64,000 nt of DNA from Halomarina oriensis (GTDB lineage Archaea; Halobacteriota; Halobacteria; Halobacteriales; Haloarculaceae), in the NCBI RefSeq assembly GCF_009791395.1, contig NZ_WSZK01000001.1, positions 1 to 64,000 on the forward strand, written 5' to 3'. Below are positions 1 to 64,000 of this stretch, one piece after another. The notes beneath the pieces are model-generated. The model was not told the DNA's origin, did not search any database, and saw only the letters and a program-made list of their open reading frames with translations. The stretch's first letter is position 1. Each line of letters starts with the position of its first letter. Position numbers and translations under genes: made by a program.

Positions 1-157
1 CCGCGGTTCGCCCCTCGTACATGTGCAGGTCCGACCCACAGATGCACGACGTCGTGATGTCGATGACGACGTCGTTCGGGTGCTGTAGCTCCGGTTCCTC
101 CACTTCCTCGACGGCGACCTCCTTGGGTCCCTGATACACTACTGCGTCCATTGACAT
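1..157 (-). CDS. Zinc alcohol dehydrogenase, glutathione-independent formaldehyde dehydrogenase-like (5' part)
   Basis: Only the first 52 codons lie in the window; the gene runs off the left edge. The visible N-terminus has AVVYQGPKEVAVEEV and then CICGSDLHMYEGRT. In medium-chain dehydrogenases this Cys is the first catalytic-zinc ligand, and the CGSD.HM..GRT form is typical of glutathione-independent formaldehyde dehydrogenases. These enzymes oxidise formaldehyde or other aldehydes and alcohols with NAD. Two in-frame ATGs lie two codons apart (157 and 151); I take the upstream one, and the shorter form starts MDAVVYQ. The substrate cannot be settled from 52 residues. Confidence 0.8.
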   Translation of the reverse strand, partial: MSMDAVVYQGPKEVAVEEVEEPELQHPNDVVIDITTSCICGSDLHMYEGRTA

Positions 158-298
158 TTGTTCACACCGGTCTATCTGAATGGTACGTTTCGTCTTACCG
201 TTTTTGCAGGGGTTCTCTGTGGTCCGGTCTCCGTGACCGACTCCAGCGTGACACCTCCACGCCGACCGGAGAGACCCCCGGTGCCCGACGTGTTGGTT

Positions 299-330
299 TC
301 ACGGACGACTGGTCGACCAGTCGTCCGTGA
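299..330. repeat. 32-bp perfect palindrome between dppC and the dehydrogenase gene
   Basis: Two 16-base arms pair without mismatch and with no loop, centred on TCGA at 313-316. The element starts 9 bases after the dppC stop codon and lies about 140 bases upstream of the next gene's start on the same strand. As RNA it could form a strong hairpin and end the dppC transcript, but no U-tract follows on the minus strand. As DNA it is symmetrical enough to be an operator. The role is undecided. Confidence 0.75.
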
Positions 331-338
331 GGTGGCGG

Positions 339-1547
339 TCACTCACGTCGCTCGCTCGCCCCCCGTGGGTCCAGCACGTCCCGCAACGCGTCGCCCAGTA
401 GCCCGAACGACAGCACCGTCACCGCCAGGAACAGCGCGGGGATCGTCGCAATCCACCACGCCTCCGTGAAGTTCGTCCAGCCGAGGACACGCCCGATGGT
501 CCCGCCGGCGATGAGGTCGCCGAACGACGGGAGCGTCGTCTCGTTGAGGCGGAGGAACGCCAGCGCGGCCTCCGCGAGGACGATGGCCGGCACCTGGAGC
601 GTCGTCGCCGTCACGACGGTTCCAGAGACGTTCGGCAGGAGGTGGCGGCGGACGACCTGGAGGTGGCTCGCACCGGCGCTCCGGGCGGCCATCGTGTACA
701 TCTCCTCCCGGCGGCTGAGTACCTCCGAGCGAATCATCCGGGCGACGCCGCCCCACGAGAACAGGCCGAAGACGACGACGATGAGGAAGAGCGACCGGCC
801 GTAGAGGAAGATGCCGATGATGTAGACCAGGAACGCGGGAATCGCCTGCTGGAGGTCGACGTAGCGCATCAGCACGTCGTCGACCCACCCGCCGAGGTAG
901 CCCGCCGTCGTCCCGACGACGGTGGCGACGGGGACGATGATGGCCGCCGCGATGACCGCCACCTGGAGCGTGATGCGCATCGCCATGATGACCATCAGGA
1001 GGACGTCCTTGCCCTCGAACGTCGTCCCGAGCGGGTGGGCCATCGTCCCGGTACACCGCGAGAGGACGCGTTCGCCGAGACAGGTCGTCGGGATGGTGCT
1101 ACTGATGGAGAACAGGACCGGCGGCTGGAAGGCGATACCTTTCTGGATGGTCGGCGACCCGAGGACGACCGGACCGAACAGGCCGAGGACGAAGAAGACG
1201 GCGAGGTAGACGGCCGCCGCGCTCCCGAGGCGGTCGGCCCGCAGTCGTCGCCAGTACTGTCGCGTCCGGTCGGGGTTCCGTGCGAGCGGGAATCCGACGT
1301 TGACGGCGATGAGTGCCAGCGAGACGACGAACAGCCAGTCGACGTTCGAGACGGGCCACGCGAGGTCGATGCCGTCCCCGCGCGGCGGCACGAGGTCGGT
1401 GGCCGTCAGGTGCGTCTCGTAGACGTACCCCAGCACCGAGAGAACGACGACGGCGACGTTGGCGGTCGCCTGTGTGCTCGGTCGGCGGCCGGTCGCTTCG
1501 GCGTCCCAGTCGACTGCCTCGAACCGCTCGTCGGTGTCGGTCGCCAT
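339..1547 (-). CDS. dppC: ABC transporter permease, DppC/OppC type
   Basis: Inner-membrane permease of a peptide/nickel-class ABC importer, 402 residues. The C-terminal half carries the family permease core with the ATPase-contacting EAA loop (EMYTMAARSAGAS, then RHLLPN). The N-terminus is extended by about 100 residues and holds two extra hydrophobic segments (about 28-46 and 69-88) before the usual first membrane span, so the protein is longer than typical bacterial DppC (about 300). The start ATG at 1547 gives an acidic cytosolic tail. It is divergent from dppB across about 130 bases. No ATPase or binding protein is visible nearby, so the substrate is unknown. Confidence 0.9.
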   Translation of the reverse strand: MATDTDERFEAVDWDAEATGRRPSTQATANVAVVVLSVLGYVYETHLTATDLVPPRGDGIDLAWPVSNVDWLFVVSLALIAVNVGFPLARNPDRTRQYWRRLRADRLGSAAAVYLAVFFVLGLFGPVVLGSPTIQKGIAFQPPVLFSISSTIPTTCLGERVLSRCTGTMAHPLGTTFEGKDVLLMVIMAMRITLQVAVIAAAIIVPVATVVGTTAGYLGGWVDDVLMRYVDLQQAIPAFLVYIIGIFLYGRSLFLIVVVFGLFSWGGVARMIRSEVLSRREEMYTMAARSAGASHLQVVRRHLLPNVSGTVVTATTLQVPAIVLAEAALAFLRLNETTLPSFGDLIAGGTIGRVLGWTNFTEAWWIATIPALFLAVTVLSFGLLGDALRDVLDPRGASERRE

Positions 1548-1677
1548 CCGTGTCTGTCACCCACCTGTTCGCTATCGGGCTAAGGCGTGTCGGTTCACTG
1601 AAATCGTCGTTTCAGCGATACGGTGGCTATTTGTCACACGGCCGTTCGCTCTGGGATATGACGAGAGGAGTCGTCGG

Positions 1678-2673
1678 ATGGCGCGCTGGCTGACCGCGCT
1701 CCGTCGTGTCGCGTTCGCCGTCGTCGTCGTCTGGGTCGTCGTCTCGCTGGCCTGGGCGAGCATCGCGCTCACGCCGGACCCGAACGAGGCCGTCGAACGC
1801 CGCGCTATCAACACCAACGACCAACTCAGCGACGAGGAGAAAGCGGCCGCGCTGGAGCGACTGGAGGGCGACGCCGACCAACCGGCCGTCGACCGCTATC
1901 TCGACTGGGCGGGCGACTTCGCCACGTTCGACTGGGGTCTCTCGACGACCCAGCGACGGATGGGTCCGGACGGACAACCGGAACCGATGCCGGTCACGGC
2001 GGCGCTCGTGCGGGCGATTCCCAACACGCTCCGGTACGTCCTCCCGGCGCTGGTGTTGGCCATCGGCCTGGGAACGGCTCTCGGGACGTACGCCGCGCTG
2101 GTCCCCGACTCGCGGGTCGCTCGTGGCGCGTCGGTCGCGGCGTACTTCGGCGGCGGCCTCCCGAACTTCTACCTCGCGGTGCTCGTCCCCGTGGTCGTGG
2201 CGATACCGCTCGACCTCCTCGGGTCGGGCCTCCCGAGCACGCTCGGCCCCGTTCGCGTCCACGGGACGCTCCTCCCGGTCCTCGTCCTGACGCTGGCGCT
2301 CCTCGGCAGCCAGATTCGACACGCCCGGACGGCGGCCCTGGAGTACTCGCGGTCGGACTTCGTCCGCCTCGCCCGTGCGAAAGGTGCGGGCCCGTTCCGC
2401 CTCGCCCGCCACGTCCTGCGGAACGCCGCGCTACCGCTGGTCGCGCTGTTCGTCACGGAGGTGCTGGCGGTGCTGGTCGTCGACGTCTTCGTCATCGAGT
2501 ACATCTTCCCCGTCCAGGGCATCGGGGCCATCGCGTACCGGGCCATCTTCGGCCGTGACCTCGCGCTGGTCGTCGGCATCACGGCCGTCGTCGTCGCAAC
2601 GGGCGTTCTCGGGACGCTACTCCAGGACCTCTCGTACACCTATCTGGACCCACGGGTCGGTGACGACGGCTGA
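1678..2673 (+). CDS. dppB: ABC transporter permease, DppB/OppB type
   Basis: 331-residue integral membrane permease, partner of the divergent dppC product. The first span follows directly after MARWLTALRR, then a soluble extracytoplasmic segment (about 40-100), then the permease core with an EAA loop (SDFVRLARAKGAG...RHVLRNAALP). The frame stays open upstream to 1459, but that stretch overlaps dppC and reads basic, unlike a haloarchaeal protein, so I choose the ATG at 1678. In most operons dppB and dppC are co-directional; here they share one divergent promoter region. Substrate not predictable. Confidence 0.9.
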   Translation: MARWLTALRRVAFAVVVVWVVVSLAWASIALTPDPNEAVERRAINTNDQLSDEEKAAALERLEGDADQPAVDRYLDWAGDFATFDWGLSTTQRRMGPDGQPEPMPVTAALVRAIPNTLRYVLPALVLAIGLGTALGTYAALVPDSRVARGASVAAYFGGGLPNFYLAVLVPVVVAIPLDLLGSGLPSTLGPVRVHGTLLPVLVLTLALLGSQIRHARTAALEYSRSDFVRLARAKGAGPFRLARHVLRNAALPLVALFVTEVLAVLVVDVFVIEYIFPVQGIGAIAYRAIFGRDLALVVGITAVVVATGVLGTLLQDLSYTYLDPRVGDDG

Positions 2674-2708
2674 CCGGACGGCGTCGCCTCCGAACGTGTC
2701 CGACGACT

Positions 2709-2728
2709 GACTGAACTGTGGTTCAGTC
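2709..2728 (+). terminator. Hairpin after dppB, possible terminator
   Basis: An 8-base stem (GACTGAAC / GTTCAGTC) encloses a TGTG loop, 36 bases after the dppB stop. It is well placed to stabilise or end the dppB transcript. No long T-run follows, so termination is an inference. Confidence 0.4.
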
Positions 2729-2790
2729 CGCCCGTCGACAGAAATGTCTTTCAGCTTATGCTTATTGCTCGGGGAGTCCTCGCTCCGACT

Positions 2791-3021
2791 ATGAACGGAA
2801 CCACGTTCGGACCTACCACTCGTTCCGGATTCGACCGCCTCGCGTTCGCCCTCGTGGCGTTCGTCGCACTGTTCGTTGCCGGCTGGCTCGTCGCCGCCGC
2901 GCTCGCGGCCGGCGTGGGGTCGCTGCTCGCGGGCGTCCTCTCGCTGGCCGTCGGCGTCGCCGTCCTCAGCGCGATGCCGTTCGCGTTCGTCCGGGCGATG
3001 AGTGTCGTGCCCGTCGAGTGA
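2791..3021 (+). CDS. Small two-span membrane protein, unknown function
   Basis: 76 residues. After a short polar N-terminus (MNGTTFGPTTRSGFDR) there are two hydrophobic stretches, about residues 17-37 and 43-65, joined by a short Gly-rich turn, so it should form a membrane hairpin. I prefer the ATG at 2791; the frame is open to 2758 (MLIARGVLAPT), but that would place an extra basic segment in front. I recognise no family. It lies between dppB and the convergent acyl-CoA synthetase gene. Confidence 0.6.
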   Translation: MNGTTFGPTTRSGFDRLAFALVAFVALFVAGWLVAAALAAGVGSLLAGVLSLAVGVAVLSAMPFAFVRAMSVVPVE

Positions 3022-3048
3022 ACGCCCCGCGAACTGCCCGTGGCCGCT

Positions 3049-4866
3049 TCAGACGTACAGCGCCTCGATGCGGTCGTCGAAGTGCTCACTGATGGTCCCG
3101 CGTCGTTTCTTCAGCGTCGGCGTCAACTCCTCCTCGTCGACGCTCAGCGCCCGCTCGATGACCGCGATGCGTTTGACGCGCTCGTACTCCGCGAGGTCCT
3201 CGTTGGCGGCGTCGACCTCCGCCTGTACGAGGTCGCGGACCTCCTCGTGGTCGAGCAGGTCGGTCGGGACGGCGACCACGGTGCCGTCGTGGTCGCGTTC
3301 GAGTTCGTCGGCGTCGTAGGGCAGGCCGTGTTCCTCGGCGAACGAGACCAGCAGGTCGAAGTTCGGCTGGACGAGCGCGGTGACGTACTTCCGACCCTCG
3401 CCGACGACCATCGCCTCGGCGACGTAGGGACTGCGACGGAGCGCCGTCTCGATGGGGCCGGGGTAGACGTTCTTGCCCGTGTCGAGCACCTGGAGGCGCT
3501 TCTTCCGGTCGACGATTCGCAGGTACTCGCCGTCGAACTCGCCGACGTCGCCGGTGTGGTACCAGCCCTCGTCGTCGATGGCCTCGGCGGTCGCCTCGGG
3601 CCTGTTCCAGTAGCCCCGCATCACCTGTGGGCCGCGAAGCAGCACCTCGCCGTCGTCGGCCAGCGCGACTTCGATCCCCGGAACGGGTTTCCCGACGGTA
3701 CCCGCCCGCATCTCGCCGGGGCGGTTGAGCGTCCCGCCTGCGGTCGTCTCGGTCGCACCGTAGCCTTCGAGGACGGGGACGCCGATACCCCACAGGAAGT
3801 GGAGCAGTTCGGGGTCGATACTCGCCGCGCCCGTGATGGCGAACGAGACGTCGCTCAGACCGAGTCGTTCCCGGAGCTGGCCGTAGACGAGGCGGTCGGC
3901 GAGACGGTGACGGGCACGGAGCCTCGCCGAGGGGGTGCCGCCGCCGTCGACGGCCCGGCCGTACTCGCGGGCGACGTCGAGCGCCCAGCGAGCGATGCGC
4001 CCGCGTGCGCCCTCCGCCTCGGCGACCTGCTTTCTGACGCCGTCGTACATCCGACGGTAGACCCGCGGGACGGTGACGAAGCCGTTCGGTTGGGTCTCCC
4101 CGAGGTCCTCTAGCAGCGACGGGACGGCCATGAACACCGTCGAGACGCCCTGGTTCCAGTCGGCGTAGTTCGAGATGCGCTGGTAGACGTGGCTCAGCGG
4201 GAGGAAACACGTCGCAGTGTCGCCCGGCTTCGACTCGATGAACGAGGCGACCGCTGCCAGTTGCGCGAGGAAGTTCCGGTGCGTGAGTTCACACCCCTTC
4301 GGGAACCCCGTCGTCCCCGAGGTGTAGATGATGGTCGCCAGGTCGTCGTCGCTCACGTCGAACCCCGGCAGGTCGTCGGGGTCGACGTCCTCAACGTGCG
4401 GCAGGTCCTCGACGTCGACGACCCACTCGACGGCCCCGGCGACTTCGAGCGGTGGGTCGCGCTCGGTGACGAGCGTCCGTACCGCCGCGTCTTCGAGGAC
4501 GTACCGGGCCTGCGAGGCGCTGAACGACGGGTAGACGGGGACGAGGACGAGTCCCGCGAGGATGCTCGCGAGGTCGACGAGCGACCACTCGTAGCGCGTC
4601 TCCGCGCGGACGCCGAGTCGGTCGCCCGGTTCCATCGTCTCCAGGAACCCGCCGGCGACGGCGGCCGCCTCGGCGTAGAACTCGGAGAACGTCGTCTCGA
4701 CGAACGCGCCGTCCTCGTCGCGGTGTCTCGTCGCCGGCAGGTCGCCGTAGGCTCGGACCCGGTCGCGGAACCACCGCGCCAGCGGCCCCTCGGGGACGTC
4801 GAGCGGTTCGCCGGCGTGGACGGTCCGGACGGCCGATTCCGTTGCCGTAGTGTGGTCGACTGCCAT
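3049..4866 (-). CDS. AMP-forming acyl-CoA synthetase (long-chain fatty-acid CoA ligase type)
   Basis: 605-residue adenylate-forming enzyme that activates a carboxylic acid with ATP and then makes its CoA thioester. Visible motifs are the AMP-binding loop YTSGTTGFPKG, EGYGATET, the YHTGDVGEF aspartate, and the DRKKRLQVLDTGKNVYPG hinge. The long insert layout resembles long-chain ligases (FadD15-like). The frame is open to 4914, but a TATA-like box (4898-4904 on this strand) lies inside that extension and about 30 bases before the ATG at 4866, so a leaderless start at 4866 (MAVDHTT) is better. The chain-length preference is not visible. Confidence 0.9.
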   Translation of the reverse strand: MAVDHTTATESAVRTVHAGEPLDVPEGPLARWFRDRVRAYGDLPATRHRDEDGAFVETTFSEFYAEAAAVAGGFLETMEPGDRLGVRAETRYEWSLVDLASILAGLVLVPVYPSFSASQARYVLEDAAVRTLVTERDPPLEVAGAVEWVVDVEDLPHVEDVDPDDLPGFDVSDDDLATIIYTSGTTGFPKGCELTHRNFLAQLAAVASFIESKPGDTATCFLPLSHVYQRISNYADWNQGVSTVFMAVPSLLEDLGETQPNGFVTVPRVYRRMYDGVRKQVAEAEGARGRIARWALDVAREYGRAVDGGGTPSARLRARHRLADRLVYGQLRERLGLSDVSFAITGAASIDPELLHFLWGIGVPVLEGYGATETTAGGTLNRPGEMRAGTVGKPVPGIEVALADDGEVLLRGPQVMRGYWNRPEATAEAIDDEGWYHTGDVGEFDGEYLRIVDRKKRLQVLDTGKNVYPGPIETALRRSPYVAEAMVVGEGRKYVTALVQPNFDLLVSFAEEHGLPYDADELERDHDGTVVAVPTDLLDHEEVRDLVQAEVDAANEDLAEYERVKRIAVIERALSVDEEELTPTLKKRRGTISEHFDDRIEALYV

Positions 4867-4982
4867 GATTCTCGGAACTATCATGGACTTTTGCGAACAT
4901 ATAGCTGCGTTCACGGGTGCGTGACAGTTCCACGCGCGGTTCGGGAGAAAGAAGCAAGTGGTCGTCCGTTGGCGTTAGCGGT

Positions 4983-6068
4983 ATGCGAGAACTCGCGGTC
5001 GTGGTGGGCACCCGACCGGAAATCATCAAGATGGCTCCCGTGATTCGGGCGGCCGAAGGGCGATTCGACCTGCATCTGGTCCACACCGGCCAGCACTACG
5101 ACGACGAGATGAGCGGCGCGTTCTTCGAGTCGCTGGACCTCCCGAGGCCGGACGACAACCTCGAAATCGGCTCGGGGTCACAGGCCGAACAGACCGCCTC
5201 CGGGCTCGTCGGGGTCGAGGAGATGCTCGTCGAGCGCGAACCCGCGGCGGTGCTCGCGCTGGGGGACACGAACGCCGTCCTCTCGACGGCGCTCGCGGCG
5301 TCGAAGCTGTCGACGAAGTTCGGCCACGTCGAGGCGGGTCTGCGCAGTTTCGACCGGACGATGCCCGAGGAGGTCAACCGCGTCGTCGCCGACCACGTCG
5401 CGGACTTCTCGTTCGCGCCGACGGCGAAGGCCATCGAACACCTCGAAGACGAGGGCGTCACGGCGGGTGTCTACGAGACGGGCAACACCATCGTCGACGC
5501 CTGTCGGGACCACGCGCCGCTGGCCGCCGAACGGTCGTCGGTGCTCGCCGACCTCGGTATCGCCGGCCACGACTACGTCGCCGCCACCATCCACCGCGCG
5601 AGCAACACCGACGACCCCGAACGTCTCCGGGCCATCATGGACGCGCTCGACGACGCGAGCGCTCCCGTCGTCCTCCCCGCACACCCTCGGACGACGAACG
5701 TCCTCGACGAGATGGGGTACGAGCCGTCGGGGTCGCTCGAACTGGTCGAACCGCTCGACTACCTCGACTTCCTCCAGTTGCTGAACAACGCCCGCGTCGC
5801 CGTCACCGACTCCGGCGGCATCCAGGAGGAGGCCTCGATTCTGGAGGTGCCGTGTCTGACCGTCCGGCCGAACACCGAACGCCCCGAGACGGTCGACGCG
5901 GGCGTCAACGAACTCGTCGAACCCGACGAACTCGGGCGGCGGCTAGAGACGCTGCTCACCGACGACGCCGCCCGCGAGGCGATGACGGGCCACCCCGACC
6001 TCTACGGCGACGGGTCGGCGGGCGAGCACATCGTCGACGTACTCCACACCCGGACCGGTGGCGAGTAA
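4983..6068 (+). CDS. wecB: UDP-N-acetylglucosamine 2-epimerase (non-hydrolysing)
   Basis: 361-residue cytosolic enzyme that interconverts UDP-GlcNAc and UDP-ManNAc, supplying ManNAc-type sugars to surface glycans. The N-terminus MRELAVVVGTRPEIIKMAPV is diagnostic. GDTNAVLS, HVEAGLRS, MPEEVNR and SDSGGIQEEA carry the substrate-binding and catalytic residues. Length is normal for the family. The ATG at 4983 is chosen because the extension to 4917 has no family match. It heads a plus-strand glycan gene run. The usual partner UDP-ManNAc dehydrogenase (wecC) is not in the window. Confidence 0.93.
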   Translation: MRELAVVVGTRPEIIKMAPVIRAAEGRFDLHLVHTGQHYDDEMSGAFFESLDLPRPDDNLEIGSGSQAEQTASGLVGVEEMLVEREPAAVLALGDTNAVLSTALAASKLSTKFGHVEAGLRSFDRTMPEEVNRVVADHVADFSFAPTAKAIEHLEDEGVTAGVYETGNTIVDACRDHAPLAAERSSVLADLGIAGHDYVAATIHRASNTDDPERLRAIMDALDDASAPVVLPAHPRTTNVLDEMGYEPSGSLELVEPLDYLDFLQLLNNARVAVTDSGGIQEEASILEVPCLTVRPNTERPETVDAGVNELVEPDELGRRLETLLTDDAAREAMTGHPDLYGDGSAGEHIVDVLHTRTGGE

Positions 6069-6108
6069 TCCCGAAGGAAACTTGGGAGGGCTGGCGGTAG
6101 GTGGCCCA

Positions 6109-7209
6109 ATGCGAATCCTCTACCTCACCGAGGAGGCCATCGGCTTCTCCGGGACGATGGTCCGGGGTGGAGCGATTCACGTCCGGAACGTCGTCTCGGC
6201 GCTCCGCGAACGCGGCCACGACGTCTCGCTCGTCGACTGGAACCCGGCTCCGGAGCGACTGTTCCAGCACTCGGTGACGCCCCGGTTCGGCCCGCTCGAA
6301 GGCCCCGCGCGGACGCTCGCTCGGGCCGTCGCCGTGGGTCGCCGCCGCGGCGTCGACGTCGTCGTCTCGAAGACCCGCAAGACGTACCTCCCCGGCCTGC
6401 TCGCCGCCCGCACGCTCGGCGTCCCCCACGTCGTCCACGTCGGCTCGACCCTCGGATCGGTCGAGCGGTCGGTCCGTGACCGGCTGAACGCCACGTCGGT
6501 CGAGACACGCCTCCGTGCGCCCCACGACGGCTACCTCGTCGTCTGTCGGTACATCGTCGACCAGCTCCGCGAGCGCGGGGTTCCGGCCGGCCGACTCTTC
6601 GACGTGCGAAACGCGGTCGACGTCGAGCGGTTCACGCCCGAGGGTCCGACGCTCCCCGTGGAGTACGCCGAGCGCCTCCCCGACGAGGGGTTCCGCGTCG
6701 GGTTCGTCGGCGGTCTCCACCGCTATAAGGGCGTCTACGACCTGTTGACGTCGGTCGAACGCGCCGACCACGACGTTCGCGCCGTCGTCGCCGGCGACGG
6801 CCCGGCCCGCGAGCGCGTCGAGCGCATCGCCGACGACGCGACGACGCTCCTCGGAGCCGTCCCCTACGAACACGTCCCGGCGCTCTACCGTGCCGTCGAC
6901 GCGTTCGTCCTTCCCTCTCACACCGAGGGGTTACCCCGTGTGATTCTGGAAGCACAGGCGACCGAGACGCCGGTCGTCGCCACCCGCGTGGGCGGCGTCC
7001 CGGAGGTGGTCGAGGACGGCGAGACGGGCCTCCTCTGTCCTCCACGGTCGCCCACCGACCTCGCCGCGGCGATCGACCGCCTCGCGGCGAGCGAGGAGGT
7101 GCGCCAGCGACTCGGGACGAACGGCCGCCGCGCCGTCGAGTCCGGATTCACCTGGGAGGAGCTGTACGACCGGTACGAACGAGCGCTGGGTCGCGTCGTG
7201 AGCCGATGA
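6109..7209 (+). CDS. Glycosyltransferase, family 4-like (GT-B fold)
   Basis: 366 residues. The N-terminal Rossmann half starts MRILYLTEEAIGFSGTM. The C-terminal half has the nucleotide-sugar site: VGGLHRYKGVYDL, then the EX7E block HTEGLPRVILEA followed by PVVATRVGGVPEVV. Such enzymes transfer a sugar from a nucleotide donor onto a growing glycan at the cytosolic face. It starts 40 bases after wecB, and its stop overlaps the flippase start by 4 bases (ATGA), so the two are co-translated. Donor and acceptor are unknown. Confidence 0.88.
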   Translation: MRILYLTEEAIGFSGTMVRGGAIHVRNVVSALRERGHDVSLVDWNPAPERLFQHSVTPRFGPLEGPARTLARAVAVGRRRGVDVVVSKTRKTYLPGLLAARTLGVPHVVHVGSTLGSVERSVRDRLNATSVETRLRAPHDGYLVVCRYIVDQLRERGVPAGRLFDVRNAVDVERFTPEGPTLPVEYAERLPDEGFRVGFVGGLHRYKGVYDLLTSVERADHDVRAVVAGDGPARERVERIADDATTLLGAVPYEHVPALYRAVDAFVLPSHTEGLPRVILEAQATETPVVATRVGGVPEVVEDGETGLLCPPRSPTDLAAAIDRLAASEEVRQRLGTNGRRAVESGFTWEELYDRYERALGRVVSR

Positions 7210-8777
7210 GCGAGACGGCTACGGACGACTCGTCGGCGTCCTCGTCCGGCTCGGATGGCGACCGGAACCAGCCCATCCGTGACCTGGCGAAGGGTGCGGG
7301 CGTCGTCTACGCCGGCCTCGTCATCGAGGTGCTCATCGCCTTCCTCGCACAGGTGCTGGCCGCTCGCTACCTCTCGACGGGCGGGTTCGGCGGCATCACG
7401 ACGGGGACGGCGCTGCTCAACATCGGGGCCATCGTCGGCAGCCTCGGCCTCGGCCAGGGGCTCGCCCGCTACCTGCCGCGCCTCGAGGAGTCGGAGAAAC
7501 GCTCGGTCGTCAGGACGGCGTTCCTGGTCAGCCTCCCGGTCGCGCTCCTCGTCGGTGGGGCGCTCTCGCTGGGTGCGGGATTCATCGCCACGAACGTCTT
7601 CGGCGACCCGACGGTCACCGTCAGCGTCCGAATCTTCGGCGCGGTCATCCCGTTCTCGACGGCGACGGTACTCTCGGTCGGTGTCATCCGTGGGCAGAAG
7701 CAGTCTCGCTACCGGGTCTACGTCGAGAACATCCTCCAGCCGGTCGTCCGGTTCAGCCTGGTCATCGTCGCCGTCGCCTACGGCCTCGAACAGACCGGCA
7801 TCGCGTTCGCGTACGCCGTCCCCTACGCCGTCGGTGCGCTCGCCGCCGTCGTCTTCGCCTTCCGTATCCTGCCGCGTGACGGCGCGAAGGTCGACCTCTC
7901 GCTGTTCGGCGAGTTCGCCCGCTACTCCGCACCGTTCGTCGTCACTGGCGCGGCGAACTTCGTCTACCGGAGCGTCGACGTCTTCCTCGTCCTCTACTTC
8001 CTCGACAGTTCCGCGGTCGGGACCTACGGCGTCGCCTACGCCGGCGCGCAGTTGATGATCACGTTCTCCGCCGCCTACAGCTTCATCGGGACGCCCGTCG
8101 CCAGCGAGGTGGAGTCGACCGGCGACTACGACGAACTGCTGCGCGTCCAGAACACCGTCCTCCGGTGGCTCGTCGTCGTCAGCATCCCGGCGCTCGCACC
8201 GCTCGTCTTCTACCCCGCCGAGTTCATCGCCATCGTCTACCGCCCGGCGTACGCCGCCGGGGCGCTGTCGATGACCGTGCTGGCGTGTGGGTTCGCGGTC
8301 CACAACATCGTCAACGCCCAGACGACCCTGCTGGAGGCGCTCGGCCGCTCCCGGGTGCTCGCGGCCAACAACGTCGTCGCGGCCGTCGTCAACGTCGTCC
8401 TGAACGTCCTGCTCATCCCCGAGTTCGGCATCTTCGGGGCCGCCGCGGCGACGGTGGTCGCGTACCTCACGCTGGACGCGCTGACCGCGCTCGAACTCTA
8501 CCACTTCCTCGGGCGCTGGTCGCTCACCCGGCGGGTGTTGAGTCCCATCGCCGTCGCGGTGCCGCTGTTCGCCGCGGTGTGGCTCCTCGCCCCCGGGACC
8601 ACCTCGTCGTTCCTCTACCTGTTCGGGTTCGGTCTGACGCTCACCGTCGTCTTCGTCGGCCTCGTGCTGGCGGTGTTCGGCCTGAACGAGGAGGAGGTGA
8701 TGCTCGCGCGCTCCGCCGAGGAGCGACTCGGGGTCTCACACCCCGCCGTCGACCGCCTCATCGACCGTCTCTCGTGA
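7206..8777 (+). CDS. Polysaccharide flippase (Wzx/MATE-like, MOP superfamily)
   Basis: 523 residues and about 14 hydrophobic segments after a short Ser/Asp-rich cytosolic tail. The opening region (IRDLAKGAGVVYAGLVIEV) and the repeated layout match lipid-linked oligosaccharide flippases of haloarchaeal surface-glycan clusters (AglR/Wzx type). It would move lipid-carried glycan units across the membrane. The 4-base overlap with the preceding glycosyltransferase and the following sugar-modifying genes fit that job. A polymerase (Wzy) or oligosaccharyltransferase is not seen nearby. Confidence 0.88.
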   Translation: MSETATDDSSASSSGSDGDRNQPIRDLAKGAGVVYAGLVIEVLIAFLAQVLAARYLSTGGFGGITTGTALLNIGAIVGSLGLGQGLARYLPRLEESEKRSVVRTAFLVSLPVALLVGGALSLGAGFIATNVFGDPTVTVSVRIFGAVIPFSTATVLSVGVIRGQKQSRYRVYVENILQPVVRFSLVIVAVAYGLEQTGIAFAYAVPYAVGALAAVVFAFRILPRDGAKVDLSLFGEFARYSAPFVVTGAANFVYRSVDVFLVLYFLDSSAVGTYGVAYAGAQLMITFSAAYSFIGTPVASEVESTGDYDELLRVQNTVLRWLVVVSIPALAPLVFYPAEFIAIVYRPAYAAGALSMTVLACGFAVHNIVNAQTTLLEALGRSRVLAANNVVAAVVNVVLNVLLIPEFGIFGAAAATVVAYLTLDALTALELYHFLGRWSLTRRVLSPIAVAVPLFAAVWLLAPGTTSSFLYLFGFGLTLTVVFVGLVLAVFGLNEEEVMLARSAEERLGVSHPAVDRLIDRLS

Positions 8778-8875
8778 GCGTTCGGTGGCCGCGTGCGGTG
8801 TGCTGCTCCCTCGTCGCCCGTTCCGGCGGAATCGCCCGACGTGCTTTTGTAGGCCCCCGAGGTATCCGGGGAGTA

Positions 8876-10069
8876 ATGGCTGGTCTCTCGGAGTTCAGTA
8901 GTCACGACGAAGTCGAGAACGTCGTCGTCTTCATCGCCGACAGTCTTCGACACGACTCGCTCCCGACGCGTATCGCCGACCGCGGCGTCACCGCCCGCAC
9001 CATCTCGGCGAGCACCTACACCGCGACGAGCGTCCCGTCGATGATGACCGGCGTCTACCCCGCTCGCCACCGCGTCTGGAACTTCGAGGGCGTCCTCGAC
9101 GAACCGCCCGAACTGCTCGCCGGGCCGAACGCCGGGATGGACCTCCGGAACGTCTGGGTCGACATCGACGACCCGGCCCAGAAACCGCCCAACCGCGTCC
9201 TCCGGCTGAAACACGAGTGTTACTACGAGACGGCCGACGAACCGTTCACGACGATCATCCACGAGAAGGGCGCACACGCCCCCTACGACTTCTTCAACGT
9301 CCCGTGGACGAACTCCCCGGAGTACTTCGAGCACTACGCCGACAGGCGCGAGGAGATCCCCGAACAGTACGAGACGGGCGCGGAGACAGCGGCCGACCGT
9401 TTCCTCGACGTCGTCGAGGACCTCGAAGACCGCGGTCTCTTCGAGAACACGCTCGTCGTGTTCACCAGCGACCACGGCGAACTACTCGGCGAAGCGGAGC
9501 GTGGCGGGGTCTACGCCCACGGCTCGCCCATCTGTCCCGAGTTGGTCGAGGTGCCGACGGTGTTCATGGGCGCGGGCCTCCCCGAAGGTGAGGAACTCGA
9601 CGGTGTCGTCTCCGGGGTCGACCTCGCGCCGACGCTGATGGGTGCGCAGGGTCGCACGCCTTCCGAACACGTCGACGGCGTCGACCTGTGGACCGAGACC
9701 CCCGACGACGACCGTATCGTCCGCGCGGACTTCTGGGCGAACGCCGGGCGGGTCCGTTACGGCGGGAGTTCGGCGTGGGACCGGAACGGTGGCGTCGTCT
9801 ACCACCACGAGAGCGCGCCCGAGCGCCTCCTGTTCGCGCTCCACCGCAAGTGGTTCAAGGGCGCGCAGGCCCCGGCCAACCGCCCACGGTCGCTCGCGCC
9901 GGTGCTCGGCCTGCTGCGGACCTACGGGCCACAGGAGGTGGTCTACGGTGACCCCGACGTCGAGCGGGCACGCAACCACCTCGTGGCGAAGTTCTCCTTC
10001 GGTGGCGACGACACGGACGTCGAGGCCGTCCCGAAAGACCAGTTGCGAGCGCTCGGCTACGTCGAATGA
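8876..10069 (+). CDS. Sulfatase-like alkaline-phosphatase-superfamily hydrolase
   Basis: 397 residues. The metal-binding start VVVFIADSLRHDSL and the later SDHGELLGEA place it in the sulfatase branch. The nucleophile region reads TYTATSVPSMMTGVYP, with no Cys of the C-x-P-S-R motif, so it is not a classical formylglycine sulfatase. A Thr or Ser nucleophile would suit a phosphodiesterase or phosphotransferase. A TATA-like stretch near 8843-8852 sits about 28 bases before the ATG at 8876 and could give an internal leaderless promoter. The stop overlaps the next glycosyltransferase (ATGA). I see no signal peptide. Confidence 0.8.
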   Translation: MAGLSEFSSHDEVENVVVFIADSLRHDSLPTRIADRGVTARTISASTYTATSVPSMMTGVYPARHRVWNFEGVLDEPPELLAGPNAGMDLRNVWVDIDDPAQKPPNRVLRLKHECYYETADEPFTTIIHEKGAHAPYDFFNVPWTNSPEYFEHYADRREEIPEQYETGAETAADRFLDVVEDLEDRGLFENTLVVFTSDHGELLGEAERGGVYAHGSPICPELVEVPTVFMGAGLPEGEELDGVVSGVDLAPTLMGAQGRTPSEHVDGVDLWTETPDDDRIVRADFWANAGRVRYGGSSAWDRNGGVVYHHESAPERLLFALHRKWFKGAQAPANRPRSLAPVLGLLRTYGPQEVVYGDPDVERARNHLVAKFSFGGDDTDVEAVPKDQLRALGYVE

Positions 10070-11217
10070 GCGACGCTGCCGACGGCGAATCCGTGAGCGG
10101 CGCTACTGACGATGAAGGTCCGGCCGTCCTCGTGCTCAGCGGCCACCGCACGGAGAAACTCGTCGACCCGCTGGAGACGACCGGCGAAGCCATCACGACG
10201 GTGACGAACACCGCGGACGGCCTCGCCGGCCGGTTCGTCGGCGTGCTCCGGGACGGCATCCGCCACGCTCGCAGCGAGGAGGTGGACGTCGTCGTGGGCG
10301 ACCACGGCGGCGTCGTCGGCTTCGCCGCGGCCATCCTCGGGACGCTGTTCGGACTCCCCGTCGTGATCCGCATCGGCGGCGAAATCTGGCAGATCAACCG
10401 CGAGAAAGCCGCGGAGTTCCGTGCCGACGGCGAGTACGGCCAGTACGCCCTCATCAGCGCCTTCCGGGCGATGAACTGGTTCACCTTCCGCCGCGCCGAG
10501 GGCTTCCTCGTCCTCACCGACCACCTCGCCGTGCTGACCGTCCAGGAGACCGGCTGTGACCCACGAGCCGTGCGCGTCGTCGGCGTCCCCATCGACGTCG
10601 ACGCCTACCAGGAGGCGTCGGGCGGGGACGCACGCGAGGCGCTGAGTATCGAGGAGTCCACCGTCGTCACGACGGTCACGAACCTCCGCTTCCGCGGGAA
10701 GTACGAGGGCGTTCGGCGGACGCTCCCGGCGGTCGAACGGCTCCTCGACGCACACCCCGACACCGCGTTCGTCGTCGCCGGTGACGGCCGCTACCGCGAG
10801 CAGTTGCTCGACGACATCGACGAGCGATTCGACGCGGAGACGCGCGAGCGAATCTACGTCCCGGGGTTCGTCGACGACGTGCGGAGCCTCTACGCGGCGA
10901 GTACGGTCGTCTGCTACGTCTCGTTCATCGACGGCTTCGGCAACGTCGTCCGCGAGGGACAGGCCGCGGGCAAACCCGTCGTCACGAACGACGGCTACGG
11001 GATGCGCGAACAGGTCGAGGACGGCGTCACGGGCGTGCTCGTCGACGCGGACGCCGACGCCGTCTTCACGGCCGTCGACGACCTGCTGACCGACCCCGAC
11101 CGACGCGCGGCGCTCGGCGAGGCTGGCCTGGAGTCTGTCACCGAACGTGGCGACACCGAACGAGTCGGACGGGGGCTCTACGACGCCATCGTCGACCTGG
11201 TTCGTCGCGCACGCTGA
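10066..11217 (+). CDS. Glycosyltransferase, family 4-like
   Basis: 383 residues. A GT-B enzyme with an acidic N-terminal tail, a hydrophobic segment near residues 80-105 (VGFAAAILGTLFGLPVVIRIGG) that may rest on the membrane, and a C-terminal donor-binding half (VAGDGRYREQLL, YVPGFVDDVRSLYAAS, then DGFGNVVREGQAAGKPVV). It starts inside the preceding stop codon (ATGA overlap), so it belongs to the same plus-strand glycan operon and ends it. It converges with the deacetylase gene after 36 bases. Donor sugar unknown. Confidence 0.86.
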   Translation: MSDAADGESVSGATDDEGPAVLVLSGHRTEKLVDPLETTGEAITTVTNTADGLAGRFVGVLRDGIRHARSEEVDVVVGDHGGVVGFAAAILGTLFGLPVVIRIGGEIWQINREKAAEFRADGEYGQYALISAFRAMNWFTFRRAEGFLVLTDHLAVLTVQETGCDPRAVRVVGVPIDVDAYQEASGGDAREALSIEESTVVTTVTNLRFRGKYEGVRRTLPAVERLLDAHPDTAFVVAGDGRYREQLLDDIDERFDAETRERIYVPGFVDDVRSLYAASTVVCYVSFIDGFGNVVREGQAAGKPVVTNDGYGMREQVEDGVTGVLVDADADAVFTAVDDLLTDPDRRAALGEAGLESVTERGDTERVGRGLYDAIVDLVRRAR

Positions 11218-11253
11218 GGGTCTGCGCTCGCTGAGCGTCGAGACGTACCTGAC

Positions 11254-12018
11254 TCAACAGTCGCCGAGGTGTCGACAGTCTTCGTCGCTCAGTCGCTCGC
11301 ACAGTTCCTCGAACGCCGCGAACTCGTCGGCCAGTTCCATGCACGCGGGGTGGGCGAGCACCGTCGCCGTCTCCACGTCGTCGACGCAGTCCAGCACCCA
11401 CTCGACCCACTCGTCGGCGGTGACGGATTCGGTCCCGAACGGTCCCTCGAAGCCGTCCTCGGCGACGAACTCGGGGGTCCGGAAGGCGTGGTAGACGTGC
11501 TCGTGGTCGGGCGGCGTGTTGACGGGGACGACCCGGAGGCCGTCCTCGTCGCGCGGTTCGCCCGCCGGTTCGACGGCGTCCGAGAGGTGGGTGACGCCGT
11601 ACGTGGCCAGCAGCGGCGCGGTGTTCGCGTCGTGGCGGTAGGCGTGGTCGCGCCACGAGCGCACGTCGACGCCGAACTGCTCGAACGCCGAGAGCGTCCG
11701 TCGAATCTCCCACGCCTGGAACGGGCGGGGGCCGTTCCACGACCCGGTGAGACCGCGCCAGAGTTTGTGGACCGGCGTGCCGAACGCGTAGTAGTCGTGT
11801 CCGCCGAGTTCGACACCCTCTATCGCGGCGAGCGTCCGCGCGTGGTCCGGTTCCTCGCGCATCGCCTTGCCCGTCACGAACAGCGTCACTGGGACGCCGT
11901 GGTCGGCGGCGATTTCCGCGTACTCGACGGCGGCTTCCATCTCCGTCCCGTCCATGTGGGCCTGGTCGCGGGTGTCCAGGGACATGTGGTGGACGTCGCC
12001 GGTCAGGTGGACCGTCAT
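11254..12018 (-). CDS. Divergent polysaccharide deacetylase (NodB/CE4-like)
   Basis: 254 residues. The start MTVHLTGDVHHMSLDT lines up with the first metal motif of NodB-type deacetylases but has TGDVHH in place of the usual TFDD. Later pieces (LFVTGKAM, LGGHDYYAFG, RSWRDHAYRHD, TVLAHPACME) fit the TIM-barrel order with a changed second motif. If active it would remove N- or O-acetyl groups from a surface glycan. Its ATG overlaps the stop of the upstream phosphodiesterase-like gene by 4 bases, so it is the last gene of a three-gene minus-strand operon. Confidence 0.75.
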   Translation of the reverse strand: MTVHLTGDVHHMSLDTRDQAHMDGTEMEAAVEYAEIAADHGVPVTLFVTGKAMREEPDHARTLAAIEGVELGGHDYYAFGTPVHKLWRGLTGSWNGPRPFQAWEIRRTLSAFEQFGVDVRSWRDHAYRHDANTAPLLATYGVTHLSDAVEPAGEPRDEDGLRVVPVNTPPDHEHVYHAFRTPEFVAEDGFEGPFGTESVTADEWVEWVLDCVDDVETATVLAHPACMELADEFAAFEELCERLSDEDCRHLGDC

Positions 12019-13526
12019 TCGAGGTAGCCGAGGTCGGCGAGTCGGTCCTGGACCGACTGGTCGGAGGCGCTGTCGACGGCCGAGGCGGGGATGGGGTCGC
12101 GCTCTCCGGGACTCTCGCCGCCGAACAGGTCCAGCGCCCGGCCGTCCACGTCCGTCGGGACGGCGCTGCCGACGCTGTGGAGGACCGTCGGGGCCACGTC
12201 GAGGATGGAGACGGTCTCCTCCAGCGTGCCCTCCACGTCGGGGCCGGCGGCGAGGAACAGGCCGGTCCGGACGTTCTCGGCGGCCCACTTCCCCGGTCTC
12301 TCGAAGACGGGGTTGTCGCCGATGGCCCCGCTGGTGTGGACGCCCGGTCGCTGGTCGAAGACGACGGTCGGTGCCTCGTCGACGTGCGACCCGCTGTAGG
12401 CATCCTCGCGGCGCAGTACCTCGCTGGCGACCGGCCGACCCTCGTGGTCGCGGAGGTTCCGCAGGTCGCCCAGCAACTGCTCCGTGACGGCCGCGTCGTC
12501 GCCCACGACGTAGACGAGGCCCTGCCCGCTGGCGATGGCCGTCGTCTCGTCCCAGTTCACGCGTTCGAGTTTCTGCTCGCGCTTGAACCCCTCCTCGTCG
12601 TCGGGGACGGAGTTCTTCAGCCGTTCGGGGGCGTGGCGGACGACGAGGTCGTGGACACCGAAGCGGTGGGCGAGTTGCGAGGCCCGTTTCTTGTTCAGCC
12701 CCAGTTTCACGAACGCATCGGTCCCCTTGCGGTCGGTGACGAGGTAGCCCATCGACTCCAGCCACGCGTTGGCGTTGAACACCGTGTCGATGTCCGTACA
12801 GCCGTGGTCTGACATGAGCAGCAGCGTCGCGTCGGGGTGTTCCTCGCGGAGGTCGCCGAGGTGGTCGTCGATGACCTCCCACGCGCGGCGAGTGGGTTCG
12901 CCGCGCCAGAAGAAGTGCTGGAGGACGTTGACGTAGAACACCGTACAGTGGGCGACGTCGACCGGGTTCTCGTCGATGAGGTCGCGGAACGTCGCCAGTC
13001 GGTCGTCGATGAGGTCGACCATCGCGTCGGCCGCCTCCCGGTCCTCGTCGGCCGTCACCGGCACGGTCGGGTGAAGCTGGTAGCCCCGCGAATCGAGGTC
13101 GTCGCCCAGTTCCGGCGGGTGGGTGTAGGCGTCCTGTTCGCTTCCGGGGCCGCCCGAGACGAGGAAGCCGTCGAGTTCGTCGGGCGGGTAGGTCATCGGG
13201 ACGTTGAGGATGCCCGCCGTCAGGTCGTCCTCGTTCAGGTAGTCCCAGTAGTTCGCACTGTCGAACGAGCGGGAGGTTGGGGTGGTGAGGGTTCGGTTCG
13301 TGGTGTCTATCTTCTCCCACCAGAACACCCCGAGTTTGCCAGGGTTCTTCCCGGTCGTGTAACAGCGCCAGTTCGGGCAGGTGACCGGTGGCAGACAGCT
13401 CTCCATGTCCGAGGACACGCCGTCGTCGCGCAACGCGGCGATGTTCGGGAGTGTTCCGTCGTCGAGCCACGGGCGCAACAGCGCCCAGTTCGCGCCGTCG
13501 AGGCCGACGACGATGGTCTCGGTCAT
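12015..13526 (-). CDS. Type I phosphodiesterase/nucleotide pyrophosphatase-like enzyme
   Basis: 503 residues, alkaline-phosphatase superfamily. The first metal Asp lies in VVGLDGANWALL. The nucleophile Thr is in PPVTCPNWRCYTTG, and further metal ligands sit in LLLMSDHGCTDID. Relatives hydrolyse phosphodiesters or transfer phosphate-linked groups; here the neighbours are glycosyltransferases and a deacetylase, so the target may be a glycan. There is no signal peptide, which is puzzling if the substrate is outside. A TATA-like box (GGTTTATAGCC, about 13545-13555) supports a leaderless start at 13526. Confidence 0.82.
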   Translation of the reverse strand: MTETIVVGLDGANWALLRPWLDDGTLPNIAALRDDGVSSDMESCLPPVTCPNWRCYTTGKNPGKLGVFWWEKIDTTNRTLTTPTSRSFDSANYWDYLNEDDLTAGILNVPMTYPPDELDGFLVSGGPGSEQDAYTHPPELGDDLDSRGYQLHPTVPVTADEDREAADAMVDLIDDRLATFRDLIDENPVDVAHCTVFYVNVLQHFFWRGEPTRRAWEVIDDHLGDLREEHPDATLLLMSDHGCTDIDTVFNANAWLESMGYLVTDRKGTDAFVKLGLNKKRASQLAHRFGVHDLVVRHAPERLKNSVPDDEEGFKREQKLERVNWDETTAIASGQGLVYVVGDDAAVTEQLLGDLRNLRDHEGRPVASEVLRREDAYSGSHVDEAPTVVFDQRPGVHTSGAIGDNPVFERPGKWAAENVRTGLFLAAGPDVEGTLEETVSILDVAPTVLHSVGSAVPTDVDGRALDLFGGESPGERDPIPASAVDSASDQSVQDRLADLGYLE

Positions 13527-13581
13527 ACTGTCTCGCGGTATGTCGGTCGGCTATAAACCAGTACTGGGCCTCCTCTGCCCG

Positions 13582-14709
13582 TCAGCGACCGAACCGCTCG
13601 ACGAACGCCGCGTAGCGACTCGTCACCGTCTCGGCCAACTGCGTCTCGAAGGCGTCCTCCGAGAACGGGTCGGCCCGCGAGCGCTCGGCGTCGAACGGGT
13701 CGGCCTCGAAGCGCTCGACGGCCTCCCGAACGCCCCGGACGCTCCCGTCGTGACGCAGGCCCACCTCCCCGTCCACGAACAGGCTCGGAAAGCCCTCGTC
13801 GCGGGCGAGACAGGCGCTCCCGGCCGCGATAGCCTCGACGGGGACGATGCCGAAGTCCTCCGCGACACCGTTGAAGACGACCGCCCGCGACTCGGCGAGC
13901 AGGCGGTGTTTCTCGTCGACGGAGACGAACCCGAGGTTGCGCATGTTCGACGCGCGGTCGATACGGTCGAGGGTGTCGTCCGAGACGTCGCCACGCGGTC
14001 CCACGAAGTCGATGGGGTGGTCGAGGTGCTCGAACGCGTCGACGACCTCGGGGACACCCTTCTCACGGTCCAGACGGCCGAGGTGGAGGTAGCGCTCGCC
14101 ACGTTCGCGGTCGAGTGCGGTCAGCGCCTCGACGGCGACCGGCGGGTACAGCACCTCCGCGTCCCGGTCGTGGAACTTCCACAGGCGGCGGGCGATGACC
14201 TCGCTGTTGGCGAGGTAGCCGTCGACACGGGCGTCGACGGCCGCGTCGCGGGTCCGGAGGTAGCGCAGGACCGGGCGGGTCAGGAGGCTCGGGAGGTCGC
14301 TCGTCCGGTCGTGATAGCGGTCGTAGAGCGTCCGTGCGGGGGAGTGACAGTAGTTCAGGTGGAGCGTCTCCTCGGGCGTGATGACCGCTCGCGTCGTCGC
14401 TCCCGACGTTACCAGCACGTCGGGCGGGCCGTACTCGCGCCAGTCGACGTCCTCCCAGAGGGCGTACTCGAAGACGCGGTCCAGGTCGGCCTGTACCCGT
14501 CGCAGAGGTTCCAGCGCGACGTCCTCGAGCACGTCGTAGAACTCGACGTCGGGGTACGCCTCGCGGGTGCCCGCGTCGGGGACGCCGAGCGTGTAGACCC
14601 GGTCGCAGTCGAGGGCGTCGGCGAGCGCCACGGCGACGGCCTCGGCCCCACCCGGCGAGTCGATGCCCCAGTGTGCGACCGCCACGTCGAGGTCCGCGAG
14701 CGAAACCAT
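13582..14709 (-). CDS. Glycosyltransferase, family 4-like
   Basis: 375 residues. The N-terminal half opens DVAVAHWGIDSPGGAEAVAV. The C-terminal donor site has LGRLDREKGVPEV and EDFGIVPVEAIAAGS (EX7E). The start at 14709 (MVSLADLD) is preferred to an upstream Met at 14808 because a TATA-like GTGTTTTTCAC lies about 27 bases before it. It is first of three minus-strand genes with the phosphodiesterase-like and deacetylase genes, the downstream gap being 55 bases. This set faces the wecB operon and probably modifies the same glycan. Confidence 0.86.
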   Translation of the reverse strand: MVSLADLDVAVAHWGIDSPGGAEAVAVALADALDCDRVYTLGVPDAGTREAYPDVEFYDVLEDVALEPLRRVQADLDRVFEYALWEDVDWREYGPPDVLVTSGATTRAVITPEETLHLNYCHSPARTLYDRYHDRTSDLPSLLTRPVLRYLRTRDAAVDARVDGYLANSEVIARRLWKFHDRDAEVLYPPVAVEALTALDRERGERYLHLGRLDREKGVPEVVDAFEHLDHPIDFVGPRGDVSDDTLDRIDRASNMRNLGFVSVDEKHRLLAESRAVVFNGVAEDFGIVPVEAIAAGSACLARDEGFPSLFVDGEVGLRHDGSVRGVREAVERFEADPFDAERSRADPFSEDAFETQLAETVTSRYAAFVERFGR

Positions 14710-14791
14710 ACGCCCGACTGTCGGCAGGGCGTGAAAAACACACCGAGTGGTGGCCGCGTTCGCTTTGTCCCTCGGGGTCGTATCCACCACC

Positions 14792-15139
14792 GTGACCCTC
14801 ACCGCCAAACCGCTCCGACCGGCCGACGCCGACGAACTCGACGACGTGCTCGCCAGCCACGACCCACTCCTCGTGGAGTTCTACACCGCCGGCTGTGCGA
14901 TGTGCCAGGCGATGGAACCCGTCCTCGGGACCGTGCAACGAGCGGCCGACGTCACCGTGGCGATGGTCAACCCCGGCGACGATATCGGCCTCGTCGACGC
15001 CTGGAACGTACGCTCGGTCCCCACGCTCGTCCTCGTCGAGGACGGCGAGGAGGTGGCGCGGATGGCCGACGGCTTCCAGGGCGCGGAGTCGGTCGTGGCG
15101 TTCCTGAACGAACACGCCGCCACCGGCCTGACAGTCTGA
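14792..15139 (+). CDS. Thioredoxin-like protein
   Basis: About 115 residues from a GTG start at 14792 (MTLTAKPLRP); an ATG at 14747 in the same frame would add 15 mostly hydrophobic residues. The thioredoxin fold is visible: LLVEFYTAGCAMCQAMEPV holds the redox pair CAMC in place of WCGPC, the cis-proline region is VRSVPTLVLVEDGEEV, and the last helix follows. It would reduce disulfides or handle thiol exchange in the cytosol. The changed active-site dipeptide suggests a redox potential unlike that of standard thioredoxin. It stands alone. Confidence 0.82.
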   Translation: MTLTAKPLRPADADELDDVLASHDPLLVEFYTAGCAMCQAMEPVLGTVQRAADVTVAMVNPGDDIGLVDAWNVRSVPTLVLVEDGEEVARMADGFQGAESVVAFLNEHAATGLTV

Positions 15140-15221
15140 ACGCCGCCGGGGCGCGATCGTACCAACGTACACCCGACCGGCCCAAACGATTAAGGATGTT
15201 TGTAGTAAAATTTTTTCACAG

Positions 15222-18200
15222 ATGAGAGAGCTCTCACGACGGGACGCACTGACGCTACTGGGTGCGGGTGCGCTCGGGACGGCGTTCGCCGACTCGGCGA
15301 GTGCGGCCCCGCTCCCGACGGGCGGTATCGACGCGACGTGGACGACCGGCGAGCAGTACGGCATCGGCACCGTCGCCGACCACCGGAGCGAGGACCCATC
15401 GCGGGTCTGGTTCACGCTCTCGGAGGGGGCGCTCACCGGCGCGCGGTTCCCGCGTATCGACCTGATGAACCTCCGGACGCTCGACTTCCTCGTGACCGAC
15501 GGCGAGGGCTACGCGAAGCGAACGCACGTCGTCGACCGGACGGCCGAGACGACGCTCGACCGGACGACGGTCCAGAGCGAGGACGAGGCGCTGGTCTTCG
15601 AGCAGACGACCCGCGAGACGGCGTCGGAGCGGGACTGGACGCTCACCGTCGAGTACGTCGCCGACCCGGACCACGACGCGGTGCTCGCGGACGTGCGCTT
15701 CGAGGCCGGCGACGGCGTGGAGTACGACGTCTACGCCGTCGCGGACCTCGCGCTGTCGAACTCGGGACGAAGCGACACGGCGACGGTCCGTGGCTCCGCA
15801 CCGCCGTCGAAGGGAGGCGGGAAGGGGAAAGGTGAGGGCAACGGGAAGCGCTCGGGCTACGTCCTGACGGGCCGCGATACGGACGCGAACGACGACAGCG
15901 CGGCGTTCCGCGCCCCGGACGGGTCGGCGTACGATACGGCGCTGGCGCTGGCCGCCCGCGGCGGGTTCGACTGGGCGACCGTCGACGTGGTCGGCGGCGA
16001 CGCGCTCTCGTCGCTACTGGTCGACGGCACTACCGCGACCACCTACGACGAGGCGTCGGGCAACGTCGCGATGGTCGGCCGACTCGGCTCGGGCAGTTCG
16101 CTCCGCGAGACGGTCGGACTCGGCTTCGCCGAGGGTGGCGACGAGGAGGCGGCGAGCGCCGAGGTACAGAGGGCGCTGCGACGGGCGTTCTCGGCGGCCC
16201 GTGCTCGCTACACGAAGACGTGGCGCGACTACCTCGCCGACCTGGACACGCCCGACGCCGTCGCCGGCGATTCGGAACTCCGCGCCCAGTACGACACCGC
16301 CACGATGGCGCTGAAGGCCGCCGACTCCAAGCAGTTCCCCGGTGCGGGCCTCGCCAGTCTGTCGGTGCCGTGGGGAGTCGGCGTCACCGCCAACGAACCC
16401 TCCGACTACGGCTACAACTTCACGTGGGCGCGGGACCTCTACCAGGCGTTCTCGGCACTGCTCGCCGCCGGTGATACGGAGAGCGCCCGCGAGGCGCTGG
16501 CGTACATCTACGAGTACCAGCAGGACGAGACCGGGTTCGTCCCGCAGAACACCTACGTCGACGGGCGGACGCGCTGGGGTGGCGAGCAGATGGACAACAT
16601 CTCGTTCCCGGCCATCATGGCCTATCGGCTTCGAGAAGCGGGCATCGGCTTCGAGGAGGGCGGCTACGGCTACGAGCACCTGAAACGCTCCTCGGACTAC
16701 GTCGCCGCGAACGGCCCCGAGACGGGCCAGGAACGCTGGGAGGAGGAGTCGGGTCTCTCGCCGTCGACGACCGCCGCCGAAATCGCCGGTCTCGCCTGTG
16801 CGGCCTCCATCGCCGCCGACGAAGGCGAACGGGCCGACGCGCTCGTCTGGCTGGCACTGGCCGACCGCTGGCAGCGCAACACCGAGAACTGGATGGCAAC
16901 CTCGACGGGTGACCTCGCCGACGAGCAGTACTACTTCCGCATCAACGACGACCGCGACCCCGACGACGGGGCACCGCGGGCGATGAACAACGGCGGCCCG
17001 ACGCTCGACGAGCGCAACGTCGCGGACGCGGGGTTCCTCGAACTCGTCCGACTGGGCGTCAAACCCGCGGACGACCCCGTGATTCGGACCTCCGTGGACA
17101 TCGTCGACGACACCATCCGAGTCGACACGCCGAACGGTCCCGGCTGGTACCGCTACAACGGCGACGGCTACGGCGAACAGGACGGGTCGGACAACCCCGC
17201 CGGCGCGCCGTGGTCGCTCGACAACACCGGGCAGGGCCGACTCTGGCCCATCTTCTCCGGTGAGCGTGCCGAGTACGAACTGCTCGCGGGCGGAGGCGGG
17301 AGCGTCGCTCCCGACGCCCTGCTCCGGTCGATGCAGCGGTTCGCCAACTCCGGGCGGATGATTCCCGAACAGGTCTGGGACCGACCCGAACCCACCGCCT
17401 ACAACTGGCGGTTCGGCGAGGGGACCGGAAGCGCGACGCCGCTGTCGTGGAGCATGGCGCAGTTCGTTCGCCTCGCGCACGGTATCGACGCGGGCGAACC
17501 GGTCGAGACGCCGGCGTTCGTCCGCGAGCGCTACGCCGACGGCGACCTGCCCGAGGGACCGACGCTCGACGTCCAGTTCCCGCCGAGCGTCGTCGGGTCG
17601 AAGGCGGTCACCGTCTCGGGGACCACGAGCGGGAGCGAGGTGGTCGTCTCGACGGGCGCGGAGACGGTCGAGGCGAACGTCACGGACGGCGCGTTCAGCA
17701 CCGAGGTCGCCGTCGCGGACGGGGAGACCACCGTCACCGTCGTCGCCTCGACGGGCGGCGACATCGCGGCGGCCGGTACGACGGTCGCCCGTTCGACGGT
17801 CGCGTACGTCGACGTGGGCGACCCGGTCGCGGAGTTCGGCGACCCCGAGGGCGACGACGCGGGGCCGGGAGGCTACACCTACCCCACCAACGGCGTGTTC
17901 GTCGACGGCGCGTTCGACCTCACGTCGTTCGGCGTCTACGAGGACGGCGACAGTTACCAGTTCGTCACGGGCCTCGGCACCCTGACGAACCCGTGGGGGG
18001 GCAACGGTCTCTCGCTCCAGACGATCCAGGTGTACGTCCGTGACCCGTCGGCGTCCGGTGGCACGACCACGGCACGGGCGGGCGTGAACGCGCAGTTCAC
18101 CGACCCGTACCAGCGACGACTCGTCGTCGAGGGGTTCGCCCAACCCGTCGTCGAGGACGCCTCGGGCAGTGTCGTCTCCCGCGACGTCACGGTGACGGGC

Positions 18201-18485
18201 TACCAGTCGGTGAACGCGGTGAAGGTCGAGGTGCCCAAGGCGGCGCTCGGCGACCTCTCGGGGACCGAACTCGTCCCGCTGGTGCTCGGCCAGGACGGCT
18301 ACAACACCGGTGGCATCCGTCCGGTGAACGCCGAGAACGGCGGCTACGTCTTTGGCGGTGGCCGTGACGACGACGCCAACCCGAACGTCGTCGACCTCGT
18401 GACGCCGGAGGGCGTCGACCAGGCCGACGCGCTGGCGTACACGGCGACGGAGCAGGCGACCATCCCGTACCTCCCGGTGGAGTAG
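15222..18485 (+). CDS. Tat-secreted GH15 glucoamylase/glucodextranase
   Basis: 1087 residues. The Tat signal SRRDALTLLGAGALGTAF is at 5-22. A glucodextranase-like N domain (about 35-310) is followed by the (alpha/alpha)6 GH15 domain (about 330-770), a Thr/Val-rich Ig-like linker, and a glucodextranase C-terminal-type beta domain (about 860-1087). Catalytic acid candidates are in ERWEE (Glu507/508); the base candidate is Glu716 in IPEQVWD. GH15 enzymes release beta-glucose from alpha-glucans. The N domain has a Lys/Gly-rich insert near 196-212 (KGGGKGKGEGNGKRSG), odd in an acidic protein. AT-rich promoter DNA lies at about 15186-15217. No membrane anchor is visible. Confidence 0.9.
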   Translation: MRELSRRDALTLLGAGALGTAFADSASAAPLPTGGIDATWTTGEQYGIGTVADHRSEDPSRVWFTLSEGALTGARFPRIDLMNLRTLDFLVTDGEGYAKRTHVVDRTAETTLDRTTVQSEDEALVFEQTTRETASERDWTLTVEYVADPDHDAVLADVRFEAGDGVEYDVYAVADLALSNSGRSDTATVRGSAPPSKGGGKGKGEGNGKRSGYVLTGRDTDANDDSAAFRAPDGSAYDTALALAARGGFDWATVDVVGGDALSSLLVDGTTATTYDEASGNVAMVGRLGSGSSLRETVGLGFAEGGDEEAASAEVQRALRRAFSAARARYTKTWRDYLADLDTPDAVAGDSELRAQYDTATMALKAADSKQFPGAGLASLSVPWGVGVTANEPSDYGYNFTWARDLYQAFSALLAAGDTESAREALAYIYEYQQDETGFVPQNTYVDGRTRWGGEQMDNISFPAIMAYRLREAGIGFEEGGYGYEHLKRSSDYVAANGPETGQERWEEESGLSPSTTAAEIAGLACAASIAADEGERADALVWLALADRWQRNTENWMATSTGDLADEQYYFRINDDRDPDDGAPRAMNNGGPTLDERNVADAGFLELVRLGVKPADDPVIRTSVDIVDDTIRVDTPNGPGWYRYNGDGYGEQDGSDNPAGAPWSLDNTGQGRLWPIFSGERAEYELLAGGGGSVAPDALLRSMQRFANSGRMIPEQVWDRPEPTAYNWRFGEGTGSATPLSWSMAQFVRLAHGIDAGEPVETPAFVRERYADGDLPEGPTLDVQFPPSVVGSKAVTVSGTTSGSEVVVSTGAETVEANVTDGAFSTEVAVADGETTVTVVASTGGDIAAAGTTVARSTVAYVDVGDPVAEFGDPEGDDAGPGGYTYPTNGVFVDGAFDLTSFGVYEDGDSYQFVTGLGTLTNPWGGNGLSLQTIQVYVRDPSASGGTTTARAGVNAQFTDPYQRRLVVEGFAQPVVEDASGSVVSRDVTVTGYQSVNAVKVEVPKAALGDLSGTELVPLVLGQDGYNTGGIRPVNAENGGYVFGGGRDDDANPNVVDLVTPEGVDQADALAYTATEQATIPYLPVE

Positions 18486-18554
18486 TCGCGCCGTCGGCCG
18501 GGACGGACCGACGAACCCACACCGTTTTCACCCATCCCGCGACAGTCCCGTGCA

Positions 18555-21203
18555 ATGACTGCGGAGGGTATCGTCGGGCAGTATCTCGCGCTCAAGGCGG
18601 AGACGGATGCGGACGTGCTGGCGATGCAGATGGGCGATTTCTACGAGTTCTTCCACGAGGACGCCGAACTGGTCGGCCGCGAGTTGGACCTCAAGGTCTC
18701 GGAGCGCTCCTCGGGGGGCGAAGCGTACAAGATGGCGGGCGTCCCGCTGGACGACCTGACGCCGTATCTGAGCGCGCTGGTCGAACGCGGCTACCGCGTG
18801 GCCGTCGCCGACCAGTACGAGACCGACGACGGCCACGCACGACGTATCGAGCGGGTCGTCACGCCCGGCACGCTCCTGGAGACGAGCGACGCCGACGCGC
18901 GATACCTCGCCAGCGTCGTCGCGGGCGACGGGAGCGACGAGTACGGCCTCGCGTTCGTCGACGTGACGACGGGGCGGTTCCACGTCACGGCCGTCGCGGA
19001 CCGGGCGGCGGTCCTCACCGAACTGTACCGCTTCGCACCGACCGAAATCGTCCCGGGCCCCGCCGTTCGCACGGACGACGAGTTGCTCAACACGGTCCGC
19101 GAGCGGACGGAGGCGACACTGACGCTGCACGCGACGGACGCGTTCGCGCCCGGTCGCGCCCGCCACACGCTCCGCGAGCAGTTCGGCGACGTCGAGGACG
19201 CACTGGCCCTCGACTCGACGCTCGCGGTGCAGGCCGCCGGTGGCGCACTCGACTACCTCGCGGAGACCGGGACGGGAGCGCTGGCGTCGGTGACGCGTCT
19301 CGGGACGTACACGCCCGACGACCACGTCGCCGTCGACGCGACCACCCAGCGCAACCTCGAACTCACCGAGACGATGACGGGTGCGGGCCGGTCGCTGTTC
19401 GAGACGGTCGACCACACCGAGACGAGCGCGGGTCGACGCTTGCTCAAACAGTGGCTCGGCCGCCCCCGCCGAGCGAGAGGAGAACTCGAACGCCGGCAGG
19501 CCTGTGTCGGCGCGTTCTGTGAGGCGGCGCTCGCCCGCGAGGAACTGCGCGAGACGCTCGCGGACGCCTACGACCTCGAACGCCTCGCCAGCAGGACGGT
19601 GTCGGGGAGTGCCGACGCGCACGGCCTGCTTCGAGTGAAGGAGACGCTCGCGCTGCTCGACCCGCTCGGGGACCTGCTCGACTCGACGCCGCGACTCGCG
19701 GACTCGCCCGTCGCCGACGTGCTCGACGGCGTCGACCGGGAGGCGGCGGCCGACCTCCACGCGACGCTCGACGAGTCACTCGCCGAGGACCCGCCGAACA
19801 CCGTCACGCAGGGTGGGCTGTTGCGACCCGCCTACGACGAGGAACTCGCGGACCTCGTCGCCCGTCACGAGGCGTGTCTGGAGTGGTTCGACACGCTCGC
19901 CGACCGCGAGAGCGAGGCGACGGGTATCGCACGGCTCTCCGTGGACCGCAACAAGACCGACGGCTACTACATCCAGGTGGCGAAGTCACAGGCCGACGCG
20001 GTGCCCGAACGCTACGAGGGCATCAAGACGCTGAAGAACTCGCAGCGATACGTCACCGACGAACTCCGCGAACGCGAACGCGAGGTCCTGCGTCTCGAAG
20101 AGCGACGCGGTGAACTGGAGTACGAACTGTTCGGCGAGTTGCGCGACGAGGTAGCCGCCCACGCCGAACTGCTCCAGGACGTGGGTCGGGTGCTCGCCGA
20201 ACTCGACACGCTGGCGAGTCTCGCCACCCACGCCGTCCGGAACGACTGGACCCGTCCGGACCTGGTCGAGTCGGGTCCGCTGCACGTCGAGGCGGGCCGC
20301 CACCCCGTCGTCGAGACCGACGTGAACTTCGTCCCCAACGACCTGCATCTGGACGCCGAGCGACGCTTCCTCATCGTCACCGGCCCGAACATGAGCGGGA
20401 AGTCGACGTACATGCGGCAGGCGGCGCTCGTCACCCTGCTCGCACAGGTCGGGAGCTTCGTCCCCGCGCGGGCGGCGACGGTGGGAGTGGTCGACGGTAT
20501 CTACACCCGCGTCGGGGCGCTCGACGAACTCGCACAGGGCCGCTCGACGTTCATGGTCGAGATGCAGGAGCTATCCAACATCCTCCACAGCGCCACCGAC
20601 GAGTCGCTCGTGATTCTCGACGAGGTCGGTCGCGGGACGGCGACGTACGACGGTATCTCCATCGCGTGGGCCGCCACGGAGTACCTGCACAACACGGTCG
20701 GCGCGAAGACGCTGTTCGCCACCCACTACCACGAACTGACGGGGCTGGCCGAGCACCTCCCGCGTGTGGCGAACGTCCACGTGAGTGTGGACGAGTCGGA
20801 CGGCGACGTGACGTTCCTGCGGACCGTCGAGGAGGGGGCGACGAACCGTTCCTACGGCGTCCACGTCGCGGACCTCGCCGGGGTTCCGGGTCCGGTCGTC
20901 GAGCGGGCGGGCGACGTACTGGACCGTCTGCGCGAGGAGAAGGCCATCGAGGCGAAGGGGGCGGAGTCGGGGGCTGGCGAGCCAGTACAGGCGGTGTTCG
21001 ACCTCGGGTCTGGGTCGTTCCAGGGGCCGGCCAGCGCGGACGGCGGGAGGGAGACGGCGGAGAACGACCCAGCCCCGGCGCTCGACCCCGAGACGGAGGC
21101 CGTCCTCTCGGAACTCCGTGGGATGGACCTCACCGCCACGTCGCCCATCGACCTCGTCTCGGCCGTCCAGGAGTGGCAGCGACGGCTGGACGACCACGAC
21201 TGA
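18555..21203 (+). CDS. mutS: DNA mismatch repair ATPase MutS
   Basis: 882 residues. Recognises mispairs and recruits MutL. The mismatch-wedge motif GDFYEFF (Phe-x-Glu) is near residue 25. The ATPase end has Walker A TGPNMSGKST, Walker B LVILDEVGRGTATYDG and FATHYHELTGL. A short acidic/Pro tail precedes a C-terminal helix. Full length for MutS1. A T-rich box (CCGTTTTCAC) is about 27 bases before the ATG. mutL follows 0.9 kb downstream with two small genes between, an arrangement that suggests co-regulation. Confidence 0.96.
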   Translation: MTAEGIVGQYLALKAETDADVLAMQMGDFYEFFHEDAELVGRELDLKVSERSSGGEAYKMAGVPLDDLTPYLSALVERGYRVAVADQYETDDGHARRIERVVTPGTLLETSDADARYLASVVAGDGSDEYGLAFVDVTTGRFHVTAVADRAAVLTELYRFAPTEIVPGPAVRTDDELLNTVRERTEATLTLHATDAFAPGRARHTLREQFGDVEDALALDSTLAVQAAGGALDYLAETGTGALASVTRLGTYTPDDHVAVDATTQRNLELTETMTGAGRSLFETVDHTETSAGRRLLKQWLGRPRRARGELERRQACVGAFCEAALAREELRETLADAYDLERLASRTVSGSADAHGLLRVKETLALLDPLGDLLDSTPRLADSPVADVLDGVDREAAADLHATLDESLAEDPPNTVTQGGLLRPAYDEELADLVARHEACLEWFDTLADRESEATGIARLSVDRNKTDGYYIQVAKSQADAVPERYEGIKTLKNSQRYVTDELREREREVLRLEERRGELEYELFGELRDEVAAHAELLQDVGRVLAELDTLASLATHAVRNDWTRPDLVESGPLHVEAGRHPVVETDVNFVPNDLHLDAERRFLIVTGPNMSGKSTYMRQAALVTLLAQVGSFVPARAATVGVVDGIYTRVGALDELAQGRSTFMVEMQELSNILHSATDESLVILDEVGRGTATYDGISIAWAATEYLHNTVGAKTLFATHYHELTGLAEHLPRVANVHVSVDESDGDVTFLRTVEEGATNRSYGVHVADLAGVPGPVVERAGDVLDRLREEKAIEAKGAESGAGEPVQAVFDLGSGSFQGPASADGGRETAENDPAPALDPETEAVLSELRGMDLTATSPIDLVSAVQEWQRRLDDHD

Positions 21204-21249
21204 CGTCCGGAGGGGAGGTTTTTGTCCCCGCGGGGAGACTGGTCGGCCG

Positions 21250-21552
21250 ATGATACTCCAGTACGCCATCATCCCCATCGACCCGGACAGCCGCGAGGAA
21301 GCCATCGAGGCGCTGACCGAACTCGGCGAGCAGTCCCGCGCCGAAGAAGGGGTCGTCGACTACCGCGTCACGACCGACGTGGACGACGAGAATACGGTCA
21401 GAATCATCGAGCAGTACGAGGACGAGGCGGGCGTCGAGGCCCACATGACCAGCGAGCACTTCGAGGCGTTCCAGGGGAACGTCGGGGAGTTCGCGGGCGG
21501 ACCGGTCGAACTCTACAAGTACGAGGTGTCGGACTCGACGCAGTTGATGTGA
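21250..21552 (+). CDS. Antibiotic-biosynthesis-monooxygenase (ABM) domain protein
   Basis: 100 residues forming one ABM-type dimeric alpha/beta barrel unit: MILQYAIIPIDPDSREEAIEAL, EEGVVDYRVTTDV, IIEQYEDEAGVEAHMTSEHF. Relatives oxidise quinols or small aromatics without a cofactor, or merely bind small molecules; the substrate is not predictable. The ATG at 21250 is preceded by GAGGTTTTTGTCC about 27 bases upstream, so it has its own promoter between mutS and the NUDIX gene. Confidence 0.75.
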   Translation: MILQYAIIPIDPDSREEAIEALTELGEQSRAEEGVVDYRVTTDVDDENTVRIIEQYEDEAGVEAHMTSEHFEAFQGNVGEFAGGPVELYKYEVSDSTQLM

Positions 21553-21701
21553 GGGCGGCCCGGCCGTCCCCGGTCGGAGGGTCACGGCGGCCGACCGCGT
21601 CAACGCCGGATTGATACGGCCTCGCACTGACGTGAGAGCATGATTTCCACGAGCCGAGGACGGACGGCCGTGCGTGCGGGCGGCCGACGGAGGGCTCGAC
21701 C

Positions 21702-22115
21702 GTGAGCGAGACGACGGAGACGCACTTCCTGTGCAACGTCACGCAGAAGGCCGTGACCGTCGGCCCGACGGGCGACGTGCTGCTCGTCCAGCACCCCAGA
21801 GGGACGTGGGTGGTTCCCGGCGGTCGTATCAACGACGGCGAGACGGCCGAGGACGCACTTCGCCGCGAGATGCACGAGGAGACGGGTCTCGACGTACGCG
21901 TCGAGCGACCCGTTCTCACCGCGACGGATCTCTGGCGCAACGACGACGGCGACCCGATGTTCACCGTCGTCTACCGCTGCCGGGCCGACGAGCGGTCGGT
22001 GACGCTCAACGAGGAACACGAGGACTACGTCTGGCTCACGCCGGCGGCGGCGGCCGAACAGGTCCGCGGCCAGCGCCTCGGTCTCGCCATCGAACGCGCG
22101 GTGAGCGGGCGATGA
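21702..22115 (+). CDS. NUDIX hydrolase
   Basis: 137 residues with a complete NUDIX box, GRINDGETAEDALRREMHEE followed by TGL, which binds Mg and cleaves nucleoside-diphosphate-linked compounds. Candidate substrates are oxidised nucleotides, ADP-ribose or nucleotide sugars. Translation starts at GTG (21702, MSETTETHFL). The stop overlaps the mutL start by 4 bases (ATGA). Pairing with mutL makes a sanitising role against damaged dNTPs attractive, but that is inference from position only. Confidence 0.88.
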   Translation: MSETTETHFLCNVTQKAVTVGPTGDVLLVQHPRGTWVVPGGRINDGETAEDALRREMHEETGLDVRVERPVLTATDLWRNDDGDPMFTVVYRCRADERSVTLNEEHEDYVWLTPAAAAEQVRGQRLGLAIERAVSGR

Positions 22116-24328
22116 GCGACGGCGGTGACGGTCCGACCGACGACGGAGCGACGGAGGACGCTCCGGACGGTTCCGACGCGCCCGAGATTCGGCAACTCGA
22201 CGCGACCACCGTCGAGCGCATCGCCGCCGGCGAGGTGGTCGAACGGCCGGCCTCCGTCGTCAAGGAACTCGTCGAGAACGCCATCGACGCCGACGCCTCC
22301 CGCGTTCGTGTCAGCGTCGAGAACGGCGGCGTCGACGGTATCCACGTCGAGGACGACGGCCACGGGATGGACGAGGCCGCGGCCACCCGTGCCGTCGAGA
22401 AACACACCACCTCGAAGATCCGCGACATCGACGACCTGGAGGCGGGCGTCAGCACGCTCGGCTTCCGTGGCGAGGCGCTCTACGCCATCGGCGCGGTGTC
22501 GCGGCTGACCATCACGACGAGACCCCGGTCGGGTGATCGGGGCACCGAGGTTCGCGTCGAGGGCGGTGAGACGACCCACGTCGGCCCCGCTGGCTGTCCC
22601 ACTGGGACGACCGTCGCCATCGAGGACCTGTTCTACAACGTCCCCGCCCGCCGGAAGTACCTCAAACAGCCGACCACCGAGACCGACCACGTCCAGCGGG
22701 TCGTGACGGGCTACGCCCTCGCCAACCCCGACGTCGCGGTCACCTTCGAGACCGACGGCCGCGAGCGGTTCGCCACGACCGGACTCGGTGACCTGCGCTC
22801 GGCGGTCATGGCGGTGTACGGCCGCGAGGTGGCGAGCGCGATGGAACCCGTCGAGGCCGACACCCCGGACGGTCCGCTCGACGCCGTCTCCGGTCTCGTC
22901 AGTCATCCCGAGACGACCCGCGCGAGTTCGGAGTACGTCGCCACGTTCGTCAACGGCCGGTGGGTGACCGCACGTGCGGTCCGCGAAGCGGTGGTGAACG
23001 CCTACGGCGGACAGCTCGCACCCGACCGCTACCCGTTCGCCGTCGTCTTCCTCGACGTGGACCCGTCGACCGTCGACGTCAACGTCCACCCGCGGAAACT
23101 GGAGGTTCGGTTCGCCGACGAGGCGGGCGTCCGCGAACAGGTCCGTGAGAGCGTGAAGCGGTCGTTGCTCGACGCGGGGCTGATTCGGAGTCGTGCCCCG
23201 CGGGGTCGCTCGGCCCCCGAGCAGACCGAAATCTCCCCCGAACGCGCCGACGAGGGGGACGAAACGGCCGACCGGTCGGGCTCGTCGACTCCTGACACCA
23301 CGGCCCCGCCCGGCGACACCGCGCCGACCGACGCGAGGGCCGACGACGAGACACGGCGGTCGGACGGACCGCTCGGCGCGGACCCCCGTGGCGTCCCCGA
23401 CACACCGACCACCCGGTCGGGTGGAGGGAGGGCCCGTCGTCGCCCCGCCGCGGGGGCCGGTCGTCGGGCGTCGTCGGACGCGTCGAACGCGTCGGGCGAG
23501 TCGCCGCCGGGTGTCGACGCCGATTCGTCCTCGTCGTCCGAGGACGGGAGCACGGCCGTCTCCGAGCGGGGCGACGACGAGCGGCGTGTCAGTCCGTCCC
23601 GAACCCCCTTCGCTTCCGGTGGAGACCGTGAGACGGGGCGCTCGTCGGACTCGGCCCGAAAGTTCCGGTCGCCGGTCGAGCAGACCCGACTCTCCGACCG
23701 TGACCCCGCCCCCGAGTACGACCGTCTCCCGCCGCTGCGCGTGCTCGGCCAGTACGACGAGACGTACCTCGTCGCCGAGTCCGACGACGGCCTCCTGCTC
23801 GTCGACCAGCACGCCGCCGACGAGCGCATCAACTACGAGCGCCTGCGTCGGGAGTTCGCCGACGGCGTGACGAGTCAGACGCTCGCCGAACCGGTCGAAC
23901 TCGAACTCACGGCGCGGGAAGCGACGCTGTTCGACCCCCACCGCGAGGCGCTCGCGGAACTCGGGTTCGACGTCGAACTCGTCGACGACCGAACCGTCGC
24001 CGTCCGGTCGGTGCCCGCCCTGCTCACGGGCCACGAGGGCCTCGTCCCGGACCTGCTGACGGCGTTCGTCGCGGGCGACGGCGCGTCGACGGTGGCCGAG
24101 GCGGCCGACGAACTGCTCGCGGACCTGGCGTGTTACCCCTCGATCACGGGCAACACGTCGCTCCGGGAGGGCACCGTCGTCGAGTTGCTGTCGGCGCTCG
24201 ACGACTGCGAGAACCCGTACGCCTGTCCCCACGGCCGGCCCACCGTCGTCGCGTTCGACCGCTCGGCTATCGAGGACCGCTTCGAGCGCGACTACCCCGG
24301 CCACGGCGGGCGGCGTGACGGCCTCTGA
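22112..24328 (+). CDS. mutL: DNA mismatch repair protein MutL
   Basis: 738 residues. The GHKL ATPase N-terminus shows IAAGEVVERPASVVKELVEN, DDGHGM and STLGFRGEAL. A long Ser/Arg/Asp/Pro-rich linker (about 350-540) is followed by the dimerisation/endonuclease domain with DQHAADERINYE, which fits the DQHA-x2-E-x4-E nicking motif, and CPHGRPT. It should therefore be a latent nicking MutL, as expected in organisms without MutH. The start codon lies inside the NUDIX stop. Cytosolic, acts with the MutS encoded at 18.6 kb. Confidence 0.95.
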   Translation: MSDGGDGPTDDGATEDAPDGSDAPEIRQLDATTVERIAAGEVVERPASVVKELVENAIDADASRVRVSVENGGVDGIHVEDDGHGMDEAAATRAVEKHTTSKIRDIDDLEAGVSTLGFRGEALYAIGAVSRLTITTRPRSGDRGTEVRVEGGETTHVGPAGCPTGTTVAIEDLFYNVPARRKYLKQPTTETDHVQRVVTGYALANPDVAVTFETDGRERFATTGLGDLRSAVMAVYGREVASAMEPVEADTPDGPLDAVSGLVSHPETTRASSEYVATFVNGRWVTARAVREAVVNAYGGQLAPDRYPFAVVFLDVDPSTVDVNVHPRKLEVRFADEAGVREQVRESVKRSLLDAGLIRSRAPRGRSAPEQTEISPERADEGDETADRSGSSTPDTTAPPGDTAPTDARADDETRRSDGPLGADPRGVPDTPTTRSGGGRARRRPAAGAGRRASSDASNASGESPPGVDADSSSSSEDGSTAVSERGDDERRVSPSRTPFASGGDRETGRSSDSARKFRSPVEQTRLSDRDPAPEYDRLPPLRVLGQYDETYLVAESDDGLLLVDQHAADERINYERLRREFADGVTSQTLAEPVELELTAREATLFDPHREALAELGFDVELVDDRTVAVRSVPALLTGHEGLVPDLLTAFVAGDGASTVAEAADELLADLACYPSITGNTSLREGTVVELLSALDDCENPYACPHGRPTVVAFDRSAIEDRFERDYPGHGGRRDGL

Positions 24329-24428
24329 CGGCGGCCGGGGTGGTCGAGCGCCGTACGGGGGGACGCTCCGTCGGTCGCCACACCGCCGCGGCGGAACGAC
24401 TTTCTCCCCCCACTCCCTTGCCGCGACT

Positions 24429-24485
24429 ATGATTCGTGTTTCCGACAGGTCGACCGACCGACCACACGAGGGGGCGGACGAGTGA
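24429..24485 (+). CDS. Possible 18-residue leader peptide ahead of the sugar kinase
   Basis: ATG at 24429 opens MIRVSDRSTDRPHEGADE and stops with a TGA that overlaps the GTG start of the sugar kinase (GTGA, 24482-24485). A T-rich box (ACTTTCTCC, 24399-24407) lies about 28 bases before this ATG, the usual distance for a haloarchaeal leaderless transcript. The mRNA would then begin at this ORF, and the kinase would be reached by re-initiation. Real translation is unproven. Confidence 0.4.
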   Translation: MIRVSDRSTDRPHEGADE

Positions 24486-25429
24486 CGCTCGTCACGTTCG
24501 GCGAGGCGTCGCTGTGGCTCGCCCCACCGACCGGCGACCGACTGTCGAGCGCCGACCGACTCCGGGTCCGCGTCGACGGCGTCGAGAGCAACGCGGCCGT
24601 CGCCGCCGCGGCGCTCGGCACGGACGCGGTGTGGCTCTCGAAACTGCCGGACTCGTCGCTGGGCCGGCGTGTCGCCGGCGCACTCCGTGGCTACGGCGTC
24701 GACGTGGACGTGACGTGGGCCCACGAGGGGCGACAGGGTGTCCGATTCTTCGAGCGCGGGAGCGGCCCCCGTCCGGACGGAGCGGTCGACGACGCGGCCG
24801 ACACCGCGGTGACGAGCGTCGACGCCGAGGACCTCGCCATCCGTCGCCTGAGCGGTGCGGCCGCGTTCTACACCTCGGCGGCGACGATGGCGCTGTCGGG
24901 TGACCTCGCCCGGACCTGCGCGACGCTGATGAAGACCGCCGCGAGCAACGACGTCCGGACGGCGTTCTCGCTGACCGACCGCGGCCGGTGGACCGAGGGG
25001 ATGGCCCGCGAGGCCGCCGACCGTGTGCTGCCGGACGTCAACGTGCTCGTGGCCCGCGAGGCCGACGCGGAACGACTCGTCGAGCGCCCCGACCAGACCG
25101 TCCGGGAGATGGCGCACTCGCTGGCCTCCCGCTACGACGTCGAGCGGGTCGCCATCACGCGCGGCGAGCGTGGAGCCATCGTCTGGGAGGCGTCGACGGT
25201 CCACGAACGGCGGGCCGTGGAGACGCCCGTCACCGACCCCAGCGGGTCACACGACGCGTTCGCCGGGGCGTTCCTCTCGCGGTCGCTCGATGGAGGTAGC
25301 GTCGCGGATGCGCTCGACTACGGCGTCGCCGGGGCGACGCTCGCCCGGACCGTCGCGGGACCGACGCTCACCGCCACCGACACGGAGTACCGGTCGGTCC
25401 TCGACGCGATGGACGCCGCGGAGCGCTGA
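24482..25429 (+). CDS. PfkB-family sugar kinase, KDG kinase-like
   Basis: 315 residues, ribokinase/PfkB fold. The N-terminus LVTFGEASLWLAPP and VESNAAVAAAALG resemble haloarchaeal 2-keto-3-deoxygluconate kinases. The anion-hole/catalytic motif reads DPSGSHDAFAGAF, where the family normally has D-T-x-G-A-G-D. The catalytic Asp is kept, but the Gly-Ala-Gly turn is Gly-Ser-His. It may be a paralogue with altered substrate or weak activity. The GTG start overlaps a short leader ORF. Confidence 0.78.
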   Translation: MTLVTFGEASLWLAPPTGDRLSSADRLRVRVDGVESNAAVAAAALGTDAVWLSKLPDSSLGRRVAGALRGYGVDVDVTWAHEGRQGVRFFERGSGPRPDGAVDDAADTAVTSVDAEDLAIRRLSGAAAFYTSAATMALSGDLARTCATLMKTAASNDVRTAFSLTDRGRWTEGMAREAADRVLPDVNVLVAREADAERLVERPDQTVREMAHSLASRYDVERVAITRGERGAIVWEASTVHERRAVETPVTDPSGSHDAFAGAFLSRSLDGGSVADALDYGVAGATLARTVAGPTLTATDTEYRSVLDAMDAAER

Positions 25430-25523
25430 GACGGCGGCTCTCGGCCACGATAGCCGACCGACCGAGACGATGGTAATCATGTGAGACGATACTGATTAGT
25501 AACCAAACTCCCCAGCCGAAAGT

Positions 25524-26759
25524 ATGCGAACCAAGTACGTCCTGTTGGTCGCCCTGTTGCTCCTCGTGTCGGTGGTCACTCCGGCCGCGGCTACCGCGCC
25601 ACAAGAGCAGGTGACGCTGACGGTGTCCGTCGTCGACCAGCACGGCACCGGCGTCGGTGGTGCGACGCTGACCGCGAGCTGGGACGGCGGTGACGCGACG
25701 GAGACGACCCGCTCGAACGGCCAGGCACTCATCGACGTTCCGCGCGGCGCGAGCGTCGCCCTCACCATCGAGGACGACGACTACGTCCGCAACCTCCCCA
25801 AGATGGTCCCCTCCGCGGAGGGGGGTGACGTGACCGTCGACGTGGCGAAGAAAGGCTCCGCGACGGTCCGCGTCGAGTCGGCCGGGGGCGAGGCGCTCTC
25901 GGACGCTCGCGTCATCGTCAGCCAGAACGGAACGACCATCACCCACGGCGAGACCAACGAGAACGGCGGGTTCAACGCCGCATCCCTCGAACAGGGGGGC
26001 TACGACCTCCGGGTCGTCAAACCCGGCTACTACGCCACCGAACAGTCGCTGACCGTCCGGTCGTCGTTCTCGCTCCAGCCGGTCACCATCGAGCAGGGCG
26101 AGGTGACCGCCCGTTTCGGCGTCGTCGACGACCACTTCGAGGAGCCTCGTGCGCTCGAAGCGGCGACCGTCAAGGTGGGGTCGCTCGGCCAGTTCAACAC
26201 CTCCGACGACGGCACGCGTGCGGTGAGCGTCCCCGTCAACACCGAGTTCGAGGTCCGGGTGTCGAAACCCGGCTACGAGACGGCCACCCGGACGGTCAGT
26301 ATCGGCGAGGAGGACGAGACGACGACGCTCGCCATCCAGCGCACGCCCGCGCTGTCGGTCGTCCCGGCGAACACGCAGGTCGTGGTCGACCAGACCGTCG
26401 AGGTGCAGGTCACCGACGAGTACGGTGACGCCGTCGCGGACGCGACCCTCCGGGTCGACGGCGAGGCCGTCGGCACGACCGACTCGCAGGGAACCGCCCG
26501 TCTCCCCATCGACAGCGCCGGCGACCACGACGTCACCGCGGTCAAGGGTGAGGTGACCGCCGACGCCATCGTCGTCGAGGGCGTCTCCGGTGCCCAGCAG
26601 GCACAGGACCCTGCCACCGCGACGGCGACGGCCGAACCCACCGGTATCGACGACCCGACCACGACCACCGAGTCCTCCGGAACGGGGCCCGGCTTCGGCG
26701 TCGTCCTCGCGCTTCTCGCGCTCCTCGGGACGGTCGGTCTCCTCACCCGCCGTCGCTGA
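25524..26759 (+). CDS. Secreted PGF-CTERM surface protein with carboxypeptidase-regulatory-like repeats
   Basis: 411 residues. A Sec signal peptide (MRTKYVLLVALLLLVSVVTP, cut near AAATA) is followed by several beta-sandwich repeats of the peptidase-regulatory/CNA-B kind, each with a G-A/V-x-V/L pattern and a G-Y turn (about 30-110, 110-190, 190-275, 280-355). A Thr/Ser/Pro-rich stretch then leads to GPGFGVVLALLALLGTVGLL and RRR. That tail is the PGF-CTERM signal that archaeosortase A replaces by a lipid anchor. It is probably an S-layer-associated structural protein. An AT-rich promoter lies at about 25486-25503. Confidence 0.85.
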   Translation: MRTKYVLLVALLLLVSVVTPAAATAPQEQVTLTVSVVDQHGTGVGGATLTASWDGGDATETTRSNGQALIDVPRGASVALTIEDDDYVRNLPKMVPSAEGGDVTVDVAKKGSATVRVESAGGEALSDARVIVSQNGTTITHGETNENGGFNAASLEQGGYDLRVVKPGYYATEQSLTVRSSFSLQPVTIEQGEVTARFGVVDDHFEEPRALEAATVKVGSLGQFNTSDDGTRAVSVPVNTEFEVRVSKPGYETATRTVSIGEEDETTTLAIQRTPALSVVPANTQVVVDQTVEVQVTDEYGDAVADATLRVDGEAVGTTDSQGTARLPIDSAGDHDVTAVKGEVTADAIVVEGVSGAQQAQDPATATATAEPTGIDDPTTTTESSGTGPGFGVVLALLALLGTVGLLTRRR

Positions 26760-26894
26760 CGGGGCACGGACTCCACGCCCCCCGCTCCTCCCCGTCGTGG
26801 CGCTCCACGTCGACCCCCGTGTCTCTATCTTTCACCGGACCACCGTCTGTCGAACAGAGGCGGCTTCTTGGTCCGGCCGTGTGTGTCGTGAGAT

Positions 26895-28289
26895 ATGGCA
26901 ACCGGCACGGAGTCGGAGACGGACGCCGAGTCGGGCGTCCGTAGCGTGCTTCGACAGGTCGTCTCCTTCGAGCGTGACGTCCTCGTCCTCTCGCTGGCGA
27001 TGTTCGCGTTCAGCCTCGCCTTCCAGATGACGAGTCGCTACGTTCCGGAGTACCTCCGTCTGTTCGGGGCGGGTCCGGTCGTCATCGGCCTGTTCGGGAC
27101 GCTCGGCAACGTCGTCAGCTTCGCGTACCCGTACCCCGGCGGGGCGCTGTCGGACCGTCTCGGCTCCCGGCGGGCGCTGACGCTGTTCGGTCTCCTCTCG
27201 ACGCTCGGGTTCGTCGTCTGGCTGTTCGCCGACCTGTTCGGCGTCGTCACCACCGCGCCGGTCACGCTGGGGCCGTACACGCTCGGGTCGGCCGCCCTCG
27301 GCCCCTACGCGCTCCCCGAACTGACGCTCCCCGTGGGGATCTTCCTCGGCCTCCTGCTCGCCCAGTGTTGGAAGTCGTTCGGCCTCGGGGCGACGTTCGC
27401 CGTCGTCAAACAGGCGACGACGCCCGAACGACTGGCGACGGGGTTCGCCTCCACCGAGACGGTCCGCAGGTTCGCTTTCCTGCTCGGCCCGCTCTTCGCG
27501 GCGGCCGTCCTCGCGGCGTACAGCTTCGAGGACGGGTTTCGGGTCGTCCTCGCCGTCGCAGCGACCGTCTCGCTGGTCGGGACCGTCGCCCAGCACGTCC
27601 TCTACGACGCCAGCGAGGACACGCTCGGGAAGTCGTTCGCGGGCGTGGGTGGGGTCGTCACGGACCTGCGCTCGCTCCCGTCGGAACTCCCGCCGTTGCT
27701 CGTCGGTGACACGCTGGTGCGCTTCGGGAACGGGATGGTCTACACCTTCGTCGTCGTCGTCGTCGTCGAGTTCCTCGAAGTGGGCGTGACGCTGCCCGTC
27801 GTCGGCCGTCTCGGCCCGGCGGCGTTCTTCGGCGTCCTGCTCGCCGTCGAGATGGCCGTCGCGTTGCTGACCATGGCTCCCGTCGCCGCGCTCTCCCGAC
27901 GCGTCGGGCTGAAACCGGTCGTCGCGCTCGGGTTCGCCGTCTACGCCGTCTTCCCGGTGTTGCTCGTCTCGGTTCCGACCGCCGTCCCGGCGTCCGCCGA
28001 GGCCGCCGTCGTGACACTCCTGTTCGCGTTCTCGGGGTTGCGGTTCGCGGGTCTGCCCGCTCACAAGGCGCTCGTCGTCGGCCCCGCCGAGACGGACGCC
28101 GGCGGGCGCGTCACGGGGTCGTACTACCTCGTCCGGAACCTGCTGGTCGTCCCGAGTGCGGCGCTGGGGGGCGTGCTCTACGCCGTCTCGCCGGAACTGT
28201 CGTTCACCGTCGCCAGTGCGGTGGGTCTCCTCGGCGTCGTGCTGTTCCTCGTCTTCGGCGAGGAGTTCGAGGACGCCATCGCCGCGTGA
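26895..28289 (+). CDS. Major facilitator superfamily transporter
   Basis: 464 residues with about 12 membrane spans. The MFS loop 2-3 signature appears as GGALSDRLGSRRALTLFG after the second span. A soluble central region lies near 210-240. An insert around residues 110-145 (PVTLGPYTLGSAALGPYALP) is Gly/Leu/Pro-rich and unusual. The substrate is unknown. The T-rich CGGCTTCTTGG about 25 bases before the ATG can serve as promoter. It converges with the small zinc-finger gene. Confidence 0.85.
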   Translation: MATGTESETDAESGVRSVLRQVVSFERDVLVLSLAMFAFSLAFQMTSRYVPEYLRLFGAGPVVIGLFGTLGNVVSFAYPYPGGALSDRLGSRRALTLFGLLSTLGFVVWLFADLFGVVTTAPVTLGPYTLGSAALGPYALPELTLPVGIFLGLLLAQCWKSFGLGATFAVVKQATTPERLATGFASTETVRRFAFLLGPLFAAAVLAAYSFEDGFRVVLAVAATVSLVGTVAQHVLYDASEDTLGKSFAGVGGVVTDLRSLPSELPPLLVGDTLVRFGNGMVYTFVVVVVVEFLEVGVTLPVVGRLGPAAFFGVLLAVEMAVALLTMAPVAALSRRVGLKPVVALGFAVYAVFPVLLVSVPTAVPASAEAAVVTLLFAFSGLRFAGLPAHKALVVGPAETDAGGRVTGSYYLVRNLLVVPSAALGGVLYAVSPELSFTVASAVGLLGVVLFLVFGEEFEDAIAA

Positions 28290-28305
28290 CGGGGTGGGCC
28301 GTCGC

Positions 28306-28464
28306 TCACGCCCGCCAGCGGAGGCCGGCGCGACTCCGCGAGACGTCGACGATACCGTCGTTCGCCGAGCAGTTGGGGCAGGCGAACACGCGACTGTTCG
28401 CGTCGCCGAAGACCGTAGTGAACCGCTGTGAGACGTGGCCGTCGCAGTGTGTGCAGTGTGGCAT
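28306..28464 (-). CDS. 52-residue CxxC zinc-finger protein (DUF7563-like)
   Basis: Begins MPHCTHCDGHVSQRFTTVFG and continues to VFACPNCSAN; the two CxxC pairs (C4/C7 and C29/C32) should hold one zinc ion. It resembles the abundant family of very small zinc-finger proteins in haloarchaea, several of which have regulatory roles. GC-ending codons support it. A TATA-like GGCTTATCGG lies about 45 bases before the ATG. Function unknown. Confidence 0.75.
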   Translation of the reverse strand: MPHCTHCDGHVSQRFTTVFGDANSRVFACPNCSANDGIVDVSRSRAGLRWRA

Positions 28465-28546
28465 CGTTTCGTGGACCTACTGGTTCGACGTTGGGAGAGT
28501 ATCCCGATAAGCCGTCCACGTAACGGGTTAGTGGTCGCTCGTTTCG

Positions 28547-28564
28547 GCTAGCTAACAGGCTAGC
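28547..28564. promoter_or_regulatory. Inverted repeat GCTAGC-n6-GCTAGC
   Basis: Two copies of the palindrome GCTAGC are spaced by TAACAG in the 132-base gap between the zinc-finger gene and the dehydrogenase gene. It lies upstream of the zinc-finger promoter and just after the dehydrogenase stop. It could be an operator or hairpin; nothing decides between them. Confidence 0.35.
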
Positions 28565-28596
28565 ATCCCCCGCGAGCGACTCGCCAGCGGGCGGGG

Positions 28597-29358
28597 CTAC
28601 GACGTCGAGAACCCGCCGTCGACGACGAGGCCGTGGCCGGTCACCCACGACGACTCGTCGCTGGCGAGAAAGAGGATACAGTCGGCTATCTCCTCGGCCT
28701 CGCCGAGTCGGCGCAGGTCGTAGCGCTGTTCCATCTGCTCGCGGGCGGCTTCCGGGTCCGACCGGGTGGCGAAGAACTGTTCGCCGAGGTCCGTCGTGAC
28801 GAACCCCGGACAGACCGCGTTCGCGCGGACACCCATCGGCCCCGACTCCGCCGACACCGCCCGCGTGAAGTTGAGCACCGCTCCCTTCGTCAGCGAGTAG
28901 ACGGCCTGTCGGGGCAGGCCGAAGTGTGCCGCCAGCGAGGCGACGTTGACGATGGCTCCCGACCCCTGTTCTTTCATGTGGGGCAACGCGGCGTGACAGC
29001 CGTTCCAGACGCCCCGCACGTTCACGTCGAGGACGTAGTCCAGCACGCTCTCGTCGGTGTCCTCGATCCACTGTGGCGGGTGGCCGATGCCGGCGTTGTT
29101 GACGACGACGTCGAGGCCCCGTTCGCTCGCCACCTCGTCGACCAACTCGTGGAACCGGTCGCCGTCGGTGACGTCGAGTTCGTGCGCCTCCGCCGAGCCA
29201 CCCGCCTGTTCGATGGTCTCGGCCGTCTCGCCGACGGTCTCGGTGTTCACGTCGGTCGCCACGACGTGTGCACCCTCCTCGGCGAACCGCAGCGCCGTCG
29301 CCTCGCCGATACCCTGTCCCGCTCCGGTCACGAACGTCGTCTTACCGTCCAGTCGCAT
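28597..29358 (-). CDS. Short-chain dehydrogenase/reductase
   Basis: 253 residues, classical SDR. The NAD(P)-binding motif is TFVTGAGQGIGEATAL, followed by VVATDVN with an Asp after the second strand, which favours NAD. Also visible are NNAGIG, a Ser in VNVASLAAHF and the catalytic YSLTKG (Y-x3-K). The substrate is some alcohol or ketone, not predictable; the closest annotations are usually glucose dehydrogenase or 3-oxoacyl reductase. CGGTTTTATGCC lies about 28 bases before the ATG, giving a leaderless promoter. Confidence 0.88.
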   Translation of the reverse strand: MRLDGKTTFVTGAGQGIGEATALRFAEEGAHVVATDVNTETVGETAETIEQAGGSAEAHELDVTDGDRFHELVDEVASERGLDVVVNNAGIGHPPQWIEDTDESVLDYVLDVNVRGVWNGCHAALPHMKEQGSGAIVNVASLAAHFGLPRQAVYSLTKGAVLNFTRAVSAESGPMGVRANAVCPGFVTTDLGEQFFATRSDPEAAREQMEQRYDLRRLGEAEEIADCILFLASDESSWVTGHGLVVDGGFSTS

Positions 29359-29485
29359 GGTCTGGGGTCGGGCGGCCCCGGCATAAAACCGGACTCCGGC
29401 GACGGGACGGTCCGGCCCGGACGGTACGTCGTCTGACGGGTGGGTGAACCGGGAGGGCTTTGCGCTCGCCGCCGAACCACGAGCT

Positions 29486-29932
29486 ATGCTCTCAGTCGGC
29501 GACGATGCTCCGACGTTCGAACTGCGTGACCAGCACGGCGACAGCGTGGCGCTCCCCGAGGCGGGGACCGCGGTGGTCTACTTCTACCCCCGTGCGGACA
29601 CGCCGGGGTGTACCACCGAGGCGTGTGGCTTCCGGGACTCCTGGGAGGCGTTCGCCGAGCGTGACGTGCCGGTGTTCGGTATCTCCGACGACCCCGTCGC
29701 GGACCTGACGGCCTTCGCCGAGAAGTACGACCTCCCGTTCACGCTCCTGTCGGACCCCGACGGTGCGGTCGCCGAGCAGTACGACTCCTACGGCGAGAAG
29801 AACATGTTCGGCAAGACGTTCGACGGCACGTTCCGGAACACGTTCGTCGTCCACGACGGCGAAGTCGTCGCGGTGTTCGACGGCGTCTCGCCGGACGGTC
29901 ACGCCGAGGACGTCCTCACGGAACTGCCGTAG
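29486..29932 (+). CDS. Peroxiredoxin, BCP/PrxQ type
   Basis: 148 residues. AhpC/TSA fold with the peroxidatic Cys in YFYPRADTPGCTTEACGFRD. A second Cys five residues later matches the resolving Cys of atypical two-Cys PrxQ enzymes. It reduces hydrogen peroxide and organic peroxides with thioredoxin-type donors. The ATG at 29486 (MLSVGDDAPTFEL) is the family start; the frame upstream is open but unmatched. The gene is monocistronic and convergent with the hypothetical gene at 30.0-30.4 kb. Confidence 0.92.
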   Translation: MLSVGDDAPTFELRDQHGDSVALPEAGTAVVYFYPRADTPGCTTEACGFRDSWEAFAERDVPVFGISDDPVADLTAFAEKYDLPFTLLSDPDGAVAEQYDSYGEKNMFGKTFDGTFRNTFVVHDGEVVAVFDGVSPDGHAEDVLTELP

Positions 29933-29986
29933 CGACGCGGGCGGCGGCGCGACCCGTCGACTCACGGTCGGCGTGTCGCCGGACAC

Positions 29987-30388
29987 TCAGCGCAGTTCGA
30001 CCGTCAGCGCCGCCGCCGGCGTCTCGGTGTGGCGGACCCACCTCCCGTCCCGTCGCTCGAACGCCGCGACGGTGACGACGAGTCGGCCCCGGTCGGGGAG
30101 GGTCGCCCGTGCGACCGGCCCCGCTCGCGTGACCACGACGTACGGCGGCGCGGCGACCGGTCGGGCCGGCAACCGTGTCTCCAGCGTCTCGGCCACACCG
30201 GTCAGCACGCCGGGGAGCGCGTCCACGACGCCCTGCGCTCGGAGCGCACGCTCGAAGGCGTCGGTCGTCACGGCGTCGGCTTCGGCGACGGCGTCCGCAC
30301 AGTCCAGCGTCGTCTCGACGAGCGAGCGGTGCTCGCTCAGGAGGAACTCGCGGACGCGCTCGACGGCCGTGTCGTCGGGGTCGCTCAT
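29987..30388 (-). CDS. Conserved-looking hypothetical protein, 133 residues
   Basis: I do not recognise the family. The N-terminal half is helical and acidic (DTAVERVREFLLSEHRSLVE, ADAVTTDAFERAL). The C-terminal half looks like beta strands (PPYVVVTRAGPVARATLPD, RLVVTVAAFERRDGRWVRH). No Cys-His motif, membrane span or signal is visible. Its ATG overlaps the stop of the upstream rhodanese-MBL gene by 4 bases, so the two are translationally coupled and this protein may serve in the same sulfur chemistry. Confidence 0.7.
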   Translation of the reverse strand: MSDPDDTAVERVREFLLSEHRSLVETTLDCADAVAEADAVTTDAFERALRAQGVVDALPGVLTGVAETLETRLPARPVAAPPYVVVTRAGPVARATLPDRGRLVVTVAAFERRDGRWVRHTETPAAALTVELR

Positions 30389-31557
30389 CCGGCCGCGCAG
30401 TTGTTCGGGCCGAGTTCGAGTTCGAACGCTTCCTCGTCGTCGACGTGTTCCTGTCCGAGGTTGACGGCGACGATGCGCTCGTAGTTCGCCGGTCGGTCGC
30501 CCATCCGGTCGGTGACGTACTCGACGAACTCGTCGGCGTCCATCCCGAACACCGGGAGCGTTCGGACCTGCCCGAGCGTGCTGAGGTGTCCCGGCGTCTC
30601 CTCCTCGGCGCGTTCGTGGTCGTCGGCCGTGGTGGGGTCGTAGTGTCCCGGCGCGATTCGGACCAGGTCCGGGAGGGTTCCCAGTCGCTCGGTCAGGGTC
30701 CGGTGGAGGTCACGGGCGTGCTCCGCCGCGCCCTCGTCGCCCGCTTCGAGGTCCGGTCTGGGGACCCGGTCGGCGAACACGCCGTCGCCGGTCAGGAACG
30801 TCTGGCCGACGCGGTAGGTCGTCATCTCGCTGGTGTGGCCGGGCGTGGCGACGGCTTCGAGTGCGACCGTGCCGACGCCGACGGCGTCCCCCGAGTCGAG
30901 GAAGCCGAACCGCTCCGGGTCGGCTACCCCCCGCTCGCGCGCCCCGCTCGGCAGAATCGGCTCGACGCCCCGTTCGGCGAGCGCTCGCAGTCCCGAGACG
31001 TGGTCGGCGTGGACGTGCGTGTCGATGGCGTAGCGGAGGGTCGCCCCCTCGGCTTCGGCGTCGGCGACGTAGCGGTCGGCGAACGTCCGGAGCGGGTCGA
31101 CGACGGCCGCCTCGTCGCCGTCGACGACCAGGTACGCGAGACACCCCGAGGAGGGACGTTCGTACTGGACGATTCGGGGTGACTCGCCCACGACGGTCGA
31201 CTCGTAGACCCGTGCCCACCCCTCCATGCCGTCGTCGAGGTTCACGGCGTCGACGCCCGCCTCGCGCAGGGAGTCGGCGACCTCCGCACTCGCTCGGCCC
31301 TCCGCACAGACGACGACCAGTTCGGTGCCGTCGTCGAGGCCGTTCTCGGCGGCGAGGTCGGCCACGGCGTCGGTCGCGCCGGCGGCGACGAACTTCATGT
31401 ACGGCACCGTCACGAGGTCGTCGGCCGGGATGGACCACGCCTCGACCTCGTCGCGGTTCCGGACGTCGAGCACCCGGAGCGACTCGTCGGCGTCGAGTCG
31501 CTGGCGGAGCGCCGTCGCCGACAGCACCGGCTCGTCCGCGGCGTCGGTCTCTGTCAT
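30385..31557 (-). CDS. Rhodanese + metallo-beta-lactamase fusion (persulfide dioxygenase-like)
   Basis: 390 residues. A rhodanese domain (about 8-115) has the active loop VVVCAEGRAS with its Cys. It is followed by an MBL domain (about 125-330) with HVHADH, ATPGHTSEM, FLTGDGVF and APGHYDP, as in ETHE1-type persulfide dioxygenases. A C-terminal tail ends RPANYERIVAVNLG and an acidic stretch. Persulfide dioxygenase-rhodanese fusions usually carry MBL first; here the order is reversed. Likely role: oxidising or transferring persulfide sulfur. The start at 31557 is supported by GCTTATCCGA about 28 bases upstream. Confidence 0.85.
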   Translation of the reverse strand: MTETDAADEPVLSATALRQRLDADESLRVLDVRNRDEVEAWSIPADDLVTVPYMKFVAAGATDAVADLAAENGLDDGTELVVVCAEGRASAEVADSLREAGVDAVNLDDGMEGWARVYESTVVGESPRIVQYERPSSGCLAYLVVDGDEAAVVDPLRTFADRYVADAEAEGATLRYAIDTHVHADHVSGLRALAERGVEPILPSGARERGVADPERFGFLDSGDAVGVGTVALEAVATPGHTSEMTTYRVGQTFLTGDGVFADRVPRPDLEAGDEGAAEHARDLHRTLTERLGTLPDLVRIAPGHYDPTTADDHERAEEETPGHLSTLGQVRTLPVFGMDADEFVEYVTDRMGDRPANYERIVAVNLGQEHVDDEEAFELELGPNNCAAG

Positions 31558-31657
31558 GCGTGCGAGGAAGATGCGGGGTCGGATAAGCCCCTCGGCGGTC
31601 GCTCCCGGAGGCCGCACCCGCCGCGAGATTGATACCCGTCGGTCGAGAGTGTCGGGC

Positions 31658-32287
31658 ATGGACGCGTCCGAGTTCACCGACACACTCCGGACAGAGCGCG
31701 CGACGAAACTCGACCGTCTCGGGAGCGACAAGGCGCTCGTCGCCACCACGAACGCCCAGTTGGACACGACGCCGGTGCTCGCCGCCGCCGCCCGCTCGGA
31801 GGCACGTGCCGCCGAGACGTTCGAGGCGTGGGCCGCCGACACCGACGACGAGGCCGTCCGCGAGGCGTTCGAGGCCGTCGCCGAGACCGAACGCGAGCAC
31901 TACGAGCGCGTCGCCGACCGACTGGACGAGGAGGTCGACGACGACGCCGACCCGCTCCACGACCACCTCCGAGGACTCGACGCTCCGGTCGAACGCGTCG
32001 CCGCCGGGATGGTCGCCCGTCCGCTGGTCGCCTCGCGGTCGCTCCTCCAGGCGGTCAACTTCTTCGTCAACGACGCCGACGAACCCACCGCGAACCTGTT
32101 CCGTGACCTCCGCTCGGAGACCGAGACGATGGCCGAGGAGGGTGCAGAACTGCTCGAAACGCTCTGTGCCTCCGAGGCGGAGTGGGACCGTGCGATGGAC
32201 GCGGCGACCGAGACCGTCGACGTGGCCTACGAGGCGTACGCCGACGCCTTAGAGGAGTTGGGCGTCGACCCGAGACCCGTCTGCTGA
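31658..32287 (+). CDS. Ferritin-like/rubrerythrin-family protein
   Basis: 209 residues, almost entirely helical and strongly acidic. Helices carry ARSEARAAETFEAWAADT and AETEREHYERVADRL; the E...E..H spacing fits a di-iron ferritin-like bundle of the kind haloarchaeal genomes list as rubrerythrin-family or transcription antitermination proteins. No C-terminal rubredoxin CxxC domain is present, though the protein ends in Cys. GATTGATACC about 27 bases before the ATG is a plausible TATA box. It is divergent from the rhodanese-MBL gene, which fits an oxidative or sulfide-stress role. Confidence 0.7.
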   Translation: MDASEFTDTLRTERATKLDRLGSDKALVATTNAQLDTTPVLAAAARSEARAAETFEAWAADTDDEAVREAFEAVAETEREHYERVADRLDEEVDDDADPLHDHLRGLDAPVERVAAGMVARPLVASRSLLQAVNFFVNDADEPTANLFRDLRSETETMAEEGAELLETLCASEAEWDRAMDAATETVDVAYEAYADALEELGVDPRPVC

Positions 32288-32820
32288 CTCCCGGTCCACT
32301 CGGGCCCACTCGGAGGACTGCTCTCCGTGAACGACGACGTCGCCGGTCGTCGGTGGGACCCCCGGTATCGTGCGGTCGCTCGCGGAGCGACCGACGGTGT
32401 GAGGCCGTGTCCGTCGCCGGCGTCGAGAGACGTCCCTCACGTGTCTCGGAACCGAACAGCGAACCCGACACCGGGGCGGTCCGGGTCAGTCGAGAACCAC
32501 CCACCTGTGTGTCGTTCCGACTCGGCGTGGAACGTGCGTCGAGGGGACAGTCACGGACTGTCAGAGACCGTCTTCGGAACCGGCTGTCCCCCGTCGCGTG
32601 TCTACTTCTGGACGACGTCGGTCCCACCCTCCATCGGTCCCGATATAGACAGACCGTCATTCGTGGGGGGAGTGATAACCCGTTCCTTCGCTACCGAAAC
32701 GAGTCGTCGTGTGACTGCCGGCCCGTTCGGTGGTCGGTGAGCCTCACGTCCAGGCCGTGTGAACCCGTCGGACCCGTCGCACCGGTTGATTTTAGCCTCG
32801 GGCTGGCGGACGATGCTACC
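32288..32820 (+). promoter_or_regulatory. 533-base non-coding stretch with promoter of the HTH_10 gene
   Basis: No convincing gene is seen on either strand: open frames here lack the acidic composition and G/C-ending codons of real neighbours. At the right end, GATTTTA (32788-32794) lies about 28 bases before the regulator's ATG at 32821 and should be the TATA box of a leaderless transcript. The length of the gap leaves room for further regulation. Confidence 0.55.
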
Positions 32821-33519
32821 ATGATCGTTATCGCCGACGTCAGCGTCCCGGCGAGTCAGTTCCCACTGGGACGGGTCCTCGATGGGTTCCCCGACGTGGA
32901 GCTAGAACTCGAACGTATCGTCCCCCTGCGGGAGGCGGTCATCCCCCTGTTCTGGGTGAGAGACGGTGACACCGAGGCCGTCGAGGAGACGCTTAGAGCC
33001 GACCCGGTCACCAACTCGGTTACCCGACTGACGACGACCGGCGCTCGGGTGCTCTACCAGATCGAGTGGAGCCCCGAGGTGAACGGACTCGTCCAGTCGT
33101 TGCTCTCGTCGGACGCGAAGCTCCTCGCCGCGGCGGGGACGGCGGGGGTCTGGGACTTCCGCATCCAGTTCCAGACGCGTGCCGACCTGGGGAGGTTCCG
33201 GGAGTCCTGCGAGGAGGCCGGCATCTCGCTCACGCTTCGTCGGCTGTACAACCCGACGCTCCCCGAGCGGAGTGGGAACCTCTCGACGGAACAGTACGAG
33301 GCCCTCGTCGCCGCCTACCGGGCCGGCTACTTCGAGGTTCCCCGGGGGTCGAAGATGGGGGACCTCGCCGCCGAGTTCGACGTCAGCGACAGCGCGTTCT
33401 CCCAGCGCATCCGCCGGGGCATCTCCTCGTTCATCGCCGAGACGCTCATGCCCGAGTTCGGGCGGACCGGGGGCCGCACCGGCCCCGTCTCGTGGGACAC
33501 CGACAGAGACACACAATAA
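32821..33519 (+). CDS. HTH_10 (Bat-type) transcriptional regulator
   Basis: 232 residues. The N-terminal two-thirds (MIVIADVSVPASQFPLGRVL onward) is the sensor-like region seen in bacterio-opsin-activator relatives. The C-terminus has the HTH_10 domain: LSTEQYEALVAAYRAGYFEV, PRGSKMGDLAAEFDVSDSAF and SQRIRRGIS. Such proteins regulate haloarchaeal genes, often neighbours. No PAS or GAF domain is present, so this is the short form. The likely target is unknown; the gene just downstream encodes another small DNA-binding-type protein. Confidence 0.88.
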   Translation: MIVIADVSVPASQFPLGRVLDGFPDVELELERIVPLREAVIPLFWVRDGDTEAVEETLRADPVTNSVTRLTTTGARVLYQIEWSPEVNGLVQSLLSSDAKLLAAAGTAGVWDFRIQFQTRADLGRFRESCEEAGISLTLRRLYNPTLPERSGNLSTEQYEALVAAYRAGYFEVPRGSKMGDLAAEFDVSDSAFSQRIRRGISSFIAETLMPEFGRTGGRTGPVSWDTDRDTQ

Positions 33520-33617
33520 TACGAGTGTCGGAGAAACCTTCGCAACCGAAGTATATTCTTAGAAATGGTGCACCCTCGAAGGAAAGCTATGTACGGATCG
33601 CAACCAGAGGGACGCGT

Positions 33618-33977
33618 ATGGAGGGAGACGGCCACTTCTCCGTCGACAGGATATTCGGGGTGTTGAGTCACGACCGCCGCCGTCTCGCCCTCCAGTACTT
33701 CAAACAGAACGGGACCCCGGTCGCCGTCGACGACCTGGCACGGCGAATCGCTCGCTGGGAGCAGACGTCGGCGGCCGTCCCGTCCGACGTCGAAGTGAAG
33801 CAGGTCCGGACGGCGCTCGAGAAGACCCATCTGCCGGAGTTCGAGGCCGTAGGCTTCGTCACGTACGACTCCGAGACCGAACTCGTCAGCTACGACGACG
33901 TGGCGATAGAAGGGGCGATGGAGAACGCCATCAACGTCATCGGCTTCCTGTTCGCCGGTTCGGTCGCCGGCGCGTAG
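33618..33977 (+). CDS. DUF7344-type winged-helix protein
   Basis: 119 residues. FSVDRIFGVLSHDRRRLALQ, then PVAVDDLARRIARWE and VRTALEKTHLPEFEAVGFV, fit the small winged-helix domain of haloarchaeal DUF7344 proteins. The C-terminus NAINVIGFLFAGSVAGA is hydrophobic and might touch the membrane. A TATA-like GTATATTCTT lies at 33551-33560. The ATG at 33618 gives a conserved-looking start; the ATG at 33589 is out of frame. It is probably a transcription factor, target unknown. Confidence 0.75.
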   Translation: MEGDGHFSVDRIFGVLSHDRRRLALQYFKQNGTPVAVDDLARRIARWEQTSAAVPSDVEVKQVRTALEKTHLPEFEAVGFVTYDSETELVSYDDVAIEGAMENAINVIGFLFAGSVAGA

Positions 33978-34758
33978 CGACCGTCCGCGACCCGCTCGAA
34001 CGGTCGCCGGAGAGCGACGACGGTGAGCGGAGTCCCGTGTACGCTCGGGAGCGGACCACTCGGCGGTCGTCTCGTGGACGAAGCCGTCGCCGAAGGTGGT
34101 AGCTTCCGCGTGACGTCACCATAGCCTCGGTCCGTCCATCCCGGCGAGCGACTCGTCGGTCCCGCTCGCGCCGGGTCGAGATAGCTCTGCTGTCCGGCTA
34201 TCCGGCGTTCACGAAGACGTCTCCGTCGTTCGTCGTTCGTTTCGGGGGCCGAGAGTTATAGGGGTATCCGCGCCGGGCCCCCCACCGTGGCATGTCAGAG
34301 ACACGTTTCTCACTGGTTCGCACGGCGTCCGGCGCGGTGACTCGCTCGGAGCACGTGGGAACGCACTCCCACGACCCATCCACCTTCCCAACGAGCGAGT
34401 AGACACATCGACACCTCTTCGACAGATAACCGCTGCCTTCGACACCGAGGGGCGGTTTGTACCGTCGGCTATCGAACCGAACTCCGTGACTGTCTCTCGA
34501 TATTAACTATCACGATGTTCGCTCACGTACGACACTACTGTCGGTGCCTCGGATGAGACCCCTCGACGGTCCGCCTATCGGCCGATCCGAGCGGCTACCG
34601 ACCGGGGCGAAGCGTTCGTTCCGCTAGCGGGGGAGGACTCTACGGCGGACCTCACTTGACTCGCCGACAGCCTCGTACGGCCGAACCGCCGCTCCTACCG
34701 AACCGGTCGGCGAATCGGACGGAGACGAATCGAGCGTCGGTCGTGTCTCGCCTGCCGC
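33978..34758. other. 781-base gene-poor stretch
   Basis: No recognisable gene. Base composition is less GC-rich than the surroundings, with AT-rich patches such as TATTAACTATCACG near 34501. The only candidate is the 36-codon ORF at 34292. The stretch and the broken YkvA gene to its right suggest a region in decay. Confidence 0.5.
34292..34402 (+). CDS. Candidate 36-residue small protein
   Basis: ATG at 34292 opens MSETRFSLVRTASGAVTRSE and runs to TAG at 34400-34402. GAGTTATAGGGG (34251-34262) could be its TATA box, about 33 bases upstream. Third codon positions are only moderately GC-rich and I recognise no family, so it may be chance. Confidence 0.25.
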   Translation: MSETRFSLVRTASGAVTRSEHVGTHSHDPSTFPTSE

Positions 34759-35127
34759 TCACCCCTCCGTCCGCGGCCCCCACGACCGGACGGCGTCGAT
34801 GGCGAGCGCGGAGAACTCCTCGTCGGTCAGTTCGCCCGAGTCGAGGTCGTGGAGCCACCGTTCGTCGACGAACCACGTCCCGTGGACGACGCCGTCGGCG
34901 TTGGTCGCCGTCGCGGCGACGTCCCGTGGCTCCCAGTCGTCGAACTCCCGCAGGACGACGACGACGCTCCCGACCTGCCGGGGGTCCATCCCACCCTCGG
35001 GCATCACCGTCTCGTAGACGAGTTCGAGCGTGCCGTCGACGACGCCCGCCGCCGTGAGGTAGACGTTCCGACTCATCAGTTGGCTCTCCAGGTGGTGGTA
35101 GAGCGCCTCGTCGATGGGCCGGGGCAT
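34759..35127 (-). CDS. Hypothetical acidic protein, 122 residues
   Basis: Begins MPRPIDEALYHHLESQLMSR and has strands GTLELVYETVMPE and VGSVVVVLREFDDWEPRDV, then a helical acidic end (DLDSGELTDEEFSALAIDAV). No cysteines, membrane span or known motif. It looks like a small alpha/beta haloarchaeal protein of unknown function. It lies downstream of the DUF6663 gene on the same strand, with a gap of 65 bases. Confidence 0.65.
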   Translation of the reverse strand: MPRPIDEALYHHLESQLMSRNVYLTAAGVVDGTLELVYETVMPEGGMDPRQVGSVVVVLREFDDWEPRDVAATATNADGVVHGTWFVDERWLHDLDSGELTDEEFSALAIDAVRSWGPRTEG

Positions 35128-35192
35128 GGTCGTGGGGAGGGCGGGAGGGGTGAAAAGCGCCGCGGGCGGTGGCGCGTGTTCGATTGCCGTGG

Positions 35193-35741
35193 TCAGACTC
35201 GGCGGTAGGTGTCACGCATCGTCTCCGCGAACCGCCGGTCGGGGTCGAACGCGACGCAGACGACGACACAGCGGTGGTCTGCCGGGTCGAGGACGAACAC
35301 CTCGTGTGGCGGGTCGGCGGTGACGCCGTCGAGCAGCGGGTCCAGCGGCTTCGTCCCGCCGGCGAACTCGCCGAACAGGTCGCGTGCGCCGGCCTGCTCG
35401 GCGAAGACGTAGACGACGCCGACCGGGTCCGAGTCCGTGTTCCTGAGCAGGCGACTGCCCATCGCCTCGCCGCTCGTCACCGTCTCCTGCCAGCAGTCGG
35501 CGGCGGCCTCGAACAGCGGCGTCGCGTCACGTCGGAAGTGAAACCGGGTCGCCTCGACGAGTTCGTGGTCCGTGACCCGAGGTTCGTCGCCGGTCCAGTC
35601 GAGCGTCGCTCGGATCCGGTTGCCCGGTTCGACGCCGTCGAGGGAGGCGGCGGGGACGTACGTCGGGTCGGCGGTGTCGGGGTCCAACAGCAGTCGCTCG
35701 TCGTCGGCCCGCGGACTCGTGAGGACGCGATACTCGTCCAT
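35193..35741 (-). CDS. DUF6663-family protein
   Basis: 182 residues from the ATG at 35741 (MDEYRVLTSP). Features match the haloarchaeal DUF6663 pattern as I recall it: RLLLDPDTADPTYV, VEPGNRIRATLDW, FEAAADCWQETVTSGEAM and VGVVYVFAEQAGARDLFGEF. Function unknown. The frame is open upstream through a membrane segment, but that part belongs to a broken YkvA/DUF1232 gene, so I start at 35741. With the upstream gene broken, its expression may rely on whatever promoter survives. Confidence 0.75.
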   Translation of the reverse strand: MDEYRVLTSPRADDERLLLDPDTADPTYVPAASLDGVEPGNRIRATLDWTGDEPRVTDHELVEATRFHFRRDATPLFEAAADCWQETVTSGEAMGSRLLRNTDSDPVGVVYVFAEQAGARDLFGEFAGGTKPLDPLLDGVTADPPHEVFVLDPADHRCVVVCVAFDPDRRFAETMRDTYRRV

Positions 35742-35804
35742 CGGCGGCGCTACGCCGGGGAGGTGGGTAGGTCCGTCGGTTCGGCGCTCGGCCCGCCGAT
35801 CAGA

Positions 35805-36150
35805 CGGGGCCCACCCCCACGCGGCGAGGGCAGCGAGGACTCCCAGCGCGACGATAGCGAGGCCACCGACGACGGCGGCGTTCTCGCGGGCGACTGCGCG
35901 GTGCTCGGCGACCACGTCGACGGGGACGGTGCCGAGCACCGGTCGGCGGACGAGGAGGCCGAAGGTCAGGTCGTCGCCCCACCCGACACCGAGGCCGACG
36001 TCCGGGAACACGTCGACCGGTGCGAGCAGCTACGCCACGAGTCCCACGAGGAGCGCCGCGGCGCGGCGTCCGCTCGTCGAACGCGACGCGGAGGAGGGTG
36101 TACGCCTCGGGGAGGACGCCGAGGGGAGTCGAGCCATCGTAATCGGGCCT
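35805..36150 (-). pseudogene. Broken YkvA/DUF1232 membrane-protein gene
   Basis: The ancestral protein can be read across two frames. PEAYTLLRVAFDERTPRR (to about 36058) continues after a frameshift as AALLVGLVA, then a TAG stop at 36032-36030, then LLAPVDVFPDVGLGVGWGDD, VDVVAEHRAVARE and a membrane span (VVGGLAIVALGVLAALAAWG). DUF1232 proteins have Y-L-L-x-P-x-D-x-x-P-D here, so the TAG sits where TAC (Tyr) is expected. Third positions remain GC-rich in both pieces, so the damage looks recent, unless it is sequence error. The original start and stop are unclear. Confidence 0.8.
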
Positions 36151-36219
36151 CGTAGGTACCCGGAGGGGTCGAACGCTCCGGCGAGTGAGGTGGCCGAACG
36201 GCGGATTCCGAGTGGGTGT

Positions 36220-36324
36220 TCAGGCGTCGTGTCGCCGGCGGCGAGCGGCGAGGTACGCCCGGACGCCGTCTTCGGCGGCGGCCCGGACTGCGGCGCGAGT
36301 TTCCGTGGTGTGGGGGGACTGCAT
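36220..36324 (-). CDS. Candidate 34-residue basic protein
   Basis: MQSPHTTETRAAVRAAAEDG, then VRAYLAARRRRHDA. It reads as one amphipathic helix with an Arg-rich end. A TATA box lies at the expected leaderless distance, which makes transcription from this ATG likely. It stops 70 bases or so before the broken YkvA gene and in one of its frames, so it might also be the decayed front of that gene. Confidence 0.45.
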   Translation of the reverse strand: MQSPHTTETRAAVRAAAEDGVRAYLAARRRRHDA

Positions 36325-36344
36325 ACCCCGCCCTACTATTCACG

Positions 36345-36356
36345 ACGATAAATACT
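36345..36356 (-). promoter_or_regulatory. TATA box of the 34-codon ORF
   Basis: AGTATTTATCG on the minus strand, centred about 27 bases before the ATG at 36324, the standard archaeal leaderless spacing. Located in the divergent region with the cobalamin-binding protein gene. Confidence 0.5.
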
Positions 36357-36429
36357 TTCTCTCTGTGTGATACTCTCTAACCGAGACTATTCCGGACGGG
36401 TTTACGGTCGTGAAGCCCCAACCGCGGGC

Positions 36430-37362
36430 ATGAACGTCGTCTCGTTGCTCCCGTCGGCGACGGAACTCGCCGACGCGCTCGACGTCGAACCGGTGGCCGT
36501 CTCACACGAGTGTGACTGGCCCCCGGCGGCGGCCGAGCGACCGACCGTCGTCCGTACGCGCATCGACGCCGAGGCGTCCAGCGGCGACATCGACGAGCAG
36601 GTACAGACCACCGAAGCGGCCGGCGACGGCGTCTACGCCATCGACCGGGAGGCGCTCGCCGCGGCAGACCCGGATCTCGTCGTCACCCAGGGGTTGTGTG
36701 ACGTCTGTGCGGTCGACGAGGTGGTCGTCCACGACGCGCTCGACGACCTGGGGCTGGACTGCGAGGTGCTGACGGTCGACCCCCACTCGCTCGCGGACGT
36801 GTTCGAGGACCTCCGGCGCCTCGGCGAGGCGACGGGCCGCGAAGCGCGTGCCGAGGCGGTGGTCGCCGACCGCCGGGCACGGGTCGACGCGGTCCGCGAG
36901 CGCACTCGGGACGTTCCGGACGACGAACGCCCCCGGACCGCCGTCCTCGACTGGCTGAACCCGGTGATGACGGCGGGGCACTGGATGCCCGAACTGGTCG
37001 AGTACGCCGGCGGGGCGGTCCTGCTCGCCGCCGAGGCGTCGACGCCCCGCGAGTGGAAGACCGTCCGGGAGGCCGACCCGGACGTGCTCGTCGCCGCGCC
37101 CTGCGGCTTCGAACTGGACCAGACCCGCGAGAACCTCGCGGACCTCACCGACCGCGAGGGGTTCGACGGCCTCACCGCCGTCCGCGAGGGGCACGCGTTC
37201 GTGATGGACGGACACCACTACGTCAACCGTCCCGGTCCGCGACTCGTCGACACGCTCGAACATCTCGCGGGCCTGCTCCACCCCGAACGTTTCGAGTCAC
37301 CGCCGGCGGACGTCGCTCGCCCGCTCGCCGAGTTACGACCGGAACGGGTCACCGGCGACTGA
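36430..37362 (+). CDS. BtuF-like cobalamin-binding/ABC substrate-binding-fold protein, cytosolic
   Basis: 310 residues. MNVVSLLPSATELADALDVE, ECDWPP, LVVTQGLCDVCAVDE, LDWLNPVMTAGHWMPELVEY and GGAVLLAAEAS fit the haloarchaeal cobalamin-binding (BtuF/FepB-fold) group. There is no signal peptide or lipobox, so it probably works in the cytosol and not as a transporter-bound receptor. The ATG at 36430 is at the family start; the open frame to 36367 has no match. Its stop overlaps the following JAMM gene by one base (TGATG), implying co-translation. Confidence 0.8.
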   Translation: MNVVSLLPSATELADALDVEPVAVSHECDWPPAAAERPTVVRTRIDAEASSGDIDEQVQTTEAAGDGVYAIDREALAAADPDLVVTQGLCDVCAVDEVVVHDALDDLGLDCEVLTVDPHSLADVFEDLRRLGEATGREARAEAVVADRRARVDAVRERTRDVPDDERPRTAVLDWLNPVMTAGHWMPELVEYAGGAVLLAAEASTPREWKTVREADPDVLVAAPCGFELDQTRENLADLTDREGFDGLTAVREGHAFVMDGHHYVNRPGPRLVDTLEHLAGLLHPERFESPPADVARPLAELRPERVTGD

Positions 37363-37790
37363 TGGCGGAACTCGTCGTCGACACCGACGCTCGTGACGCG
37401 CTGGTCGCACACGCCCGCGAGGGCGCACCCGAGGAGGTCTGTGGCGTCCTCGGGGGACGCGAGGGAGGTGACGGCGGAGGACGACCGGGCCGTGTCACGC
37501 GCCACGAGCGCGTCCCGAACGTCGCCGAGACGCCCGAGACACGCTACGAACTCGACCCCGAGGCACAGTTCGCCGCGCTCCGGGCCATCGAGGACGCTGG
37601 CGACGACGTGGTGGGGTTCTACCACTCACATCCCGCTGGCCCCGACGACCCCAGCGCGACAGACGAGGCGCAGGCGACGTGGCCCGACGCGGTCTACTGT
37701 ATCGTCTCGCTGGCCGCGACCGAACCGCGACTCGGCGCGTGGCGCTGGACGGGCGAGACGTTCGAGGAACTGAGCGTCCGCGTCGATTGA
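37362..37790 (+). CDS. JAMM/MPN+ metalloprotease, desampylase-like
   Basis: 142 residues. The JAMM motif is complete: a Glu in PEEVCGVLGG, and GFYHSHPAGPDDPSATDEAQ with H-x-H-P and the S..D ligands. Haloarchaeal relatives (HvJAMM1) cleave isopeptide bonds and remove ubiquitin-like SAMP proteins from targets. The E1-like ubaA is the next gene, convergent, which supports this role. Inside, a Gly/Arg-rich loop (GGREGGDGGGRPGR) is longer than in the core fold. A small-molecule JAB hydrolase is the alternative. Confidence 0.85.
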   Translation: MAELVVDTDARDALVAHAREGAPEEVCGVLGGREGGDGGGRPGRVTRHERVPNVAETPETRYELDPEAQFAALRAIEDAGDDVVGFYHSHPAGPDDPSATDEAQATWPDAVYCIVSLAATEPRLGAWRWTGETFEELSVRVD

Positions 37791-37864
37791 CGTCCGCTCA
37801 GGGCTCGCTTCACTCGCCGGTCGCGTCTCCCGCGGTTCTCACTCACTGCGTTCGTCCCCTTCGC

Positions 37865-38689
37865 TCACTCGCTTCCAATCGCGCACGTATCGACGTACTC
37901 CACGTCGTGAACCGACGTGATGTCGGGGGCCTCGCCACAGACCGGGCAGTCCGGGTTCCTGGCGATTTCGGCGGTGTCGAACGTCATGTCGCCTGCGTCG
38001 TAGAGGATCAGTCGACCGTCGAGCGTCTCGCCGTAGTCCATGGCGAGTTTCACCGCCTCGGTGGCCTGGATACAGCCGACGGTGCCGGGGAGAACGCCGA
38101 GGACGCCCGCCTCCGCACACGACGGGACGCTCCCGGCGGGCGGCGCTTCGGGGAAGATACACCGATAGCACGGCGAGTCCGCCTCGGCGGCGAACGTCGT
38201 CACCTGGCCCTCGAACTTCAGAATCGCGCCGTGGGAGAACGGGACGCCTGCGAGCGTACAGGCGTCGTTGACGAGGTAGCGCGTCTCGAAGTTGTCCGAG
38301 CCGTCGACGACGACGTCGTAGCCCCCGACGAGCGATTCGACGTTCTCGGCGGTGAGTCGCGTCTCGTGGCGTTCGACGGTGACGTCGGGGTTCTGCTCGG
38401 CGACGAAGTCGGCAGCGGAGTCGACCTTCGGTCGTCCGACGTCGCTCTCGCCGTGGACGACCTGCCGCTGGAGGTTCGAGCGCTCGACCACGTCGTCGTC
38501 GACGATACCGAGCGTGCCGACGCCCGCCGCGGCGAGATACTGGATGACCGGCGAGCCGAGGCCGCCAGCGCCGATACAGAGGACACGCGAGTCGAGCAGT
38601 CGTCGCTGGCCGTCCGGGCCCACCTCGTCCATGATGATGTGCCGGGAGTACCGGTCTAACTGCTCGGTGTCGAGCGAGAGGCCGCTCAT
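37865..38689 (-). CDS. ubaA: E1-like SAMP-activating enzyme UbaA (ThiF/MoeB/HesA family)
   Basis: 274 residues. The adenylation domain has CIGAGGLGSPVIQYLAAAG and VERSNLQRQV. The catalytic Cys lies in VPSCAEAGVLGVLPG. Zinc CxxC pairs are CYRC and CPVC. In Haloferax UbaA adenylates SAMP1/2/3 for protein modification and also for sulfur transfer to tungsten/molybdenum cofactor and tRNA thiolation. No rhodanese tail is present. A GAAGTTAACC box about 27 bases before the ATG gives a leaderless promoter. It faces the JAMM protease gene. Confidence 0.92.
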   Translation of the reverse strand: MSGLSLDTEQLDRYSRHIIMDEVGPDGQRRLLDSRVLCIGAGGLGSPVIQYLAAAGVGTLGIVDDDVVERSNLQRQVVHGESDVGRPKVDSAADFVAEQNPDVTVERHETRLTAENVESLVGGYDVVVDGSDNFETRYLVNDACTLAGVPFSHGAILKFEGQVTTFAAEADSPCYRCIFPEAPPAGSVPSCAEAGVLGVLPGTVGCIQATEAVKLAMDYGETLDGRLILYDAGDMTFDTAEIARNPDCPVCGEAPDITSVHDVEYVDTCAIGSE

Positions 38690-38868
38690 ACTCCCGAGTG
38701 GGTGGCTGTGGGGTTAACTTCGTGGGTAGCGAGGTTCGGAGGGACCGAGGAGCGAACGGGCGAGAGCCACGCCGTAGCGACCGGTGGACGAAGTCAGCCG
38801 TGAGCCGCGAGATGGGTGGCTCTCGACGACTGCGGTGAGCGACGACGGGAGACGGGGACGAATCCGAG

Positions 38869-39234
38869 CTACGACCCGTCGTAGCGTCTGCCGCCGCTCC
38901 GGGTCGTCTCGTCGCCGTCCTGGGACCCGCCACGGCCACGGGCGAGCAACAGGAGGCCGAACACGACGGGGGAGAGGGCGGCCATGACGGCCGCGCCGAA
39001 GATGACGAGCAGGCCCTGCGTGTCGACGGTCGGTCCCTCGCCGGCACCGCCGCCGCCACCACCCCCGCCGCTGGCGTTCCCCCCGCCGGACTGGTTGCCC
39101 GTCCCGCCGCTCTCGCCGCCGGACTGGTTGCCGCTGCCGTTCTCCTGTGCCGCAGCGACGCCCGTCCCCGCCGTTCCGACGGCGGCGACGCCCGCGGCGC
39201 TGGCACGCACGAACGTCCGTCTGTCGCACTCCAT
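38869..39234 (-). CDS. Tat-signal, single-span Gly/Ser-rich surface protein
   Basis: 121 residues. A twin-arginine signal (CDRRTFVRASAAGVAAVG) is followed by a low-complexity linker of Gly, Ser, Asn and Gln (about 32-67, including a run of Gly), then a membrane span (TQGLLVIFGAAVMAALSPVV, FGLLLLARG) and a short polar tail. It looks like a membrane-anchored stalk with no folded domain. Function unknown. Confidence 0.7.
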   Translation of the reverse strand: MECDRRTFVRASAAGVAAVGTAGTGVAAAQENGSGNQSGGESGGTGNQSGGGNASGGGGGGGGAGEGPTVDTQGLLVIFGAAVMAALSPVVFGLLLLARGRGGSQDGDETTRSGGRRYDGS

Positions 39235-39336
39235 TGTCGCCGCGTTCTCGGTGCGGGCATATCAATTCGCTGGACCTCGTCTCGTGGCCTGTCGGTGGCC
39301 CGAACAGTTACGTCCGCTCGTCGCCCACCGAACCGC

Positions 39337-39720
39337 ATGCACAAGCTCGTGTTCGGCCTCTCGCGTGCGGAGGGGATGTCCGTCCAGGAGTTCCGGGAGT
39401 ACTGGCTCGACGAACACGCGCCCGTCGCCAGCGAACTGCCGGGGCTGCGACGGTACACCGTCTCGTTCCCGACCGACCCCGACCGCTCGCAGTACGACGG
39501 GTTCGCACAGCTCTACTTCGACGACGAGGTGGCGCTCCAGGCGGCGATGGACTCCACCGAGGGTGGCGAGACGGCCCGCGACTTAGCGAACTTCACCGGC
39601 GACAGTATGCTCCAGATGGTCGTCGAGGAACACGTCGTGGTCGGTGAGAGCGAGGGCGACCGCGGGGAGCCCTCGAAAGGTCCGAACGGTGACCGGAGGG
39701 AACCGCGCGGGCCGACGTAG
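39337..39720 (+). CDS. EthD-family (dimeric alpha/beta barrel) protein
   Basis: 127 residues. MHKLVFGLSRAEGMSVQEFR, EYWLDEHAPVASELPGLRRY and YDGFAQLYFDDEVAL match the EthD domain; the conserved H-A-P-V is present. Relatives take part in ether or polyketide breakdown and cyclisation, mostly poorly defined. The C-terminal 25 residues are polar and probably disordered (GESEGDRGEPSKGPNGDRRE). The start at 39337 is at the domain edge. Confidence 0.82.
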   Translation: MHKLVFGLSRAEGMSVQEFREYWLDEHAPVASELPGLRRYTVSFPTDPDRSQYDGFAQLYFDDEVALQAAMDSTEGGETARDLANFTGDSMLQMVVEEHVVVGESEGDRGEPSKGPNGDRREPRGPT

Positions 39721-39803
39721 TTCGGGACGCCGGCGACCACCCTGTCGCTTGCCGGGAAATCCCGGTTCGCAAGCCCTTTTCGCACGCTGTTCGGAGCGGG
39801 TCT

Positions 39804-41084
39804 ATGGACGAGGGGTCGGGTGTCGCCGGACGAGCACAGTTCGGAGCGCTGTATCTCACACGCTTCGCGGCCGGGTTCGGCTTCGCCACGCTGGCGACGC
39901 TCCTGCCGACGTACATCAACCTCTACGACCCCTCCGGACTCGTCCTCGGCCTGTTCTACACCGGTTTCACCGTCGCGCAGACCGCCGCCGTCGTTCCCGT
40001 GGCGTGGGCGGGCGACCGCTACGACAAACGCACCGTCCTCCTCGTGGGACTCGGCCTCTCGGTGCTGGCGTACGCGTCGTTCTCGCTGGCGGCGGGGAGT
40101 CTCGGTGTCGTCCTCGCTCGTGGCTTGCAGGGACTCGGGGCGACGACGACGGGTATCCTCTCGCTGGCGATGGTCGGCGAACTCGCACCCGACGACGAGC
40201 GTGCGAACCGCATCGGGAGAGCGAACGCCTTCCGTCTCGCGGCGGGCGTCGGTGGGGCGCTCTCGGCGGGGTATCTCTACCAGCAGTACAGCTTCGACGT
40301 GGTGTACGGCGTCCTCGTCGTCCTCCTGCTCGTCGCCATCGTCGGCGTCGCCGCGTTCGTCGAGCGTGATAGCACCCGCGTCCGTGGCAACCCGTTCGCC
40401 GGACTCGCACTCAACGAGCGACTGTTGACGCTCACCTCCTTTCGCGCGCAGTACTCGGTGGCGGTGACGCTCGTCCGTAGTTGGGTGCTGGTCTACGCCG
40501 GACTGGACGCACTCGACGGCGGGTTGGGCTACGCCGCGTTCGTCGTCGCCGTCCTCTACACCGCCGAACGGCTGACGAACATGCTCTGTCAGCCCTACAG
40601 CGGAGCGCTGTCCGACCGATACGGTCGGGCGCTGTTCGTCTTCCTCGGCGGCGGTGCGTACGGACTGGTCGCGCTCCTCGTCCCGTTCACACCCGCTATC
40701 GGGGCCACGGTCGGTGCGCCGACGGCGATTCCCTCGCTCGCCGGCGTCTCGTCGGCGTTCCTCGACCTCTCGCCGGCGTTCGTCCCGCTGGTCGTCTGTA
40801 ACGGCCTGTTGGGTGTCGCAGACTCCGTCCGCGAACCGGCGAGCATGGCGCTGTTCGCCGACGAGGGCACCGACGACGGCGGCGTCGCCTCCAGTTTCGG
40901 CATCCGGGAACTCGTCTGGCGGCCGGGGAGCGTCCTCGCACCCATCGCGGCCGGTCTGCTCACTACCGGTCCCGGTATCGAGTACGTGTTCTACCTCGGC
41001 GGCGGGGCGGCGCTCACTGCCGTCGTCACGTTCCTCGGCGTCCTCTCGTGGAACCACGGCCGGGGGGCGCTCACCGAGTGGTGA
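39804..41084 (+). CDS. Major facilitator superfamily transporter
   Basis: 426 residues, about 12 spans. The MFS loop 2-3 motif is AWAGDRYDKRTVLLVGLG, its second-half copy PYSGALSDRYGRALFVFLGG. GLQGLGATTTGI resembles motif C of drug or sugar proton antiporters, so export is more likely than uptake. CCCTTTTCGC lies about 28 bases before the ATG. The substrate is unknown. Confidence 0.86.
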   Translation: MDEGSGVAGRAQFGALYLTRFAAGFGFATLATLLPTYINLYDPSGLVLGLFYTGFTVAQTAAVVPVAWAGDRYDKRTVLLVGLGLSVLAYASFSLAAGSLGVVLARGLQGLGATTTGILSLAMVGELAPDDERANRIGRANAFRLAAGVGGALSAGYLYQQYSFDVVYGVLVVLLLVAIVGVAAFVERDSTRVRGNPFAGLALNERLLTLTSFRAQYSVAVTLVRSWVLVYAGLDALDGGLGYAAFVVAVLYTAERLTNMLCQPYSGALSDRYGRALFVFLGGGAYGLVALLVPFTPAIGATVGAPTAIPSLAGVSSAFLDLSPAFVPLVVCNGLLGVADSVREPASMALFADEGTDDGGVASSFGIRELVWRPGSVLAPIAAGLLTTGPGIEYVFYLGGGAALTAVVTFLGVLSWNHGRGALTEW

Positions 41085-41162
41085 GCGGTCGGTCCGGTCG
41101 ACGGACGTTCTCGTGTGCTAGCAGACGGCACGGCTATCGTCACGGCTGACCTACCGCCGGCC

Positions 41163-41531
41163 ATGACCGTTCACGAGGAGTTACGAGAGCCACTGGTCAG
41201 TGCCGCACGGGCGGCTATCGGTGACGACCTGCGGAGTCTCGTCTCGTTCACGCCCGACGACTACGAGCAGTTGTACCTCCGGTCGGACCTCGATTCGGGG
41301 GCCGACGTCCGGCGGTTCGTCGAGTACGAACGGCTCTGGTTCGGTGCCGCCGGCGAGTACGGGCCGTCGGAACTCGGTGACTACGCGTTCACGGTCCGGG
41401 CGTTCACCGACGGCTACGTCGTCCGTGTCGTCGAGGCCGACCGCGGCGCGTTCGCCACCACCGACCGCATGCCCATCGCGCAGTTCAGCGAGGTGGCGAC
41501 GGCGATGCGTGGTGTCCTCCGCGAGAACTGA
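41163..41531 (+). CDS. Small haloarchaeal protein (DUF7522-like)
   Basis: 122 residues. MTVHEELREPLVSAARAAIG, SLVSFTPDDYEQLYLRSDL and DYAFTVRAFTDGYVVRV are typical of a small family found in many haloarchaea, often near regulators. Predicted alpha/beta, soluble. I prefer the ATG at 41163; the frame is open to 41115 with 16 unmatched residues. The frequent D-x-Y-x-Q-x-Y-x-R pattern suggests a sensory or small-molecule-binding unit, which is speculation. Confidence 0.72.
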   Translation: MTVHEELREPLVSAARAAIGDDLRSLVSFTPDDYEQLYLRSDLDSGADVRRFVEYERLWFGAAGEYGPSELGDYAFTVRAFTDGYVVRVVEADRGAFATTDRMPIAQFSEVATAMRGVLREN

Positions 41532-41587
41532 CCGCGACGCGTCGGCCGGGTGTGGGCGCTTGCGTCCGCTCTGCGTAGGGGCGACCG

Positions 41588-41763
41588 ATGGAGTACACCG
41601 CACTGGTCGCCGTCTCCCGGCGACTGGAGGCGACCGGTGACCTGGGTGACGCTGCGGATACACCCAGCACGGCTTCGCCGACGAGTTCGCGGACCGCTGC
41701 GTCTCGCTTGGCTCCGAGGCGCAGGCGCTGAGGCGGAATCAGACCTCGCTCGGCGACTTTTAG
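41588..41763 (+). pseudogene. Probable small frameshifted gene
   Basis: ATG at 41588 reads MEYTALVAVSRRLEATGDLG. Coding-like composition then moves to another frame: YTQHGFADEFADRCVSLGSE, ending NQTSLGDF before TAG at 41761-41763. Both parts have GC-rich third positions and acidic composition, while each single frame is poor in the other half. It looks like a roughly 55-codon gene with one indel. I do not recognise the family. Confidence 0.4.
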
Positions 41764-41766
41764 CGT

Positions 41767-43512
41767 TCAGTCGGACTCCTCCGCCGACCACCGCACGTCC
41801 GCGAGCGTCCGCTGGACCACCTCCTGCCCCACCGACGCCGCGAGCGTCTCGAAGCCCATCCGCTCGTTCGTGTCGCTGGCTTCCGCCACCAGCCGCGAGA
41901 CGATGAACTCCGGCGTGGAGCGCCCGACGGTGCCGAACCGTGGCTGGTAGTCGACTTCGAGTTCGAGGTCCGGCGTCAGCCCTTCGGCGAAGATGCCGTC
42001 CACCCGAGCGACCTCGGGTAGCGGTTCGAGGTCCTCGGCGAGGTGGGTGACGTACGCCCCCAGCGCGTCGCGTTCGACCGTGAGCGTGACGAGACCGTGG
42101 AGGAGGTCCGCCGCAGACCCCGGTTCGGTGATGGCCTCGAACTCGTCGACGAGCATCAGCGTCCGGCCCTCCGTCGTCAGCGGCGGCACGACCGAGCGCA
42201 GCGTCGATTCGAGTACCCCTGCGTTGAACGAGGCGTGCCGTCGGTGGAAGACGAGCGAGTCGACGAGTCCCACCTCGCACTCCTCGGCGGGGACGGGCAG
42301 CCCCATGTGGGCGAGCAGTGCGACCTGAGAGAGCGTTTCGAGCAACGTGGTCTTCCCACCGGAGTTCGCCCCGGTGAGGACCGCGACGCGGTCGCCCGAG
42401 GGGGCCTCGCCGCCCAGCGAGTGGTCGCCGACGGCGTAGTCGACGGGTTGGACCGAGACGTCCGCCGCCACGAGGTCGAGGTTCCGTGCGCCGCGCATCG
42501 CCAGCGCGTCGCCCTCGACCAGCGTCGGCGGGTGGAGGTCGAACGCGACGGCGAACCGTGCGAGCGACACCTGCAACGCCACGTCGTCGACCGTCTCGAC
42601 GGCGGCGTCGACGGCCTCCCGGCCCGCCTCGACGTCCGCTTCGAGGGACTCTCGGACCGCTCGCTCCCGGTCGTGGACCTGTTCGCGGAGGTCCGCCGAC
42701 AGCGTCCGCAGGGTCTCGGTGACGAACGCGGTGGTGTCGATGGCCTCGTCGGGCATCGCGTCGCGGACGGCCTCGCGCTCGACGCTCGTGCCGGTCACCT
42801 CGCGCAACAGCGCGTCGCGGAAGTCGCTGGCGTCGCGGGCCGACGACTGGACGAACTCGGCGACGCTGCCCGCGTCGGCGGTCATGTCCTCGACCTCGCC
42901 GAGCGCCTCGCGGAGCCGGTCTAACTCCTCGTCGGCCCCCTCGCCGACGCCCTCCGCTTCCAGTGCACGGAGGGCGACCGCGGACTCGCGCAGGGTGTCC
43001 GCGTCGAGGTCCGCGAGCGGGGCGAAGACACCCGCTGCGACGCCCGTCTCGCGGAGCGCGAGTGCCGTCTCGACGGCCGCCGCCGTGCCCGCTCGGTCGT
43101 CGTGGGCCTCGAAGGCGGCGACGACGGCCTCGCGGGTCTCGTCGTCCAGCGCCTGCCACGAGTCGACCGCTTCGGTCACCTCCGAAAGACGCTCCTCGAT
43201 GGCGTCGCGGTCACGGAGCGGTGTCAGGACGCGAATCCGGTCGGCGGCGTAGCCCGTCACCGCGTAGGACTTGGCCAGCGAGACGAGGTCACGATACACC
43301 GAGCGTGCGTCGCGCGTGGCGAGCAGGTCCATCCCGTCGCCGCCCTGGACGCGCCGGAGGATGCGCGTCGCGCGGCCGCTCGGGAGGCCCGCGGCGACGA
43401 GCGTCCGACCGTCCGCGGCTTCGATGGCCTCGATGGCCCGCTCTTCGCCCAGTTCCTCGCGTAGCAACGCGGCGGTCTTCGGTCCGACGCCCCAGTAGTC
43501 CTCCAGTCGCAT
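41767..43512 (-). CDS. MutS-family ATPase with N-terminal helix-hairpin-helix (MutS5/MutS2-like)
   Basis: 581 residues. The N-terminus (MRLEDYWGVGPKTAALLREE) is a helix-hairpin-helix DNA-binding unit. A long helical clamp-like region (about 120-330) follows, then the MutS ATPase: Walker A VLTGANSGGKTTLLE, Walker B LMLVDEFEAITEPGS and YVTHLAEDL. The mismatch-recognition domain with Phe-x-Glu is absent, so it is not a repair MutS; relatives act on recombination intermediates or stalled structures. No Smr nuclease domain is visible. ACGTTAAGCC about 27 bases before the ATG is a leaderless promoter. Confidence 0.85.
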   Translation of the reverse strand: MRLEDYWGVGPKTAALLREELGEERAIEAIEAADGRTLVAAGLPSGRATRILRRVQGGDGMDLLATRDARSVYRDLVSLAKSYAVTGYAADRIRVLTPLRDRDAIEERLSEVTEAVDSWQALDDETREAVVAAFEAHDDRAGTAAAVETALALRETGVAAGVFAPLADLDADTLRESAVALRALEAEGVGEGADEELDRLREALGEVEDMTADAGSVAEFVQSSARDASDFRDALLREVTGTSVEREAVRDAMPDEAIDTTAFVTETLRTLSADLREQVHDRERAVRESLEADVEAGREAVDAAVETVDDVALQVSLARFAVAFDLHPPTLVEGDALAMRGARNLDLVAADVSVQPVDYAVGDHSLGGEAPSGDRVAVLTGANSGGKTTLLETLSQVALLAHMGLPVPAEECEVGLVDSLVFHRRHASFNAGVLESTLRSVVPPLTTEGRTLMLVDEFEAITEPGSAADLLHGLVTLTVERDALGAYVTHLAEDLEPLPEVARVDGIFAEGLTPDLELEVDYQPRFGTVGRSTPEFIVSRLVAEASDTNERMGFETLAASVGQEVVQRTLADVRWSAEESD

Positions 43513-43582
43513 TGTCGGGGATGGCGGGCGGCGTGGCTTAACGTCACGGACTTCGATTCGGTGTCAGGTCCGGATCCGCAGT

Positions 43583-44371
43583 TCAGTCCACGTAGTTCGG
43601 CCGCTCGGCGTACTCGATAGGGTCGTGTTCGCCCGCCCGCTGGAACGCCTGGAGTCGGTAGGCACAGGAGTCACACGTCCCGCAGGCCGGTTGCTCGTCG
43701 CGGTAACACGACCAGGTGTGCTCGAACGGGACGCCCAGTTCCGTCCCACGTTCGACGATGTCCGTCTTCGACCACTCGACGAACGGCGCTTCTATCGAGA
43801 TGGTCGTCCCCGGGCGCGTCCCCACGTCGACGACCCGCTCGAACGCCTCGAAGAACTCGGGACGGCAGTCGGGGTAGCCGGCGTAGTCCTCGGAGTGTGC
43901 GCCGACGAACACGGCCTCGGCCTCCCGGGCCTCGGCGTAGGAGACGGCCATCGACAGCAGGTTCGCGTTCCGGAACGGGACGTAGGTGTTCGGGACCTCC
44001 TCCTCGCCGTCGCTCTCCCCGCCTCCGTCCTCCGCGCTCATCTCCGCGTCCGCTACGGCCATCGCGTCGTCGGTGAGCGACGACGCCCCGATGCGTGCGA
44101 GGTGGTCCGTCTCGACGTGGAGTGTGTCGAGGGTGTCGAAGGCCTCGGCGAGCACCGCGGCGCACTCGGCCTCTCGGGTCTCGGTCCGCTGGCCGTAGGA
44201 GGTGTGGAAGAACAGCGGGTCGTAGCCCCGGTCGATGGCTTCGGCGACGGCCGTGGCCGAGTCCATCCCGCCGGAGACGAGGACGACGGCACGGGGTCGC
44301 TCGCATCCATCCGTAGTGGTCTCTCGGTCGTTCGTCTCGGTGCGGTCGGTCGAATCGTGGTCGTCGGTCAT
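43583..44371 (-). CDS. queC: 7-cyano-7-deazaguanine (preQ0) synthase QueC
   Basis: 262 residues. ATP-PPase loop VLVSGGMDSATAV. The zinc site C-x8-C-x2-C-x2-C is seen in SCYRDEQPACGTCDSCAYRL. It converts 7-carboxy-7-deazaguanine to preQ0 with ammonia and ATP. In archaea preQ0 goes into tRNA position 15 and becomes archaeosine. The first 28 residues are a polar Asp/Thr-rich tail, and a second acidic insert (about 112-127) is haloarchaeal. Last gene of queD-queE-queC, 48 bases after queE. Confidence 0.95.
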   Translation of the reverse strand: MTDDHDSTDRTETNDRETTTDGCERPRAVVLVSGGMDSATAVAEAIDRGYDPLFFHTSYGQRTETREAECAAVLAEAFDTLDTLHVETDHLARIGASSLTDDAMAVADAEMSAEDGGGESDGEEEVPNTYVPFRNANLLSMAVSYAEAREAEAVFVGAHSEDYAGYPDCRPEFFEAFERVVDVGTRPGTTISIEAPFVEWSKTDIVERGTELGVPFEHTWSCYRDEQPACGTCDSCAYRLQAFQRAGEHDPIEYAERPNYVD

Positions 44372-44419
44372 CGGGTGTGTCGGTGGTCCGTGGTGGAGTC
44401 GTGCGGTGCTGTGGTCGGT

Positions 44420-45301
44420 TCAGGTGCCCGGCGCGTCGTTCCAGAGGTCGACGTGCAGTCGTGGCGTGTAGCGGTAGCCGTGTTCGAGCGCGAGGTCCGC
44501 CACCGTGTTGCGGGTCTCGTCGACCTGTTCGCGGGTGACGCCTTCGGGCATCAGCAACACGCGGTCGTTCGGAATCGGGACGCTGGCACGCTCACGTAGC
44601 TCCTCGACCAGCGCCTCGATTTCGGGCACGTCGTCGGGGCCGGTGACGACGAACTTCAGTTGCGTCTCGTAGTCCTCGACGAGACGAGTCAACGCGTCGT
44701 GGTCGATGCGACGGTCCTCGTGGCGCTGTTCCCAGACTCCCGGGTCGACCCCTTCGGGTGCGTTCTCCGGTGTGGGCGTGCTGGAGGCGAGTTTCGGGCT
44801 GACGCTGGCGAGGTCGATAGCGGCGTCGCGGTGAATCGTGCCGTTGGTCTCGACGGTGGTGTGGTAGCCCCGGTCGGCGAGGCGGTCGAGCAGGTCGACG
44901 CTCGCCTCGTGGACGAGCGGTTCGCCGCCCGTCAGGACGACGTGTCCGGCAGCGCCAGACCGCTCCGCGCTCTGGCTGGCTCCCGCGCCCCCGGTGGTCT
45001 CGGGAACGCCGAACTCTTCGACTCGCTCGACGACGTCGTCGACCGAGAGCCACGCTCCGGTGGGTTCCCACGAGGTGTGGTAGGAGTCACAGAACCAACA
45101 GCGGAGGTTACAGCCACTCGTACGAACGAAGACGCTCGGCGTGCCGACGAGCGTCCCCTCGCCCTGCAACGAGCAGAACAGTTCGTTGACGGGGAGGGCT
45201 TCGTCGGCGTCGACGTCCTCGGGAACCGTCTCGCCGGGCGTGTCTCCCTCGTTCGACTCGCCGGTCGGGTCGACCAGCGTGGCGTCGTCGTTGACGGGCA
45301 C
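44420..45301 (-). CDS. queE: 7-carboxy-7-deazaguanine synthase QueE (radical SAM)
   Basis: 293 residues from a GTG at 45301 (MPVNDDATLV), two bases after the queD stop. The radical-SAM cluster C-x3-C-x2-C is in TSGCNLRCWFCDSYHTS, the SAM-binding GGE in VVLTGGEPLV. It rearranges 6-carboxytetrahydropterin to CDG. The N-terminal 35 residues are an acidic tail, and a Ser/Gly insert (about 98-114) precedes the GGE motif. The 2-base gap and GTG start imply coupled translation from queD. Confidence 0.93.
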   Translation of the reverse strand: MPVNDDATLVDPTGESNEGDTPGETVPEDVDADEALPVNELFCSLQGEGTLVGTPSVFVRTSGCNLRCWFCDSYHTSWEPTGAWLSVDDVVERVEEFGVPETTGGAGASQSAERSGAAGHVVLTGGEPLVHEASVDLLDRLADRGYHTTVETNGTIHRDAAIDLASVSPKLASSTPTPENAPEGVDPGVWEQRHEDRRIDHDALTRLVEDYETQLKFVVTGPDDVPEIEALVEELRERASVPIPNDRVLLMPEGVTREQVDETRNTVADLALEHGYRYTPRLHVDLWNDAPGT

Positions 45302-45303
45302 GG

Positions 45304-45756
45304 TCAGAACTCCGCGCGGAGTTCGCCCGTCTCGGCGACGGCCACCGAGACGTCGGTGACGGTGTCGGGCAGGCGGTCGGTCAGTTCGCGTTCGAGGACG
45401 ACGGCCATCACCTCCGCGGTGGGTGGGTGGTCGAGCACGACCAGCGCGTCGGCGTCGCCGGAGGCCTCGAACGCTGCTTCGAGCGGGTCGCCCGCTTCGA
45501 CGAGGAAACGGTGGTCCCACTCGTCGACGATGCTCGTCACGTCGCCCTTGTCGACCACCCAGCCCTCGTCGGTGAGCGTCCCGCGAACCTCGACGCGAAC
45601 CTGGTAGTTGTGGCCGTGTGGGCGCGAACACTTCCCGTCGTGGTGGCGGATGCGGTGACCCGCGCTGATGCGGATGGGTCGGTCACCACCGACCGTCAAC
45701 ACCCGCTCGCCCGCCTCGGCGAGCGTGTCGGGTTCTCCCAGTGTTATCTCAGTCAT
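45304..45756 (-). CDS. queD: 6-carboxytetrahydropterin synthase QueD
   Basis: 150 residues, PTPS fold. Zinc-binding histidines lie in ISAGHRIRHHDGKCSRPHGH, which also holds the catalytic Cys of the QueD group. Later, DEWDHRFLVEAGD and PPTAEVMAVVLERE complete the site. Makes 6-carboxytetrahydropterin from dihydroneopterin triphosphate, the first dedicated step to preQ0. It heads the queDEC operon; AGATAAGTAG about 25 bases before the ATG is its TATA box. Confidence 0.94.
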   Translation of the reverse strand: MTEITLGEPDTLAEAGERVLTVGGDRPIRISAGHRIRHHDGKCSRPHGHNYQVRVEVRGTLTDEGWVVDKGDVTSIVDEWDHRFLVEAGDPLEAAFEASGDADALVVLDHPPTAEVMAVVLERELTDRLPDTVTDVSVAVAETGELRAEF

Positions 45757-45917
45757 ACCTTGGTGTTCCTCTGGGACTACTTATCTACTCGGGTTCGGAA
45801 CCGAGTGCACGGGGACCGGGCTGTAGTCGGTCGGTTCGCCCCCGGTGACCGTTCCGAGCACAACGGCGATCGCCGTAGCGACCGTACCGTTCGCGTACGA
45901 CGAACGGACGGGTCGCC

Positions 45918-46154
45918 ATGCGGCGGGCGTGGGACATCGTCGCCGCCGCTGCCAACCGCCGGGCCGACGGGGAGGATTCACGACTCGTCGACGAGTCGCT
46001 CGACGCGCTCGGTGCGGACCCGAAAGTGCTCGACGTGGAGTGTGGCGACGGCGCACGGACGCTCGTGAACCTCCCGCCCGGGGCGGTGGGGCTGGACTTC
46101 TCGCGTCGGCAACTCGAACTCGCCGCCGCCCCGACAACCGCGGTGTGGTGGTGA
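45918..46154 (+). pseudogene. Truncated SAM-dependent methyltransferase
   Basis: 78 codons. After a helical start (MRRAWDIVAAAANRRADGED), the class I motif I VLDVECGDGARTL is seen (with Glu where Gly is usual), then PPGAVGLDFSRRQLELAA. The frame ends abruptly at APTTAVWW and TGA, before any of the later methyltransferase motifs, so only about a third of the domain is left. Ten bases later the livF stop begins. It is probably a remnant cut off by arrival or rearrangement of the liv operon. Confidence 0.75.
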
Positions 46155-46163
46155 GGAGCCGTC

Positions 46164-46922
46164 TCACCCGCCGAGGTAGAGCCGCGACACCTCGGGGTTG
46201 TCGAGCAGGGCATCCGCGTCGTCCTCGAACCGGACCGTCCCCTGGTCGAGGACGTAGCCGCGGTCGGAGATGGCGAGGCCTTTCTTCGCGTTCTGTTCGA
46301 CCATCAGGATGGCCGTCCCGAGGTCGTTGACCGCGAGCACGTCCTCGAACACCTCGTCTGCGGTGTTGGGTGCGAGTCCCGCCGACGGTTCGTCGATGAG
46401 TAACACGTCCGGTTCCATCACCAGCGCACGGGCGAACGCGAGGACCTGCCGCTGGCCCCCCGAGAGCGTGTTCGCGTTCGCCCGACGTTTCTCCGCCAGG
46501 ATGGGAAAGCGGTCGTAGAGGTCGTCGATGACCGGCGTGAGGTCGTCGTCGCGGGCGACGCCGCCCATCCGGAGGTTCTCCTCGATGGTGAGCGACCCGA
46601 ACACGTTCTCGGTCTGCGGGACGTAGCCGATGCCCTCCCTGACGATGTCCTCGGGGGCCATCCCGCCGATGTCCGCACCCCGAAAGCGGACGTGGCCGGT
46701 CCAGGGCTGGAGCATCCCGAACACCGTCTTGAGGACCGTCGACTTCCCCGCACCGTTGGGCCCGATGAGGCAGGCGACCTCGCCGTCGGCGAGCGCCAGC
46801 GACAGGTCGTCGAGGACTTGGGCGTCGCCGTAGCCGCTATCGACGTGCTCGACGGTGAGTACCGCGTCGTCGACTCCGTCGTTCGCCTCGGCCGACGACG
46901 TGGTGGTCGTCTCGTCGCTCAT
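46164..46922 (-). CDS. livF: Branched-chain amino acid-type ABC transporter ATPase LivF
   Basis: 252 residues. Walker A LIGPNGAGKSTVLK, signature LSGGQRQVLAFARAL, Walker B DVLLIDEPSAGLAP and the H-loop region MVEQNAKKGL. LivF lacks the extra C-terminal extension of LivG. An acidic Thr/Ser tail opens the protein. Start at 46922; the frame is open to 47012, but that would overlap livG. The last gene of the livKHMGF operon, 52 bases after livG. Confidence 0.93.
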   Translation of the reverse strand: MSDETTTTSSAEANDGVDDAVLTVEHVDSGYGDAQVLDDLSLALADGEVACLIGPNGAGKSTVLKTVFGMLQPWTGHVRFRGADIGGMAPEDIVREGIGYVPQTENVFGSLTIEENLRMGGVARDDDLTPVIDDLYDRFPILAEKRRANANTLSGGQRQVLAFARALVMEPDVLLIDEPSAGLAPNTADEVFEDVLAVNDLGTAILMVEQNAKKGLAISDRGYVLDQGTVRFEDDADALLDNPEVSRLYLGG

Positions 46923-46974
46923 CGCACGCCCTCCGTGGGGTGGGTAGCTCCGTCGGACGTACACGCGAGCGACC

Positions 46975-47835
46975 TCACGCGCCACCACCGCCGAGGTAGG
47001 CGTCGATGACACGCTCGTCGGAGCGGACGCTCTCGGGTGTCCCCTCGGTGAGGACGTGGCCCTGGTCGAGGACGATGATGGGGTCGGCGAGGTTCATGAT
47101 GAACTCCATGTCGTGTTCGATGACGAGGAACGTCGTCCCCGCCTCGTTGAGCCGTTCGATGTGCTCGGCGAGCGTGTTCGCCAGCGTCGGGTTGACGCCC
47201 GCGACCGGTTCGTCGAGCAGCAGAATCTCGGGGTCGGCGAGCATCGCTCGTGCCAACTCGACGAGCTTCATCTGCCCGCCCGAGAGGTCTGTCGCGGGTT
47301 GTCGAGCGAGGTCACCGATACCGAACTCTTCGAGCATCCGGTGGGCGTCTTCGAGGTTCGTTCGCTCTTCGCTGGTCACAGCGTCCGTCGCGGTGAACAG
47401 CGCGAAGAACGACTCGCCGGCCTGTCGCTGTGGGCCGACGAGCATCGCTTCGCGGACGGTCATCCCCTCCAGTTTACGCGGGGTCTGGAACGTCCGGACG
47501 AGGCCGTGCTCGGCCACCTCGTGGGGGGCCGCGCCGGTCACGTCCGTCCCGTTGACCTCGACGCGACCGGCCTCCGGTTCGTAGAAGCCGCTGACGAGGT
47601 TGAACAGCGTCGACTTCCCTGCGCCGTTCGGGCCGATGAGGCCCGTGATGGTCCCGCGTTCGACCTCGAAGCTGGCGTCGTCGGTGGCGACGAGGCCGCC
47701 GAACGTCTTGCGAAGCTCGTCGACCCGGAGGACGACGTCCTCTTTCGAGCGGTTCGCTCCGTCGAGGTCGCGGGTCGTCTCGTCGGTTGGGCTGCCCGAC
47801 TCGCTGGCTCGCTCGTCGGAGTCGGTCTCGCTCAT
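46975..47835 (-). CDS. livG: Branched-chain amino acid-type ABC transporter ATPase LivG
   Basis: 286 residues. An acidic tail of about 35 residues precedes LRVDELRKTFGGLVA. Walker A LIGPNGAGKSTLFN, signature DLSGGQMKLVELARAM (the Q-M-K variant), Walker B ILLLDEPVAGVNPT and VIEHDMEFI. These features, and the typical LivG tail VLTEGTPESV, separate it from LivF. Energises the LivHM permease together with LivF. Its ATG overlaps the livM stop by 4 bases. Confidence 0.94.
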   Translation of the reverse strand: MSETDSDERASESGSPTDETTRDLDGANRSKEDVVLRVDELRKTFGGLVATDDASFEVERGTITGLIGPNGAGKSTLFNLVSGFYEPEAGRVEVNGTDVTGAAPHEVAEHGLVRTFQTPRKLEGMTVREAMLVGPQRQAGESFFALFTATDAVTSEERTNLEDAHRMLEEFGIGDLARQPATDLSGGQMKLVELARAMLADPEILLLDEPVAGVNPTLANTLAEHIERLNEAGTTFLVIEHDMEFIMNLADPIIVLDQGHVLTEGTPESVRSDERVIDAYLGGGGA

Positions 47836-49118
47836 CGGTCCGCACCCCTGTCGCCGCCGTCGGCGGTGACCGTCGGTCCGTCTCCCGAGGTCGGCCCTTC
47901 GGTGGCCTCCTCGGTCGCACGCGGCCAGATGAGCTCCCGCTGAGGTGGCAACACACCTTCGGGGCGGAACCGCATCACGAGGATGATGATGAGGCCGACG
48001 GCGAGCAGTCGGGTCGAGGCGATGTTCGAGACGACCGTCGCGTAGGTCGTCTCCACGAGCGACAGTGCGTTCGGCAGTGCGACGGGGAACGACTCGGGGA
48101 GGACGTCGCCGAGGAACCGGGTCCCCTCGCGGATGGCGATGACGACGAACCCGCCGAACATCGCCCCCCGGTTCGACCCGCTCCCGCCGAGGATGACCGC
48201 GATCCAGACGTAGAACGTGTTGATGGGTTCGAGGTCGCCGGGGCTGACGAACAGGTTGAGGTGTGCGTAGAAGACGCCCGCCAGCGCCATGATGAGGCTG
48301 CCGAGGACGAACGACTGCATCTTGAACGCGTAGGTGTTCTTCCCGAGCGCCTCCGCGAGGTCCTCGTCCGACCGGACCGTCCGGAGGACGCGCCCCCACG
48401 GCGAGCGATGCACCCGTCGCAACAGCAGGTACGTCACCCCGACGAAGACGAGCACGAGGCCGACGTTGAGCACTCCCTGCCAGAACGAGGTGCCGAGCCT
48501 GATGCCGAGGAGTTCGAACTGGGTCACGAACGGGATCGTGACGAGAATCCGGTCGACGACAAGCGTCGGCATCTGCTCGGGGAACGACCCGAGCACGGGC
48601 CAGCCCTCGAAGAACGTCGGGATGGCTCTCAGACCGGCGCTGCCGTTCGTCCAGCCGTTCTGGTTCAGGACGACGAGCCTGACGACTTCGGCCAGGCCGA
48701 GCGAGGCGATGGCGAGGTAGTCCGCTCGCAGACGCAACGTCGGGATACCGATGACGACGGCGAGGACCCCCGCGAGCGCGAGTCCGGCGAACAGCCCGAG
48801 CAGTGGCGGCAAGCCGCCCGCGAGCGGCGAGTTGCCGGCCGACAGCAGTGCGGTTCCGTAGGCGCCGAGGCCGAAGAACGCGGCGACGCTGAAGTTGATG
48901 AGCCCGGCGTACCCCCACTGGACGTTGAGACCGAACGACAGCAGGACGTACATCCCGACCAGTCCGAGCAGGTAGAGGAAGTACGCGGGGCCGAGGCCGC
49001 CCGAGAGCAGGCCCCAGACCAGGAGCGCCGAGAGGACGACGACGACCCCGAGAACGCCCTGCTCGGCCCGCGAGCGGTTCGCCACCCACCGCGCCGGTGA
49101 ACGGGTGGTCACGCTCAC
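47832..49118 (-). CDS. livM: Branched-chain amino acid-type ABC transporter permease LivM
   Basis: 428 residues, about 10 spans. LNVQWGYAGLINFSVAAFFG and GIPTLRLRADYLAIASLGLA are family hallmarks; GSNRGAMFGGFVVI lies near the coupling region. The C-terminal 45 residues are polar and acidic (ATEEATEGPTSGDGPT), a haloarchaeal addition. Its ATG lies inside the livH stop (ATGA overlap) and its stop inside the livG start, so translation of H-M-G is tightly coupled. Confidence 0.93.
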   Translation of the reverse strand: MSVTTRSPARWVANRSRAEQGVLGVVVVLSALLVWGLLSGGLGPAYFLYLLGLVGMYVLLSFGLNVQWGYAGLINFSVAAFFGLGAYGTALLSAGNSPLAGGLPPLLGLFAGLALAGVLAVVIGIPTLRLRADYLAIASLGLAEVVRLVVLNQNGWTNGSAGLRAIPTFFEGWPVLGSFPEQMPTLVVDRILVTIPFVTQFELLGIRLGTSFWQGVLNVGLVLVFVGVTYLLLRRVHRSPWGRVLRTVRSDEDLAEALGKNTYAFKMQSFVLGSLIMALAGVFYAHLNLFVSPGDLEPINTFYVWIAVILGGSGSNRGAMFGGFVVIAIREGTRFLGDVLPESFPVALPNALSLVETTYATVVSNIASTRLLAVGLIIILVMRFRPEGVLPPQRELIWPRATEEATEGPTSGDGPTVTADGGDRGADR

Positions 49119-50029
49119 GACCCCACCTCGCTGGCGATGCCGTTCGGGCGGACGAGCAACACGGCCACCATGATGACGAACGCGATGGCGTAGGAGTACT
49201 CCGTCCCGATGGGAATGCCCACGTCGGTCAACAGCGGCGTCAACTGGTCGATCATACCGATGAGGAACCCGCCGAGCATCGCTCCGTAGATGGAGCCGAT
49301 ACCGCCGAGGATGACGGCGGCGAAGACGACCAGCAGGATGTTGAACCCCATCCGCGGGGAGACGGAGCTGTAGAGGCCGAGGAACCCCCCGCCAGCCCCC
49401 GCGAGACCGGCACCGATGAGCCAGGTCCAGAGCTTGATACGGTCGGTCCGGATGCCGCTGACCCGAGCGAGGTCGGGGTTGTCGGCGGTCGCCCGCATCT
49501 TCCGGCCGAGGTCGGTGTACTGCAACAGGACGTGGAGTGCCGTGACCAGCACCACCGCCGAGACGAGGATGGCCACGTCGTGGAGCGTCATCCGAACTCC
49601 CAGCGGGAGGAGCGCGTCGATGGGTCTGAGCACCTGGATGTCGAACTCCGTCACCTGCGCGCCGAAGCCGAGTTGGATGACCGCCCGGTAGACGAACGCC
49701 ACCCCGATAGAGGTGATGAGCAGGCCGATGGAGTCGATATCGAGCGGTTCGTAGACGAGTTTGTGCGTGAGGATGGCGACGACGGCGGCGACGACGATGC
49801 CGACCGCGAGCGCGACGAAGAACCCGAGCGGCAAGCCCAGTATCTCCGCACCGAGGCCACCGATGACGCCGAACGCGACGAGTGCGGCGTAGGCCCCGAC
49901 GGTCATCGTGTCGCCGTGGGCGAAGTTGGCGAAGTCGGCGATGCTGTAGACCAGCGAGAGGCCGACGCTCGCCAGCACGATGATGCTACTGAACACCAGT
50001 CCGTTGGCGATGTATTCGAGGAGTGCCAT
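49115..50029 (-). CDS. livH: Branched-chain amino acid-type ABC transporter permease LivH
   Basis: 304 residues, about 8 spans. MALLEYIANGLVFSSIIVLA, DFANFAHGDTMTVGAYAALV, GLLITSIGVAFVYRAVIQLG, MRATADNPDLARVSGI and GGIGSIYGAMLGGFLIG are typical LivH blocks. The start at 50029 is four bases after the livK stop and gives the family N-terminus; the frame is open further but overlaps livK. Works with LivM as the membrane channel. Confidence 0.93.
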   Translation of the reverse strand: MALLEYIANGLVFSSIIVLASVGLSLVYSIADFANFAHGDTMTVGAYAALVAFGVIGGLGAEILGLPLGFFVALAVGIVVAAVVAILTHKLVYEPLDIDSIGLLITSIGVAFVYRAVIQLGFGAQVTEFDIQVLRPIDALLPLGVRMTLHDVAILVSAVVLVTALHVLLQYTDLGRKMRATADNPDLARVSGIRTDRIKLWTWLIGAGLAGAGGGFLGLYSSVSPRMGFNILLVVFAAVILGGIGSIYGAMLGGFLIGMIDQLTPLLTDVGIPIGTEYSYAIAFVIMVAVLLVRPNGIASEVGS

Positions 50030-50033
50030 CGAC

Positions 50034-51353
50034 CTACGACTCGACGAACCCGGTCGAGGTGTACTCGTGGTTCTCGACGGTGAATATCTGGAGGTAGCCG
50101 ACCGGGTCACCGTTCTCGTCGAAGTCGATGGGGCCGCTGACCCCCTGGTAGTCGATGTCCGACGCCGACCCGTCCTCGCCGAGCGCCTCCATCGCCTGCT
50201 GGAACGTCGTCACCTGCTCGCCGTCCGGTCGCGTCACCTCCCGGACGGTCTCTTGGAGCGCCGCGCCGGTGAACTCCGCGGCGGTGGCGACGGCGAGTGC
50301 GGCGGTGATGACACAGTCGTACGCGTACGCCGACCACGCGGTCGGTGACTCGCCGTACTCCTCCTCGAAGGTCGAGGCGAACTCCTTGTAGTTGTCCTGG
50401 TCGACGGCGGCCGAGGGGGTGACGAGCTTCATCCCGTCGAGACTCCCCTCGGGCGTGTTCGAGAGCACGTCCGGGCCCTGGACGGAGTCCGCACCGTAGA
50501 ACTGCGCCTCGTAGCCACTGGAGTACGCCTCCTGAGCCATCGTCGTGAACTCCGGCTGGTAGGTGATGAACAGCCAGGCGTCGGCCCCGGAGTTGGCCAG
50601 CTGGGAGACGGTGCTGGAGTACGAGGACTGGCCCTGGTCGTGGGAGTTGTTGAACGCCACCTCACCCTCCCACGCGTTGGTGAACGCGTCGGTGATACCC
50701 TGCCCGTAGTCGTTGTTGATCCAGGTGACCGCGACGGAGTCGTGGCCGTCCTCCGCGATGATGTCCGCCAGCGCCGCGGACTGGGTCTCGCCGGTCGGCG
50801 ACATCCGGAGCAGTCCGGGGTAGTCGGTGAGGTCCGGACTCGTCGAGTTCTGACTCAACTGCACGACGTCGGTCCCTTCGACGACCGACTGGTAGATGGC
50901 CAGCGAGACGCCCGACCCGACCGCGCCGATGACGAACGGGACGCCGTCCTGGTTGACGAGTTTCTGGGCGGCCGAGACGCCCGCCTGCGACTGGCTCTCG
51001 GAGTCCTCGACGATAATTTCGAGATCACTGCCACCGATGCCGACCTCGTTGACCCGTGCCAGCGCGAGGTCCTTCCCCCGCTGATTGCGCTGGCCGAACG
51101 CCGAGAGCGACCCGGTCGAGGAGTCGACCATCCCGATGGTGTACGGTCCCGACCCGCTGCCACCGTTCCCGCCGCCGCTCTCGCTGTCGTTCCCCTCGCC
51201 ACCGCCACTGTCGTTCCCGCTCCCGTCGCCACCGCTGCCGTTCTCGCCGTCCTCGGGAGTGCTGATACAGCCGGCAGTCAGTGCGACGCCCGCGATTCCC
51301 GCCCCCTTCAGCACCGCCCGTCGATTCGGACGGTTCGTGTCATCAGATACCAT
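50034..51353 (-). CDS. livK: ABC transporter substrate-binding lipoprotein LivK-type
   Basis: 439 residues. Twin-arginine lipoprotein signal: NRRAVLKGAGIAGVALTAGC with the lipidated Cys at 29. A Gly/Ser/Asp/Asn-rich flexible linker (about 35-68) leads to the periplasmic-binding fold (YTIGMVDSSTGSLSAFGQRN, VNQDGVPFVIGAVGSGVS, WINNDYGQGITDAF, FYGADSVQG). It binds the solute outside the cell. First gene of the operon, with GGGTTTAGCACGG near 51384-51396 as a TATA-like box. Ligand not settled: amino acid, amide or urea-like. Confidence 0.93.
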   Translation of the reverse strand: MVSDDTNRPNRRAVLKGAGIAGVALTAGCISTPEDGENGSGGDGSGNDSGGGEGNDSESGGGNGGSGSGPYTIGMVDSSTGSLSAFGQRNQRGKDLALARVNEVGIGGSDLEIIVEDSESQSQAGVSAAQKLVNQDGVPFVIGAVGSGVSLAIYQSVVEGTDVVQLSQNSTSPDLTDYPGLLRMSPTGETQSAALADIIAEDGHDSVAVTWINNDYGQGITDAFTNAWEGEVAFNNSHDQGQSSYSSTVSQLANSGADAWLFITYQPEFTTMAQEAYSSGYEAQFYGADSVQGPDVLSNTPEGSLDGMKLVTPSAAVDQDNYKEFASTFEEEYGESPTAWSAYAYDCVITAALAVATAAEFTGAALQETVREVTRPDGEQVTTFQQAMEALGEDGSASDIDYQGVSGPIDFDENGDPVGYLQIFTVENHEYTSTGFVES

Positions 51354-51454
51354 ACGTAATCACCCGACTGTCTCGGCAGAACCGTGCTAAACCCCTTCCC
51401 GACCATGGTCGGGTCGGCACCGACTACCCCCGACGAGTCGGCGTCTTTTCTCGC

Positions 51455-51664
51455 CGAGCCACCGAACTCCACGAGGAGTACGGGACGGACTTCGAGATCC
51501 AGATGCTGATGGGGGTTCGGGAGGACGCGCAGGTCGACCTCGCACGGGAGTACGAGGTGTACCAGTACGTCCCCTACGGCGACCGGTGGGCGTCGTACTT
51601 CTACCGGCGGGTGCTCGAACGCAAGGAGAACGCGCTGTTCGCGCTTCGAGCGATTCTCTCTTAG
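51455..51664 (+). pseudogene. 3' fragment of a proline dehydrogenase gene
   Basis: About 70 in-frame codons without their own start: RRATELHEEYGTDFEIQMLM, GVREDAQVDLAREYEVYQYV, PYGDRWASYFYRRVLERKEN and ALFALRAILS, then TAG. This is the C-terminal end of haloarchaeal FAD-dependent proline dehydrogenase, including the flavin/substrate-site Y-F-Y-R-R-x-x-E-R-K-E-N segment. The remaining 200 or so residues are missing; the livK promoter begins where they should be. It is dead as an enzyme. Confidence 0.85.
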
Positions 51665-52383
51665 GGGTCGAGCAGTTTCGACTCGGCGGTCCGCAGGTGT
51701 TCGAGGAGCGTCGTCTTCGAGATGTCGAGGTCGGCGGCGAGGGCCCGCGTCGACGTGCCGCGTGGCCACTGGTAGTAGCCCTTCTCGCGGGCGAACCGGA
51801 ACACCTCCCGCTGGGTCGGTGTGAGCGTGTCGAGGCGACGCTGGCGTTCGTCGCCACCCGTCGTGGGCCCCGTCCTCGTGATGCTCTCGACGGTCACCTC
51901 CGCGGGGCCGTCCTCGCGGACTCGCTCCAAGTTCGGTTCGATGGCGTCGTCTTCGCCGGTGAAGACGACCTGCCACGTCTCCCGGCCCGCTTCGATACGA
52001 ACGGGGGCGCTGTGGACGAACCCGTGTTCGAGGAGCGTGGGACAGATCATGTCTCTCGGGTGGTACTCCAGGAAGAACTCACGGACGACCCGGCCGGGAG
52101 TGTTGCCGTCACGCTGGCCGAACCGGGTCTGCAGCTCCAGCAGTGCCCCGGCGTGTGGCGAGGCCTCGATGGTGTCGAGGAGTCGCTCGACCTCCTCGGT
52201 GGTCTCGCCGTAGGCGGTGAACAGGCCGTTGACGTCCGAGTGAGCCTCGGTCGTCGGCGAGTCGTAGATGGCGTGTGCGAGGACGCCGCCACCGGCCTGT
52301 TCGGTCGACTCGATGGCCCAGCAGTTGGGGTGCCACAGGTCGAGCGTCAGTCGCGTGCCCACCCTGCTGGGCTGGTCTCTCAT
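51661..52383 (-). CDS. HTH_10 (Bat-type) transcriptional regulator
   Basis: 240 residues from the ATG at 52383 (MRDQPSRVGTRL); ATGs at 52410 and 52422 are also possible. The N-terminal part (LTLDLWHPNCWAIESTEQAG) is the conserved sensing region of one Bat-like subfamily. The C-terminal HTH_10 is LDTLTPTQREVFRFAREKGY, YQWPRGTSTRALAADLDISK and TLLEHLRTAESKLL. Its stop overlaps the end of the proline dehydrogenase fragment. Regulators of this kind often sit beside the gene they control, so it may be an orphaned proline-catabolism regulator. Confidence 0.88.
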   Translation of the reverse strand: MRDQPSRVGTRLTLDLWHPNCWAIESTEQAGGGVLAHAIYDSPTTEAHSDVNGLFTAYGETTEEVERLLDTIEASPHAGALLELQTRFGQRDGNTPGRVVREFFLEYHPRDMICPTLLEHGFVHSAPVRIEAGRETWQVVFTGEDDAIEPNLERVREDGPAEVTVESITRTGPTTGGDERQRRLDTLTPTQREVFRFAREKGYYQWPRGTSTRALAADLDISKTTLLEHLRTAESKLLDP

Positions 52384-52444
52384 CACTGTAGGTGTCGACC
52401 CGAAACCCATGTACGTTACCATTCCCCACACCACCGTTGCGGTC

Positions 52445-53752
52445 TCACGACGACCGGTCTGCCGTTCCCTCTCGAAGGTCGTCGACGCGCGACCGGGCAC
52501 GCTCGACGACCCCCGGCCGGGCCTCGAAGCCGAACCGAATCGTCTCGCCGGTGTACTCCCGGTCGGTCACGGTGCCGTGGTCGTGTGCCCACGCCAGGAA
52601 CGACTCCGTCTCGCCGCCGTTCGGGAGTTCGGCCCGGAGCGTCTCGCCGGGGAGTGCGTCGCCGATACGGTCGCGCAACGTCTCGACGCCGGTCCCCTCG
52701 ACGGCACTCACCGCGAGGACGTCGTCGACGCGGTCCAGTTCGGCGACGTCCTCGCGTCGTGCGGCCAGTTCCTCCTCCGTGAGCAGGTCGCACTTGTTGA
52801 GGACGACCAGCAGTTCGCAACGGGGGTCGTCCAGTTCCGCCAGCGAGACGCGGCGTTTCTCCCGCACCTCGTCGAGCGTGTCGCTCGCGTCGACGACGAG
52901 CAGGCCCACGTCGGCGTCCGCGACGGCGTCGAGCGTCGCGCTGAACGACGCCACGAGGTCGTGGGGCAGCGCGTCGACCAGGCCGACGGTGTCGGTCAGC
53001 AGGACGCGCCGACCGCCGATGGTCGCCCTGCGGGTGGTCGTCTCCAGCGTCTCGAACAGGCGGTCCTCGACGGCGGCGGTCTCGTCGAGGTCGGGGTGGC
53101 CCTCGTCGAGCGCCCCGACCGAGAGGTCGTCCGCGAGTCGGTGCAACAGGGTCGACTTCCCGGCGTTGGTGTAGCCCGCGATGGCGACGGGGTCGAACCC
53201 CCGTTCGCGGCGTTCCACACGGCGGCGTTCCGCGCGGTCGCTCACCGCCCGCAACTCGTCGTGGAGGCGGTCGATACGGTCCTCGACGTCGAGGACGACC
53301 GACCCCTTCTCGGTCGCCCGGTTCAACAGCGACTCTTCGGTGACCTGCCGGAGTCGTGGCAGGCGATACCGCAGCGTCGCCAACTCGACCTGCAACTGCG
53401 CGGCGCGGTCGGCCGCGCCCTCGGCGAAGATACCGAGGACGAGGCGGTAACGGTCGAGCAGGTCGGTCCCCGGCGGGAGGAGTTCCACCCAGTTGCTGTA
53501 CTGACCGGGCGTCAGTCCGCCGTCGTAGACGACGGCGTCGGCGTCGTGGTCGGCAGCGGTCGCGGCGACCCGTTCGACCTTGCCCCGTCCCATCGCGTAG
53601 CCCGCGTCCTCGGGGGTTCGCTGGGTGTGCTCGGCGACCACTTCGTAGCCCGCCGCGTCGGCGAGGCGGCGAATCTCGGTCGTGTCCGGTTCGTCCGTGT
53701 GGCGGGCCGCGACGACCGCGGTTCCGCCCTGTGGTGAGTGTCTTGACTGCAT
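52445..53752 (-). CDS. hflX: Ribosome-associated GTPase HflX
   Basis: 435 residues. The N-terminal HflX domain has VVYDGGLTPGQYSNWVELLP and DRYRLVLGIFAEGAADRAAQ. A coiled-coil linker (LRYRLPRLRQ to RRRVERRERG) joins the GTPase domain: G1 GYTNAGKSTLL, a G2 Thr near TTRRATIGG, G3 DTVGLV, G4 NKCD. HflX splits or rescues stalled ribosomes in bacteria; the archaeal role is less studied. Length is normal. The start at 53752 gives MQSRHSPQGGTAVVAAR. Confidence 0.94.
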   Translation of the reverse strand: MQSRHSPQGGTAVVAARHTDEPDTTEIRRLADAAGYEVVAEHTQRTPEDAGYAMGRGKVERVAATAADHDADAVVYDGGLTPGQYSNWVELLPPGTDLLDRYRLVLGIFAEGAADRAAQLQVELATLRYRLPRLRQVTEESLLNRATEKGSVVLDVEDRIDRLHDELRAVSDRAERRRVERRERGFDPVAIAGYTNAGKSTLLHRLADDLSVGALDEGHPDLDETAAVEDRLFETLETTTRRATIGGRRVLLTDTVGLVDALPHDLVASFSATLDAVADADVGLLVVDASDTLDEVREKRRVSLAELDDPRCELLVVLNKCDLLTEEELAARREDVAELDRVDDVLAVSAVEGTGVETLRDRIGDALPGETLRAELPNGGETESFLAWAHDHGTVTDREYTGETIRFGFEARPGVVERARSRVDDLREGTADRSS

Positions 53753-54019
53753 CCGTCGTGTCGTGGGTCACCGGCCACGACCGGCCGCCCGCGGGGGCGG
53801 CGAGTCGGACCGTCGAACCCTGCGCACGCTCTGAACCCGATACCCGCCGACGGGACGGCCCGCGACGCCAGGCGGCGTCACCGCTCGTCGGCGGTCGGTG
53901 CTGTCCGGGACGCGCCCGCGCGTCGTCCCCTCAGCGGGACGAGGAAGAGGTCTCCATTCGTCTACGACGAGTGAGCAGTGACACTTCAGTGTTGCTCGTG
54001 GCTGGTGCGTGGTACCACG

Positions 54020-54805
54020 TCAGCGTGCGGCGTCGACGAGTCGGCCCTCGGCGTCGCGCCACGGGACCACGTCCAGCGAGTCGAACGCCCGGATGACCCG
54101 CTGGTCGGGGTGGAGGTCCGGCGGGTTGTTCAGGTGGGTCGCGGTGGCGTAGACGTGGTCGAGCAGGCGGAGGTGGAGCGCGTCGGTGACCGAGGAGGGG
54201 GAGTCGAGCAGGTGGTGGACGACGCGATAGACGCCGAAGGTGTCCTCGAACGCCTGCTCGCCGCGGGTCCCGGCGGCGACGAAGTGGATGGCCTCGTCGC
54301 GCCCGTCGAGCCACCGGGCGACCGCACCGGCGTTGACCGGCGAGGCGACCAGACAGTCGGCGTCCTCGCGGACCGCCCGGACCGCGTTCGCGCCGTTGAT
54401 GGACTGGAGGCCGACGGCGGCGTCGAGCCAGGCGTGGTCGGACTCGGCGCAGTCGGTCGGCGAGTTCCGGACGAGGTGGTCGCCGCCGTCGAAGGCGTAG
54501 TCGCCGCCGACGAGTGCGTCGGGGTGCGCCTCGGCGTAGCCGTCGGCGGCCGTCTGGTCGCGCAGGGGGGTCACCGACGCGACGCCCCGGTCGAGCAGCC
54601 ACGCGACGGTCGTCGAGAAGTTGATGGCGTCGACGACGACGTACGCGCCGTCGGCCTGCTCGCCGGGGTCGGGGAGCGCCTGATAGGTCTCGTAGAACGT
54701 CCAGTCGGCGGCGCGGCCGGCGTCCGTCGCCGGCAGCGAGACGACACCGGGGTCGAGCGGCTCGGTCGCCGTCCGATGGGTGATGGGCGGGTCGCGCTGT
54801 TGCAC
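54020..54805 (-). CDS. 2-phosphosulfolactate phosphatase family protein (ComB-like)
   Basis: 261 residues. VVVDAINFSTTVAWLLDRGV, LQSINGANAVRAV, ASPVNAGAVARWL and FVAAGTRGEQAFED follow the ComB order (D-x-x-R/N-x-S/A-T-T, S-x-N-G, A-G-x-x-G-E). In methanogens ComB acts in coenzyme M synthesis; haloarchaea do not make coenzyme M in the usual way, so the substrate here is probably another phosphoester. The first motif has Asn-Phe in place of Arg-Ala. Standalone gene, 136 bases from the divergent rtcB. Confidence 0.8.
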   Translation of the reverse strand: MQQRDPPITHRTATEPLDPGVVSLPATDAGRAADWTFYETYQALPDPGEQADGAYVVVDAINFSTTVAWLLDRGVASVTPLRDQTAADGYAEAHPDALVGGDYAFDGGDHLVRNSPTDCAESDHAWLDAAVGLQSINGANAVRAVREDADCLVASPVNAGAVARWLDGRDEAIHFVAAGTRGEQAFEDTFGVYRVVHHLLDSPSSVTDALHLRLLDHVYATATHLNNPPDLHPDQRVIRAFDSLDVVPWRDAEGRLVDAAR

Positions 54806-54941
54806 ACTCGCTGTCGGGGTGCGGGGCGGTTAAGCGCCACTACGAATGTGACCGTCTCTCACGGTGGTTCTCGGCGGCCGTCACGGCCCCTCGGGGCACC
54901 GGCACGCTCTTGGCTCCGTCGCCCGGAGGAGTCGCCAAGCG

Positions 54942-56396
54942 ATGGCGATAGAGCTCTCCGGCGAATACACGGACGCCCGCGTGCTGGTCGACGACGAGTC
55001 ACTCGTCGAGGAGAGCGCGCTCGAACAGATCCGGGAACTCCTCGACCACCCGGCGTTCACCGAACCCGTCCGCGTCATGCCCGACACGCACTGGGGGGCG
55101 GGCGCACCTATCGGGTTCACGATGCCGCTGCCCGACCGCGTCGTCCCCAACGTCGTCGGCGTGGACGTCGGCTGTGGGATGTGCGCGACGAACCTCGGCG
55201 ACACGCTCCCGCTGGCGGACGCCGACCGCGAGCGTGCGGTCCGCGAGGTGGTCCCGATGGGTCGGAACACCCACGACCACGACGATTCCGTCCACCTCGT
55301 CGACGAGTTCCCGTTCGAGCGGGCCAACGAGACGTTCGAGGCGTTCGACGCCGCCTACAAGGAGCGGTTCGGCCGTCCCATCGACCCGCTGGAGTTCGAC
55401 TTCGACGGCTACGACGCCGCGTCCTTCGAGTCGCTGTGCGCGCGCGTGCTCGCGGGACGGAACCCCGGCATGGGGCACGTCATCCGCTCGGCGGGGACGC
55501 TCGGCGGCGGCAACCACTTCGTCGAGTTCGCCCGCGGACGCGAGTCGGGGGACTACTGGCTCGTCGTCCACAGCGGGTCGCGCTACCTGGGGCTGGCGAC
55601 CGCACAGTTCTGGCAGAAGCGTGCCAGCGAGCGCCGGAACACGCAGGCGATTCGGGACGCCGTCCCGAGCGAGTACCGCGAGTACCTGCGGTTCGACCCC
55701 GACACCGTCTCCGACGAGAACCTCTACGCGTGGGTCACCGGCGGGATGGGCGAGTCCCACATCGACAAGGAGCGCCTGCGCAGCGAGTTGGACGGGAAGG
55801 ACATCGAGCACGCGTTCGACGCGCTGGGTGCGCTCGCGCCCGAGGGCGACGTCGACGGGCGGAACACCGACCTCGACTGGCTGGACGGACGCGAGGCCCA
55901 CGGCTACTACGTCGACATGCTGTTCGCCCAGCAGTACGCCCGCTGGAACCGCGAGTTGATGAGCGACGCCGTCTGTGACGTGCTCGGTGTCGACCCCGTA
56001 GACCGGTTCCAGTCGACGCACAACTACATCGACTTCAGGGACCTGACGGTTCGGAAGGGGGCGACGCCCGCCCGCGAGGGCCAGCGTCTCGTCATCCCGT
56101 TCAACATGGCCGACGGGTCGGTCATCGCACGCGGGAAGGGCAACGCAGAGTGGAACCGGACGGCTCCGCACGGCGCGGGCCGGACGATGAGCCGTCGGCA
56201 GGCCCACCGCGACGGGTCGCTCGAAGCGTTCGCCGCCGCGATGGACGGGATTTACTCCGAATCCGTCGTCGAGTCGGTGCTGGACGAAGCGCCGATGGCG
56301 TACAAGCCCGCCGCCGCCATCACGGCGGCTATCGGTCCGACGGCGACCGTCGAAGAACACCTCGACGTGGTCCACAACCTGAAGGCGACGGAGTAG
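54942..56396 (+). CDS. RtcB-family RNA ligase, bacterial-type paralogue
   Basis: 484 residues. Metal and GMP-site residues are present: VGVDVGCGMCAT, GGGNHFVEF, HSGSRYLG, FQSTHNYID and the guanylated His in APHGAGRTMSR. The N-terminus MAIELSGEYTDARVLVDDES and the MPDTHWGAGAPIGFTM block follow the RtcB2-like bacterial type, not the archaeal tRNA-ligase type, which starts differently. It joins 2',3'-cyclic phosphate or 3'-phosphate ends to 5'-OH RNA ends. It may serve RNA repair beyond tRNA splicing. The ATG at 54942 fits the family start. Confidence 0.88.
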   Translation: MAIELSGEYTDARVLVDDESLVEESALEQIRELLDHPAFTEPVRVMPDTHWGAGAPIGFTMPLPDRVVPNVVGVDVGCGMCATNLGDTLPLADADRERAVREVVPMGRNTHDHDDSVHLVDEFPFERANETFEAFDAAYKERFGRPIDPLEFDFDGYDAASFESLCARVLAGRNPGMGHVIRSAGTLGGGNHFVEFARGRESGDYWLVVHSGSRYLGLATAQFWQKRASERRNTQAIRDAVPSEYREYLRFDPDTVSDENLYAWVTGGMGESHIDKERLRSELDGKDIEHAFDALGALAPEGDVDGRNTDLDWLDGREAHGYYVDMLFAQQYARWNRELMSDAVCDVLGVDPVDRFQSTHNYIDFRDLTVRKGATPAREGQRLVIPFNMADGSVIARGKGNAEWNRTAPHGAGRTMSRRQAHRDGSLEAFAAAMDGIYSESVVESVLDEAPMAYKPAAAITAAIGPTATVEEHLDVVHNLKATE

Positions 56397-56426
56397 TCAC
56401 CCTCCCGTCGGCTCCGGCCCCGTCGC

Positions 56427-56861
56427 TCACTCCTCGCTGTCTTCGACGTCGACCGACTCGATACCCACTCCCTCCGTCGTCTCGTGTCCCGGAGCGTCGT
56501 GGTCCAACTCGGGGTGTCGACCGTCGCCGTAGCCGACGATGGTCGGTGACTGCCACTCCCCGCCGTGGCGCTCCATCCTGATTCGCCAGCCCTCGACGGT
56601 CCCCGCCTCGTCCACCTCCTCGGCGTCGTGATAGCCCGTGACTGTGGCGCGCACGTCGTGGTCCGAGGCCGGGTTCCTGACGGACTCGGGGTCGTGGACC
56701 GACGTGACGGTGAACGTCGCGTCCGTGTGGGTCGTCCCGTCGTACTCGATGGACTCGTCGAACGTGACGCGCAGTCGGTCGCCCTCCGCGACGCCGAGCA
56801 GTGTCTCGTGGAGTTCGTGGTCGCCCTCGCGTTCGTCACTGGCGCGTCTCGACTCGTCCAT
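56427..56861 (-). CDS. Hypothetical acidic protein, 144 residues
   Basis: After a polar head (MDESRRASDEREGDHELHET) comes a beta-rich body: GDRLRVTFDESIEYDGTTHT, DATFTVTSVHDPESVRNP and VEGWRIRMERHGGEWQSPTI, with an acidic tail (EGVGIESVDVEDSEE). No Cys, span or known motif. The regular strand pattern suggests a small soluble barrel or sandwich. CGTCCTTACCCC lies about 27 bases before the ATG at 56861. It converges with the rtcB gene with 30 bases between. Confidence 0.68.
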   Translation of the reverse strand: MDESRRASDEREGDHELHETLLGVAEGDRLRVTFDESIEYDGTTHTDATFTVTSVHDPESVRNPASDHDVRATVTGYHDAEEVDEAGTVEGWRIRMERHGGEWQSPTIVGYGDGRHPELDHDAPGHETTEGVGIESVDVEDSEE

Positions 56862-57487
56862 GGCGACCGAACGTCTCCCGCCGGGGTAAGGACGGGCGTT
56901 GCACGAGCGGGGTGGGGTCGCTCGGTCCGGCTCCACTCCCGTGCTACCGTGACGACTCCGCCGTCGGCACCCGCATCGTCGCCGTCGCCGCTGGAACGGG
57001 CACCGACTTGCCGCCGCTCCCGCCGCCGCTGGCCGACGAACTGGACGTCGACGCGCTCGGGCCCTCGGTGCGACCACGGGGACGATGGCCGTCTCGTTCA
57101 CCGTTCGGGGCCACCGAACCACGGTCCGTCACGGTCGCGTCTCCGGCGCGCTCGGCTCACTCTCACCCCCAGCGGTAGTTTCTTCACACTCGGTGGAGTC
57201 CCCTGGCACAGGCTCGCCGGTGCATCGTGCACGTCGACACGTCGAGCACACTGACTCATCACGGTCAGTCGTCGGGATTTCCGACGGACACTCGGACGCG
57301 TGGGAATGTCGACCGAACTCCACGGACGAAAGGGCTTCACGTAAAACCGTCCGCGAACGGAGCGCATGCGGTATGTCGCGTCCGAGTGTCGGCTGCGGTC
57401 GGTCGGTGCGCGTCGACGGGACGCGATACTGACTGGGCCGCTTTCTCGACGACGCTCCGTGAGGAGCGCGACGTTCGTCCCAGAAGT

Positions 57488-57506
57488 ACCCTCTCGGAGA
57501 GAGGGT
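57488..57506. repeat. Perfect 8-bp hairpin ACCCTCTC-GGA-GAGAGGGT
   Basis: An 8-base stem with a GGA loop in DNA without genes. It could end a transcript or be part of a small RNA. No T-run follows on either strand. Confidence 0.4.
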
Positions 57507-58073
57507 GGGCTTCACGTGGGGCGATGACCGCCCCGGCGAGTGTCGAGGATTGCGACGATATGAAGCTACCGCGTTCTCGTCGCCCTGTCCCCTGTTCACA
57601 CACTCGACTGTCGACCACCGTCCTCGTCGTCGGCCACCGCCGTCGTCTCGACCCCTCGACCGCTTCGAGCGCGGTTCGTAGCCGCTGGCTCCCGCGAATC
57701 GTCCGCTGACGACGGCGCTCGCCACGTCGACCTGAGCGGGCGTCCGCCGACCGGCGACCCGCGTCCCCCCGCGTTCCCGCCTCGCCACCCTGTCACCGGC
57801 CGCACCCCACACGCCACGACGCATCTGCCGAACGACACGTGTAGGGTTCACAGACGAACGTCCCGTCGACGCGCCCGAGCGGTAGGCCCCTCGAAACGGC
57901 ACCAAAAACCACCGCCTAGCCGCTACGTTTATCCACTCCTGCCAACACGTTCTCGAACTCAGAGGTGTCTCAGAAGCCCCGTAACGGCAGATAACGTCGT
58001 ATTAAGCGCCTCTCCCCGCTGTTTAACCTCGTGATATTCTCGTGGCAGTGAAAGTTTGGAATTTAGGATAGAC

Positions 58074-58080
58074 TTATATT
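58074..58080 (+). promoter_or_regulatory. TATA box of the pilin operon
   Basis: TTATATT, preceded by the AT-rich run GAAAGTTTGGAATTTAGGAT. A start site about 25 bases downstream would give an mRNA leader of about 165 bases before the pilin ATG at 58269, unusually long here, where most genes look leaderless. A weak alternative (CCATAAGCG, 58215-58223) would give a shorter leader. Confidence 0.5.
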
Positions 58081-58143
58081 CCCCCAGTCGTGTAGGTGTA
58101 ACTGAAGCGAACCCGACGCTCAGGACGAAAGTGAAAGGAAGGG

Positions 58144-58163
58144 GTCGTGGGTCACACCACGAC
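58144..58163 (+). promoter_or_regulatory. Hairpin in the pilin leader (GTCGTGG-n6-CCACGAC)
   Basis: A perfect 7-base stem with a GTCACA loop lies between the TATA box and the pilin ATG. If the leader is transcribed, this hairpin could affect stability or translation. A weak AGGAAC, 6 bases before the ATG, may act as ribosome-binding site. Confidence 0.4.
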
Positions 58164-58268
58164 GCCCGTAATCGCCGCGCTTTCGCGCACTATCAGGCCA
58201 TTCTGTGCCTCGCGCCATAAGCGTAGCGGCTGGACTCCTGTCACGCGGGTCGCTACAGGAACGAAACA

Positions 58269-58445
58269 ATGATTCAGCAACTCAAGACACGGTTCGACGC
58301 GGACGACAGAGCGGTCAGTCCTGTCATTGGTGTGATACTTATGGTGGCCATCACGGTCATCCTCGCGGCAGTTATCGCCTCGCTGACACTCGGTCTGGGC
58401 GACTCCGCACAGACCGCACCGACGGCGAAGTTCGACTTCGAGCAG
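58269..58445 (+). repeat. 177-bp direct repeat, copy 1 (copy 2 at 58698-58874)
   Basis: The first 59 codons of both pilins differ at only 4 of 177 bases by eye, all silent. After base 177 the two genes diverge sharply. The length spans the leader peptide, the membrane helix and 20 residues beyond it. It is a substrate for recombination between the two genes. Confidence 0.9.
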
Positions 58446-58697
58446 ACTGGTACTCTGTCTGATGGCACTGCTGAGGTTACGGTATCTCACGCAAGCGGTG
58501 CGACAATCGCAAATGAACGCGTTGACGTTGTCTACGGCACCGATGACGAAAAATTCGGTGAAGAAGTTAGTGCAGGAACCTCCACGGTCGTGGACTCGGG
58601 TGAAATATCCAGCGGAAGTGCTGAGGAGATTAAGGTCGTCTGGACGAGCGAAGACGGCTCCACCAGTACCGTGCTCGCCACCTACCAGATTCAGTAA
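58269..58697 (+). CDS. Type IV pilin (PilA-like), first of a tandem pair
   Basis: 142 residues. A short charged leader MIQQLKTRFDADDRA is followed by VSPVIGVILMVAITVILAAV, the haloarchaeal pilin N-domain; the prepilin peptidase PibD should cut before VSPV. The membrane helix packs the filament core, and the beta-rich C-part (about 55-142) faces outward. Past codon 59 the codons are far less GC-rich than in neighbouring genes (many GTT, GAA, GCA, AAT). The TAA stop touches the ATG of the second pilin with no gap. Confidence 0.9.
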   Translation: MIQQLKTRFDADDRAVSPVIGVILMVAITVILAAVIASLTLGLGDSAQTAPTAKFDFEQTGTLSDGTAEVTVSHASGATIANERVDVVYGTDDEKFGEEVSAGTSTVVDSGEISSGSAEEIKVVWTSEDGSTSTVLATYQIQ

Positions 58698-59258
58698 ATG
58701 ATTCAGCAACTCAAGACACGGTTCGACGCGGACGACAGGGCGGTCAGTCCTGTCATTGGTGTGATACTTATGGTGGCCATCACGGTCATCCTCGCGGCAG
58801 TTATCGCCTCGCTGACGCTCGGTCTGGGCGACTCCGCACAGACTGCACCAACGGCGAAGTTCGACTTCGAGCAGGAAACTGTCTCGTACGACGATGGTTC
58901 GAATAGTTACGATCTCAAGACTGTATCTATTTCGCATCAGTCCGGTGCATCTATCGATGAAGGTCGGCTCAAGCTCGTCGTCAACGGTGACACGGCATAC
59001 GATATCGACAGTAGCGGCAACGTTGCAGGCCTCTTGACCAACAGCGGTCAGGATGCCACTGCTGGTTCGTCGTACGAAATCCAGCTTAGCTCGTCTTCGA
59101 GTATCAGCGGTGCAGTTAGCGTCACTACGGACGGGAGCGGCGATCCGAACGGTGTTGACAAAGGCACTCCACTCTCATCGGACGACACAATCAAGCTTGT
59201 CTGGACGTCCGAGGACGGAGGTACGTCTTCGACGCTCGCCACCTACACGGTCCAGTAA
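58698..59258 (+). CDS. Type IV pilin (PilA-like), second of a tandem pair
   Basis: 186 residues with the same N-terminal 59 residues as the first pilin, then a longer, different surface domain (VSYDDGSNSYDLKTVSISHQ, LKLVVNGDTAYDIDSSGNVA, SSSISGAVSVTTDGSG). It ends with TIKLVWTSEDGGTSSTLATY and TVQ, close to the first pilin's KVVWTSEDGSTSTVLATYQI. So start and end match while the middle differs. Co-transcribed, with its ATG right after the previous stop. Low GC at third positions again. Confidence 0.9.
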   Translation: MIQQLKTRFDADDRAVSPVIGVILMVAITVILAAVIASLTLGLGDSAQTAPTAKFDFEQETVSYDDGSNSYDLKTVSISHQSGASIDEGRLKLVVNGDTAYDIDSSGNVAGLLTNSGQDATAGSSYEIQLSSSSSISGAVSVTTDGSGDPNGVDKGTPLSSDDTIKLVWTSEDGGTSSTLATYTVQ

Positions 59259-59370
59259 ACCAACCGAATCTTCACGATTCGTCTCGCAGTTCCACCCACG
59301 CGGGCAACCCCCCCACGATGCTGCCCTACCGTGGCTGTCTTCTTTCGAGCGCTCGACCGGCGAGCGCTCG

Positions 59371-60546
59371 CTACGCCCTGCGCTCCCGGTCGGAGTGACA
59401 CGACCGACAGAGCGTGACGAGGTTCTCCAGCCGGTTCGCTCGCCTCGCCGAGTCGAACGCCCGGCGCTTCGTGACGTGGTGGACGTGTAGGCCACCGGAG
59501 TCCACGCGTCGGTGTTCCTCGTCGCTCGTCCCACAGTCCTGGCAGGCGTAGCCGTCGCGCTGTAGTGCCTTCTCGCGCTGTTCGGGCCAGTTCGGGCCGT
59601 ACTCGACTGGTCCCTGTGCTTCCTCGGGACTCCGATACGGCGTGAACCCGGCCGCTTCGAGCGCCGCGCTCCACGACCCGAAGCGCTGGACGAACGGTTC
59701 GTGAGAGTACTGGCCCACCTCGTTCACGTCGTCGCGGGTCGGCGCTCGCTCGACCACCGCCGCGACACGTTCGAGTTCGGGCAGCAGGTCCTCACGCGAG
59801 AGTCGTCCGGCGAGCAGTCCGTCCCGTCGGTCCAACCCCGCTGCTTCCCACGCCCCCGTCCACGACCCGAACGCGCGGATGTAGGGGTCCGACCAGAACT
59901 CCCCACGCTCGTCCATCTGCTCGCGCGTCGGCGCGTAGCCCAGTTCCTCGGCCAACTCCTGGAGTGCTGCTACCAGTCGCTCCTCGTCGTAGTCGTTCTC
60001 GTGGTTCGGGTCGTATCCGGCCGCACGAAGCGCGTCGTTCCACGAGTTCCACACCCGGTAGTACGGGCGGTGTGAGTACGCGCCGAACTCCTTCATCTCC
60101 TCCTGTGTCGGGGCGTGGCCGAGTTCGTCGCTCGCGTCGTGTAGCGCCATTGCGAGCGCTTCGGCGTCGATTCGCTGCGTCGTCTCGGTCCGTTCCTGCA
60201 ACCCTGCGGCCGCCCGTGCGTCCGGCCACGAGCCGAATCGGCGGTGGTACGCCGACGCGGAGAACGCACCGTGCTCGTCCATGTCGGCCATCCGTGGGAC
60301 GCGCTCTACCGCCTCGGCCACTCGACGCAACTCGTCGCACAGTTCTCGCTCGCTCACCTCGTTCCGGTGGTTCGGACCCATCCCCGCCGCGGCGAGTGCG
60401 TCGTTCCAACTCCCGAACTCGGTGTAGTACGGCTGTGAGGAGTAGCGCCCCTGTTCGTCCATCTGCGTCCGAGTGGGCGTTCCGTCGACCGCTTCCGAGA
60501 GGTCGCGCAGTGCGTCGAGGAGGTCGTCGCGGGAGATACCGCCCAT
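59371..60546 (-). CDS. HNH endonuclease with five homing-endonuclease-associated repeats
   Basis: 391 residues. Five repeats of about 48 residues at 7-55, 68-115, 130-177, 190-237 and 253-300 each have L..L......G..PT...M...G.(Y/F)S..(P/A)Y...FGSW..A..AAG; the period is 60-63. An HNH nuclease domain follows (about 301-391) with CQDC at 335-338, HVHH at 354-357 and CRSC at 380-383. The repeats probably read DNA in a modular way and position the nuclease. It is not inside another gene. Convergent with the pilins, 112 bases apart. Confidence 0.88.
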   Translation of the reverse strand: MGGISRDDLLDALRDLSEAVDGTPTRTQMDEQGRYSSQPYYTEFGSWNDALAAAGMGPNHRNEVSERELCDELRRVAEAVERVPRMADMDEHGAFSASAYHRRFGSWPDARAAAGLQERTETTQRIDAEALAMALHDASDELGHAPTQEEMKEFGAYSHRPYYRVWNSWNDALRAAGYDPNHENDYDEERLVAALQELAEELGYAPTREQMDERGEFWSDPYIRAFGSWTGAWEAAGLDRRDGLLAGRLSREDLLPELERVAAVVERAPTRDDVNEVGQYSHEPFVQRFGSWSAALEAAGFTPYRSPEEAQGPVEYGPNWPEQREKALQRDGYACQDCGTSDEEHRRVDSGGLHVHHVTKRRAFDSARRANRLENLVTLCRSCHSDRERRA

Positions 60547-60736
60547 CAGTGGCCCTCCTCCCGTGTCGATACCTCGTCGCTCGGGCCGAGGCCGGCCCGA
60601 CTCCCGTTTCGTGACCGATGCGAAACCGTTTGGTCGCTGGCTACGGTGGTGAGCATTGCTTTGGGTTGGCCAACGCGCGGTCGGGTGTCCGACCCCCGGC
60701 CACTTCTCTTCGGCCCCGTGGCAGACCGCGCTCCGT

Positions 60737-60760
60737 ACTCGTCCGTACGAGTGCTAGCAC
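60737..60760. promoter_or_regulatory. Adjacent palindromes upstream of a small gene
   Basis: ACTCGT-CCGT-ACGAGT (60737-60752) runs into the perfect 10-bp palindrome GTGCTAGCAC (60751-60760). They lie 80-100 bases before the GTG at 60841. This could be a binding site for a dimeric regulator. Confidence 0.35.
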
Positions 60761-60840
60761 CTCGTTACTTGCTCGACGAGACGACGTGTTCGACCGGCCG
60801 GACCGGACCACTCTTCGTCCGTGTGTCACACGCGCTGGTC

Positions 60841-61041
60841 GTGACGACTGGGCGCACACTCCCGACCGAGAGCGACCGCGAGTATCTCGAGGGAGAACAC
60901 GGCGACCAGCGCGAGTACGAGGCTCGGTCGCGGGTGAAGGCGCGAATCACGGGGCCGTTGGCCGAGGAGGTGGCGTATCTCGCGGCCGAACGTCCGGACC
61001 TGCTCGAAGAGGTTCGGGACGTCGTCCGTGCAGTGGGGTAG
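60841..61041 (+). CDS. Small charged helical protein, 66 residues
   Basis: From a GTG at 60841: MTTGRTLPTESDREYLEGEH, then QREYEARSRVKARITGPLAE and LLEEVRDVV. The pattern T-x-x-D-R-x-x-L-x-G-E ... R-x-R-x-x-x-R-I resembles a widespread small haloarchaeal protein type of unknown function, possibly regulatory. The frame is open upstream to 60646, but that part is basic and Cys/Arg-rich, unlike haloarchaeal protein, so I start at the GTG. Confidence 0.6.
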   Translation: MTTGRTLPTESDREYLEGEHGDQREYEARSRVKARITGPLAEEVAYLAAERPDLLEEVRDVVRAVG

Positions 61042-61194
61042 CGACGGTCCCCTGGGGCGTTGGTTGGCTGCCGGTCGGCTACCCTGTCGGATGCCCGGTG
61101 AGCGCACGCCCTGTCGTGCCCGACGATAGACGAGGGGACGCGTCGACGCTGAGTCGGTGACTGGGCGGTCGGTCAGGTCACGGTGGGCGTGCGG

Positions 61195-61386
61195 TCACGC
61201 TCGGTCACTGAGCCACTTCGCCAGTCCGATAGCCGTCGACGCGCCGACGGCCCCGACGACGACGCCACGCCGCCACGCACGGGCGGCGGCCCGGTTCCGA
61301 GCGTCGATGGCGCTCTCCGTGTCGACGAACCGACTCTGTGGCCCGCCGTCTTCGTCGAGGAGTTCGATCGTGACTTTCTCTGTCAT
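61195..61386 (-). CDS. Small membrane-anchored protein, 63 residues
   Basis: MTEKVTIELLDEDGGPQSRF, a charged helix, then a hydrophobic segment RGVVVGAVGASTAIGLAKWL near the C-terminus. It reads as a cytosolic head with one weak span. A TATA-like TATATCAGTATAG lies about 40 bases before the ATG. Unknown function. Confidence 0.55.
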   Translation of the reverse strand: MTEKVTIELLDEDGGPQSRFVDTESAIDARNRAAARAWRRGVVVGAVGASTAIGLAKWLSDRA

Positions 61387-61631
61387 GGTTAGGCGGTGGA
61401 CGCTGTCCGTGTACGTCTACCGACTATACTGATATACGTGTCGTCGGCCGTCCGGCGCCGTTCACCGCGACCAGCAGGTACGAGAACGCGCCAGGCGAGT
61501 CCACGACGGCAGTCGTGGGTGTCGTCACGGGTGTGACGCTCGGGAACTCGTCGGTGGCGTGGGTCACGCCGATGGCTCCTCTCGCACCCGAACGACGGGT
61601 GTCGAGGTGCGCGGGGTGGTCGCTCCCCGGT

Positions 61632-61802
61632 TCAGTTGGCGATGAACCGTGCGATCCAGACGATCGGGAGCACCGGGATGGCCAGGCCGGTGACGACGAG
61701 TGCGATGGCGATGATTATCTTCTCGGTACGACTCGACTCGTGCCAGATCGAGTGCCACATGTCGTCGATGGACTGTGCCGTTCGCTGAATCAAGCCTGCC
61801 AT
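61632..61802 (-). CDS. Small single-span membrane protein, 56 residues
   Basis: From the ATG at 61802: MAGLIQRTAQSIDDMWHSIW, then a span IIIAIALVVTGLAIPVLPIV and WIARFIAN. The amphipathic start followed by a strong span is a clear small-membrane-protein pattern. The frame is open to 61874 with no support. Family not recognised. Confidence 0.6.
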   Translation of the reverse strand: MAGLIQRTAQSIDDMWHSIWHESSRTEKIIIAIALVVTGLAIPVLPIVWIARFIAN

Positions 61803-61821
61803 GGTCGGTGACGAGGGCGTA

Positions 61822-61860
61822 GAGACAGGTAATCGCAGTGCCTGCACTGCCTGTCGTCTC
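61822..61860. promoter_or_regulatory. Nested inverted repeats upstream of the 56-residue gene
   Basis: GCAGTGC-CT-GCACTGC (61835-61850) is flanked by GAGAC (61822-61826) and GTCTC (61856-61860). The inner repeat has perfect 7-base arms and sits 33-48 bases upstream of the ATG at 61802, where a regulator or the basal factors would bind. Confidence 0.35.
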
Positions 61861-62068
61861 TCGCCGACGGACAAACCAACTCTTTACGGGCCGACCGAGT
61901 CACGTATCGATGTATGAGCGAGCGGAGAGCGACTGACGGCGCAGATGGACATCGCTCCATCCGACGGCCCGTGACACCCCCGTGGCGGCATCCCCGCCGT
62001 GGGTGGCCGGCAGTCGATGCCCGACCGAGCGTCGTCGGTGGTGTCGCGGCCGGCCTCCCGACCCCGTC

Positions 62069-63094
62069 GTGAACCGAATCGCGGCGGCGTCCCGGTTCCT
62101 GCCCGGAATCTGCGTCCTCGTCGTGATGGGCGTGCTCGCCAGGGGTGTCACCGCGCTCGTTCCGCTCGGTAGCGAACTCATCGTCGCCGTCGTGCTCGGG
62201 ATGGTCGTCGGGAACACCGTCGGCGTCCCGTCGTGGGCCGCCCCCGGCGTCGAGACGAACACACGCTGGCTGGAGGCGGGTATCGTCCTCATGGGGGCGT
62301 CGGTCGCAGTCGACCAGGTAATCGCGGCCGGGCCGACCGTCGTCGTCCTCATCGTCGCCGCCGTCACGACGACGGTCCTCACGGTGGAACTCGTCGCACG
62401 AGTCTTCGTTCGCATCCCGGAGAAGGTCGGGTCGTTGCTCGCCGCGGGGTCCGGCATCTGCGGGGTCTCGGCGGTCGCTGCCGTCGCGGCGGGCATCCGT
62501 CCGACCGACCAGCAGGTCGCGTACGCGGCCGCGACGATTCTGCTGTTCGACGCGGTGACGCTGCTCGTCTACCCCGCCGTCGGGGCCGCGCTCGGCCTCT
62601 CTGACGTCGTCTTCGGCGTCTGGGCGGGGACGACGATGTTCAGCACGGGCCCCGTCACCGCCGCGGGGTTCGCCTACTCGGGGGCCGCCGGCCAGTGGGC
62701 CGTGCTGGTGAAACTGGCGCGGAACGCGCTCATCGGGGTCGTCGCCGTCGGCTACGCGCTGTTCTACAGTCGGCGCGAGTCGGGCGACACCGCGACGCTG
62801 CCGGACGGTGTGACGGCACAGAGCCTTCGGTTCTTCTGGTCGAACTTCCCGACGTTCGTCGTCGGGTTCGTCGTCGTGACGGCGCTGTCGAGTGCCGGAG
62901 CGTTCTCGGCGGCGCAGTTGGCGGCGCTCGACGACGCCTCGAACTGGCTGTTCCTGTTCGCGTTCGTCGGACTCGGTCTGACCGTCGAACTCGCCGAACT
63001 CCGTGAGACGGGCTTTCGACCGGTCCTCGTGGTACTGCTCGGCCTGCTCACGGTCAGTAGCGTGATGCTCGCCGTCCTCTCGGTCGTCTTCTGA
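62069..63094 (+). CDS. YeiH/UPF0324-family membrane transporter (putative sulfate exporter family)
   Basis: 341 residues from a GTG at 62069 (MNRIAAASRFLPGICVLVVM); upstream codons to 61982 are Arg/Trp/Pro-rich and unlikely. About 10-11 spans. Family blocks are ELIVAVVLGMVVGNTVGVP, GSLLAAGSGICGVSAVAAVA, RPTDQQVAYAAATILLFD, VWAGTTMFSTGPVTAAGFAY and VKLARNALIGVV. Members are called putative sulfate exporters, but the true substrate is uncertain. No LysR-type partner is nearby. Confidence 0.85.
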   Translation: MNRIAAASRFLPGICVLVVMGVLARGVTALVPLGSELIVAVVLGMVVGNTVGVPSWAAPGVETNTRWLEAGIVLMGASVAVDQVIAAGPTVVVLIVAAVTTTVLTVELVARVFVRIPEKVGSLLAAGSGICGVSAVAAVAAGIRPTDQQVAYAAATILLFDAVTLLVYPAVGAALGLSDVVFGVWAGTTMFSTGPVTAAGFAYSGAAGQWAVLVKLARNALIGVVAVGYALFYSRRESGDTATLPDGVTAQSLRFFWSNFPTFVVGFVVVTALSSAGAFSAAQLAALDDASNWLFLFAFVGLGLTVELAELRETGFRPVLVVLLGLLTVSSVMLAVLSVVF

Positions 63095-63334
63095 CCGGTC
63101 GCCCGTCGGAACTCGCTGGCGACCGACTCCGCCGATTCCCCCTTCGTCGACCACATCCGGAGTGAAGTCCCGGACGAGGGGTCTCCGGACGACAGTTCCG
63201 GGCCGTGACCGGCCCGGCCGGCCCGGTCGCGCTGACGGGTTGCTCCGCGACGTCGTCACTGTCCGCACGCGTGCCGACTCGCCGCCGAGAACACCGCGGT
63301 TCTATCGGCCCGCCCGTGGACGGGTCGTCCTCGC

Positions 63335-64000
63335 TCAGACGTCCGTGTCCTCGCCGACGACCTCGTCGGTCTCGCTCTCGGTGAACGGGACGAACGCGCC
63401 CGCGCCGTCGACCGGCCGGGCCGCGGCGGGACCGAACTCGTAGCTCCCGGTCGCCTCCGCGCCCGAGGGCGCTTCGAGGAAGTAGGTCAGCGAGTCGCCG
63501 CTGGTCGCGCTGGCGTCGAACTCGACGTATCTCGCACCGTCGTCGGTGTAGACCGTCGCGCTATCGCCACCGACGAGGGTCCAGTCGAACGGAATCCGGT
63601 CGCGGACGGTCGCCTCTTTCGTCGCCTCGCTGACGCCGATGGTGACCTGGTTGGTCTGGCCGCCGGTGAAGACGCTCCCGTCGTCGCTGCGGCTGCCCGA
63701 GACCGAGAACAGCGGGTCGGTCACCTCGCCGTCGACGGCGAGTTCGGCGTCCTTGAACTTCGGCTTCCCGTTCGATAAGGCCATCTCGATGGCGTCGTCG
63801 GCGTCGGCGAACCCGGAACCGACGTTCCAGGTGTTGTGTCCTTCTCGGGCGTCGTGGGCCGTCGCCTCGACGATCTTGATGACGTCGATGGGGTCGGGGA
63901 ACTCGCCTTCTTCCTGTCTGATGGCGTCGTAGACGAGCGCACAGATGCCGGTGAGGACGGGACCGGACATCGACGTCCCCGAGAGCCGACCGTAGTAGAT
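63335..64000 (-). CDS. Subtilisin-like serine protease (S8), C-terminal part
   Basis: 222 codons are visible; the gene enters from the right edge. The catalytic Ser lies in GRLSGTSMSGPVLTGICALV, close to the window end. After the protease core (helix PDPIDVIKIVEATAHDAREG, NVGSGFADADDAIEMAL), a beta-rich C-terminal domain of about 130 residues follows (DAELAVDGEVTDPLFSVSGS, GGQTNQVTIGVSEATKEATV, YFLEAPSGAEATGSYEFGPA). The catalytic Asp and His lie outside the window. Probably a secreted halolysin-like enzyme. It ends ETDEVVGEDTDV. Confidence 0.88.
   Translation of the reverse strand: MYYGRLSGTSMSGPVLTGICALVYDAIRQEEGEFPDPIDVIKIVEATAHDAREGHNTWNVGSGFADADDAIEMALSNGKPKFKDAELAVDGEVTDPLFSVSGSRSDDGSVFTGGQTNQVTIGVSEATKEATVRDRIPFDWTLVGGDSATVYTDDGARYVEFDASATSGDSLTYFLEAPSGAEATGSYEFGPAAARPVDGAGAFVPFTESETDEVVGEDTDV

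Follow-up and report, generated by a model that had tools for sequence, protein, structure and literature searches.

Why do two adjacent archaeal pilin genes begin with almost the same DNA and then go on to encode quite different surface domains? The question is raised by a locus in the window, by which we mean the whole stretch of 64,000 nucleotides that was analysed; contig C1 of a haloarchaeal genome of 4.07 Mb begins with it. Here the stop codon of a first gene, pilin A, occupies 58695-58697 and the ATG of a second, pilin B, begins at 58698, so that the two genes abut without a spacer, as the preliminary description of this DNA had stated. The features of the locus are given below, where C27 is the contig of the same genome that carries a second tandem pair (A2 and B2), G006 is a sister species and G007 is a further genome of the genus.

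58058-58083, forward strand: promoter-like block GGAATTTAGGATAGACTTATATTC with TATA-like ACTTATAT, from the alignment of the C1, C27, G006 and G007 leaders
58084-58268, forward strand: long 5' leader of the pilin pair, with a hairpin at 58144-58163; homologous to the C27, G006 and G007 leaders
58269-58697, forward strand: pilin A, PilA-type archaeal type IV pilin of 142 aa (PF07790 Pilin_N, E 2.8e-21; TIGR02537)
58269-58445, forward strand: putatively homogenised 5' module, copy A (probable donor), with 4 silent differences to copy B
58446-58634, forward strand: exposed domain of A, the variable middle; relative on C27: A2 (E 1.1e-10)
58698-59258, forward strand: pilin B, PilA-type archaeal type IV pilin of 186 aa (PF07790, E 3.9e-22)
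58698-58874, forward strand: putatively homogenised 5' module, copy B (probable recipient)
58875-59195, forward strand: variable middle of pilin B; relative on C27: B2 (49% identity, 128 aa, E 1.1e-26)
59196-59258, forward strand: C-terminal motif WTSEDGGTSSTLATYTVQ of B, common to both pilins as protein, DNA not homogenised
59371-60546, reverse strand: convergent neighbour with five HNH repeats and a C-terminal HNH domain (PF18780, E 2e-94; PF01844, E 1e-7)

Upstream of the pilin promoter, at 57180-58057, lies about 0.9 kb without an evident gene.

Over their first 177 nt, A and B differ at four positions only, all of them silent, as had been counted by eye (gene positions 42, 120, 147 and 153; AGA/AGG, ACA/ACG, ACC/ACT and CCG/CCA). 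Identity along the genes ends at codon 60, where the alignable part of the two pilins also ends, and upstream of the ATG the two have no sequence in common. The middles are unlike in length and sequence, again as first described, with whole proteins of 142 and 186 aa and about 23% of middle residues in common. The last 20 or so codons had been called alike as well, which is true of the protein (WTSEDGxTSxxLATYxxQ; 58635-58697 in A) but not of the DNA, which has diverged: 5 of the 13 shared C-terminal residues have a silent codon change, compared with 4 of 45 in the 5' core (Fisher p = 0.02), and A2 and B2 give 6/15 for the C-terminal motif and 3/45 for the core (p 0.005). In the A/B pair, near-identical DNA is limited to the 5' end. 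Chance can be excluded as the source of this likeness, because haloarchaeal pilins from unrelated loci differ at a median of 14 of 29 third positions in the segment where A and B differ at one, and an assembly artefact is unlikely because the pattern recurs in A2/B2 and also where the genome is a single contig (L204, L211).

That A and B are pilins follows from several comparisons. Both score well above the cut-off of the Pilin_N profile PF07790 (76.6 and 79.3 bits; cut-off 25.2), TIGR02537 matches them at E 2e-13 to 4e-13, and each has a class III signal peptide with an H-domain after the cleavage site. A predicted model of B (mean pLDDT 76.8) consists of a helix at residues 18-40 followed by beta strands that form a beta-rich domain. 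Its best solved match is the Haloferax volcanii pilus 8fj5 (E 1.3e-8), and its top three PDB matches, which are the only significant ones, are the haloarchaeal pili 8fj5, 8gi2 and 9myg from Haloferax volcanii and Natrinema J7-2; a sequence profile search with the pilin reaches the same entries. Judged by sequence and predicted fold, A and B are haloarchaeal PilA-type type IV pilins, for which processing by PibD and assembly are predicted. The bacterial N_methyl pilin family PF07963 was ruled out, with no match anywhere in the genome. The near-identical codons 1-59, and with them the 5' module of A, run from the signal peptide through the H-domain helix and the linker to halfway along the first beta strand, while the rest of the head differs.

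The deciding comparison is with the second tandem pair of the same genome, A2-B2 on contig C27, which stands behind a leader homologous to that of C1, agrees with A-B in gene order and has genes of similar lengths. A2 and B2 themselves share 110 consecutive identical nucleotides. In a comparison of the four genes over a 135-nt part of the 5' module, A and B agree against A2 and B2 at 13 sites, and at no site do A and A2 agree against B and B2; the tree that groups sequences by locus is better by a delta lnL of 43.6, and both alternative trees are rejected (AU p about 2e-6). The middles are related by type: that of B matches B2 at 49% identity over 128 aa (E 1.1e-26) and A2 in its last 30 residues only, and the best match of the A middle is that of the C-terminal part of A to A2 (46% identity, E 1.1e-10). 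In a protein tree of the middles alone an A-B grouping is not significantly rejected (AU p 0.15), and the orthology that we assign to the middles across C1 and C27 from their sequences rests mainly on B-B2, together with gene order, length and leader. Since the B-B2 and A-A2 middles are homologous and stand in the same order, genes of A type and B type would predate the split between the C1 and C27 loci; and since the grouping follows locus in the 5' modules and type in the middles, each locus would have homogenised its own 5' modules after that split. Same-locus paralogues are thus more alike than orthologues, silent sites included (13:0), after a duplication that, by B-B2, A-A2, order and leader, and with the middle-only AU p of 0.15, is older than the locus split, which is the pattern of concerted evolution.

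Of the gene conversion of conserved ends that the preliminary description proposed, the 5' part is upheld by these site counts and tree tests (13:0; AU p about 2e-6), and the 3' part is not seen in A/B. Purifying selection in place of exchange had been expected to leave the same two middles with normally diverged ends; the middles are indeed the same, and the ends, contrary to that expectation, are near-copies specific to each locus. The four silent changes in 177 nt and the abutting genes might also suggest a recent tandem duplication after which one copy's middle diverged very fast. We regard this as very unlikely, given that the B-B2 and A-A2 homologies place both middles before the near-identity and that C27 repeats the pattern with a 5' sequence of its own; were B2 supposed to have been copied from C1 to rescue the idea, the 13 locus-specific 5' sites would speak against it.

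The same comparison bears on whether the locus could undergo programmed antigenic or phage-receptor variation fed by silent donors, as in Neisseria pilE/pilS. An exposed variable domain between conserved ends would suit such a system, and pilins have been proposed as virus anchor points in haloarchaea (PMC7921747), but the two middles initially taken to be switched recur at C27, with their order unchanged and a homologous leader before them, and so are stable paralogues. Nor were silent pilin cassettes found: a DNA search of the assembly (4.07 Mb, 99.6% complete) with the 5' module and with each middle brought up A, B, A2 and B2, all four of them intact, and nothing else. With both genes of the pair intact and in one operon behind the leader, programmed variation seems extremely improbable. 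The low third-position GC content that had been pointed out in the middles is real (GC3 of 0.45 in A and 0.57 in B, with 0.62 and 0.65 for the whole genes and 0.83-0.96 for surrounding genes). It is no sign of the outside source once read into it, because low values are usual in haloarchaeal pilin middles, 91 of 125 of which lie below their neighbours in a count that uses a rough estimate for the neighbour genes. A candidate conversion across the C1 and C27 loci, seen as a longest difference-free run of 11 of 45 third positions, was not significant (p 0.087) and was set aside.

The start of the module gives some indication of the direction of copying. In G006, where the pair also abuts, pilin A starts MIQKLKARFDADDR and pilin B starts MIQKIIGQYKTEDR; at C1, A starts MIQQLKTRFDADDR and the first 36 nt of B are identical to it. 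These 36 nt agree with pilin A of G006 at 31 positions and with its pilin B at 20. The signal peptides of A2 and B2 differ from each other, and the B genes of G006 and C27 are unlike C1 B in this region. From these few sequences, A was probably the donor at C1 and overwrote B as far as the start codon, signal peptide included.

Is such homogenisation peculiar to this genome? We assembled 94 distinct tandem pairs from 79 loci of other species together with searches of the genus and family; the sampled pairs are phylogenetically non-independent. Within the H-domain, neighbouring pilins differ at a median of 6 of 29 third positions, as against 11 of 29 for pilins from other loci of the same genome, and neighbours were the more alike in all 14 genomes compared (14/14; MWU p 2.5e-6). 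At equal C-terminal similarity, which served as a proxy for pair age, neighbours still have 5.3 fewer third-position differences (within-genome permutation p 5e-5). Third-position identity in the 24 closest pairs stays high between about codons -9 and +38 of the H-domain and has dropped to background by about codon +42. A core with at least 86% identical codons is combined with middles of less than 40% identity in 12 of 93 pairs, among which A/B is one of the most extreme. Quartets of two loci favour grouping by locus in our own case (13:0) and for L122/L185 and L045/L062 (8:0 each), and grouping by orthologue for the Haloferax loci L074/L086 (0:7) and L057/L119 (1:5) and for L027/L070 (0:7); the orthologue grouping is favoured in 7 of 17 cross-locus quartets, and this mixture implies that homogenisation is episodic, not constant. 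Some other haloarchaeal pairs are alike at both ends (L063, L103, L073 and L185). A row of three pilins at L126 (genome G150) has one signal peptide throughout and near-identical first 165 nt (145-151 identical), with differing middles and a C-terminal motif common to two of the three. Plasmid records held no copy of the A/B pair, only H-domain-sized matches.

The same-genome control also weighs on the idea that the 5' ends stay alike with no exchange at all, through selection acting on silent sites by way of mRNA signals or codon choice. The H-domain protein is under extreme constraint, and rare codons such as ATA are common to all four pilin genes of the genome, as that idea would have it. 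Yet at 13 sites the codons agree between neighbours and differ between C1 and C27, other haloarchaea have no general ATA-CTT preference at the positions concerned, and neighbours are the more alike across all the control genomes (14/14; p 5e-5 once C-terminal similarity is allowed for), so we find selection of this kind scarcely credible as the whole explanation. Near-identity at silent sites that is specific to the locus requires copying besides constraint. The ATA-CTT rare codons were considered as a general RNA or translation signal and rejected, ATA being rare there in other haloarchaea.

The pair is preceded by a conserved leader (58058-58268 with its promoter block), whose counterparts lie at C27:32552-32732, G006:C1:1446606-1446761 and G007:C9:612791-612993. 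The C1 leader is 87% identical to that of G007 over 202 nt and 76% identical to that of C27 over 181 nt. Promoter and leader are confined to this genus (3 of 146 family genomes), and the promoter-like block is conserved before four pilin loci of the genus. In the leader fold 6 pairs changed on both sides among 4 sequences, with a net covariation term that is not favourable, and the stem of the hairpin at 58144-58163 varies between loci; no Rfam match was found at E up to 1. The leader is possibly a regulatory leader RNA, four sequences being too few to prove covariation.

In G007, the C1-type leader (87%) is followed by a single unrelated pilin and two genes, for a protein of 153 aa and a PMT_2-like membrane protein of 613 aa, and this two-gene module resembles that of G001, whose leader differs. 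This suggests that whole pilin modules have been replaced behind the leader between species, although quartet tests were not significant. In both genomes (L236:8001-11800 in G007 and L238:6400-10260 in G001) a single pilin, a protein of about 155 aa and a PMT_2-like membrane protein of about 615 aa are followed by an HNH-repeat gene, and the module is perhaps an alternative to the A-B pair with a pilin-linked glycosyltransferase.

It could be asked whether A and B arose in a comparable way, the 3' part of a duplicated gene having been exchanged for an incoming middle by recombination inside the conserved H-domain, between loci or species. The varying pilin content behind the conserved leader (G007) and the fast divergence of middles within the genus would fit such cassette replacement. 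We nevertheless consider it unlikely, since C1 and C27 agree in A-B order, lengths and leader, so that C1 needs no new middle; the discordance between leader and coding sequence is no more than suggestive (AU p 0.06-0.23, not significant), and neither a donor nor a silent cassette was found in the genome.

An HNH-repeat gene lies 112 bp downstream of pilin B. Genes related to it are found close to pilin loci in G001, G004, G006 and G007, another, different HNH-repeat gene comes after A2-B2, and the outer flanks of the genus pilin/HNH-repeat loci are mostly not syntenic. At the genus loci L235-L238, an HNH-repeat (PF18780) endonuclease-like gene is found repeatedly downstream of pilin loci. As a general feature of pilins this linkage was rejected, occurring outside the genus at 1 of 79 pilin loci and 0 of 26 HNH-repeat loci. 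Within the genus it may have been inherited from a common ancestor, or pilin loci may be broken by an endonuclease of homing type. The more specific proposal, that a putative free-standing homing-type HNH endonuclease cuts pilin loci and so gives rise both to 5' conversion and to replacement of whole modules behind the leader, strikes us as distinctly improbable; if it were true, an archaeon would have in its pilin locus a display site driven by recombination. An Orc1/Cdc6-type gene (L038:10027-11028) lies about 1 kb beyond the HNH-repeat gene that follows A2-B2, and C27 (40.7 kb) may be part of a plasmid or secondary replicon.

Taken together, the locus is very probably a two-gene PilA-type operon in which the 5' modules are homogenised by occasional ectopic gene conversion and the exposed domains are kept different. 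Non-reciprocal copying between the adjacent genes, presumably gene conversion by homologous recombination, would leave near-identical signal peptides, membrane and filament-core helices and linkers; it would stop at the end of the 5' module, where the middles offer no homology; and purifying selection on the filament core would tolerate it. Both pilins would thereby keep their fit to one assembly machine of PilB3-C3 type and present two heads.

Several known systems share parts of this behaviour. PilA1-PilA6 of Haloferax volcanii likewise combine an almost completely conserved H-domain with divergent exposed parts, and are encoded by several genes, some adjacent (the PilA3-PilA4 operon), that are not co-regulated with the biogenesis genes (PMC4371748, PMC7921747). 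H-domain replacement there abolishes piliation, and the identity of the PilA1-6 H-domains was published at the protein level (PMC4371748), whereas the near-identity seen here is specific to the locus and takes in silent sites and the signal peptide as well. In the concerted evolution of tuf, mtrA and fla, paralogues of one genome also exceed orthologues in likeness, silent sites included (PMC6053082), but at our locus one domain is homogenised and the rest of the gene stays different; that survey of prokaryotes lists 26 genes, with pilins absent and methanogens the only archaeal cases (PMC6053082). Neisseria pilE/pilS similarly undergo gene conversion and have a conserved pilin N-terminus beside a variable surface part; there, silent copies give variable parts to one expression locus, whereas here the conserved part would move between two intact genes. 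The VARTIG modules of Thermococcales are archaeal surface-type proteins whose variable domain is attributed to recombination (PMC8416519). In these the C-terminal Ig domain varies between strains (PMC8416519), in contrast to the stable middles and mobile N-terminal module proposed here. In the literature searched, we found no account of conversion between archaeal pilins. Concerted evolution is a known process; what is new is that it is restricted here to the part of a surface-filament gene that serves assembly.

Identical H-domains in haloarchaea are usually read as the outcome of purifying selection alone, and the silent sites point to copying between neighbours as well. Where the module is copied in this way, trees, dates and orthology calls drawn from pilin N-termini would mislead. 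Efficient gene conversion between genome copies has been described in polyploid Haloferax (PMC11276520), and tandem pilins would let ectopic gene conversion be followed in its natural setting in a polyploid archaeon; their filament core and displayed head would evolve as separate units.
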